Shown here: positions 1 to 36,618 of the stretch, piece by piece
Layout of the letters: the number at the start of each line of letters is the position of its first letter
How positions within the stretch are numbered: position 1 is the first letter of the stretch
From: an uncultured Clostridia bacterium
GTDB lineage: Bacteria > Bacillota > Clostridia > TANB77 > CAG-465
Reading direction: 5' to 3'
NCBI GenBank assembly: GCA_947630145.1
Contig: CANRGL010000012.1
Coordinates: 1 to 36,618, forward strand
Length of the DNA stretch: 36,618 nt
The notes under the pieces: generated by a model
Database searches by the model: none
What the model was told of the DNA's origin: nothing
The model's input: the letters and a program-made list of their open reading frames with translations, nothing else
Program-made: the position numbers and the translations under genes

Positions 1-71
1 AATGCTTCAGTTTCAAGGCTTTCATACCTATGTGTGCCTTTGAGCGAAGCGAGAAAGGAATGGAATTTTTT

Positions 72-317
72 ATGAATAAAAGTAAAGACAGATCTCTAGC
101 AGGACTAATTTTAGGTATCGTTGGACTTATTGCATGGATAATCCCAATTATAGGATATCCTGTAAATATAATAGGTATAGTAATGAGTGCAACTAGTATT
201 AAAAGTGAAGGTAAAACTAAAGCTATAATAGGATTAGTTTTAAGTATTATAGGTCTTCTTCTATGTATTGGTAATTCTGCTGCAGGTGTATTTTTAGCTA
301 TGAAAAATTCACTTTAA
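72..317 (+). CDS. small DUF4190-like membrane protein
   Basis: An 81-residue protein of unknown function with two glycine-rich hydrophobic hairpins: LAGLILGIVGLIAWIIPIIG near residues 8-27, and a second from about residue 55 (IIGLVLSIIGLLLCIG). They are separated by a short polar linker (SIKSEGKTKA). This G-L-x-L-G-I-x-G repeat spacing is typical of the DUF4190 family of small bacterial membrane proteins. I chose the ATG at 72 because the preceding AAAGGA (54-59) is a usable ribosome site for it. The in-frame upstream starts at 30 and 60 would add a charged extension, and the one at 60 abuts that site. It is the only rightward gene at this end and faces the ribosomal operon. Assignment rests on composition and pattern only. 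Confidence 0.6.
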   Translation: MNKSKDRSLAGLILGIVGLIAWIIPIIGYPVNIIGIVMSATSIKSEGKTKAIIGLVLSIIGLLLCIGNSAAGVFLAMKNSL

Positions 318-348
318 AAATAATATATATTATTTTTATTTTTTTCAT

Positions 349-386
349 AAAAAAAGCTATCAAATATTAAATCTGATAGCTTTTTT
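349..386. terminator. bidirectional intrinsic terminator
   Basis: The inverted repeat GCTATCA (356-362) / TGATAGC (374-380) with an 11-nt loop is flanked by an A-run on the left and a T-run on the right. It can therefore terminate both the rightward gene ending at 317 and the leftward operon ending with rplS at 390. Confidence 0.8.
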
Positions 387-389
387 ATT

Positions 390-734
390 TTAATCAATTT
401 TTTCTTTAGTTTTAGCTGCTTTTCCTACTCTATCTCTTAAATAGTATAGTTTAGCACGTCTTACTTTACCACTTCTAGTTACTTCAATTTTAGCAACTTT
501 TGGTGAATGTACTGGAAATGTTCTTTCAACACCAACTCCAGAAGATATTTTTCTTACTGTAAAAGTTTCATTTAGTCCAGAATTTTGACGTTTTATAACA
601 GTACCTTGGAATATTTGAATTCTTTCTTTATCTCCTTCTTTAATTTTTACTGATACTTTTACTGTATCACCTATATTAAAGTTTTCTACTGTATCTTTCA
701 TATTTTCACTTTCTATAGCCTTTATAATGTCCAT
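390..734 (-). CDS. rplS: 50S ribosomal protein L19
   Basis: Ribosomal protein bL19, found at the 30S-50S interface. The 114 residues match the normal family length. Recognisable stretches are the N-terminal helix with [20 protein letters not shown], then [29 protein letters not shown] and the C-terminal basic segment [20 protein letters not shown]. It is the last gene of the ylxM-ffh-rpsP-khpA-rimM-trmD-rplS operon, 14 bp after trmD, and is followed by the terminator at 349-386. The trmD-rplS order is widespread in bacteria. The start has a good AGGAGG-type site (complement of ccctcctttt just upstream). Confidence 0.97.
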
Positions 735-748
735 TATTTTCCCTCCTT

Positions 749-1465
749 TTATTTTGAATTTTTATTATTATTTTTTTGATAAATTTCAAATAAGTCTGGT
801 CTATATTTTTTTGTTATCTTAATAGATTCATTCTTTCTATATTCGGAAATCTTTTTATGATTTCCAGATTTTAATACCTCTGGCACAAGTCTTCCTTTAA
901 AATTATCTGGTTTTGTATATTGTGGATATTCTAATAAATAATCCGTATGAGATTCTTCTAAAAGAGATTCTTCATTTATTACTCCAGGAATTAATCTTAT
1001 AACAGAATCCATAAGTACCTCACTTGCAAGTTCACCACCAGTTAAAACATAATCACCAATAGAGATTTCTTCAATGTTATATTCTTCTATTACTCTTTCA
1101 TCTATTCCTTCATAATGACCGCAAATTAAAATATAATTTTTTGCATCATCAGCTAAAGATTTAGATAAGTTATAATTTAGAATTTTACCTCTTGGAGATA
1201 AATATATAATCTTTGAATTTTCATCATTTAATGTTTTTTTTGCATGATCAATTGCCTTAGCAATTGGAACTGGTGATATTACCATGCCACTTCCTCCACC
1301 ATATGGTGGAAAATCTACTTTTTTATGTTTATTTTCTGAAAAATCGCGTATATCTATTATATCGATATAAACCTTTTTTTCATTTATTGCTCTTTTTATA
1401 ATACTAGTATTTAAAAAGCCTTCAAACATTTCTTTAAAAAGTGTAAGCACAATAAATTTTGTCAT
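749..1465 (-). CDS. trmD: tRNA (guanine-N1)-methyltransferase TrmD
   Basis: SPOUT-class methyltransferase that forms m1G37 next to the anticodon of tRNAs, preventing +1 frameshifting. The 238 residues are normal for the family. The N-terminal knotted domain holds [13 protein letters not shown] (around 50-62), [12 protein letters not shown], and the S-adenosylmethionine-binding knot [16 protein letters not shown] followed by [13 protein letters not shown], with the conserved loop aspartate. The C-terminal helical domain binds tRNA. Its ATG overlaps the rimM stop by 4 bp (ATGA), so translation is probably coupled. Confidence 0.97.
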
Positions 1466-1962
1466 ATTAATCCTTTCATAATTTCAACATACATCTTTTT
1501 ATTTACAATATCTACTTTTTTTATAACTTGTTTTATTGCTGGAAGATATATTTTTTTATTATCAGTAGTTAAAATTTCATATACATCGTTTGCAGAATTT
1601 TTTTGTACATCATTAAGTATACCAATTTTATTATCATCTAAATCAAATACTTCAAGTCCTAAAAGATCAAAAATATAATATGACCCTTGATCTAGTTTTT
1701 CTAAACTGCTTTTAGATATATATATATTCTTATCTTTTAATTTTAAAGCACTATTTGCATCTGATATTCCTTGTATCTTAACAATTAACATATTTTTATG
1801 TACCTTGCAAGTTTCTACAATACATTTTGATTTTGATTTATCATCTAAATAGAATTCCTTTAAATTAGATAGATTAAATATATCATCAGTATATGGATAA
1901 ATTTTAACTTCTCCTTTTATGCCATGAGTATTTACAATCTTACCTATTAAAATATATTCCAC
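1462..1962 (-). CDS. rimM: 16S rRNA processing protein RimM
   Basis: Assembly factor for the 30S head that binds ribosomal protein S19 and supports 16S rRNA maturation. The 166 residues show the two expected parts. The N-terminal RimM barrel begins YILIGKIVNTHGIKGEVKIY, and the C-terminal PRC-barrel-like half contains YYIFDLLGLEVFD, then IGILNDVQKNSANDVYEI and YLPAIKQVIKKVDI. It lies 1 bp after khpA and overlaps trmD by 4 bp, the usual Firmicute order. Nothing unusual was seen. Confidence 0.95.
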   Translation of the reverse strand: MEYILIGKIVNTHGIKGEVKIYPYTDDIFNLSNLKEFYLDDKSKSKCIVETCKVHKNMLIVKIQGISDANSALKLKDKNIYISKSSLEKLDQGSYYIFDLLGLEVFDLDDNKIGILNDVQKNSANDVYEILTTDNKKIYLPAIKQVIKKVDIVNKKMYVEIMKGLI

Positions 1963-1963
1963 C

Positions 1964-2206
1964 TTATTTTTTCTCCTCTACATCTACTACTACTTTTTGT
2001 GAATTTTTCATTCCATATGAGTTTATTATTTCTCTTATAGCACGTATAATTCTACCTTCTTTTCCAATAATTCTACCCATATCTGATGAATCAACACTTA
2101 AGTGTAGCATAAGTTTAGAATCTTCTTTTTGTTCTTCACTAACAACTACTTTGTCAGGATTAGTTACAAGGTTTTTAACTATATATTCTAATAATTCTTT
2201 ATACAT
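1964..2206 (-). CDS. khpA: KH-domain RNA-binding protein KhpA
   Basis: Small single-KH RNA-binding protein (formerly YlqC / UPF0109). In other Firmicutes it works with KhpB in RNA regulation and cell-size control. The 80 residues carry the hallmark GxxG loop in DMGRIIGKEGRIIRAIREII (about 43-62). The position between rpsP and rimM is the diagnostic Firmicute arrangement: 12 bp after rpsP, 1 bp before rimM. A TCCTCC complement directly upstream gives a strong ribosome site. Confidence 0.93.
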   Translation of the reverse strand: MYKELLEYIVKNLVTNPDKVVVSEEQKEDSKLMLHLSVDSSDMGRIIGKEGRIIRAIREIINSYGMKNSQKVVVDVEEKK

Positions 2207-2218
2207 TTTCTTTCCTCC

Positions 2219-2461
2219 TTATATTTCTACTCCTGCTTTTTTTATAAGAGCAGCTGCAGTATCAGTTGGTTTTGCACCTTTTTTTATCCATTCTACTACT
2301 TTTTCAGTATCAACTTTTAGCTCTACAGGTTCAACCATAGGATTATATGTTCCTACTTTCTCAATAAATCTTCCATCAGCTGGAAATCTTGAATCAGCTA
2401 CAACTAAAGTATAATATGGATTTTTCTTTGCTCCATCTCTTCTTAATCTGATTTTTACCAT
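2219..2461 (-). CDS. rpsP: 30S ribosomal protein S16
   Basis: Ribosomal protein bS16 of the small subunit body. The 80 residues begin [20 protein letters not shown] and continue with the conserved [21 protein letters not shown], a full-length match to the family. It has a strong ribosome site (complement of cacctcctt). A short AT-only palindrome (AAATAATATATATTATTT) sits in the 39-bp gap after ffh. It is part of the ffh operon. Confidence 0.97.
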
Positions 2462-2500
2462 AATGTCACCTCCTTAAAAATAATATATATTATTTATTAT

Positions 2501-3835
2501 TTATTGTTTAAACATATTTTGTATATTTCTAAATTTTCCTTTACCTTTTGAATTATTTAATGTTTTCATTACTTTTTGCATTTGTTCAAATTGATTCATA
2601 AATCTATTTATATCTTCTACTTTATTACCACTACCATTTGCAATCCTAATACGTCTTTTTGCATTTAATATCTTTGGATTTTGCCTTTCTTCTTTTGTCA
2701 TAGAAGTAATAATTGCATCAATTCTAAATAATTGTTTTTCATCTATCTCAGCATTTCTAATTTCACTTGGTATTCCTGGTAGCATTCCTAATATTTGTTT
2801 AAATGATCCCATTTTTCTTATTTTTTTCATAATAGACAAATAATCATCTAAATCAAAAGTATTTTTTCTCATTTTCTTTTCAAATTCTATTGCTTGCTGT
2901 TCATCAAATGCTTTTTCAGCTTTATCTATAATTGATAATACATCACCCATTCCAAGTATTCTTGAAGCAATTCTATCTGGATAAAAAGGCTCTAAATCAC
3001 TTAATTTTTCGCCAACAGACGCAAATTTAATTGGTTTTTTAGTTATAGATTTTACTGAAAGTGCAGCACCACCTCTTGTATCAGAATCAAGTTTTGACAT
3101 AGTAATAGAGTCAATTCCTACTTTTTCATTAAAAGTTTCAGCTACATTTACTGCTTCTTGTCCTGTCATACTATCAACTACAAGAATTATTTCATGTGGC
3201 TTTACAGCTTTTTTTAAGTCTACAAGTTCATTCATAAGTGTATCATCAATTTGTAGACGTCCTGCTGTATCAATAATTACAACATCGCAAAGTTTAGAAT
3301 GAGCAGCTTTTATACCATTAGTTGCAACTTTTACAACATCTTTATCATCTTTTTGGCTATATACATCTATATTTAAACTTTTTCCTAAAGTTTCAAGTTG
3401 AGTTATAGCAGCAGGTCTATATACATCACAAGCAACCATAAGTGGTTTTTTACCTTGTTTTCTTAAATAGTTACTAAGTTTACCACAAAGAGTTGTTTTA
3501 CCACTACCTTGAAGACCAACAAGCATTATTATTGTTGGAGGATTAGATGAAATGTTAAGTTTTGATTCAGAAGTTCCTAAAAGTTCTGTTAACTCATCTC
3601 TTACTATTTTTATTACTTGTTGTCCAGGAGTTAAACTTTTCATTACATCTTCGCCTAAAGCTTTATCTTTTATTTTAGATATAAATTCTTTTACTACTTT
3701 ATAGTTTACATCTGCTTCTAAAAGAGCAAGCTTTACCTCTCTTAGCATTTCATTTAATTCTTTTTCTGTAATTCTTGTTTGTCCTTTTAATTTTTTTACA
3801 ATTCCTTGTAATTTATCTGATAAATTTTCAAACAC
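2501..3835 (-). CDS. ffh: signal recognition particle GTPase Ffh (SRP54)
   Basis: Protein subunit of SRP. It binds signal sequences on ribosomes and delivers them to FtsY at the membrane. The 444 residues comprise the N-terminal helical bundle (1-90), the GTPase domain with P-loop GLQGSGKTT (107-115), DTAGR (189-193) and SKLDSDTRGGAALS, then the methionine-rich M domain from about 300 (MGSFKQILGMLPGIP; RIRIANGSG). It begins with GTG overlapping the ylxM TAG stop by one base (TAGTG), so the two are probably translationally coupled. The SRP RNA gene was not seen in this window. Confidence 0.97.
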   Translation of the reverse strand: MFENLSDKLQGIVKKLKGQTRITEKELNEMLREVKLALLEADVNYKVVKEFISKIKDKALGEDVMKSLTPGQQVIKIVRDELTELLGTSESKLNISSNPPTIIMLVGLQGSGKTTLCGKLSNYLRKQGKKPLMVACDVYRPAAITQLETLGKSLNIDVYSQKDDKDVVKVATNGIKAAHSKLCDVVIIDTAGRLQIDDTLMNELVDLKKAVKPHEIILVVDSMTGQEAVNVAETFNEKVGIDSITMSKLDSDTRGGAALSVKSITKKPIKFASVGEKLSDLEPFYPDRIASRILGMGDVLSIIDKAEKAFDEQQAIEFEKKMRKNTFDLDDYLSIMKKIRKMGSFKQILGMLPGIPSEIRNAEIDEKQLFRIDAIITSMTKEERQNPKILNAKRRIRIANGSGNKVEDINRFMNQFEQMQKVMKTLNNSKGKGKFRNIQNMFKQ

Positions 3836-4146
3836 TAAATATCATCCTCACTTAATATTTTTAATATTTCTTCTTTATTAACTTTGTTTTTATTTAATAA
3901 ATCTTCTATCTTACTAACTTTATTTTTTAAGTCTAACATTCCTATTTTACTTTCATATTCTTCAAGCATTTCTTCACTTGTCTTTATACTATCCCTTACT
4001 GCTTGATATGATATATTTTTATTTAGAGCAACCTCTCTTAAAGATAAATTATATAAATAATATTCTTCAAAAATATCCTGTTGCTTTTTTGTAAGTAATT
4101 TTCCATATATATCATATAACATAGTAAATTTTATATTATTTTCCAT
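3835..4146 (-). CDS. ylxM: YlxM-family helix-turn-helix protein
   Basis: UPF0122 / YlxM family protein, encoded next to ffh in most Firmicutes and thought to modulate SRP. The 103 residues contain a sigma-region-4-like HTH: KQQDIFEEYYLYNLSLREVA followed by NISYQAVRDSIKTSEEML (about 18-58). An acidic helical C-terminus follows. It is the first gene of the operon. Its promoter is at 4193-4221 and an AGGTGA ribosome site precedes the ATG. The function in this organism is inferred from family and context only. Confidence 0.92.
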   Translation of the reverse strand: MENNIKFTMLYDIYGKLLTKKQQDIFEEYYLYNLSLREVALNKNISYQAVRDSIKTSEEMLEEYESKIGMLDLKNKVSKIEDLLNKNKVNKEEILKILSEDDI

Positions 4147-4164
4147 ACTTCACCTCAAAAAATT

Positions 4165-4192
4165 AAGTGTAAAGCTAAAAAACTTTACACTT
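4165..4192 (-). promoter_or_regulatory. 10-bp perfect inverted repeat at the ylxM-ffh start point
   Basis: AAGTGTAAAG (4165-4174) and CTTTACACTT (4183-4192) form perfect arms around an 8-nt spacer, starting directly after the -10 box. On the minus strand the repeat is followed by AATTTTTT and then the ylxM ribosome site. It could be a repressor operator covering +1, an attenuator hairpin, or the terminator of the upstream LRR gene. The sequence alone does not decide. Confidence 0.6.
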
Positions 4193-4221
4193 ATTATACA
4201 TTAGTGTTTACAAAATGTCAA
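4193..4221 (-). promoter_or_regulatory. consensus sigma-A promoter of the ylxM-ffh operon
   Basis: On the minus strand the sequence reads TTGACA (4216-4221), a 17-bp spacer, then TATAAT (4193-4198), a perfect housekeeping promoter. Transcription would begin around 4186, inside the palindrome at 4165-4192. Confidence 0.9.
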
Positions 4222-4359
4222 TATAAAATTTAAAAAAAGAAGAAATTACTCTAAATATGTGTAAAAAATTAAAGTTAAGTCCTCAATTTTATATGAATTA
4301 TAAACTCTAATAATTATATATTAACACTAATTGTGTTTTGTGTCAATTAAATAATCGTA

Positions 4360-5830
4360 TTAATCTTCTCTTTTTACTCCATAATTTATAATTTTAGCAC
4401 TTCCATACCAATCACTTTCCCAAGTATTTGGTATTTCAGTCTCCTCAAATTCACAATCAATTGTTAAATTAGTACATGAATTAAAAACTATACTCTCCAT
4501 TTTCTTTATAGATGAAGATAAATATACATATGAAAGTTTAGTACAACCACTAAAAGTAGCATATCCTATTTCCTCTAAATTTAAAGGTATATTTATATTT
4601 ACTAAATTAGTACAATAATCAAATGAATAATAACCTATGCTTTTTACATTGTTTCCTAATGTTATGCTTTTTAAATTTTTACAATACTCAAAAGCTTTAT
4701 TAGATATATATTCTACATTATCATCTATTATATAACTTTCAAGATTTTTCCCTGCGGGAAATTCTACTATTCTTTTTTTATCTTTAGAATATACCACTCC
4801 ATCAATACTAATATAATTTGGATTGTTTTCATCAACATCTATAGTTGCAAGATTTTCACAATCAGCAAAAATTCCATCACCTATATAACTTAATTTTGAT
4901 GGTAAATATACACTAGATAATCCTGTTCCGCTCAAAAGCATCATCACCAATATATGTAATAGATTCTGGTAATGTTATATTTTTTAAGCTATTACAATAT
5001 GAAAATGCCATTTCATCTATACCTGTTATATTATCATTAAAAATAACCTCTTCTAAATAAAAACAATTATAAAAAACTAGACTATTTATATAAGTAACTT
5101 TTGGTGGTATTATTATACTTTTTAGCTTTGTATTAGAAAGGCTCCTAGACGATATATACTCTAAACTATCTGGCAAGCTTATGCTTTTTAAGTTATAACA
5201 ATCCCAAAAAGCCATATCCCCTATATTTGTTACTCCTTCTTGCAGTGTAACACTTGTTATGTCACGATTACTATCAAAAGCGTTTTCTCCAACTATATGA
5301 CATCTTTTAGGTACAACTACATTTTTTTTACTACCTATATATTTTTTTAATGTGTAATACTCAGGATTATTTGGATCATCACTTCCCCATTCAAATAATT
5401 CCTCACTTGTTTCTACAACTTTTAATTTTATTCCTAAATCTTGTAACCATTTTTCTTCTTTTTCTGTTACTTTATTTTTTACTTCTTCATCTGGTTTATA
5501 ATATACTAACTCATCTTCATATATTCCTAATTTGTTTTCGTATTTACTACTAAAACTTTCTATATAATTATTCATTACATCTTTACTTGGCATATCTTCT
5601 GTTGTTATTTTTTCCCTTATACCTGAACTATCCTTTGCAATATCTGATAGCAAGTACATTGATAATTCATCTTGAAAACTTCTTACATCTTCTTTAAATC
5701 TTGCCTCTCTTGCACTTTCTACTGGATTATTTTTACTTAGTGTTAGTATTACTGCTGCAGCAAGTATTATTATTACGATTATCGTTACTATTAATACTAT
5801 TAGTGATATACCTCTTTTGTTCTTTTTCAT
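4360..5830 (-). pseudogene. frameshifted LRR surface protein with prepilin-like N-terminus (copy 1)
   Basis: Encodes a BspA-type leucine-rich-repeat (LRR_5) protein, but in two frames. The first part (4913-5830, 305 aa) has the prepilin-like leader KRGISLIVLIVTIIV, a charged helical region to about residue 165, then LRRs. It stops soon after YIGDDAFE. The next frame resumes directly with GTGLSSVYLPSKLSYIG and runs to a stop at 4360. One extra C on the coding strand at about position 4930 explains the break. Restored, the protein would be about 490 aa, close to copy 3, with which it shares an identical first 165 residues and a similar C-terminus (INYGVKRED versus INYGVKRKD). It may be a true mutation or a sequencing error. 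Confidence 0.85.
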
Positions 5831-6002
5831 ATACTTTCCTCCACTTTTTTTATTTTTTTCATTTAAATCATATCATATACATTTTTATTTTAATATATTT
5901 TGTTTTTTTAATGTATAAATGCATTTTTATATAATTTATTTTTATCCCTTATAGCATACACTAAAAAAAAAAAAACGCAAGTTTTCATAACAAATTTTTA
6001 TA
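5326..6002 (-). repeat. long direct repeat, LRR 5' module (copy 1)
   Basis: By eye, 5326-6002 is identical to 9626-10302 (677 bp, constant offset 4300). It covers the upstream region, promoter, leader and the first about 165 codons. Weaker similarity continues a few dozen bases further into the gene. Confidence 0.88.
5953..5980 (-). promoter_or_regulatory. candidate promoter with T13 spacer (LRR copy 1)
   Basis: On the minus strand TTGCGT (5975-5980) is followed by a run of 13 T (one T in the hexamer, 12 in the spacer) and, after 16 bp, TATGCT (5953-5958). An alternative -10, TATAAG (5948-5953), lies 21 bp away and would need a shorter T tract. A strong GGAGG ribosome site precedes the ATG at 5830, leaving a leader of roughly 115 nt. 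Confidence 0.45.
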
Positions 6003-6038
6003 TTTTTTTATTTCTTTTTATTTTTCTTCTATAATCAC

Positions 6039-6080
6039 AAAAAAAGTACATATACTATTTAGCTTAGTATACGCACTTTT
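6039..6080 (-). terminator. intrinsic terminator of LRR copy 2
   Basis: The 14-bp stem 6044-6057 / 6065-6078 (two G-U pairs when read on the minus strand) has a 7-nt loop. It is followed in the leftward direction by seven T. It lies downstream of the copy 2 stop at 6124 and just upstream of the copy 1 promoter, insulating the two. Confidence 0.85.
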
Positions 6081-6123
6081 TAATTATTTATTGTCATTTT
6101 TTTATAATTTTTCTAAATATTTT

Positions 6124-8190
6124 TTATTCTGTATATCCCCATTCAATTTCTGGACTACAACCATAAAAACAATTTTTATCCCAACCATCAGGTTTAGAAT
6201 TTGCTCCACATCTTATATTTTTAAGATAAGTACCAATATAAAAAGCACAATTTTCTATTGTTTTTACTGTTGCAGGAATTATAACTTCACTGATATGAGT
6301 ACTACAAAAAGCATATTCTTTAATTGTTTCTAAATTATTATTTAATTTTAATGTACCTGAAATATTCTTACAACCATCAAAAGCACTTTCCTCAATTATC
6401 CTTACACTATCTGGTAAAGTAAGATTATTAATTGTTACTCCATCTGGTGCAAATAACAATGTAGATTTATCTTTGTTATATACAATTCCGTCTTGTGAAC
6501 TATAATTTTGATTTCTTTCATCTATATTTATTTTTGTTATATTTGCAGATTCTTTAAAATTATTTTCACCTAAAAAAGTAACACTTGATGGTATATTTAT
6601 CTCTCCTGATAATCCAGTATTATAAAAAGAATTGTTTCCAATAGACTTTACTCCTTCTGGAATATATAAAGATCCTGTTATATTTTCACAATAATAAAAT
6701 GCATAGTCTGATATACTTTGTACACTATCAAGTATTGTTAAATTTTCTACAACTAGTTCTAAAGGTACAAAAATTAAATTAGTTTTATTCTTATCATATA
6801 ATATTCCATCTTGCGAACTATAATTTGGATTATTATTATCAACTTCTATTTTTGTTATTTGTCTATTTCCATTAAGATTATTACCTGTTCGACTAAAAGT
6901 AGTAAAAGTTTCTGGTATATTAAGTTGACCTTTTTTACCATAAGGAACATATACTATTTTTGTTAAGTTTTTATCATATAATACTCCCTCATATGTATTG
7001 AAATAATTATTTTCACTATCAACTTCAAATTCTGTTTGTAAAGAGCAAAATTCAAATGCATTTCTTTCTATTTCTTTTACTTTTTTACCAAGTATTACTT
7101 TTGTTATATTATCGCAATTTTGGAAAGCACTACTTCCAATATATTCCACATTATCTGGTATTTTAATTGTTCCAGTCAAATTAGATGCTATAAATGCACA
7201 ACTACCTATTTTTACTAAACTTTCTGGTAACGTTATATTTTGTAAACTTCTACAAGTATGAAAAGCACTAGTTGCAATTTCATTTAATCCTTCTGCAAAT
7301 TCTATTTCTCTTAACTTTTCACAATATTCAAATGAACATTCACCAATAATTTTTACTGTATCTGGAATTTTACATATCTCAATTGCATTAGGTGCCATAA
7401 TTAACTTAGTTTTATCCTTGTTATACAAAACTCCATCCTTAGAACTATACTTTGGATTTTCTTCATCTACTTGAATGTTTACTAAATTACCACAATGAAG
7501 AAATTGATCATATTCAATTGTAATTACTGTTTTTGAAATATATACATTCCTTAAATTTTTACAATTTACAAATGACACAGTACTCAAATATATATTTTTA
7601 TAATCTTGAAAAATTAAACTTGTAAATAAATCGCAATTATCAAATGTATAAAATCCTATTGTTTCACATCTTTTTGGAATTTTTAAAACACCATTTGTCT
7701 CTTTTAAATATTCTTTTAATTTATCTTCATGATATCCTGTAATTTTATTGTTTTCCCACTCAAAGCAATCTTCATATGCCTCATGTATTGTAAATCCTGC
7801 TGGCATTATTCCTAAATCATCTAGCCATTTCTTCTCTTTTGTAGATACTTCATTTGGAAAATAAACAAGTTCATCTTCTTCTATTCCAAGCTTTTTTTCA
7901 TATTTTTTGGTAAAACTTGATATATATTTTTTCATTTCTTCAAGGCTAGGAGTTTCTGAACTTGTTATTTTTTCTCTTGTTCCATATATATCTGTTAATA
8001 TCTGATTACCTAAATACATTGATAGATCACTTTGAAAATTTCGTATATCTTCTTTAAATCTTGCCTCTCTTGCACTTTCTACTGGATTATTTTTACTTAG
8101 TGTTAGTATTACTGCTGCAGCAAGTATTATTATTACGATTATCGTTACTATTAATACTATTAGTGATATACCTCTTTTGTTCTTTTTCAT
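6124..8190 (-). CDS. BspA-type LRR surface protein with prepilin-like N-terminus (copy 2)
   Basis: A 688-residue protein. Residues 1-35 are a class-III (prepilin-like) leader: MKKNKRG, then a hydrophobic helix ISLIVLIVTIIVIIILAAAV, lacking the Glu usually at +5. A charged helical spacer follows to about 165. The rest is LRR_5 repeats of the form L..I.IP..V..IG..AF..C..L. At least four modules of the type YSSQDGIVYNKDKSTLLFAP interrupt the repeats, as in Treponema/Bacteroides BspA relatives. It probably sits at the cell surface, anchored by or assembled through the pilin helix; adhesion is a family-level inference. No pilus assembly genes are present here. Only the first about 50 residues are identical to copies 1 and 3. 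Confidence 0.88.
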   Translation of the reverse strand: MKKNKRGISLIVLIVTIIVIIILAAAVILTLSKNNPVESAREARFKEDIRNFQSDLSMYLGNQILTDIYGTREKITSSETPSLEEMKKYISSFTKKYEKKLGIEEDELVYFPNEVSTKEKKWLDDLGIMPAGFTIHEAYEDCFEWENNKITGYHEDKLKEYLKETNGVLKIPKRCETIGFYTFDNCDLFTSLIFQDYKNIYLSTVSFVNCKNLRNVYISKTVITIEYDQFLHCGNLVNIQVDEENPKYSSKDGVLYNKDKTKLIMAPNAIEICKIPDTVKIIGECSFEYCEKLREIEFAEGLNEIATSAFHTCRSLQNITLPESLVKIGSCAFIASNLTGTIKIPDNVEYIGSSAFQNCDNITKVILGKKVKEIERNAFEFCSLQTEFEVDSENNYFNTYEGVLYDKNLTKIVYVPYGKKGQLNIPETFTTFSRTGNNLNGNRQITKIEVDNNNPNYSSQDGILYDKNKTNLIFVPLELVVENLTILDSVQSISDYAFYYCENITGSLYIPEGVKSIGNNSFYNTGLSGEINIPSSVTFLGENNFKESANITKINIDERNQNYSSQDGIVYNKDKSTLLFAPDGVTINNLTLPDSVRIIEESAFDGCKNISGTLKLNNNLETIKEYAFCSTHISEVIIPATVKTIENCAFYIGTYLKNIRCGANSKPDGWDKNCFYGCSPEIEWGYTE

Positions 8191-8312
8191 ATACTTTCCT
8201 CCACTTTTTTTATTTTTTTCATTTAAATCATATCATATACATTTTTATTTTAATATATTTTGTTTTTTTAATGTATAAATGCATTTTTATATAATTTATT
8301 TTTATCCCTTAT

Positions 8313-8340
8313 AGCATACACTAAAAAAAAAAAAACGCAA
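8313..8340 (-). promoter_or_regulatory. candidate promoter with T13 spacer (LRR copy 2)
   Basis: Same arrangement as at copy 1: TTGCGT (8335-8340), a 16-bp spacer made mostly of T, TATGCT (8313-8318). The tract is 13 T, unchanged. Confidence 0.45.
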
Positions 8341-8388
8341 GTTTTCATAACAAATTTTTATATTTTTTTATTTTTCTTCTATAATCGC

Positions 8389-8430
8389 AAAAAAAGTACA
8401 TATACTATTTAGCTTAGTATACGCACTTTT
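8389..8430 (-). terminator. intrinsic terminator of LRR copy 3
   Basis: Same hairpin as at 6039-6080 (stem 8394-8407 / 8415-8428, loop TTTAGCT on the plus strand). A T-run follows on the leftward transcript, about 125 bp past the copy 3 stop. Confidence 0.85.
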
Positions 8431-8555
8431 TAATTATTTGTTATTTGTTACTTGTTATTTTTTATTTTTAATATTTCTTTAATTTTATATGAATTATATT
8501 CTCTAATAATTGTATATTAATACTGATTGTATTTTGTGTAAATTAACTAGCCATA

Positions 8556-10130
8556 TTAATCTTTTCTTTTTACTCCATAATTTATAGTTTTTATATTATT
8601 ATACCATGCATTCTGCCCATCTCCATTTTTATACCAAGTATTTGGTATATTAGTTTCTTCAAATTCACAATCGATTGTTAAATCAGGACAACCAGAAAAA
8701 GCAGCATGATCTATTTTCTTTATAGACGAAGATAAATATACATATGAAAGTTTAGCACAACTACTAAAAGTAGCATATCCTATTTCTTCTAAATCTAAAG
8801 GTATATTTATATTTACAAGATTATCACAACTACAAAAAGCATATCCACCTATTTTTTTTAAACTTGAAGGTAACTCTATATTTGTAATATTATTACAATC
8901 ATTAAACGCTCTACCTCCTATTTCCTCTAAACTTTGTGATAATTTTATATCCATAATATTAGAATTAGAAAAAGAGTGATCTCCTATACTTTTTACTTTA
9001 TCCCCTAATTCTATATTTTTTAAATTTTTGCAACGATAAAAAGCATAATCTAAAACGTACTCTACATTATTATCTATTATGTAACTTTCAACATTTCTCC
9101 CTGCTGGAAATTTTACTATATTTTTTTTGTCTTTAGAATATAACACACCATCAATACTAGTATAATATGAATTATTTTCATCTACATATATATTTATAAG
9201 ATTATTTCCATAAAAGGCTTCCCCATTTATATTATTCACCTTTAATGGTATATTTACATTAATTAGTCCTGTATCACCAAACGCTCTTCCATCTATCTGT
9301 TCTAAATTACTATTAAGAATAACATCTTTTAAATTCATGCAACCCTCAAAACATCCATATGGTATACATGTAACTTTAGGTGGTATTGTTATACTTTTTA
9401 AGTTATCACAACTAAGAAAGCTATTAAGTGCAAAATTTTCCAAACTATCTGGAAATTTTATTGTTTCTAATTTATCGCAATCAGAAAAAGCTTGTTCACC
9501 TATATATGTTATTCCTTCTTGCAATGTAATGCTTGTTATATTTTTCTTTTGACTAGCAGACCACTGAAAATCTCTAAAAGCACAATCTCCAATCACATGG
9601 CATCTTTTTGGTACAACTACATTTGTTTTACTACCTATATATTTTTTTAATGTGTAATACTCAGGATTATTTGGATCATCACTTCCCCATTCAAATAATT
9701 CCTCACTTGTTTCTACAACTTTTAATTTTATTCCTAAATCTTGTAACCATTTTTCTTCTTTTTCTGTTACTTTATTTTTTACTTCTTCATCTGGTTTATA
9801 ATATACTAACTCATCTTCATATATTCCTAATTTGTTTTCGTATTTACTACTAAAACTTTCTATATAATTATTCATTACATCTTTACTTGGCATATCTTCT
9901 GTTGTTATTTTTTCCCTTATACCTGAACTATCCTTTGCAATATCTGATAGCAAGTACATTGATAATTCATCTTGAAAACTTCTTACATCTTCTTTAAATC
10001 TTGCCTCTCTTGCACTTTCTACTGGATTATTTTTACTTAGTGTTAGTATTACTGCTGCAGCAAGTATTATTATTACGATTATCGTTACTATTAATACTAT
10101 TAGTGATATACCTCTTTTGTTCTTTTTCAT
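8556..10130 (-). CDS. BspA-type LRR surface protein with prepilin-like N-terminus (copy 3)
   Basis: A 524-residue protein, apparently intact. It has the same prepilin-like leader (KRGISLIVLIVTIIV), then an acidic/lysine-rich helical spacer to about residue 165 identical to copy 1. About twelve LRR_5 repeats follow (for example ITSITLQEGITYIGEQAFSD and LKKIGGYAFCSCDNLVNINI), with one YYTSIDGVLYSKDKKNIVKF module. The C-terminus (CEFEETNIPNTW ... INYGVKRKD) parallels copy 1. Ribosome site GTGGAGGAAAGTATATG. First gene of the array, divergent from porG. Probable surface adhesin or pseudopilin-anchored binding protein; the ligand is unknown. Confidence 0.9.
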   Translation of the reverse strand: MKKNKRGISLIVLIVTIIVIIILAAAVILTLSKNNPVESAREARFKEDVRSFQDELSMYLLSDIAKDSSGIREKITTEDMPSKDVMNNYIESFSSKYENKLGIYEDELVYYKPDEEVKNKVTEKEEKWLQDLGIKLKVVETSEELFEWGSDDPNNPEYYTLKKYIGSKTNVVVPKRCHVIGDCAFRDFQWSASQKKNITSITLQEGITYIGEQAFSDCDKLETIKFPDSLENFALNSFLSCDNLKSITIPPKVTCIPYGCFEGCMNLKDVILNSNLEQIDGRAFGDTGLINVNIPLKVNNINGEAFYGNNLINIYVDENNSYYTSIDGVLYSKDKKNIVKFPAGRNVESYIIDNNVEYVLDYAFYRCKNLKNIELGDKVKSIGDHSFSNSNIMDIKLSQSLEEIGGRAFNDCNNITNIELPSSLKKIGGYAFCSCDNLVNINIPLDLEEIGYATFSSCAKLSYVYLSSSIKKIDHAAFSGCPDLTIDCEFEETNIPNTWYKNGDGQNAWYNNIKTINYGVKRKD

Positions 10131-10302
10131 ATACTTTCCTCCACTTTTTTTATTTTTTTCATTTAAATCATATCATATACATTTTTATTTTAATATATTT
10201 TGTTTTTTTAATGTATAAATGCATTTTTATATAATTTATTTTTATCCCTTATAGCATACACTAAAAAAAAAAAAACGCAAGTTTTCATAACAAATTTTTA
10301 TA
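9626..10302 (-). repeat. long direct repeat, LRR 5' module (copy 3)
   Basis: Partner of 5326-6002, with no mismatch visible by eye over 677 bp. The match ends at 10302, where the porG upstream region begins. Confidence 0.88.
10253..10280 (-). promoter_or_regulatory. candidate promoter with T13 spacer (LRR copy 3)
   Basis: TTGCGT (10275-10280), T-rich 16-bp spacer, TATGCT (10253-10258), identical to the other two copies. It is divergent from the porG promoter about 80 bp away. Confidence 0.45.
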
Positions 10303-10359
10303 AAAAATTATAAACAAATTTTATACATATCAAATTATTCTTTTTAATATTACTTTTTC

Positions 10360-10388
10360 TTGACTTGTAATAATTTTAGATATATACT
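10360..10388 (+). promoter_or_regulatory. sigma-A promoter of the porGDAB operon
   Basis: TTGACT (10360-10365), a 17-bp spacer and TATACT (10383-10388). An AAGGAGG ribosome site (10403-10409) lies 6 bp before the porG ATG. The leader would be only about 20 nt. Confidence 0.82.
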
Positions 10389-10415
10389 TATATTATAATC
10401 TTAAGGAGGTTTTAT

Positions 10416-10991
10416 ATGATAGAAATTAGATGGCACGGACGTGGTGGTCAAGGTGCAAAAACAGCATCTTTGTTACTTGCAGATGCAGCATTTAACACTG
10501 GTAAATTTATACAAGGTTTTCCAGAATATGGACCTGAAAGAATGGGTGCGCCTATAACAGCATATAACCGTATAAGTGATACTCAAATTAGAACTCATTC
10601 TAATATATATGAACCAGATTATGTTGTTGTTGTTGACGATTCACTAATAGGTGCAGTTGATGTAACAAGTGGACTTAAAGAAAATGGTGCAATAATTATA
10701 AATACAAATGAAGATATTGATAGTTTAAGAAAAAAATTAAATGGATACAATGGCAAAATATACGCTATAGATGCTTCTAAAATAAGTTTAGAATGCTTAA
10801 AAGCAAATTTCCCAAATACAGCTATGCTTGCTGCAGTAGTACATGTAACTGGTATTATGTCTGAAGATGAACTAATATCAAATATGAAAGATGCTTTTAA
10901 ACATAAATTTGCAAAAAAGCCTGAAGTAATTGAGCCAAATATGCAAGCTCTAATTCGAGGATATGAAGAAATTAAAGGAGGCACTAAATGA
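10416..10991 (+). CDS. porG: 2-oxoacid:ferredoxin oxidoreductase, gamma subunit
   Basis: Gamma subunit of a four-chain pyruvate (or related 2-oxoacid) ferredoxin oxidoreductase. The complex converts pyruvate and CoA to acetyl-CoA, CO2 and reduced ferredoxin in the cytoplasm. The 191 residues match the POR/KOR gamma family: IRWHGRGGQGAKTAS at 4-18, FPEYGPERMGAPITAYNR at about 35-52, a VVVVDDSLIG strand and NTAMLAAVVHVTG. Its stop overlaps the porD start by 4 bp (ATGA). Gene order gamma-delta-alpha-beta is that of archaeal and Thermotoga POR. Substrate choice (pyruvate versus branched-chain 2-oxoacids) cannot be settled from the sequence by eye. Confidence 0.93.
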   Translation: MIEIRWHGRGGQGAKTASLLLADAAFNTGKFIQGFPEYGPERMGAPITAYNRISDTQIRTHSNIYEPDYVVVVDDSLIGAVDVTSGLKENGAIIINTNEDIDSLRKKLNGYNGKIYAIDASKISLECLKANFPNTAMLAAVVHVTGIMSEDELISNMKDAFKHKFAKKPEVIEPNMQALIRGYEEIKGGTK

Positions 10992-11260
10992 AAAAAGAAT
11001 ATAGTATAGGTGGTACTATCTTAAAAGATGGTAACTCTGAAAATTTTAAAACTGGTGATTGGAAAAATAAATATCCATACCATGATAAAGAAAAATGTAA
11101 AAATTGTATGATGTGTGTTCCATTCTGTCCTGAAAGTTGTATTAGACATGATGAATCAAAATTATTAGGAATGGACTTAGATTTTTGCAAGGGATGTGGC
11201 GTATGCTCTAAAGTATGTCCATTCCATGCAATAGAAATGAAATCAGATATTGATAAATAG
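10988..11260 (+). CDS. porD: 2-oxoacid:ferredoxin oxidoreductase, delta (ferredoxin-like) subunit
   Basis: A 90-residue 2x[4Fe-4S] ferredoxin-like subunit that passes electrons from the catalytic core to free ferredoxin. Cluster ligands are visible as CKNCMMCVPFC (C37, C40, C43, C47) and CKGCGVCSKVC (C67, C70, C73, C77), both followed by Pro; C51 is an extra cysteine. The N-terminal extension with GGTILKDGNSENFKTGDW is typical of PorD rather than of free ferredoxins. It overlaps porG by 4 bp and is 12 bp before porA. Confidence 0.95.
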   Translation: MKKEYSIGGTILKDGNSENFKTGDWKNKYPYHDKEKCKNCMMCVPFCPESCIRHDESKLLGMDLDFCKGCGVCSKVCPFHAIEMKSDIDK

Positions 11261-11272
11261 GAGGTAAAATAT

Positions 11273-12457
11273 ATGGCAATACGTGAAAGATTAAGTGGTA
11301 ATGAAGCTGTCGCCACTGCTATGAAACAAATAAATCCAGATACTGTTGCAGCTTACCCAATAACTCCATCTACTGAAATTCCACAGTATTTTTCAAATTT
11401 TGTAGCTAACGGTAGTGTAGATACAAATTTTATACCTGTAGAAAGCGAACATTCTGCTATGTCTGCAACTATTGGTGCTGCTGCTGCTGGTGGAAGAGTT
11501 ATGACAGCAACCTCTTCTCAAGGACTAGCACTTATGTTTGAAATGTTATACATAGCATCAGGTATGAGGTTACCTATGACTTTAATTTGTGCAAATAGAG
11601 CTCTTTCTGCTCCAATTAATATTCATAATGATCACTCTGATTCAATGGGAGTACGTGACTGTGGATTTATTCAATTATATTGTGAAAGTAATCAAGAAGC
11701 ATATGATAATACTATAATGGCAGTAAAAATTGCAGAAAAAGCAAAACTTCCAGTTATGGTATGTTATGATGGATTTATTACATCACACTCAATTGAAAAT
11801 ATAATGCTTTTAGAAAATGATGAAGTTAAAAAATTTGTTGGTAAATATGAACCAGAAAATTATTTATTAGATAGCACAAAAAATATATCTATGGGACCTC
11901 TTGCTCTTCAAAAATATTATTTTGGAATAAGGAAAGAATTATCTGACGCTATGGATAATTCTATAGATATAATAAAAGAAGTATCTGAAGAATTTTATAA
12001 ATTAACAGGAAGAAAATATGATTTATATGAAAAATATAAATTAGATGATGCAGAAATTGGAATAATTGCTCTTAATTCTACAGCTGGTACTATAAAAGAT
12101 ACAATAGATAAATTAAGAGAAAATGGAGTTAAAATAGGTCTTTTAAAACCTAGATGTTTTAGGCCTTTACCTTACCTTGATATTCCAAAAGAGCTTAAAA
12201 ATTTAAAAGCACTTGCTATAATGGATAAGGCCGATAGTATAAATGGCTACTCTGGTCCTCTATTTTCTGAAATTACTTCTGCAATGTTTTCAAGTAATAT
12301 ACATGTAAATACTATAAATTATATATACGGATTAGGTGGAGCCGACACAAAATCAGCTGATATAGAAAAAATAGCAAATAAATTACAAAGCATTGCAAAA
12401 ACTGGAAAAATAGATAAGATTAAACATTTCCTTATTAATGAAAAGGAGGAAGTATAA
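11273..12457 (+). CDS. porA: 2-oxoacid:ferredoxin oxidoreductase, alpha subunit
   Basis: The 394-residue alpha subunit contributes the pyrimidine side of the thiamine diphosphate site. The N-terminal domain carries GNEAVATAMKQINPDTVAAY, then YPITPSTEIPQYF (28-40) and ESEHSAMSATIGAAAAGGR. TSSQGLALMFEMLYIASGMR marks the active-site region. A C-terminal transketolase-like domain (IGIIALNSTAGTIKDTIDKL; LKPRCFRPLPYLDIP) follows. GGAGG precedes the ATG. The stop overlaps the porB ATG by one base (TAATG). Confidence 0.95.
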   Translation: MAIRERLSGNEAVATAMKQINPDTVAAYPITPSTEIPQYFSNFVANGSVDTNFIPVESEHSAMSATIGAAAAGGRVMTATSSQGLALMFEMLYIASGMRLPMTLICANRALSAPINIHNDHSDSMGVRDCGFIQLYCESNQEAYDNTIMAVKIAEKAKLPVMVCYDGFITSHSIENIMLLENDEVKKFVGKYEPENYLLDSTKNISMGPLALQKYYFGIRKELSDAMDNSIDIIKEVSEEFYKLTGRKYDLYEKYKLDDAEIGIIALNSTAGTIKDTIDKLRENGVKIGLLKPRCFRPLPYLDIPKELKNLKALAIMDKADSINGYSGPLFSEITSAMFSSNIHVNTINYIYGLGGADTKSADIEKIANKLQSIAKTGKIDKIKHFLINEKEEV

Positions 12458-13410
12458 TGTATAATTTAAAAGAAGTGGTAAATAAGCCAAACAGACTTAC
12501 TTCAGGTCACAGAATGTGTGCTGGTTGCGGTGCTCCTGTAACCATAAATGGTGTTCTTAGAGCTTTAAAACAAGAAGATAATGCTGTAGTATCAGTAGCT
12601 ACTGGATGTTTAGAAGTTTCTACTTGTACTTTTCCATATACATCATGGAAAAATTGTTCCTTTATACATACAGCTTTTGAATGTGCTTCAGCTACTCTTT
12701 CTGGTGTAGAAACTACATATAATAAATTTAAAAAAGATGGTAAAATAAAAGACGATAAAGTAACAAAATTTATTGGATTTGGTGGCGATGGTGGTACTTT
12801 AGATATTGGTCTTCAATCTTTATCTGGTGCTATGGAAAGAGGTCATGATATTACCTACGTATGTTATGATAATGGTGCATATATGAATACTGGAACACAA
12901 CGTTCCTCTTCAACTCCACATTTTGCTGATACAACAACTTCTCCTTCTGGAAAAGTAAGTAATGGTAAAGCACAACAAAGAAAAGATTTAACAGAGATAA
13001 TGGTAAAACATAATTTACCTTATGTTGCTCAATCTGCTTTAATTGGAAATCTAAAAGATTTATATGAAAAATCAGAAAAAGCAATATACACAAAAGGTCC
13101 AACATATATGTCTGTCCTATCTCCTTGTCCTAGAGGTTGGGGCTATCCTTCAGAAGATTTGCAAACTATATCAAAACTTGCAGTTGATACATGTTTTTGG
13201 CCTTTATATGAAGTTTGTGACGGTAAATACAAAATAACATACAAACCTGCAAAAAAACTTCCTGTAGAAGAATTTTTAAAACTTCAAAAAAGATTTAAGC
13301 ATATGTTTAAAGAAGGTAATGAATGGATGATTGAAGAAGTTCAAAAAGAAGTTGATAAAAAATGGGAATATTTACAGATGATGGAAAAAATAACAAATGA
13401 AGAAAATTAA
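12457..13410 (+). CDS. porB: 2-oxoacid:ferredoxin oxidoreductase, beta subunit (TPP-binding)
   Basis: The 317-residue beta subunit holds thiamine diphosphate and the proximal [4Fe-4S] cluster. Cluster cysteines are C21 and C24 (HRMCAGCGAPVTI), C51 (VATGCLEVSTC) and C224 (LSPCPRGWGY). The TPP/Mg motif runs from GDGGTLDIG (110-118) to YDNGAYMNTGTQRS (137-150). Length and motifs match PorB of heterotetrameric enzymes. Last gene of the operon, followed by the terminator at 13425-13474. Confidence 0.95.
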   Translation: MYNLKEVVNKPNRLTSGHRMCAGCGAPVTINGVLRALKQEDNAVVSVATGCLEVSTCTFPYTSWKNCSFIHTAFECASATLSGVETTYNKFKKDGKIKDDKVTKFIGFGGDGGTLDIGLQSLSGAMERGHDITYVCYDNGAYMNTGTQRSSSTPHFADTTTSPSGKVSNGKAQQRKDLTEIMVKHNLPYVAQSALIGNLKDLYEKSEKAIYTKGPTYMSVLSPCPRGWGYPSEDLQTISKLAVDTCFWPLYEVCDGKYKITYKPAKKLPVEEFLKLQKRFKHMFKEGNEWMIEEVQKEVDKKWEYLQMMEKITNEEN

Positions 13411-13424
13411 ATAGTAAATTATAT

Positions 13425-13474
13425 AAATAAAGAGCAAACTTAGTATAATAAATTTGCTCTTTATTTATTTTTTT
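13425..13474. terminator. intrinsic terminator between porB and the AIM24-like gene
   Basis: AAATAAAGAGCAAA (13425-13438) pairs with TTTGCTCTTTATTT (13453-13466), a 14-bp stem with a 14-nt loop. It is followed by a T-rich tract. It lies between convergent genes and may serve both. Confidence 0.85.
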
Positions 13475-13479
13475 ATCTA

Positions 13480-14163
13480 TTAATTAGACTTTGGCATCAA
13501 TTTTATTATTCTACCTGCAAAATCACCAAAGTTTTGTGATTGAATTATTACCTTTCCTGGCCCTGTAAGTTTTGTTAAAAACAATCCTTCTCCACCAAGG
13601 AAAATATTAGATAAACCTTTTACAGTTTCAATTTCATAAGATACAGAATTTTCAAATGCAACAACATTTCCAGTATCTACTTTTAATACTTCACCTGGAG
13701 CTAATTCTTTTTCTACTTGATCTCCATCTACTTCTAAAAATAACATACCGTTACCAGTTGCTTTTTGTAATATAAAACCTTCTCCTCCAAAAAGACCAGC
13801 TGAGAATCTTTTAGTAAATGCAATTTTTAAATCTACACTAGGTTCTGCACATAAAAATGATCCTTTTTGAAAAGTAATACCATCCTGATAATTTGACAAA
13901 TTAATTTCTTTTATGCCTCCTGGTACTGTTGTAGCAAAAGCTATTTTTGCATTATCCACATCTGCAGTAAAAGTGTTCATAAAGATAGATTCACCTGTAA
14001 ACATTCTACCTAAACTCTTCATAACGCCACCACGTGCATTTGTCTTCATAGTTATACCTTGTGTTTGCCAAGCCATTGCACCTTTTTGAGTAAACATAGA
14101 TTCATCTTTGTTTAGTGTTACTTCAACAACTGGAACTGTATTTCCAACTATCTCATACTTCAT
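13480..14163 (-). CDS. AIM24 / TIGR00266 family protein
   Basis: A 227-residue member of the AIM24 (TIGR00266) beta-roll family, common in bacteria and of unknown biochemical role; the eukaryotic relative is mitochondrial. Family features are the start MKYEIVGNTVPVVEVTL, MFTQKGAMAWQTQGITMKTN, the glycine-rich SLGRMFTGESIFMNTF and the internally repeated beta pattern AGLFGGEGFILQKATG / NIFLGGEGLFLTKLTG. No signal peptide or membrane segment. Strong GGGAGAG ribosome site. It has its own promoter (14191-14219), so it is probably transcribed separately from the glycosylase gene upstream. Confidence 0.9.
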   Translation of the reverse strand: MKYEIVGNTVPVVEVTLNKDESMFTQKGAMAWQTQGITMKTNARGGVMKSLGRMFTGESIFMNTFTADVDNAKIAFATTVPGGIKEINLSNYQDGITFQKGSFLCAEPSVDLKIAFTKRFSAGLFGGEGFILQKATGNGMLFLEVDGDQVEKELAPGEVLKVDTGNVVAFENSVSYEIETVKGLSNIFLGGEGLFLTKLTGPGKVIIQSQNFGDFAGRIIKLMPKSN

Positions 14164-14190
14164 AAAAAATCTCTCCCAATTTACTTTTAT

Positions 14191-14219
14191 ATAATATCAT
14201 ATATTTATTTAAATTTCAA
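14191..14219 (-). promoter_or_regulatory. promoter of the AIM24-like gene
   Basis: On the minus strand, TTGAAA (14214-14219), 17 bp, TATTAT (14191-14196), placed about 30 bp before the ATG. Confidence 0.7.
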
Positions 14220-14223
14220 TACT

Positions 14224-14703
14224 TTAATTAAATAATTCATCTTTCCAAATTTTGTATAACTTTTCTAAAGTATATTTTGCGTTTGCAGGAGATGTTGAAG
14301 GAAGAACTGATATATTAGTAAACTTATTTTTTTCATATTTGTTATATACTTGATATGCTTTACTTCCATTAAAAATTATTTTTTTAATTTGTGATTTTTT
14401 TATAATACTATTTATATCATTAATTTCAACATTTTTAATACTACTATCAGCTGATGCTTCTATATCACAAGATTTTATGACATCATAAATAGCCAAATTA
14501 TTATCTAAGATAAGTTTTATTTTTTCTTCAATTGTAATAGGCATATCTTTATTAAATGCTTTTGCTATAATTTGCCAAAACCTATTTTTAATATTACCAT
14601 AGTAAAAATTATTTTCTCTTGACTTTACTGACGGAATACTTCCAAGTATCAAAATTTTACTTTCTTTGTTATATATTGGTTTAAAATTATGCTCTACTCT
14701 CAT
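14224..14703 (-). CDS. hypoxanthine/uracil DNA glycosylase (UDG superfamily, HDG-like)
   Basis: A 159-residue uracil-DNA-glycosylase-superfamily protein resembling the DNA-deoxyinosine glycosylase group (TIGR04274, UDG family 6). These enzymes remove deaminated bases in base-excision repair. Visible motifs: ILILGSIPSVKSRENNFYYG (about 18-37, motif I region), NRFWQIIAKAF, LAIYDVIKSCDIEASADSSI, KIIFNGSKAYQVY and the C-terminal VLPSTSPANA loop. The motif-I Asn of DIG/HDG enzymes is expected in the YYGNIKNRFW stretch. An AAGGTAATA site precedes the ATG. It lies 23 bp after the DUF5131 gene, probably in the smc transcription unit. Confidence 0.85.
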   Translation of the reverse strand: MRVEHNFKPIYNKESKILILGSIPSVKSRENNFYYGNIKNRFWQIIAKAFNKDMPITIEEKIKLILDNNLAIYDVIKSCDIEASADSSIKNVEINDINSIIKKSQIKKIIFNGSKAYQVYNKYEKNKFTNISVLPSTSPANAKYTLEKLYKIWKDELFN

Positions 14704-14726
14704 TTCATTATTACCTTACTATCTTA

Positions 14727-15620
14727 CTACTTCTTATCTTTTTTATCACAACTTTTACAATCACTACATCCATTACATATTAATTTACTAGAACAAGTAT
14801 TACAACTTTCTTTAAAATATGGAATATAGTCTATTGTATCATTAAATAAACTTTCTTGACCGTATTTTTTTAATTCATACTTTGGTTCTTTTCCCTTAAA
14901 ATTCAAATTTAGCTTATATGCTATTTTACTTTGAAGCCTTTTTGATTTTATAAAATATGTATTTGAATCTTTTTCAAATTTATTACCTGTTTCTATAAAA
15001 CAAAAAGTTACATTTTCTTCTTTACATTCATCAGATAATAACTTTACCCAATCATACCTACAAATTCTTGAGCCATCATAATTTTCTCCACCTGCTATAA
15101 CTTGCTCTATTTTACCAGTTTTTAGATATTTTTTTATACTTACTTTTCCAATAAATGGAGCAACCATTATTCCTTTATGTTTTGCTGGTAGATCAAGTAA
15201 TATTGGAATTCTTTCATCTGCTCTTTTTTGATTCTCACAAGTAACATTAAGCATTACATTATCATAGCCATCTTTCCAATCTTTTGGTAAATTATCTTTT
15301 ATTCTATTTGCTCTTTTAGTAAGAATAAAAAATTTAACGTCACTTCTTATTTTTATAATATTCCAAACTTCATCACGCCAGATGTCCGCTTCTTCTAAAA
15401 AGAAATCAGATGTCATACAAATTCTAATTTGCTCCCCACTTTTTACTTTATAATTACCATTTCTATCTTTTTTTAATGGATAATCAAAATTTGTTTTACT
15501 TTTATATATAACAGCTCCATCTTTATTTGCTTTTATATCATCAAGATAAAACATATAGCAATTTTTACATCCTTCACTTATTTTTCTACATCCATGCCAT
15601 GGATTCCATATATCATGCAT
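14727..15620 (-). CDS. DUF5131 (phage Gp37/Gp68-like) family protein
   Basis: A 297-residue member of the DUF5131 / Gp37-Gp68 family, also found in phages. It resembles radical-SAM proteins and has no settled function. The N-terminus shows WNPWHGCRKISEGCKNCYMF (5-24), with three cysteines in the order C-x6-C-x2-C rather than the classic CX3CX2C. Next come ICMTSDFFLEEADIWRDEVW, FFILTKRANRI, LNVTCENQKRADERIPIL, KGIMVAPFIG, VIAGGENYDGSRICRYDWV and TFCFIETGNKF, all family-typical. The C-terminal 30 residues add a cysteine-rich tail (CNTCSSKLICNGCSDCKSC), possibly a metal or Fe-S site. It sits 18 bp downstream of smc. Confidence 0.88.
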   Translation of the reverse strand: MHDIWNPWHGCRKISEGCKNCYMFYLDDIKANKDGAVIYKSKTNFDYPLKKDRNGNYKVKSGEQIRICMTSDFFLEEADIWRDEVWNIIKIRSDVKFFILTKRANRIKDNLPKDWKDGYDNVMLNVTCENQKRADERIPILLDLPAKHKGIMVAPFIGKVSIKKYLKTGKIEQVIAGGENYDGSRICRYDWVKLLSDECKEENVTFCFIETGNKFEKDSNTYFIKSKRLQSKIAYKLNLNFKGKEPKYELKKYGQESLFNDTIDYIPYFKESCNTCSSKLICNGCSDCKSCDKKDKK

Positions 15621-15638
15621 CTATTTTTCCTCATTATT

Positions 15639-18600
15639 TTATTTCATTTTCATAGAAACAACTTTTGATATACCATATTCTTGCATTGTAACACCATAAG
15701 TAGAAGATGCAACTTCCATTGTACCTTTTCTATGAGTAATTACGATAAATTGCGTATTTTTTGAGTATTTTTTTATATAGTCTGCAAATCTATGAACATT
15801 TACATCATCAAGAGCAGCCTCAATTTCATCTAATATACAAAATGGAGGTGCTTTAAGCTTAAGTATTGCAAAAAGTAAAGCTGTTGCAGTAAGTGCTCTT
15901 TCTCCACCAGAAAGTAACATCATACTTTGAAGTTTTTTACCAGGTGGTTGTACTTCAATTTCAATTCCTGAAGTAAGAAGGTTATTTTCATCTTCAAGTC
16001 TAAGTTCAGCCTTACCTCCACCAAATAATTCTTTAAATGTTTCATTAAAATTAGCATTAATAAGTCTAAATTGCTTTTCAAACTGTTGTTTCATTATACT
16101 TGTCATATTATTAATAAGATTTTCAAGTTTCTTCTTTGTCTCCTCAAGATCTGACTTCTGATTTGATATAAAGTCATAACGCTCTTTTGTAGATCTATAT
16201 TCTTCGATTGAACTTACACTTACTTCTCCTAAATCTTTGATTTCTTTTCTTAATTTTTCAGCATTTTTATTAATTGTTTTTTCATCTAAATTTTCTTCTG
16301 GAAGTGATGCTATCATTTCCTTTGCTACTGATATAGTTATTTCATAATCATCCCACATTTTATTTTTTAGATTTTCAATTTCTATATCATACTTTAACTT
16401 TCTAGATTGAACTTTTGACCTTTCATCTTTTAATTTATCGATCTTTTTTATTCCTTCTAATACTTTAACTTCTAAAGTTTCTTGTTTTTGCTCAATCTGA
16501 TTTTTATTTTCTTTTAAATTATTTAAAATATTTGTAAAATCAGCCTTAAAATTTTGCTTATCTTTTATTTCACTAGATATCTTTTCTATCTGTTCATTTG
16601 TCGATAAAATTAAATTATTTAAATTTGTAATATTAAGTTCTTTTCTTGTAATACCATCTTCAAAATTTTTGATATCTAAAAGTAATTTTTCTTTCATTTC
16701 ATCTATAGAATCACTACTTTCGTCAAAAGATGATATGGACACTTTTAGATTTGCGATGTCTTCATGTAAGTCATTTATCATTTCTGATTTTTCTTTATTG
16801 TATCTTCCATATTCATCTATTACTTCTTGATCTTTAGTTATATTTTCTTCTAAAGCAATTATTTTATTATCATTTTTAGAAATATTTTCTTTTAAATCAT
16901 TATTTGCTTTATTTAACTCTTCAATTGCAGATGTAGCGTTTTGTTTTGAAGATAATAATTTATTTTCCTCTTTTTCAATATTATTTAATTTTTCTTTTAA
17001 AGTTGCAACTTCAATTTGAAGTGATGATTTTTGATCTAAAATATTATTTAAAAGTTGTTTATTTTTTTCTAAATTTTCAGTTATTTGTTTTACATTATTT
17101 TCAAATTTATTATATTGTTCTTGTTTTTTATCAATATCATTTTTTAATTTTTCTAATTTTTCTTTTCTTCCTAAAAGCCCTGCTGAACTATGAGAATTTT
17201 TTCCACCAGTTATACTACCAGTTGTAGCAAAAAGTTCTCCAGATAATGTAACAATTCTTACTGTATTTTTTAACTTTTTAGAAATTTCTATTGCATTATC
17301 AACATTATCCACGACTAAAGTTGTACCTAGTGTTAAATTTACTACATCTTTATACTTATCATCATATTTTACAATATCAGACGCAATTCCAATAACACCT
17401 TTTAACTTACTAAATTTATCTTTTATATTAGCAGATACTTTTTTTATAGTTGCTAAAGGTAAGAAAGTTACACGTCCAAGTGAATGTTCTTTTAAATATG
17501 ATATTATTTTTTTAGCTTCCACTTCATTTTCTACAACTATATTTTGCATATATGAACCCAATGCAATTTCAATTGCATATTCATATCTTTCTTCAGTAGA
17601 AATAATAGATGCAACCGTACCATATACATCTTTAATGTTATTTTTCTTAGAAAAGTCTAATGCTTCTTTTACACTTTTATAATACCCTTCATTTTCATTT
17701 TCTAAATTTGTTAAGTAAGTATATTTAGATTTTAAAGTCATTATTTCTTGTTTTATACTTTGTTCTTCTTTAGAAATATTATTATATTTATCTTCTAATT
17801 CCTTAAATTCTTCATTTAATTTATTTTCATTTTGTAACACTTCATTTAGCACTTTATTTTTATTATTAAATTCAGATAAAATTTCCTCTTTTGTAGTTAT
17901 AACTCCGTCTTTTGCACTTATATTTTTATCAAGTAATTTATTTTTTTCTTCTATTTGCTTTAAATTAGCATCAATTGTAGCAGACATACTACTAGATTGC
18001 ATTTTAAGTTCATAAACTTTTTCTTTATTTTGATCTATTTTATCTTTTATGCTAGTTATTTTTTCTGCACTTTCATCAACAGTTTCCATAATTTTATTAA
18101 GTTCATCTTGTTTTAAAGCAAGCTCATTTTCAAATTTTTGTTTATTTTCTTTTAAAGCTTCTTTTTTCTTTAATCTTTTTTCAATATCTTCTTTTAATAT
18201 TTCTATTTTTTCAGTATCATCTTTTATTTCCTCATTTAGACGTTTAATGTTATTATTTGCATTTTCAATTGATGCTTTATTTATATCAATTTTAGAATTT
18301 AATTTTTCATTTTCATTTTCTGTTTCATAAAATTTTGTTTGTGTTTCTTCAATTTTTAAAGTTACTTCTTGAAGTCTTTCTTTTAAATTCATTTTTGACT
18401 TTTCAAGTTCTGCAGAGATTTCTTCTTCTTTTAGTATATCATTTGTTAAAGTTTCAATTAAATCATCAATTTCACAAAGTACATTTGCATTTTTGTTTAA
18501 ACTTTGTATAAATATTCTAACGTCTAATATTTTTAATTTATCTTTTAAATTAAGATATTTTTTTGCAATTTCGCATTTTTTTTCTAATGGCTCTAAATTA

Positions 18601-19199
18601 TTTTCTATTTCTGATATTATATCATTTACTCTAGCTAATGTATTTTCAGTATTTGCAAGTTTTTTTACTGCTTCTTCTTTTCTAGTTTTATATTTAACAA
18701 TTCCTGAGGCTTCTTCAAATATGTGACGTCTTTCTTCTGATTTAGATGATAATATTTCATCTATTTTACCTTGAGATACAATACTATATCCGTCTTTTCC
18801 AACCCCAGTGTCCATAAACAACTCTTGTACATCTTTTAATCTACATTCTGATCCATTTAAAAGATAGTTACTTTCCCCGCTTCTATATACTCTTCTTGTT
18901 ACAACAACTTCTTTAAATTCTACTGGTAATGAGCCATCACTATTATCTAAATATAATGAGACTTCAGCAAATCCTACTTTTTTTCTAGCCTGAGTACCAG
19001 CAAAAATTACATCTTCCATTTTTTGTCCTCTTAATGTTTTTATACTTTGTTCACCAAGTACCCATCTTACGGCATCAGATATATTACTTTTTCCACTACC
19101 ATTAGGTCCAACTATAGTTGTTATCCCATCTAATACTACTATTTCTGTTTTATCTGCAAAAGATTTAAATCCTTGTAATTCTATTTTTTTAAGTCTCAT
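15639..19199 (-). CDS. smc: chromosome segregation ATPase SMC
   Basis: Structural maintenance of chromosomes protein, an ATP-dependent DNA-loop-extruding homodimer that works with ScpA/ScpB. The 1186 residues are full length. Walker A GPNGSGKS at 31-38, then DAVRWVLGEQSIKTLRG. Long coiled coils (about 170-500 and 660-1000) flank a hinge at about 510-650 (VYGTVASIISTEERYEYAIE; ASDIVKYDDKYKDVV). The signature is LLSGGERALTATALL from 1095, Walker B FCILDEIEAALDD at 1120-1132, and the H-loop ITHRKGTME. A GGGGAG ribosome site and its own promoter (19226-19254) lie upstream. The usual Firmicute neighbours rnc and ftsY are absent; instead DUF5131 and a DNA glycosylase follow. Confidence 0.98.
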   Translation of the reverse strand: MRLKKIELQGFKSFADKTEIVVLDGITTIVGPNGSGKSNISDAVRWVLGEQSIKTLRGQKMEDVIFAGTQARKKVGFAEVSLYLDNSDGSLPVEFKEVVVTRRVYRSGESNYLLNGSECRLKDVQELFMDTGVGKDGYSIVSQGKIDEILSSKSEERRHIFEEASGIVKYKTRKEEAVKKLANTENTLARVNDIISEIENNLEPLEKKCEIAKKYLNLKDKLKILDVRIFIQSLNKNANVLCEIDDLIETLTNDILKEEEISAELEKSKMNLKERLQEVTLKIEETQTKFYETENENEKLNSKIDINKASIENANNNIKRLNEEIKDDTEKIEILKEDIEKRLKKKEALKENKQKFENELALKQDELNKIMETVDESAEKITSIKDKIDQNKEKVYELKMQSSSMSATIDANLKQIEEKNKLLDKNISAKDGVITTKEEILSEFNNKNKVLNEVLQNENKLNEEFKELEDKYNNISKEEQSIKQEIMTLKSKYTYLTNLENENEGYYKSVKEALDFSKKNNIKDVYGTVASIISTEERYEYAIEIALGSYMQNIVVENEVEAKKIISYLKEHSLGRVTFLPLATIKKVSANIKDKFSKLKGVIGIASDIVKYDDKYKDVVNLTLGTTLVVDNVDNAIEISKKLKNTVRIVTLSGELFATTGSITGGKNSHSSAGLLGRKEKLEKLKNDIDKKQEQYNKFENNVKQITENLEKNKQLLNNILDQKSSLQIEVATLKEKLNNIEKEENKLLSSKQNATSAIEELNKANNDLKENISKNDNKIIALEENITKDQEVIDEYGRYNKEKSEMINDLHEDIANLKVSISSFDESSDSIDEMKEKLLLDIKNFEDGITRKELNITNLNNLILSTNEQIEKISSEIKDKQNFKADFTNILNNLKENKNQIEQKQETLEVKVLEGIKKIDKLKDERSKVQSRKLKYDIEIENLKNKMWDDYEITISVAKEMIASLPEENLDEKTINKNAEKLRKEIKDLGEVSVSSIEEYRSTKERYDFISNQKSDLEETKKKLENLINNMTSIMKQQFEKQFRLINANFNETFKELFGGGKAELRLEDENNLLTSGIEIEVQPPGKKLQSMMLLSGGERALTATALLFAILKLKAPPFCILDEIEAALDDVNVHRFADYIKKYSKNTQFIVITHRKGTMEVASSTYGVTMQEYGISKVVSMKMK

Positions 19200-19225
19200 A
19201 TATTTCTCCCCTTTTATACCTCATG

Positions 19226-19254
19226 ATTATATTACAAAATACTACATTTTTCAA
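19226..19254 (-). promoter_or_regulatory. sigma-A promoter of smc
   Basis: TTGAAA (19249-19254), exactly 17 bp, TATAAT (19226-19231) on the minus strand, about 27 bp before the ATG. Confidence 0.85.
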
Positions 19255-19310
19255 GTATTTTTGTATTAAATAAAAAAATATAAATTTTGTAAATTTTTGT
19301 CGAAAAGGAC

Positions 19311-19338
19311 TTGATTTTATATAATAAAGTAATATAAT
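19311..19338 (+). promoter_or_regulatory. promoter of the 57-aa membrane peptide gene
   Basis: TTGATT (19311-19316), 16 bp, TATAAT (19333-19338), rightward, with the coding start at 19389. It is divergent from the smc promoter. Confidence 0.75.
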
Positions 19339-19388
19339 ATAACTAAAATTATTTTTATCTTAATCATGTAATTACAAGGAGAATTGTT

Positions 19389-19562
19389 ATGCTTGAAAAA
19401 AACATTTTATTAATCGTATGTTTTATACTAATGATATTGTATATATTCCTAGCAATTATTACTTTTAAATCAAAGCAAAAAGGTATGTTTATTTTTATTA
19501 TTTCTCTATTAGCTTACTTTATATTATCACTGGCATTATGGTGTTTAATTGTAGGAGTATAA
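19389..19562 (+). CDS. 57-residue two-helix membrane peptide
   Basis: A short gene from ATG 19389 to TAA 19560-19562. The product begins MLEKNILLIVCFILMILYIF, has a basic turn (KSKQKG at about 27-32) and a second helix MFIFIISLLAYFILSLALWC, ending VGV. Two membrane-spanning helices with a positive loop suggest both ends lie outside the membrane. An AAGGAG ribosome site (19376-19381) is 7 bp from the start, a good promoter lies at 19311-19338 and a strong terminator at 19567-19607, making it a self-contained unit. No family recognised. It could be a small membrane regulator or a toxin-like peptide; that is speculation. Confidence 0.7.
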   Translation: MLEKNILLIVCFILMILYIFLAIITFKSKQKGMFIFIISLLAYFILSLALWCLIVGV

Positions 19563-19566
19563 CATT

Positions 19567-19607
19567 AAAAAGTGTATTCTAAATTACTGTTAGAATACAC
19601 TTTTTTT
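19567..19607. terminator. bidirectional terminator
   Basis: The 15-bp perfect stem 19568-19582 / 19590-19604 (core AGTGTATTCTAA) has a 7-nt loop, with A-run and T-run on either side. It serves the rightward 57-aa gene and the leftward gene ending at 19608. Confidence 0.88.
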
Positions 19608-21110
19608 CTACATCATACCATACTTTCTTTTACTTGCTTTAAATTCCTGATTGCATAATTTACTCCATAATTTATATTCTTGAATATTTGAAGGTATAAT
19701 TTCAATATGATACACTTTACTATCTAATTTTATAATTCTTGCAATATCAAATTCATTATAACTTAAATTTTTAAAAGCACTTGAATTTATTGTAACATAT
19801 GATTGGCCTACTTTATATGAAATTTTTGCTTCTCTATCTGTATATTTTTCTCCTGTTTTAACGTCAACTAATTCTATATTTATATCTCTTATTTTATATA
19901 CTCCATTATCCTTTTCTACTGTTTTTGAATTATCTGATATTTCAAAAAAATTAGGTATCATTTTTGATATATAATTAGGTATTTTTAAAACATCTTGACT
20001 TTTAGTAGACTTCGACATTGAAGGTAGTTCAAATATAAAATTAGAAATATTATTTAAATTGAGTTTTTTTACTTTTACTAATTCATCATCTTCGATTTTA
20101 TCTTCTTTATCCACTTCTTTTTTTGCATTATCAATATCTAATTTTAAATCTGCCTTTGAAAAAAGTAAATTTGCAATATCAAGTGTTTCATTTTCATCAA
20201 AATCTATATTTTCTAATTGTTCATCATAAAAATCATTTACTTCATCTACATCATTATCTTTGTAATCATCTATATTATCCGTATTATCTATTTTTCCTTT
20301 TATTTGTTCATTACTTTTTTCTATATCTATTTTATCATCTGATTTTTTTTCTTTATTATCTATTTTTATTTGCTCGTTATCCAAATCTGAAATATCTATA
20401 TCTAAATCATCTATATCTAAATCATCTATTTTTATTTTTGGAATTTCTATGTTTGATACATAAATATCATCAATTTCATCTTTTGTCATTTCTTTTTTTT
20501 CTGGTTTTATATTAGGCTCTTTTCCAAGTAGTTCAGATATACTTTTAACATTATGTATATACTGTTTAGTAGTAAATATTTCTTTATTATTTTGAAGTTC
20601 ATCAACCATTTCTTTAGTTAATTTTTCAAATTTACTATCTTCATTTTCTACTATCGAAGTTATACTTTTTATCATTTCTTTATATAACTTTTTGTCATCT
20701 GTATCTTTTAAGTTATATACAGTTTCTAAATATAAAGATTTATTATTTATAAGTCCACCTTCTGAGAAATTAGAAGATAAATTATACATAATTGCCTTAT
20801 CTTGAAATTCAAATATTAATATACTACTATCAAATTCCACTACTTGATTGTTATTATATATATATATATCTTTTGTATATTTTAATAAATTGTCTAACAT
20901 TAATTTTGTAGTATTTTTCTTATCAATTCCAATTACAATATATTTTTTTGATTTTGTATCTATAAATTCTTCCTCTAATATATCAAATCCACTTTCTTTA
21001 AAAGTACCACTAAAAATATATAATTTTTTAGGATTTTTATTAAAATTTTCTGATATTTTTGATGATATTGTATCGTTTTCATCCATTTGGAATAAAATTT
21101 TTGAATTCAT
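19608..21110 (-). CDS. protein with degenerate phospholipase-D-like N-terminal domain and acidic linker
   Basis: A 500-residue protein not recognised as a named family. Residues about 1-135 follow the pattern of a PLD-like half-domain: KLYIFSGTFKESGFDILEEE, KKYIVIGIDKKNTTKLMLDN, and SILIFEFQDKAIMYNLSSNF followed by SEGGLINNKSLYLE. In active PLD/NgoFVII-type nucleases the last block reads HxK...GSSNFT.GGL; here the His is replaced, so catalysis is unlikely. A long Asp/Glu/Lys/Ile-rich linker (about 195-345) contains the short tandem repeat IDDLDIDDLDIDI. The C-terminal region (about 345-500) is compact and basic at the end (NQEFKASKRKYGMM). Soluble, no signal peptide. AAGGAG ribosome site. Perhaps a nucleic-acid-binding or scaffold protein; the homology is inferred by eye. 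Confidence 0.75.
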   Translation of the reverse strand: MNSKILFQMDENDTISSKISENFNKNPKKLYIFSGTFKESGFDILEEEFIDTKSKKYIVIGIDKKNTTKLMLDNLLKYTKDIYIYNNNQVVEFDSSILIFEFQDKAIMYNLSSNFSEGGLINNKSLYLETVYNLKDTDDKKLYKEMIKSITSIVENEDSKFEKLTKEMVDELQNNKEIFTTKQYIHNVKSISELLGKEPNIKPEKKEMTKDEIDDIYVSNIEIPKIKIDDLDIDDLDIDISDLDNEQIKIDNKEKKSDDKIDIEKSNEQIKGKIDNTDNIDDYKDNDVDEVNDFYDEQLENIDFDENETLDIANLLFSKADLKLDIDNAKKEVDKEDKIEDDELVKVKKLNLNNISNFIFELPSMSKSTKSQDVLKIPNYISKMIPNFFEISDNSKTVEKDNGVYKIRDINIELVDVKTGEKYTDREAKISYKVGQSYVTINSSAFKNLSYNEFDIARIIKLDSKVYHIEIIPSNIQEYKLWSKLCNQEFKASKRKYGMM

Positions 21111-21179
21111 ATATGCTTGCTCCTTCTTATTTTATTACATATAATGATATAATAAAAAGAAAAAAAAGTAAATAGAAAT

Positions 21180-21225
21180 TTAAAAATAAATAAAAAGAAT
21201 GAGTAAATAAAAATACTCATTCCAT
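21180..21225 (-). terminator. intrinsic terminator of the 94-aa gene
   Basis: GAATGAGTA (21197-21205) pairs with TACTCATTC (21214-21222). On the minus strand a TTTTTATTTATTTTT tract follows. It lies about 105 bp past the stop at 21328. Confidence 0.75.
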
Positions 21226-21327
21226 AGTTATTAAAAAATTATTTAAAAAAACTATATGCAGTACCAAAAGATATATTTTCTTTAAAGTACTTAATAATAT
21301 TTTGTGTCCTTTTTTTAACTTAATACA

Positions 21328-21612
21328 TTAAATATATGTTTTTTGTTTTAATATATCTTCTCTAAATTCATCTAAAACGTTAATTAAATCTATATTATAA
21401 TCTGCTATAAAAAACAAATCAGAATTAGTAAATATATATGTATAATTATATATTATCTGATTACATAAATTAAGTATTAAATTATATAATTTAGATTTAT
21501 TAAATTCATCGGTTATATTATATTTTATTGCAATTTTATCTGATTTTATTTTTACTTCTTTATAATAATTATATGAACTAGGTAACTTTTTTCTACTTTT
21601 TTTATTCAACAT
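21328..21612 (-). CDS. 94-residue hypothetical protein
   Basis: No family recognised. The product starts MLNKKSRKKLPSSYNYYKEV, basic, and continues with a mixed helical part rich in Asn, Tyr and Ile (KLYNLILNLCNQIIYNYTYI; FFIADYNIDLINVLDEFRED). No clear membrane segment. I chose ATG 21612 because AAGGTG (21619-21624) sits 6 bp before it; the GTG at 21621 lies inside that site. A possible extended -10 box (TGATATAAT) is about 20 bp further upstream. It follows the 500-aa gene's promoter region and has its own terminator, so it is probably an independent unit. Confidence 0.6.
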   Translation of the reverse strand: MLNKKSRKKLPSSYNYYKEVKIKSDKIAIKYNITDEFNKSKLYNLILNLCNQIIYNYTYIFTNSDLFFIADYNIDLINVLDEFREDILKQKTYI

Positions 21613-21771
21613 ATTAATCACCTTTAGTCATATTATATCATTGTTTTTTTATTTTTATATTTTTTCGACAAAACTAGTGAGTTTCTCCTATTTTTTTTAC
21701 TTTATTTAGCAAATTTTAAAAAATTATATAATATATTAAATTTTTTTACTATTTCATTTAGTTATATTTTT

Positions 21772-21993
21772 TTTAAATTTTTACTCTTTTCCTTTTCAAG
21801 TTGTTTCAAACTTTTCTTAGGTGTTATTAAGTCTTCTGGCATTGTTCCACTTTCTACCATTTTGTTGTTAACAACAAAATGGTCAATGTGAGATATTTGA
21901 ATTTTTTTATTTGCTAAAAGAGTAGTACCAGATAAATTTTTTTGGCTACTTTTTTGTATTTGATATATTAAAAGTGGACCAAAAAATTATAGA
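21772..21993 (-). pseudogene. decayed open stretch of unknown origin
   Basis: An open leftward reading stretch without a plausible start, between stops. Residues read include PLLIYQIQKSSQKNLSGTTL, then LANKKIQISHIDHFVVNNKM and VESGTMPEDLITPKKSLKQL, ending LEKEKSKNLKKI. The codon use is gene-like, unlike the flanking low-complexity AT sequence, so it looks like the end of a broken gene. I do not recognise the family. It contains the 28-bp palindrome at 21856-21883 and overlaps the start of the transposase remnant on the other strand. Confidence 0.35.
21856..21883. repeat. 28-bp perfect palindrome
   Basis: ACCATTTTGTTGTT followed by its exact reverse complement AACAACAAAATGGT, with no spacer, centred on GTTAAC at 21867-21872. 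It is not followed by a T-run, so it is not an intrinsic terminator. Confidence 0.9.
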
Positions 21994-22080
21994 GATATAA
22001 TTGAAAAATGGACACAACCATATCATAACTGGGGAGTAATAATAAACGAATTAAGGATATTTTTTGATGGAAGAATATAA
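21964..22080 (+). pseudogene. C-terminal remnant of a transposase, probably IS256/Mutator type
   Basis: A 38-codon stretch ending at a TAA (22078-22080). It reads YIKSGPKNYRDIIEKW, then TQPYHNWGVIINELRIFFDG, then RI. The W..P..NW...I..L.I.F.GR pattern is what I recall from the C-terminal end of IS256/Mutator-type transposases. No start codon, catalytic residues or terminal inverted repeats are present. The family label is a recollection, not a search result. Confidence 0.45.
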
Positions 22081-22106
22081 AATATAATTTTGATATATAT
22101 ATTATT

Positions 22107-22140
22107 CAAGGTATCAGTAAACATAAATATTGATACCTTG
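22107..22140. repeat. 10-bp inverted repeat upstream of the orphan promoter
   Basis: CAAGGTATCA (22107-22116) and TGATACCTTG (22131-22140), 14-nt loop, no T-run. It lies 13 bp before the -35 box of the promoter at 22153-22180 and could be a regulator site or the end of a lost mobile element. Confidence 0.6.
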
Positions 22141-22152
22141 GATAGTTGTACC

Positions 22153-22180
22153 TTGACAATATAATATAATACTGTATAAT
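22153..22180 (+). promoter_or_regulatory. orphan consensus promoter
   Basis: TTGACA (22153-22158), 16 bp, TATAAT (22175-22180), rightward. No rightward gene follows; the next feature on this strand is a hairpin at 22196-22225. Confidence 0.75.
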
Positions 22181-22186
22181 TTAAAT

Positions 22187-22235
22187 AAATAAAAAACAGA
22201 CACTATAATTAAATATAGCATCTGTTTATCAATTA
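22187..22235 (+). ncRNA. possible short transcript ending in a hairpin
   Basis: Starting from the orphan promoter, a transcript would run straight into the imperfect stem ACAGAcaCTATA (22196-22207) / TATAGcaTCTGT (22214-22225), with loop ATTAAA and then TTTATC. It could be a tiny RNA or just a promoter remnant. No known RNA family is recognised. Confidence 0.25.
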
Positions 22236-22288
22236 TCATAGAAAGTTTATTCTAGTTTACACAAACTAATCTACATACTCAATTGAAT

Positions 22289-22335
22289 TAAAAAATCTCT
22301 AATATGTTGATATTTCAATCACTTTAGAGATTATT
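22289..22335 (-). terminator. terminator of tRNA-Gln(CTG)
   Basis: Leftward hairpin AATCTCTAA ... TTAGAGATT (22324-22332 / 22294-22302) followed by T-rich sequence, directly after the tRNA. It resembles the one at 28470-28515. Confidence 0.75.
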
Positions 22336-22338
22336 TTT

Positions 22339-22413
22339 TGGCTGGGGTAGTAGGATTCGAACCTACGAATCATCGGGTCAGAGCCGATTGCCTTACCGCT
22401 TGGCTATACCCCA
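22339..22413 (-). tRNA. tRNA-Gln (anticodon CTG)
   Basis: A 75-nt tRNA including an encoded CCA. Acceptor TGGGGTA / TACCCCA, discriminator G, T-loop TTCGAAT. The anticodon stem ATCGG/CCGAT encloses loop CTCTGAC, giving anticodon CTG (reads CAG). The body closely resembles Firmicute glutamine tRNAs. Confidence 0.95.
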
Positions 22414-22459
22414 ATTTGCCTTTTTATTATATAACAAATTAATATATTTATCAATACTT

Positions 22460-23413
22460 TTATTTTAGATTTTTCTCTAAAACTCTAATATAATTACCGC
22501 CCATTATATTATATATTTCTTTTTTATTAAAACCTCTTTTCTCTAATTTACTTGCTATATTTTTTACATCTGTTACACCATTTATTCCATAAGGTAGATC
22601 TTCTTTATCCATCCCATCAAAATCACTTCCAAGCCCTATATATTTAGTGCCTACTAAATTAGCTATATATTCTATATGTTTTATTACATCATCTATTGTA
22701 GCTTCACTTTTTTCTGATAAAAATCCTTTGTAAAAACAAACTCCAATAATTCCACCTGTTTTTGCTATTATTTTAATTTGTTCATCTGTTAAATTTCTTG
22801 GATTATGACATATACCATCTACACAAGAATGAGTAGCAATTATAGTACTAGCAGTATCATTATATATATCATAAAAACTTTTTCTTGATACATGTGATAC
22901 ATCTATTATAATTCCAATATCATTCATAATCTTTATACACTTTTTTCCAATTTTTGTAAGTCCAGTATCATTTTTTGATAAAGCACCACAAGCAAGAAAA
23001 TTATCATCATTCCATGTAAGTGACATTACTCTTATTCCTCTGTTATATAATGGTATAACATTATCTATATTATTACCTAGTGCACTTCCATTTTCTATTG
23101 TAAGTAAAATTCCTACTTTATCTTTATCAAATATATTTTTTATATCATCTTTACCTTTTATTATAGTTATATACTTTTTATTTTTTTCATATTCAATATA
23201 TAATTTATCTAGCATTTTATTAGTTCTTAAAAAACCAAGCATATCTTTATCATATTTTGGATTAATATACGACGCTAAAAATTGAATATATGGTAAATTA
23301 TTCAAAGCACTATTAATATTAAACATAAAACTTTTATCAAATATACTTAAATTTGTATCAAAAGCTTTTTGCAATGTATCACAATGTCCATCTACAATTA
23401 TATTTTTATACAT
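22460..23413 (-). CDS. membrane dipeptidase, peptidase family M19
   Basis: A 317-residue zinc dipeptidase of the renal-dipeptidase (M19) family, hydrolysing dipeptides, often including D-amino-acid forms. Metal-site motifs are IVDGHCDT (6-13), TIENGSALG (bridging Glu), IIDVSHVSRKSF, STIIATHSCVDGICHNPRNL and KYIGLGSDFDGMD. Length is normal. No signal peptide, so probably cytoplasmic as in other clostridia. A strong AGGAGGA ribosome site sits directly against the 18-bp inverted repeat at 23426-23470, which suggests attenuated expression or a separate start within that repeat. Confidence 0.93.
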   Translation of the reverse strand: MYKNIIVDGHCDTLQKAFDTNLSIFDKSFMFNINSALNNLPYIQFLASYINPKYDKDMLGFLRTNKMLDKLYIEYEKNKKYITIIKGKDDIKNIFDKDKVGILLTIENGSALGNNIDNVIPLYNRGIRVMSLTWNDDNFLACGALSKNDTGLTKIGKKCIKIMNDIGIIIDVSHVSRKSFYDIYNDTASTIIATHSCVDGICHNPRNLTDEQIKIIAKTGGIIGVCFYKGFLSEKSEATIDDVIKHIEYIANLVGTKYIGLGSDFDGMDKEDLPYGINGVTDVKNIASKLEKRGFNKKEIYNIMGGNYIRVLEKNLK

Positions 23414-23425
23414 TATCTTCCTCCT

Positions 23426-23470
23426 AAAAAAATCTCATATATACTATACTAATATATATGAGATTTTTTT
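23426..23470. terminator. 18-bp perfect inverted repeat with T-run, between PAP2 and dipeptidase genes
   Basis: Arms 23426-23443 and 23453-23470 (core ATCTCATATATA) are perfectly complementary with a 9-nt loop; both ends carry seven A/T. As leftward RNA it is a terminator for the PAP2 gene, but its U-run ends at the dipeptidase ribosome site. A low-complexity TTATTATTTT-type repeat (about 23468-23520) fills the rest of the gap. Confidence 0.75.
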
Positions 23471-23537
23471 ATTATTATTTTATTATTTTATTATTTTGTT
23501 ATTTTATTATTTTGTTAATTAGCTTTTTTATTGTTTT

Positions 23538-24143
23538 TTAATGTTCCTTTTCGCGATATATTTTATATACAACCAAAGATACTAATATACCTAAAATCCA
23601 ACCTCCAAGTACATCACCTAAATAATGCACTCCTAAATATATCCTACTAAGTCCAATAAGTATTATTAAAATTCCTAAAAATATACTCAATATTACCTTC
23701 CTAAATTTCACATCTGAATTTTCAAGAAGTAGTAAAATAATCATAGTATATAGTGCTGAATTTACCATAGAATGTCCACTTGGGAAACTATAACCTGTTT
23801 CATTTATAAGTCTTAAAACGGTTGGTCTTGGTCTTGCAAATATATATTTTAATATAGTATTTAAAATAAATGTAACCAATAGTGCGGTTAAAACTGGTAA
23901 TCCATATTTTCTTCTTGTTTGATGGAATATTAATAATGTAATACAAATTACAGTTATAATAATAGGTCCACCAATATTTGTTATAATTTTTACAACAGTA
24001 GTAAAAGTAGGATTTATAAACTGAGATATTCTATCGTATACAAAATTTTCTATATTTATAATATTTCCAGTTTCTAGCAAAATAGCTATAATTGCAAAAA
24101 GAGATATTAATGTTATTATTATTGCAATATCTCTTTTTTTCAA
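23538..24143 (-). CDS. PAP2-family membrane phosphatase
   Basis: A 201-residue PAP2 / type-2 phosphatidic acid phosphatase, possibly acting on undecaprenyl pyrophosphate or lipid phosphates outside the membrane. The three phosphatase motifs are intact: KYIFARPRP, YSFPSGHS, and SRIYLGVHYLGDVLGG, with the catalytic His residues. About six hydrophobic helices are visible, the first at residues 5-24. The start appears to be TTG at 24143, giving MKKRDIAI; its TTGA overlaps the stop of a possible small upstream frame. A terminator-like repeat follows at 23426-23470. Confidence 0.9.
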   Translation of the reverse strand: MKKRDIAIIITLISLFAIIAILLETGNIINIENFVYDRISQFINPTFTTVVKIITNIGGPIIITVICITLLIFHQTRRKYGLPVLTALLVTFILNTILKYIFARPRPTVLRLINETGYSFPSGHSMVNSALYTMIILLLLENSDVKFRKVILSIFLGILIILIGLSRIYLGVHYLGDVLGGWILGILVSLVVYKIYREKEH

Positions 24144-24224
24144 AGTACTTCAGCTTCTTTATTTAAAATATTATAATCTAATAATCTCTTTTTTGCTTTA
24201 ATTGTAATAAATTTATCATTAGTT
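24141..24224 (-). CDS. possible 27-residue leader frame coupled to the PAP2 gene
   Basis: A short frame from GTG, reading VLTNDKFITIKAKKRLLDYN then ILNKEAEVL. Its TGA overlaps the PAP2 TTG start. The frame stays open a few codons further upstream (VGDI) to a TAG. The PAP2 start itself has only a weak ribosome site, so coupling is plausible. It could equally be chance or a gene remnant; no homology recognised. Confidence 0.2.
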
Positions 24225-24288
24225 AACACAATATCACCAACCTATGATAAATATTATATATTTTTTTTATACTTTTTTCAACATTTTT

Positions 24289-25110
24289 TTATATATTTAT
24301 TATAAAAGAGTTATATGTAAATTTTTCGTTTATGTTTAATATAGGTACATAAAAATAAATACAAATCTTACCTTTATCATTATAATAAATTTTCATGCTT
24401 TTTCCTAAATTATTATCCTTTTCAATATATATCTGCTCTTTTATATAGTCTTCTGCTGTCTTTTTATTATCAATTAAAAAAGATTTATCTGCAATATCAA
24501 AATTATAATTTGTTTTTAAATCTTTACTTACCGTGTTTATAAGTTCAAGACAAATTTTATCTAACGTCGTACCCTTTTTATTAATTAATTCCCTGTTGCT
24601 TAAAATTTCTCCATTATTTAAGTCAATATTGTATACTAAAACATTACTTATATTTTTTATATTATCAGATCTTTTTTCTACTTTTTTTACTATTATAGAT
24701 AAAATATTATCATTTATATATTTATCATAATTTAGTTCATACATTTCTTCATTTAGTTTTGTATTTTCATAATAATTTTTTATTTCTTCATTTATTAAAT
24801 CTATCTTTTCATTATTTATATTTATAATTGGCATAATTGAATTTATATTAAATTTTACACCTTCAAAATCTAATTCATAATTGTACTTTTTATTATAAAC
24901 AATTTCTTCTTTTTCATCTTTTTTACTTATAGAAGTTGTATTATAAGTATCAATACTACTATTTACAGAATAAACATCTACTTCATCATTCATTTTATTT
25001 TCATCTTTATTATTAAAAGTTAAATAACTTACAAGTATTATTAATATTATTAATAAAATTATAATTATTGCTAAAATAGCTGATATAAAGTCACTTTTTG
25101 TATTTTTCAT
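24289..25110 (-). CDS. membrane-anchored DUF4163/DUF3298-like protein
   Basis: A 273-residue protein with an N-terminal anchor (SAILAIIIILLIILIILVSY, about residues 9-28), a Ser/Asp/Asn-rich linker to about 75, and an extracytoplasmic domain. That domain follows the DUF4163 plus DUF3298 layout seen in PdaC N-termini and RsiV-type proteins: MPIININNEKIDLINEEIKN, then ILSIIVKKVEKRSD, VYNIDLNNGEILSNRELINK, and a final KIYYNDKGKICIYFYVPIL. I chose ATG 25110 because AGGTG (25117-25121) is 6 bp upstream; the in-frame GTG at 25119 lies inside that site. The function is unknown; it may sense or bind cell-wall material. Confidence 0.7.
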   Translation of the reverse strand: MKNTKSDFISAILAIIIILLIILIILVSYLTFNNKDENKMNDEVDVYSVNSSIDTYNTTSISKKDEKEEIVYNKKYNYELDFEGVKFNINSIMPIININNEKIDLINEEIKNYYENTKLNEEMYELNYDKYINDNILSIIVKKVEKRSDNIKNISNVLVYNIDLNNGEILSNRELINKKGTTLDKICLELINTVSKDLKTNYNFDIADKSFLIDNKKTAEDYIKEQIYIEKDNNLGKSMKIYYNDKGKICIYFYVPILNINEKFTYNSFIINI

Positions 25111-25174
25111 AATTATCACCTATAATTATAATTTACTAAAAAAAGATAATTATGCTAAAATAAAATTTTTCTAC

Positions 25175-25230
25175 AAAAAAAGATTATCTATTTGTATGTG
25201 TATAGTTATACATACAAATTAGACAATCTA
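25175..25230 (-). terminator. terminator of the OFA-family transporter gene
   Basis: A long stem: AGATTATCT (25181-25189) pairs with AGACAATCT (25221-25229, one G-U), extended inward by TTTGTATGT / ACATACAAA. Seven T follow on the leftward transcript. Confidence 0.85.
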
Positions 25231-25246
25231 TTAATCTATTAATATA

Positions 25247-26488
25247 TTAATTATTTCTTTTTCTATTTACCATGGTAAAACAAATAATCATAGCAATTAT
25301 ATATAAAATTAAAGTGGCAACCAATATATAATTATAATTATTATTAGAAAAATTTAAGATTAATTCTGACATGTTATTTCCAGTTAATCCTGCAATAGCC
25401 CATGCTGAAAGTGTTAAACCATGTATTTTACTTATTTTTTCCATACCAAATCTTTCAGAAAGTAAAGTTGGTAAAGTAGAAAATCCTCCACCATATCCCA
25501 TATTTATTATAATTAATAGCAAAATTACAATAATACCAAATATTAGTTGTTTAGGGCCATTTGTAATTGAGAAAGTAAATAAAGCTATACTTGTTATTAT
25601 AATAGAGGTTATAAATATTATTTTATAAACAGTATTCCTTTCTTTCATTTTATCTGATATTGTTGAATATCCTATTCTTCCTAATGCATTAAATGATGCA
25701 GTAATTGATGGTACTATACTTATTACTAAAGTTAAAATAGATGTACCTAAAAAAGCTACACCAAGAATTTGCTTTTCGTAAGTAATTAGGGCTAGTCCAC
25801 AGTGAATATTGATGAAAAACATAAGCCATATTCCTAAGAAAGTCTTGTTTTTAAACATTTCAAAAGGTTTAAAGCTTTTATTATCATCATTAGGCTCAAC
25901 CCAACCATCAGGCTTTTTCAAAAGAAAATGTCCTAATAACATCATTAAAAAGTATATTATGCCTAATATATAAAACATAGGCTCTATTCCTAAATTATTT
26001 TGTATCATTTCCATAATAGGAGTAGCTATTGCTTTGGCAAGTCCAAATCCCATAATTGAAATTCCAGTTGCAAGTCCTTTTTGCTTTGAAAACCATAACA
26101 TTAATGTTTTAACTGGAGTAAGATAACCAATTCCAAGGCCTATTCCCATAATACATCCATAGCACAAATATATTCCTATTAAAGCTATTATTCCTGAAGT
26201 AAATTGTATAAAAAATCCTGTTCCAAGCATTCCTAACGTAAAAAGTATACATGATATTAAAGATGATTTGTGAATATCTTTTTCAACCATTTTGCCTGCA
26301 AAAGCAGCTGACATTCCAAGAAAAAATATTGCTATTGAAAAAGCCCAACCTATCGAAAAAGAACTCATACCAATTTTATTTGCAATTGATTCTTTAAAAG
26401 TTGACCAACAATATACTGTTCCAATAGAACAATGTATAAGAAGTGCTGGTATAGCAGCACGCACCCATTTATTATTTAACTTTTTCAT
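25247..26488 (-). CDS. OFA-family MFS transporter
   Basis: A 413-residue major facilitator with about 12 hydrophobic helices. It resembles the oxalate/formate antiporter (OFA) family: WVRAAIPALLIHCSIGTVYC at 8-27, then YCWSTFKESIANKIG, the helix 4-5 motif GCIMGIGLGIGYLTPVKTLM, WFSKQKGLATGISIMGFGLA, and KPDGWVEP at the central loop. The substrate is probably a small carboxylate, but the family includes unassigned members. An AAGGTGAT ribosome site precedes the ATG. It appears to be a single gene with its own terminator. Confidence 0.88.
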   Translation of the reverse strand: MKKLNNKWVRAAIPALLIHCSIGTVYCWSTFKESIANKIGMSSFSIGWAFSIAIFFLGMSAAFAGKMVEKDIHKSSLISCILFTLGMLGTGFFIQFTSGIIALIGIYLCYGCIMGIGLGIGYLTPVKTLMLWFSKQKGLATGISIMGFGLAKAIATPIMEMIQNNLGIEPMFYILGIIYFLMMLLGHFLLKKPDGWVEPNDDNKSFKPFEMFKNKTFLGIWLMFFINIHCGLALITYEKQILGVAFLGTSILTLVISIVPSITASFNALGRIGYSTISDKMKERNTVYKIIFITSIIITSIALFTFSITNGPKQLIFGIIVILLLIIINMGYGGGFSTLPTLLSERFGMEKISKIHGLTLSAWAIAGLTGNNMSELILNFSNNNYNYILVATLILYIIAMIICFTMVNRKRNN

Positions 26489-26643
26489 ACTATATCACCT
26501 TTTTATATTTTTTGTTAATTATAATGTTAAAGCAAACGAATTTAAATAAGTTAAGTAACTAAAAATTAGAGTAACTTTTTTATTTAAAATATTTTTATTT
26601 TTAATATTTTATACATTTTTTATATATTATAATTCTACAATTA

Positions 26644-27114
26644 TTACTTTATATTTACAAATTTAATTTCACTATTTTTTAATTTTTTTGTTCTTAATTT
26701 GTCTAATTTAATTGCTTTACTTTGTAATAACCAACTGTTTGCAGATTCCCATATTGAAAAAGAACCAATAGTTGAAATTATTTCTAAAATTATAACATTG
26801 ATTTTATCTGCTAATAGTATTGAAAGAATTATAAATAATATGCCTAATATTAACATCCATATCTGTTTTGTTTTATTTATTTTTTGCTTCCTACTTATTA
26901 AAATTAATTGTTCCTCACAATATTTTTTAAAAGAATTTCTAAATTTATTTTCATCTATTTTATTAGTTGAAATTATTTCTATATCTTCTTTTTCTTTAAT
27001 TGAAGAAATTTCTTCTTTATTTTTTATATATGATATCAAGTCATCACTTAATGTTTCTTCAAATTTATCAAACGAATTATATAATTCTTCTTCATTATTT
27101 ATTTTTATTTTCAT
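26644..27114 (-). CDS. uncharacterised two-TM membrane protein
   Basis: A 156-residue protein of a type common in Firmicutes but without a name I can give. The N-terminal soluble part is acidic (SFDKFEETLSDDLISYIKNK, about 13-32). A basic segment (LISRKQKINKTKQ) precedes two adjacent hydrophobic helices at about 92-130 (MLILGILFIILSILLADKIN; IILEIISTIGSFSIWESAN). A short basic tail ends in LKNSEIKFVNIK. Start ATG 27114 is chosen because GGAGAT lies about 9 bp upstream; the upstream in-frame extension lacks a ribosome site. Confidence 0.65.
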   Translation of the reverse strand: MKIKINNEEELYNSFDKFEETLSDDLISYIKNKEEISSIKEKEDIEIISTNKIDENKFRNSFKKYCEEQLILISRKQKINKTKQIWMLILGILFIILSILLADKINVIILEIISTIGSFSIWESANSWLLQSKAIKLDKLRTKKLKNSEIKFVNIK

Positions 27115-27159
27115 ACACTTATCTCCAATATTATTTATATTGTACAACTAAATTATAGC

Positions 27160-27200
27160 AAAAAAGTAAGTGATTGTAAATATATAACATATCACTTACT
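27160..27200 (-). terminator. terminator of the Sir2 gene
   Basis: AGTAAGTGAT (27165-27174) pairs with ATCACTTACT (27191-27200), perfect 10 bp. Six T follow on the leftward transcript (complement of 27160-27165). Confidence 0.82.
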
Positions 27201-27238
27201 CATATAATTTTTTATTATATTAATTATACTTGATTATA

Positions 27239-27961
27239 TTAATCAATAGCTTTTGAAAAAACTTTTCCTAAACTATCATTTATTACCAAATTTGCTTTAC
27301 TAATATAAGTTGTTTCCTCTTTATTAATTAAAACTAAATTTTTACCTTCAAAATAATTTATTATTAAACCTGCTGGAAATACTGTTAATGATGTTCCTGC
27401 TACAATTAGCATATCTGCATTTTGTATAGCATTAACTGATTTTTCTACTATTTCAGGATCCAAATCTTCCTCATAAAGTACAACGTCTGGCTTTATAACT
27501 CCACCACAACTACATTTAGGAATACCTTTACTATTAAATACATATTCTGCATCATAGAACTTATCACATAGCATACAGTAGTTCCTTAGTACACTTCCAT
27601 GTAATTCATATACTGTTTTAGAACCTGCTTTTTGGTGTAAACCATCTATATTTTGTGTTATTATAGCCTTTAATTTTCCTTCATTTTCAAGTTTTGCAAG
27701 TTTTTTATGTGCTATATTTGGCTGACATTCTAAAATATTCATTTTAGTTTTATAAAATTTATAAAACTCCTCTATGTTATTTATAAAAAATGTATGGCTT
27801 AATATTTCTTCAGGAGGATATTTATATTTTTGATTGTATAATCCATCTTTACTTCTAAAGTCTGGAATTCCACTTTCAGTAGAAACACCAGCTCCACCAA
27901 AAAAAACTATATTATTACTTTCATTTATCATTTTCTTTAATTGATTTATTTTATCTTCCAT
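27239..27961 (-). CDS. cobB: Sir2-family NAD-dependent protein deacylase
   Basis: A 240-residue sirtuin that removes acyl groups from lysines using NAD+. Rossmann motif FGGAGVSTESGIPDFRS (21-37), TQNIDGLHQKAGS (102-114), catalytic His121 in YELHGSVLRNYC. The zinc cysteines C129, C132, C150 and C152 are in the order CxxC-x17-CxC, so the second pair is spaced CxC rather than the usual CxxC. GTSLTVFPAG and LVLINKEET complete the NAD pocket. An AAAGGAGGT ribosome site lies upstream. Single gene, flanked by its terminator at 27160-27200. Confidence 0.93.
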   Translation of the reverse strand: MEDKINQLKKMINESNNIVFFGGAGVSTESGIPDFRSKDGLYNQKYKYPPEEILSHTFFINNIEEFYKFYKTKMNILECQPNIAHKKLAKLENEGKLKAIITQNIDGLHQKAGSKTVYELHGSVLRNYCMLCDKFYDAEYVFNSKGIPKCSCGGVIKPDVVLYEEDLDPEIVEKSVNAIQNADMLIVAGTSLTVFPAGLIINYFEGKNLVLINKEETTYISKANLVINDSLGKVFSKAID

Positions 27962-28346
27962 TTTTACCTCCTTTTATTTTAAAAATCTATAATATATAAA
28001 TATTACGATAACTTAAGGGATTACTTTTTAGTTCAAGAATTATATATATCTACAACCCCGAAATGTTTTTGTGACTAATATATATATATCAAGTTATTAT
28101 TAATATAACATATTATATTCCTTTTTATGATTGTATTATTTCGTTTTCTAAAAATCTTATTTACAAATCATTTTCTTTACTTTTTTTTAACATCGCATTT
28201 AAATTTCATATCTATTATTATTTTATTTCAACTTATTCTAGCTGTTCTTATCCTTTTACATCTCTTATAACTTTATTTTTACTTCACTATTTTTTATTAT
28301 AGTTGATGTATAAACAGTTGCCTTCCTTATTTTTTGTTCTTTTTAA
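27962..28346. other. gene-free AT-rich interval
   Basis: Apart from the Sir2 ribosome site at the left edge, I see no coding frame, hairpin or repeat that I can support here on either strand. It leads into the integrase remnant at 28347 and is probably the worn-down remainder of a lost element. Confidence 0.5.
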
Positions 28347-28460
28347 ATATTAGGACATGCTGATATAGAAACTATACTAAATACTTATACTTCTGTTTTT
28401 AATAAATTTAAATAAGATGAAATGCAAAAATATTTAGATTATATTAATCAGTTTCATTAA
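28347..28460 (+). pseudogene. C-terminal remnant of a tyrosine site-specific integrase
   Basis: Reads ILGHADIETILNTYTSVF, then NKFK, an in-frame TAA, then DEMQKYLDYINQFH and a stop. LGHxxIxTTxxxYxxV is the box-II signature of phage/ICE tyrosine recombinases, holding the last catalytic His (in GHA) and the nucleophile Tyr (NTY). An in-frame stop precedes it, so only the extreme C-terminus survives. It ends about 60 bp from the tRNA-Gln/His pair, as expected for an element once integrated at a tRNA gene. Confidence 0.75.
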
Positions 28461-28469
28461 AATTGAATT

Positions 28470-28515
28470 AAAAAGCCTCTAAAGTCCTGATATTTCAGCG
28501 ATTTTAGAGGTTATT
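28470..28515 (-). terminator. terminator of the tRNA-His/tRNA-Gln(TTG) unit
   Basis: Leftward hairpin with arms 28503-28511 and 28475-28483 (CCTCTAAA / TTTAGAGG plus a G-U pair), followed by TTTT. It shares sequence and the loop TGATATTTCA with the terminator at 22289-22335. Confidence 0.75.
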
Positions 28516-28518
28516 TTT

Positions 28519-28593
28519 TGGCTGGGCTGGCTGGATTCGAACCAGCGCATGGTAGAGTCAAAGTCTACTGCCTTACCACTTGGCTACAGCCCA
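28519..28593 (-). tRNA. tRNA-Gln (anticodon TTG)
   Basis: 75 nt including CCA. Acceptor TGGGCTG / CAGCCCA, T-loop TTCGAAT. The anticodon stem GTAGA/TCTAC encloses CTTTGAC, so the anticodon is TTG (reads CAA). It is 18 bp downstream of tRNA-His and probably co-transcribed. Confidence 0.95.
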
Positions 28594-28611
28594 ATATATC
28601 ATTAATACTTA

Positions 28612-28688
28612 TGGGGTGGAAAATGGGATTCGAACCCATGACCTCCAGTGCCACAAACTGGCGCTCTAACCAACTGCGCTATATCCAC
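28612..28688 (-). tRNA. tRNA-His (anticodon GTG)
   Basis: 77 nt including CCA. Acceptor GTGGATA / TTTCCAC has a T-T mismatch at pair 6-67, with discriminator C. The G at 28689 supplies the expected -1 G of histidine tRNAs. The anticodon stem CCAGT/ACTGG encloses TTGTGGC, giving GTG. T-loop TTCGAAT. Confidence 0.95.
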
Positions 28689-28780
28689 CACTCACAGTAC
28701 TATTTATTTTAACTTATTTAAAACCTTTTGTCAATATCTTATGCAAATTTTACCAAAAAAATTCGTAAAATGTACATTTT

Positions 28781-29416
28781 TTAAAATTTAGCTACTAGTT
28801 TATATATAGGTCCAAAAGGTGAGAATTTTTTTTCATATTCTGTTTGTATATTCGGTATATCAGTTTTGTGTAAATCTAAATAAACTTCTAAGAAGTGCAT
28901 ACCGAAATTTTGCATACTTACTAAACTATATTCAAAAAGTAATCTATTATCTGTTTTAAATTCTACTATTCCATTCTTTTTTAAAATTTGTTTATATACT
29001 TTTAAAAAGCTTTCATATGTAAGCCTTCTTTTTGTATGTCTTTTTTTAGGCCATGGATCACTAAAATTTAAAAATATTTTATCCACTTGATTATTTTTAA
29101 AATATTCCATTAAATGAATTGCGTCAATTGAAATAAAAAATAAATTACTAAGTAATATATTATTTTCTTTTTCGAATCTATTTAATTTTTTTATTGCTAA
29201 TGATAAAACTTGTTTAGATACCTCTATTCCAATATATATGTTATCTTTGTCATTTAAAGCTTTTTGCGATATAAACTCACCTTTTCCCATTCCAATTTCA
29301 ATATATATTTTTTTTGATTTATCCTTTAAAATTTCTTGTAATTTTTCTTTATCCTCAATATATCTATCAAAATTTTCAATTATACTATTAGCTTTAGGAT
29401 CATATCTTGTCCTCAT
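28781..29416 (-). CDS. trmB: tRNA (guanine-N7)-methyltransferase TrmB
   Basis: A 211-residue class-I methyltransferase that forms m7G46 in tRNA. SAM-binding motif IYIEIGMGKGEFI (about 39-51), YIGIEVSKQVLSLAIKK, and the family signature FLNFSDPWPKKRHTKRRL (about 135-152), then VEFKTDNRLLFEYSL. The C-terminus ends TEYEKKFSPFGPIYKLVAKF, typical. GGGGGAA ribosome site. It is last in the secG-rnr-membrane protein-trmB unit, 9 bp after the preceding gene. Confidence 0.96.
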   Translation of the reverse strand: MRTRYDPKANSIIENFDRYIEDKEKLQEILKDKSKKIYIEIGMGKGEFISQKALNDKDNIYIGIEVSKQVLSLAIKKLNRFEKENNILLSNLFFISIDAIHLMEYFKNNQVDKIFLNFSDPWPKKRHTKRRLTYESFLKVYKQILKKNGIVEFKTDNRLLFEYSLVSMQNFGMHFLEVYLDLHKTDIPNIQTEYEKKFSPFGPIYKLVAKF

Positions 29417-29425
29417 AAGTTCCCC

Positions 29426-30199
29426 CTATATTTTTGAAATTATTGTTCCTATTGTTATTATAATTACGCTTATAATAAATGAAAATAATAAATATAAATA
29501 CGGAATTTTTACATTATTTTTTTCATTTTTTATCTGCTTTTCTTCTTTTTTCTTATTTACTTTATCTAACTTTTTATTATTTTTCGTAGCCTCATAAAGT
29601 CTTGTTTTAAAATCTAACATTGAATACTCTTGATTTCTATTATATCTCCACTTCTTCGTATTTAATATGCAATATTGTATACCTGTTGCAATAGCAAGTC
29701 CTATTGCTATTAATTGAATTATTGCACCTATGCACATTGGTACTACACTTGCTTTTTCAGTTAAGACATTAAAATTTGTTGCAATATCAACTGCTAAAGT
29801 ATATGCTCCAGCTATTCCAATTACTGGAAGAAATAGATATGGAGTTATTCCAGCAAAAATTATCATAAATACAAGAGGAATTTTCTTTGAAAATATTAAA
29901 GATATAATCCCTTTTGATTGTTCGTTTACCTTTTTTGCACTCTCTATAAGTTCAGTGATATTAGGAGTAGAATTAATTTTTGAAATAAGTGTAGCTACCA
30001 TAACAAAAAACACTACAAGACATATAATATATATTATTATATGTTTTCTCATCAATTTTTGTTTATAAAATTTTAAATAATTAACAAAAATAGACTTAAA
30101 ATCAAGTTTTTGAGGACTTTCTTTTATATTATTATTTTCATTTTTTGCTTTAACTTTATTATTAACTTCAGAACTCTTTCTTTTCCTTTTTTTCTCCAT
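29426..30199 (-). CDS. uncharacterised multi-span membrane protein
   Basis: A 257-residue protein with a highly basic cytoplasmic start (MEKKRKRKSSEVNNKVKAKN) and a first helix at about 55-76 (IIIYIICLVVFFVMVATLIS). A central paired hydrophobic region follows, from IPLVFMIIFAGITPYLFLPV to ASVVPMCIGAIIQLIAIGLA. After a charged loop (KKLDKVNKKKEEKQIKNEKN) comes a last helix near the C-terminus. The central region faintly recalls SpoIIM-type membrane proteins, but I do not assign it. The AAAGGAGT site (30207-30214) selects ATG 30199. It lies between rnr and trmB with short gaps, so it is in that operon. Confidence 0.7.
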   Translation of the reverse strand: MEKKRKRKSSEVNNKVKAKNENNNIKESPQKLDFKSIFVNYLKFYKQKLMRKHIIIYIICLVVFFVMVATLISKINSTPNITELIESAKKVNEQSKGIISLIFSKKIPLVFMIIFAGITPYLFLPVIGIAGAYTLAVDIATNFNVLTEKASVVPMCIGAIIQLIAIGLAIATGIQYCILNTKKWRYNRNQEYSMLDFKTRLYEATKNNKKLDKVNKKKEEKQIKNEKNNVKIPYLYLLFSFIISVIIITIGTIISKI

Positions 30200-30212
30200 T
30201 AATATCACTCCT

Positions 30213-32357
30213 TTAAATTATCATAAAATCAATTTCTCTTGTTTTAATATCAGATCTTACTAATTTAACTTTTAACTTATCACCTATTTTAAATACTCTT
30301 GATGTATTTTCTCCAATAAGTATATGTCTTGTTTCATCATATATATAATAATCCATATCGTTTATATTGTCAAATGTAATTAAACCTTCCACTGTATTTT
30401 CTAATCTTACAAAAATACCAAAAGATGTAATATTAGAAATTACAGATTCAAATTCATCACCTATAAAATTATTCATATATATACATTTATATAAGTCATC
30501 AAAATCTCTTTCAATAAGAGTTGCTTGTTTTTCAGCTTGACTTGAAGTTTCTGAATACTTAATAGCTTGCTTTAAATATCTATTTATTTTTTTATTTGAT
30601 AAAACATATCCACTTTCTATATAATCAGATATTACTCTATGAATAAAAAGATCCGGATATCTCCTTATAGGAGAAGTAAAATGACAATAATACTTTGCAG
30701 CAAGTCCAAAATGTCCTAAACATTCATTTGAATATTTTGCAAGTTTTAAAGTCCTTAATATATAACTTGATATAACTCTTTTTTCAGTTTCATCATTTAC
30801 TAAAGCTATAATATCAGCTATGGCTTTAGGATGAATATTTTTTATTCCTTTTATTTTTAAGCCATGTGTTCCTAATGTTTTATTTAATTCCTTTAATTTT
30901 TCTTCTTCAGGTTTTTCATGTATACGATATATAAATGGAATATCAAGATAATAAAATTTTTCTGCAATTTGCATATTTGCAGCAAGCATAAACTCTTCAA
31001 TTATTTTATTTGCTATGGTTATTTCATATGGCTTTATATTAGTAACTTTTCCATTTTCGTCTAATAAAACTTTAGTTTCAGGAATCTCAAAATTTATACT
31101 TCCATCTTTAATTCTTTTTTTATTTAAAATCTCTGCTAATTCTTTCATTAGCATTATGTCCGATATATAATCATGATACTCCTCTAAAACATTTTTATCT
31201 TCATTGCAAATAACTTTATATACTTTTTCATAGGACATCTTTTTTGTAACTTTTATTACTGATTTAAATATATTACTCTCTATTACATTACCTTTTTTAT
31301 CAAATAATATATCTATAGCTAAGGCAAGTCTATTTTCACCAGCATTTAAGCTACAAATTCCATTAGAAAGTTTTTTGGGAAGCATTGGAATTACTTTTCC
31401 TGGTATATATATACTTGTCCCTCTAGTGATAGCTTCTTTATCGATAGAAGTTAAAGGCTTTACGTAGTAAGATACATCTGCTATATATACTGATAATAAA
31501 TATTTATCCTCTTGTTTTTTTACTTGAATAGCATCATCTAAATCCATTGCATCACTTGCATCTATAGTATAAATTTTTTCTTTTGTCCTATCTATTCTGT
31601 ATTTCATATCTTCTTTTGTTACTTTATTTGGTATTTTTTTTAATTCATTTTTTACTTCATTATTAAAATTTTCCATTATATCTAAGCCATAAGAAGTATA
31701 AAGTGCTTTTATTTGTGATTTTTCATCTTCACCATTTGCAATTACTCTTAGTATTTTTCCTTCAGCTTTATTATTTAAAGTAGCATATTTAGTTATTTCT
31801 ACTTCAACAATTTGACCATTTTTATAACCTATTATCTGCTTTTTGGGAATATATATATCTTTTATTTTTTTATCTATTGGTACTACAAATCCAAAATTTT
31901 TATTTTTGGAAAATACTCCTACAACTTTTTTTACATTTCTTTTTAATATTTTTATGACTTTTCCTTCAGTTTTATGGGATGTACTTTTTATAATTTTTAC
32001 AAGTACTTCATCATTATTCATAGCACCTAAGGAATTATCAAAACTAATATATATATCATTATCATTTTTGTTTATGCCAAAGCCATATTTTTCTTTTTTT
32101 GCCTCATATGTACATTTTATAACATCATTTCCTTTTACTGCTATATATCTTTTACTTTCATCTAATAGTATAATACCTTCATTTTCTAGTTCTTCCATGA
32201 TACCATCAAAAAGATCTTCATCTTGTTTTGGTACATTAAAAAATGACTTTATTTGCTTTTTTGTCATCAAAGAATATTCTTTATTTAAAAAAAAGGAAGT
32301 CAATGCTTCCTTTCTTCTTAAATAATCGTCTCTTTTTATATTATTTTCTTTTCTCAT
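30213..32357 (-). CDS. rnr: ribonuclease R (RNB-family 3'-5' exoribonuclease)
   Basis: A 714-residue 3'-5' exoribonuclease that degrades structured RNA and takes part in mRNA and rRNA quality control. An N-terminal winged-helix part (KKQIKSFFNVPKQDEDLFDG) is followed by cold-shock domains (EKYGFGINKNDNDIYISFDN; FGFVVPIDKKIKDIYIPKKQ). The RNB catalytic domain has the metal-binding YTIDASDAMDLDDAIQVKK, YIPGKVIPMLPKKLSNGICS and HFTSPIRRYPDLFIHRVI. A C-terminal S1 domain (VISNITSFGIFVRLENTVEG) ends the protein. The Lys-rich tail of E. coli RNase R is absent, as is common in Firmicutes. It lies 10 bp after secG. Confidence 0.95.
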   Translation of the reverse strand: MRKENNIKRDDYLRRKEALTSFFLNKEYSLMTKKQIKSFFNVPKQDEDLFDGIMEELENEGIILLDESKRYIAVKGNDVIKCTYEAKKEKYGFGINKNDNDIYISFDNSLGAMNNDEVLVKIIKSTSHKTEGKVIKILKRNVKKVVGVFSKNKNFGFVVPIDKKIKDIYIPKKQIIGYKNGQIVEVEITKYATLNNKAEGKILRVIANGEDEKSQIKALYTSYGLDIMENFNNEVKNELKKIPNKVTKEDMKYRIDRTKEKIYTIDASDAMDLDDAIQVKKQEDKYLLSVYIADVSYYVKPLTSIDKEAITRGTSIYIPGKVIPMLPKKLSNGICSLNAGENRLALAIDILFDKKGNVIESNIFKSVIKVTKKMSYEKVYKVICNEDKNVLEEYHDYISDIMLMKELAEILNKKRIKDGSINFEIPETKVLLDENGKVTNIKPYEITIANKIIEEFMLAANMQIAEKFYYLDIPFIYRIHEKPEEEKLKELNKTLGTHGLKIKGIKNIHPKAIADIIALVNDETEKRVISSYILRTLKLAKYSNECLGHFGLAAKYYCHFTSPIRRYPDLFIHRVISDYIESGYVLSNKKINRYLKQAIKYSETSSQAEKQATLIERDFDDLYKCIYMNNFIGDEFESVISNITSFGIFVRLENTVEGLITFDNINDMDYYIYDETRHILIGENTSRVFKIGDKLKVKLVRSDIKTREIDFMII

Positions 32358-32367
32358 ATTTTTTCCT

Positions 32368-32604
32368 TTATTTTATTATTGCAATTGTAGTCACAAAACA
32401 TAATACACCAAATACAATTGCAAGACCAATAGTCCATTTAGATAATACTCCATCTAGAGTTTTTGATTTATTTGAACCATAAAATGTATTTGCACCTGTT
32501 ATTGCAGATTGTGAATCTTTACTATTTTGTAACATTACTACTATTGTAAGTACTATACCTATAACAACAGTAGTTATAGAAAGTGTCCAGTCTATCCATC
32601 CCAT
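32368..32604 (-). CDS. secG: preprotein translocase subunit SecG
   Basis: A 78-residue two-helix subunit of the SecYEG channel. First helix TLSITTVVIGIVLTIVVMLQ, conserved polar loop QNSKDSQSAITGANTFYGSN, second helix IGLAIVFGVLCFVTTIAIIK. The order secG then rnr is the standard Firmicute arrangement; smpB, usually next, is not present. Its ribosome site is GGGGGAAATGC and the promoter is at 32640-32668. Confidence 0.95.
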   Translation of the reverse strand: MGWIDWTLSITTVVIGIVLTIVVMLQNSKDSQSAITGANTFYGSNKSKTLDGVLSKWTIGLAIVFGVLCFVTTIAIIK

Positions 32605-32639
32605 TTTGCATTTCCCCCTAAATTACTATTAATACATTA

Positions 32640-32668
32640 ATTATAGCATATATTTTTTTAAAATACAA
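32640..32668 (-). promoter_or_regulatory. promoter of the secG-rnr-trmB operon
   Basis: TTGTAT (32663-32668), 17 bp, TATAAT (32640-32645) with an extended TGC just before the -10, on the minus strand. Confidence 0.82.
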
Positions 32669-32695
32669 TAGTTTAGTCTATTTTTTGACAAATTA

Positions 32696-35032
32696 CTAGA
32701 AAGCTATATTTTTTAATTTTGTACTATATTCTTGCTTTACGTTAGTAATGGTTTCAGTTATATATTTATTTTTATTATATATATCTAATAAATAATCTAG
32801 TTTATTAAAAATTATCTTTTCATATATTTCGTAACCTCTTTTTTTGTCACTTTTATAATATTCACTAGATAAATTATCTAAGTTCCTAAAATATATATTA
32901 CATGCATATAAATTTTGATTTTGATTAAATTTATTATTGTTAAATATTTTATTAGCATTTATTAATATATTGTCTAATACATTTTTTATTTCTTCTTTAA
33001 AAATGTTTTTATTATTTTCATTACTATTGTTATTTAAATCTTTATATAGCATTTTAAGATAAATATCATATTGTTTGTCTAATTCTTTTCTGTAATTATA
33101 TTCATAAGGATCTAGCATTACTCTTTTTTCATTTTTATTTACTACTTTTATTTGTTGTTCTAAATTTATATTATCCTCATTATATTTTGGAATCCTTATA
33201 TACATTGCAAGTATAGACTTTATTAATATAACTATTACAAGAATGTTACAAATAATTCCTAATAGCTTAAAAATCAAGCTTATGCTCTTTATATTAATTT
33301 CATTTTGATTATAATCCATATGTGCTAGAAGTATTCCAAAAATTGCTATACCTATCATATATGAAAAGTTAAGATCAAATAATGAATGAATAATAAATAT
33401 AAAATATGCAAATTTGGTATAGTTATTTTTAGCTTTTATTATTGTATATACTAGAATAAAAGCTATTATAGCAAATCCAATTATTCCTGATTCTACAAAT
33501 ATTTGCAAAAATGATGAATGCACTTCAGTAGAGTAATAATCTTTTGATTTTATTTGCTCGTATATATTATTAAATCCTTCTCCACCTGTCCCTATAATAA
33601 AATTAGGTATATTTTTACATATTATTTTTATTGCATCTTTATAATAAGTTATTCTATCATTTGTGCTTGTTGATCCATTTATTAAGTCTTTAAATCTATT
33701 TATTATATTTCTTGGAATAAGAACATAATCTATTTTTTGCTTAATATTATTTAAATATACTTTATCAATAGAAATTTTTCCCTTTTCACAATTAATATAC
33801 ATTTTTATATATTTTTGATTATCGTCTAATTTAAAGTTATAAGAAAATTTACCACTAGTATTATCCCAATAGTTAAATGTTTTTATTTCTTTTTCTATAT
33901 TTTTATTATCCACACTTGTTAGTTTTATTTTATATCGTGTATCTTCTTTATATGTTTTTACTTCTAATTGAATTTCATTATTATCTTTTTTTATATTATC
34001 TAATATTATTTCTTCAGTTTGATTTTTAGAATTTGAAGATATTACTATTGGTTTTGTTATATTAAATGATAATATTATATATATAACTGCAAATAAAATA
34101 ATTAAAATATAATATGCTTTATTTATTTTAATTTTATTTTTTATTCTTTTGTTGTATAGTTCTTTTAATTTATAAATTAAAATTGCAGTTATTATGCTTA
34201 GAATAATGAATATAGCAAATATGTAATATACTTGTTGTGTTAGTATTCTATCGTAAATTATTGAAGAGTATATTCCAGTTAATATTATAGTAGGAATATA
34301 TATACATATGTTTTTGGTTATACTTGATTTATTTATTATAAATAATGCTATAAACGATAATAGTGTAAGTATTATAACAGTTCTTGTTCCTGTTAAAATT
34401 ATTGTTGAGATTAAAATAAAGTTCATAACAAAGTAGAGTATGTATTTTGTTATTTTGTTTTCAGATTTTATTAATTTAAATATATATATTAATGATAAAA
34501 GGCATAATATTGCAAGTATATTTGCATATTGTAATGTTCCTGACATTCTAGTGAAATCTTGATCTAAATATCCTGATCCTATGCTACTTAGTATGTTTTC
34601 TAAATATCTACTTCCAATAGCATCTATACCTAATATACATTGCAATAATGTTATTCCTATTATAGTATTTATATATATTTTTTTGTTATTTGATCTTTTC
34701 ACAAAAGCATATATTAGATATAGATCAAAGTATCGTATTGCTTCGAAAATACTGCTATTTAAATCCGCATAGTTATTAAATATTATTGGTAATGTGTATG
34801 AAAATGATAAAATAAAAAGTAATATTTCTATTATATCTATTTTATATTTTTTACTTTTTATTTCACCAATTATATTTATTATTGAGTAAATAAATGAAAT
34901 TATAGATATTATTATTGCTACTAGTAATAAGTCGCTTTTATAAAATCCACCTTTTGCAAGTGATAGCATTACAAGAGCTATTACCAAAATATATTCTAAA
35001 ATATTATTAATAATATTTTTATTTTTTATCAT
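32696..35032 (-). CDS. O-antigen ligase/polymerase-like membrane protein (Wzy_C family)
   Basis: A 778-residue multi-span protein with roughly a dozen hydrophobic helices. It carries the Wzy_C/WaaL-type segment at about 460-540: NDRITYYKDAIKIICKN, FIIGTGGEGFNNIYEQ, EVHSSFLQIFVESGIIGFAI, with the conserved H-S/N-x-x-L-Q pattern. Such enzymes join or polymerise lipid-linked glycans at the outer face of the membrane. Two things are unusual: a beta-rich soluble insert (about 325-440, from TKPIVISSNSKNQTEEII to ISIDKVYLNNIKQ) between helices, and a long soluble Asn/Lys-rich C-tail (about 610-778). No clear ribosome site before the ATG; an AGTAGT-ATT-ACTACT palindrome lies 11 bp upstream. No other glycan genes are nearby. 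Confidence 0.8.
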   Translation of the reverse strand: MIKNKNIINNILEYILVIALVMLSLAKGGFYKSDLLLVAIIISIISFIYSIINIIGEIKSKKYKIDIIEILLFILSFSYTLPIIFNNYADLNSSIFEAIRYFDLYLIYAFVKRSNNKKIYINTIIGITLLQCILGIDAIGSRYLENILSSIGSGYLDQDFTRMSGTLQYANILAILCLLSLIYIFKLIKSENKITKYILYFVMNFILISTIILTGTRTVIILTLLSFIALFIINKSSITKNICIYIPTIILTGIYSSIIYDRILTQQVYYIFAIFIILSIITAILIYKLKELYNKRIKNKIKINKAYYILIILFAVIYIILSFNITKPIVISSNSKNQTEEIILDNIKKDNNEIQLEVKTYKEDTRYKIKLTSVDNKNIEKEIKTFNYWDNTSGKFSYNFKLDDNQKYIKMYINCEKGKISIDKVYLNNIKQKIDYVLIPRNIINRFKDLINGSTSTNDRITYYKDAIKIICKNIPNFIIGTGGEGFNNIYEQIKSKDYYSTEVHSSFLQIFVESGIIGFAIIAFILVYTIIKAKNNYTKFAYFIFIIHSLFDLNFSYMIGIAIFGILLAHMDYNQNEINIKSISLIFKLLGIICNILVIVILIKSILAMYIRIPKYNEDNINLEQQIKVVNKNEKRVMLDPYEYNYRKELDKQYDIYLKMLYKDLNNNSNENNKNIFKEEIKNVLDNILINANKIFNNNKFNQNQNLYACNIYFRNLDNLSSEYYKSDKKRGYEIYEKIIFNKLDYLLDIYNKNKYITETITNVKQEYSTKLKNIAF

Positions 35033-35326
35033 AGTATCAATGAGTAGTATTACTACTTTCCTTTCTTTTTGTTTTTATTATTCTTTATTTTTATATTTTA
35101 TCATATTATTGCTTATTTGTATATACTATACTGTAATTATGCAATGTGTGGAAATACCTTCGGGTTATGAGCGTTTACATAAGTAGTTTTGAATAATTTT
35201 GAAAATTGTTGTTTTATTCAGAGTATCAATGATTTTAGCCATTTCATATTTATGAACATTTGTACTATTTTAGGACTTTTTTTGAGTAATTACACCCCAA
35301 TTTATCCCCAATAATTTTTAATAAAA
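35033..35326. other. intergenic region with start-proximal palindrome
   Basis: Between divergent genes. The palindrome 35043-35057 (AGTAGT-ATT-ACTACT) sits near the leftward start. No convincing promoter hexamers or coding frames were found in the rest. Confidence 0.4.
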
Positions 35327-35761
35327 ATGGAGGTTAAAAGAATTAAAATTAATGATATTTTTAAAGATATAGAAAGTGAAAAATTACTAGAAAAATGTTT
35401 AGAATTTAGAGAGGAAGATTTATGTCATGTGGATGAAGACGATAAAAAATATTTACCGAATTTCGATTACTATTCTAAAAAAATTTTAAAAAATACTACT
35501 AAGAAAGTTTATAATTATGTTTCTAAGAAATTGGATTCTATGTATGATGACTTTATTGATTATTACAGTTATTATTACAGTTATTGGAATGATAAGGATT
35601 ATATGACTGAGTTTAATGATGCGGTTAAGTTATTAAGTTGCTACTTTAAAATTATAATTAGTTATATCAGTAAAAGGCGAGTTAATTCTCGCCTTCTCAT
35701 TGGTATTAGTGAAAACCCCGTGCTATGCATGGGGTTCAAGAAAGCTTTTAGCGTTGAGTAA
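35327..35761 (+). CDS. hypothetical protein, 3' end altered by the IS200 element
   Basis: A 144-residue frame not recognised as a family. It starts MEVKRIKINDIFKDIESEKL, has an acidic part (REEDLCHVDEDDKKYLPNFD) and a Tyr-rich stretch (DDFIDYYSYYYSYWNDKDYM, about 74-93), then a hydrophobic KLLSCYFKIIISYIS. The last 20-30 codons read through a GC-rich hairpin (35674-35695) and then the left-end hairpin of the IS element, so the natural C-terminus is probably lost. The ATG at 35327 has no good upstream ribosome site; GGAGG occurs just inside the frame, so the start is uncertain. Confidence 0.45.
   Translation: MEVKRIKINDIFKDIESEKLLEKCLEFREEDLCHVDEDDKKYLPNFDYYSKKILKNTTKKVYNYVSKKLDSMYDDFIDYYSYYYSYWNDKDYMTEFNDAVKLLSCYFKIIISYISKRRVNSRLLIGISENPVLCMGFKKAFSVE
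35674..35695. repeat. GC-rich 8-bp hairpin beside the IS left end
   Basis: AAGGCGAG (35674-35681) and CTCGCCTT (35688-35695) with loop TTAATT. No T-run follows, possibly because the IS inserted beside a former terminator. Confidence 0.6.
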
Positions 35762-35785
35762 AGTAACAAAAAAAGCATCTCCATG

Positions 35786-35794
35786 TGATATAAT
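35786..35794 (+). promoter_or_regulatory. extended -10 promoter of tnpA
   Basis: TGATATAAT (TG at 35786-35787, TATAAT 35789-35794) with no good -35. Transcription would start near 35801, at GATCCGACAA. That sequence is complementary to TTGTCGGATC (36318-36327) just past the gene. Confidence 0.5.
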
Positions 35795-35840
35795 TTAAGA
35801 GATCCGACAATCAAATAAATTATAGAAGGAGATGATAGGT

Positions 35841-36299
35841 ATGAAAAATTCATACACAGAAAGTTTATCACATACAACGTGGGAATGCAAGTATCATATT
35901 GTATTTGCCCCAAAATATAGAAGACAAGAAATATATGGGAAATTAAAAAAAGAAATAGGATTAATACTAAGAGAGTTATGTAGGAGAAAAGAAGTAGAAA
36001 TAATAGAAGCAGAAGCATGTAAAGACCATATACATTTACTAGTAAGTATACCGCCAAAGATGAGCATATCAAGTTTTATAGGATATTTGAAAGGAAAAAG
36101 CAGTTTGATAATATTTGAAAGACATGCAAATTTAAAATATAAATATGGAAATCGTGTCTTCTGGGCAAAAGGATATTTTGTAAGCACAGTAGGAAAAAAT
36201 AAAAAGAAAATAGAGGAATATATAAGAAATCAATTAAAAGAAGACATGATGAATGATCAAATGACAATCAAAGAATATATAGACCCTTTTAAAGGGTAG
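35841..36299 (+). CDS. tnpA: IS200-type transposase TnpA (Y1 HUH nuclease)
   Basis: A 152-residue REP/Y1-type transposase that cuts and rejoins single-stranded DNA at the element's hairpin ends. HUH motif His63 and His65 in CKDHIHLLVSIPP; the catalytic tyrosine is expected at Tyr127 in KKIEEYIRNQ, with Gln131. The KYHIVFAPKYRRQ start, FIGYLKGKSS and VFWAKGYFVSTVG are family-typical. Start ATG 35841 follows AAGGAG (35827-35831); the ATG at 35832 is too close to that site. All key residues are present, so it is probably active. Confidence 0.93.
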   Translation: MKNSYTESLSHTTWECKYHIVFAPKYRRQEIYGKLKKEIGLILRELCRRKEVEIIEAEACKDHIHLLVSIPPKMSISSFIGYLKGKSSLIIFERHANLKYKYGNRVFWAKGYFVSTVGKNKKKIEEYIRNQLKEDMMNDQMTIKEYIDPFKG

Positions 36300-36410
36300 C
36301 GAGTAAAATAAACGCGGTTGTCGGATCAAAAGGACCTCTTGAGAGGTTGCTCGTGTTAGTCCCTTATAGGGCGCTAAGAAAAACCACCGGCTATGCCGGT
36401 GGATTTTTAT

Positions 36411-36562
36411 TTATATGGATATCTCTCTAATAGCATCTACTATTGAGTCTGTATTCCATTTTACTATTTTATCAGCTGCATCCTTTACTTTAGCTGATGT
36501 TTTTTCTGATCCCCATGGTTCTATTGCTAAAATAGGCTTACCTGTTAATGATATAATAAAAA
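36411..36562 (-). pseudogene. C-terminal remnant of a ThsB-like TIR (DUF1863/MTH538) protein
   Basis: About 50 leftward codons ending at TAA 36411-36413. They read IISLTGKPILAIEPWGSEKT, then SAKVKDAADKIVKWNTDSIV, then DAIREISI. The GKPI-x5-PWG, DAAD-x-IV-x-WNT and SIV-x-AIR pattern matches the C-terminus of TIR-like DUF1863 proteins (PF08937), the family of Thoeris ThsB antiphage sensors. Everything upstream is missing: an in-frame stop and the ATAAAAATGTAGGA repeats (36556-36593) replace it. The IS200 right end lies directly downstream. Recognition is from memory of the family pattern. Confidence 0.6.
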
Positions 36563-36593
36563 TGTAGGAAAATTACAATATAAAAATGTAGGA
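36556..36593. repeat. two direct copies of ATAAAAATGTAGGA
   Basis: Exact copies at 36556-36569 and 36580-36593, 24 bp apart. They replace the interior of the ThsB-like gene. Repeated terminal motifs beginning TGTAGGA would fit the end of another insertion element (IS21-like ends carry such repeats), of which only the first bases are in the window. Confidence 0.45.
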
Positions 36594-36618
36594 TTTCATA
36601 CATGAATATGTTATACTT

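Follow-up and report, generated by a model that had tools for sequence, protein, structure and literature searches.

A tandem array of LRR surface-protein genes in a Clostridia bacterium is one branch of a genome-wide family with a common promoter, pilin-like leader and N-domain

The three adjacent leftward LRR genes studied here are one branch of a genome-wide family, other members of which carry DGR-type heads. They lie on contig C12 of an assembly of 1.24 Mb (61 contigs, 88% complete) from an uncultured Clostridia bacterium, and this contig, 36,618 nucleotides long, is the window. The data lead us to favour the view that the array belongs to a modular surface-display repertoire, in which genes with their own promoter would combine a pilin-like leader and a shared N-domain anchor with interchangeable heads.

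Results

The three-gene array on contig C12

All three genes encode proteins of the LRR_5 (BspA/TpLRR) type, with Pfam LRR_5 matches of 8e-34 to 3e-71. Copy 1 (type A; 8556–10130, minus strand) encodes a protein of 524 aa that consists of a pilin-like leader, an N-domain and an LRR_5 head. Copy 2 (type B; 6124–8190, minus strand; 688 aa) has the leader of copy 1, with the N-domain and LRR_5 head diverged. Copy 3 (type A; 4360–5830, minus strand) is frameshifted near 4926–4937 into two overlapping ORFs (4913–5830 and 4360–4950), and the frameshift is either real or an assembly error.

The longest exact run between copies 1 and 3 is 677 bp, from −172 to +504 relative to the ATG (9626–10302 in copy 1 and 5326–6002 in copy 3, minus strand). 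Between copies 1 and 2 the longest run is 316 bp (−172 to +143; 8047–8362 in copy 2, minus strand) and between copies 2 and 3 it is 327 bp. Beyond these runs the copies are only about 50–86% identical. The original prediction, that the three genes have promoter, leader and N-domain in common while their LRR bodies differ strongly, is borne out by these figures on both counts.

There is a terminator-like hairpin in the gap between copies 2 and 3 (6041–6081, minus strand), found by a terminator scan. A near-copy of it, with a T-run, is present in the gap between copies 1 and 2 (8391–8431, minus strand); the scan itself gave no report of this second hairpin, which we call terminator-like from its similarity to the first. 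The presence of a hairpin followed by T in each intergenic gap suggests that each array gene is probably a separate transcription unit. As the array contains an exact repeat of 677 bp within a fragmented MAG, the order A1-B-A3 is plausible rather than proven.

The promoter core and its T-tract

Each gene of the array is preceded by the promoter core TTGTTATGAAAACTTGCG-T13-AGTGTATGCTATAAGGG (copy 1, 10246–10293; copy 2, 8306–8353; copy 3, 5946–5993; all minus strand), which is repeated across the genome. Within the window, A/T homopolymers of at least 12 are confined to the three array promoters. A search of the genome for TTGTTATGAAAACTTGCG-Tn-AGTGTATGCTATAAGGG, made with a shorter pattern, gave 26 exact sites, and more than 30 when mismatches were allowed. 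The tract is T13 at 19 of the 26 exact sites, T12 at 4 and T14 at 3, in a core that is otherwise identical. No exact core was found in 37 other genomes. Matches in a sigma-70 scan were no more numerous than in shuffled sequences, so the assignment of the −35 and −10 elements is uncertain. The core is also located ahead of genes that have no pilin-like leader (C4:39173, C15:8991 and C28:10278 of the same genome), and by reading of the sequence the one on C4 is FtsY-like.

It is possible that the T12–T14 tract acts as an expression rheostat. A T-tract near the −35 of sabA in Helicobacter pylori is a proven rheostat of this kind (PMC4081817), and there, as here, a variable T-tract lies near an adhesin-gene promoter. 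The present case differs in that the tract is found in more than 25 paralogous promoters.

A genome-wide family with several kinds of head

Searching the genome with the N-domain gave 24 matches at E≤1e-16. Together with the 26 exact promoter cores, these are the further copies of the 5′ module that the original prediction had proposed to look for. The family that carries both the pilin-like leader and the N-domain has at least 24 genes and about 25 genome-wide, a count that is uncertain because many contigs end inside the module. Five of its members have LRR heads, three on C12 and two on C42. About 12 have FGE (formylglycine-enzyme)/lectin-like heads with a DGR-type variable region, and about seven have a third kind of head, a hypervariable domain without family assignment. 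The lectin-like fold assignment depends on a marginal Pfam FGE-sulfatase match (24.1 bits against a cut-off of 23.3), because the AlphaFold model of a lectin-like protein is too poor to be of use (pLDDT 41). Contig C29 (the L030:1564-3979 region, minus strand) carries an ORF of 805 aa whose leader is different and whose FGE-type head resembles those of the variable family.

A second array and homogenisation of the anchor module

There is a second A-B gene pair of the LRR type on contig C42. Its two genes have a 372-bp 5′ module in common, which is unlike that of C12 (82% identity or less), and the promoters of the two loci are about 70–82% identical. The genes, in contrast, are identical between C12 and C42 from +57 to +504 (A) or +428 (B), after which the LRR bodies diverge. 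Over codons 20–140 there are no synonymous changes at 68–74 synonymous sites, whereas dS between the LRR bodies of the two arrays is 0.21–0.37; for copies 1 and 3 it is about 0.56 over the part of the body compared. Since an identical block is present at two loci with diverged flanks on both sides, ectopic gene conversion accounts best for the data: the shared anchor modules are homogenised between distant loci while the heads diverge. The C42 comparison, with identical N-domains between diverged promoters and bodies, thus gives good support to the earlier proposal of recombination or gene conversion.

The LRR heads

The array proteins score above the gathering threshold of LRR_5 (PF13306) and have repeats of 23 residues, and the head of copy 1 is modelled as an LRR solenoid. 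AlphaFold predicts the solenoid confidently from about residue 200 to 490, along with an N-terminal helix; the N-domain is poorly resolved, with pLDDT mostly below 50. The best PDB matches in Foldseek are LRR surface proteins of Faecalibacterium, Streptococcus (PcpA) and Eubacterium.

Numbered around the AF of the 23-residue repeat, the positions at which amino-acid differences concentrate are −3 to −1, +2, +3 and +5. As the first set of positions had been chosen on the same data, we cross-validated it: six positions picked on a single gene pair were again hypervariable when tested on another (p 3e-8 to 1e-15). These six positions sit in the loop that leads to the main strand, according to the secondary structure predicted in the copy 1 model. 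The dN/dS is 1.0–2.8 at the six positions and 0.35–0.54 at the others. As 1 falls within three of the four bootstrap intervals, positive selection is suggested rather than proven.

DGR-type variation in the lectin-like heads

In the genome under study, the FGE-type heads terminate in a region whose variable codons differ in their first two bases and retain the third. Pairwise differences between FGE-type leader genes are 0.355, 0.292 and 0.134 in this variable region (VR) and 0.164, 0.186 and 0.184 upstream of it. No RT (RVT_1), Avd or template repeat (TR) was found in the assembly, which at 88% completeness cannot tell loss from a gap, and a VR-like query matched only the target genes themselves.

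All three components are present in the relatives G009, G011, G022 and G023, and Avd and RT were confirmed by profile in G009 and G023. In G023 the TR adjoins RT and Avd and matches the VRs of leader-bearing genes, some of which are in tandem arrays. Compared with its nearest VR, this TR has mismatches at 13 of 30 template adenines and at none of the 110 other bases. Over 90 bp, the TR-VR comparison gives 18 mismatches in G022 and 8 in G009, all at adenine; the pair in G011 is similar and less clean. In four relatives, lectin-like heads mutated by a DGR sit behind a leader of this kind; that of the G009 target is pilin-like and of a more distant type. The sister species G023 (L134, L145, L146 and L147) has an intact DGR with leader-bearing targets in tandem units of about 1.8 kb. 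A small genome without PilC (L140; G016:C16) contains a stretch that resembles an RT and is interrupted by several stop codons; it may be a decayed DGR or another RT.

The LRR genes of the array were considered as DGR targets and rejected: adenines of the repeat framework are conserved, third bases vary and no RT was found in the assembly. The third kind of head, with its 'CLKSD' ending, is likewise unsupported as a target, as it varies in length and in its third bases. No LRR motif is seen in the leader genes sampled from relatives.

The leader and the link to pili

The array leader is short and basic and ends in Gly before a hydrophobic helix (KRG/ISLIVLIVTIIVIIILAA), as in type IV pilins. 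Glu is usual at +5 of such leaders. Here this position is Val, and small tandem leader-bearing proteins encoded near pilC likewise have no Glu. These small proteins are found on the same contig as pilC in G019, G040, G018, G011 and other relatives, and their leader matches that of the array. Leader families are present in all 12 genomes of the genus that have PilC and in 2 of the 16 that do not (Fisher p=3e-6, a value that ignores kinship and so overstates independence). The genome under study has a prepilin peptidase (C59:4684-5007) which, at 72.5 bits, scores within the range of pilus-bearing relatives. The description of the leader as prepilin-like is supported by the leader proteins on pilC contigs, by the co-occurrence with pilC and by the peptidase. 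The search for pilD, pilB and pilC that had been suggested alongside it succeeded in part: the peptidase is there, but neither PilB nor PilC scored above the cut-off in this 88% complete assembly, in which loss and gap look alike. Display of the array LRRs on a pilus is for this reason something that we infer.

Discussion

Taken together, the data suggest that the array is probably one branch of a modular surface-display repertoire. Each gene would have the conserved promoter, a type IV pilin-like leader with the N-domain anchor and then one of several binding heads, those of the C12 array being BspA-type LRR solenoids. Prepilin peptidase would cleave the leader, and type IV pilus or pseudopilus machinery would carry the heads outward, probably as minor subunits. 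Heads could be swapped or deleted by crossover between identical modules, and slippage of the T-tract could tune expression. It is plausible that the array is a surface-variation system. A more far-reaching version is that the pilus-type platform is a variable-receptor repertoire, in which the homogenised anchor receives, by swapping, DGR-mutated lectin-like heads and LRR heads whose hypervariable stripe recalls lamprey variable lymphocyte receptors, with the T-tract tuning each of them individually; this we regard as speculative and rather doubtful.

Alternatively, the family may be stable and co-regulated, the promoter marking the regulon of one regulator or alternative sigma factor and the T-tract being a mere part of it that does no switching. 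We consider this a serious possibility, though not the likely one: the near invariance of the core at more than 30 sites and its presence before the non-leader genes on C4, C15 and C28 fit such a regulon, whereas the occurrence of three tract lengths in an otherwise identical core, and the proven rheostat of sabA, speak for tuning. Another explanation is that the genes encode plain membrane-anchored LRR adhesins with an uncleaved hydrophobic N-terminus, which arose by ordinary recent tandem duplication and have no variation function. LRR_5 surface proteins are indeed common in gut Firmicutes, with solved relatives from Faecalibacterium and Eubacterium, and the failure to find PilB and PilC in the assembly points the same way. 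However, the leader equals that of the small proteins on the pilC contigs and tracks pilC across the genus, a prepilin peptidase is encoded in the genome, and duplication alone leaves the identical N-domains at two loci with diverged flanks unexplained, which makes plain adhesins unlikely. It is more improbable still that the assembler copied one 5′ module onto several bodies. The modules do break the assembly, as seen from the many contigs that end inside them, and a 677-bp exact repeat exceeds the short-read length, yet every copy has a distinct body, intergenic spacer and upstream flank, and on C42 the A and B genes share a promoter version peculiar to that array. Assembly doubt is confined to the order within the array.

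The modular repertoire that we favour has features of several known systems. The vlp and vpma genes of mycoplasmas form families of variable surface proteins with a conserved 5′ part. Like them, the array genes stand in tandem, conserved in the 5′ part and variable in the 3′ part; unlike them, they have a type IV-like leader in place of a lipoprotein signal, and any switching among them is putative. 'Candidatus Mycoplasma girerdii' has at least 28 copies of BspA-like/TpLRR (LRR_5, PF13306) surface genes, some of them phase-variable (PMC5476646). In both cases a small genome holds many LRR_5 surface genes, the fold is a solenoid and simple-repeat tracts are tied to some of the genes. In the present case, however, the common part is promoter plus pilin-like anchor, the tract is in the promoter rather than the coding region, and other family members have unrelated heads.

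Cellular DGR targets with N-terminal membrane segments have been described (Roux et al., 2021; PMC8144416); for DUF1566 DGR targets, putative pilin structures have been mentioned (PMC6642488). The relatives studied here, with RT, Avd, TR and adenine-only variation in a lectin-like head, are like these cellular targets; the differences are that DGR targeting does not extend to the LRR heads and that RT was not found in the array-bearing assembly. DGR-diversified tip pilins of Bacteroides type V pili, as reported in a review (PMC12632263), also place a diversified binding domain on a pilus-type anchor, but those pilins are lipoproteins, whereas the present leader, from a Clostridia bacterium, is type IV-like. 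In the literature searched we found no large family of pilin-leader DGR targets in tandem arrays, and as far as that search goes the pairing of one homogenised, type IV-like anchor with variable heads of several kinds is new. If the proposal is true, gene conversion, retroelement hypermutation and promoter tract slippage are united on one anchor in small-genome Clostridia, and type IV pilus-like structures are suggested as carriers of binding heads that are diversified. A direct test is possible in the sister species, in which DGR cassettes are intact and the targets form tandem arrays.

Finally, we looked at the surroundings of the array. No array is present at the ylxM-ffh site in nine other MAG loci, although several of these contigs begin less than a few hundred bases from ylxM. 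In another Clostridia MAG, a headless leader/N-domain ORF of 150 codons (L122:5916-6366) is located just upstream of ylxM, which is the site of the array. Divergent from the array, three genes at 10416–13410 (plus strand) of the window read as a 2-oxoacid:ferredoxin oxidoreductase operon. An ORF at 35832–36299 (plus strand) reads, by inspection only, like an IS200-type (Y1) transposase.
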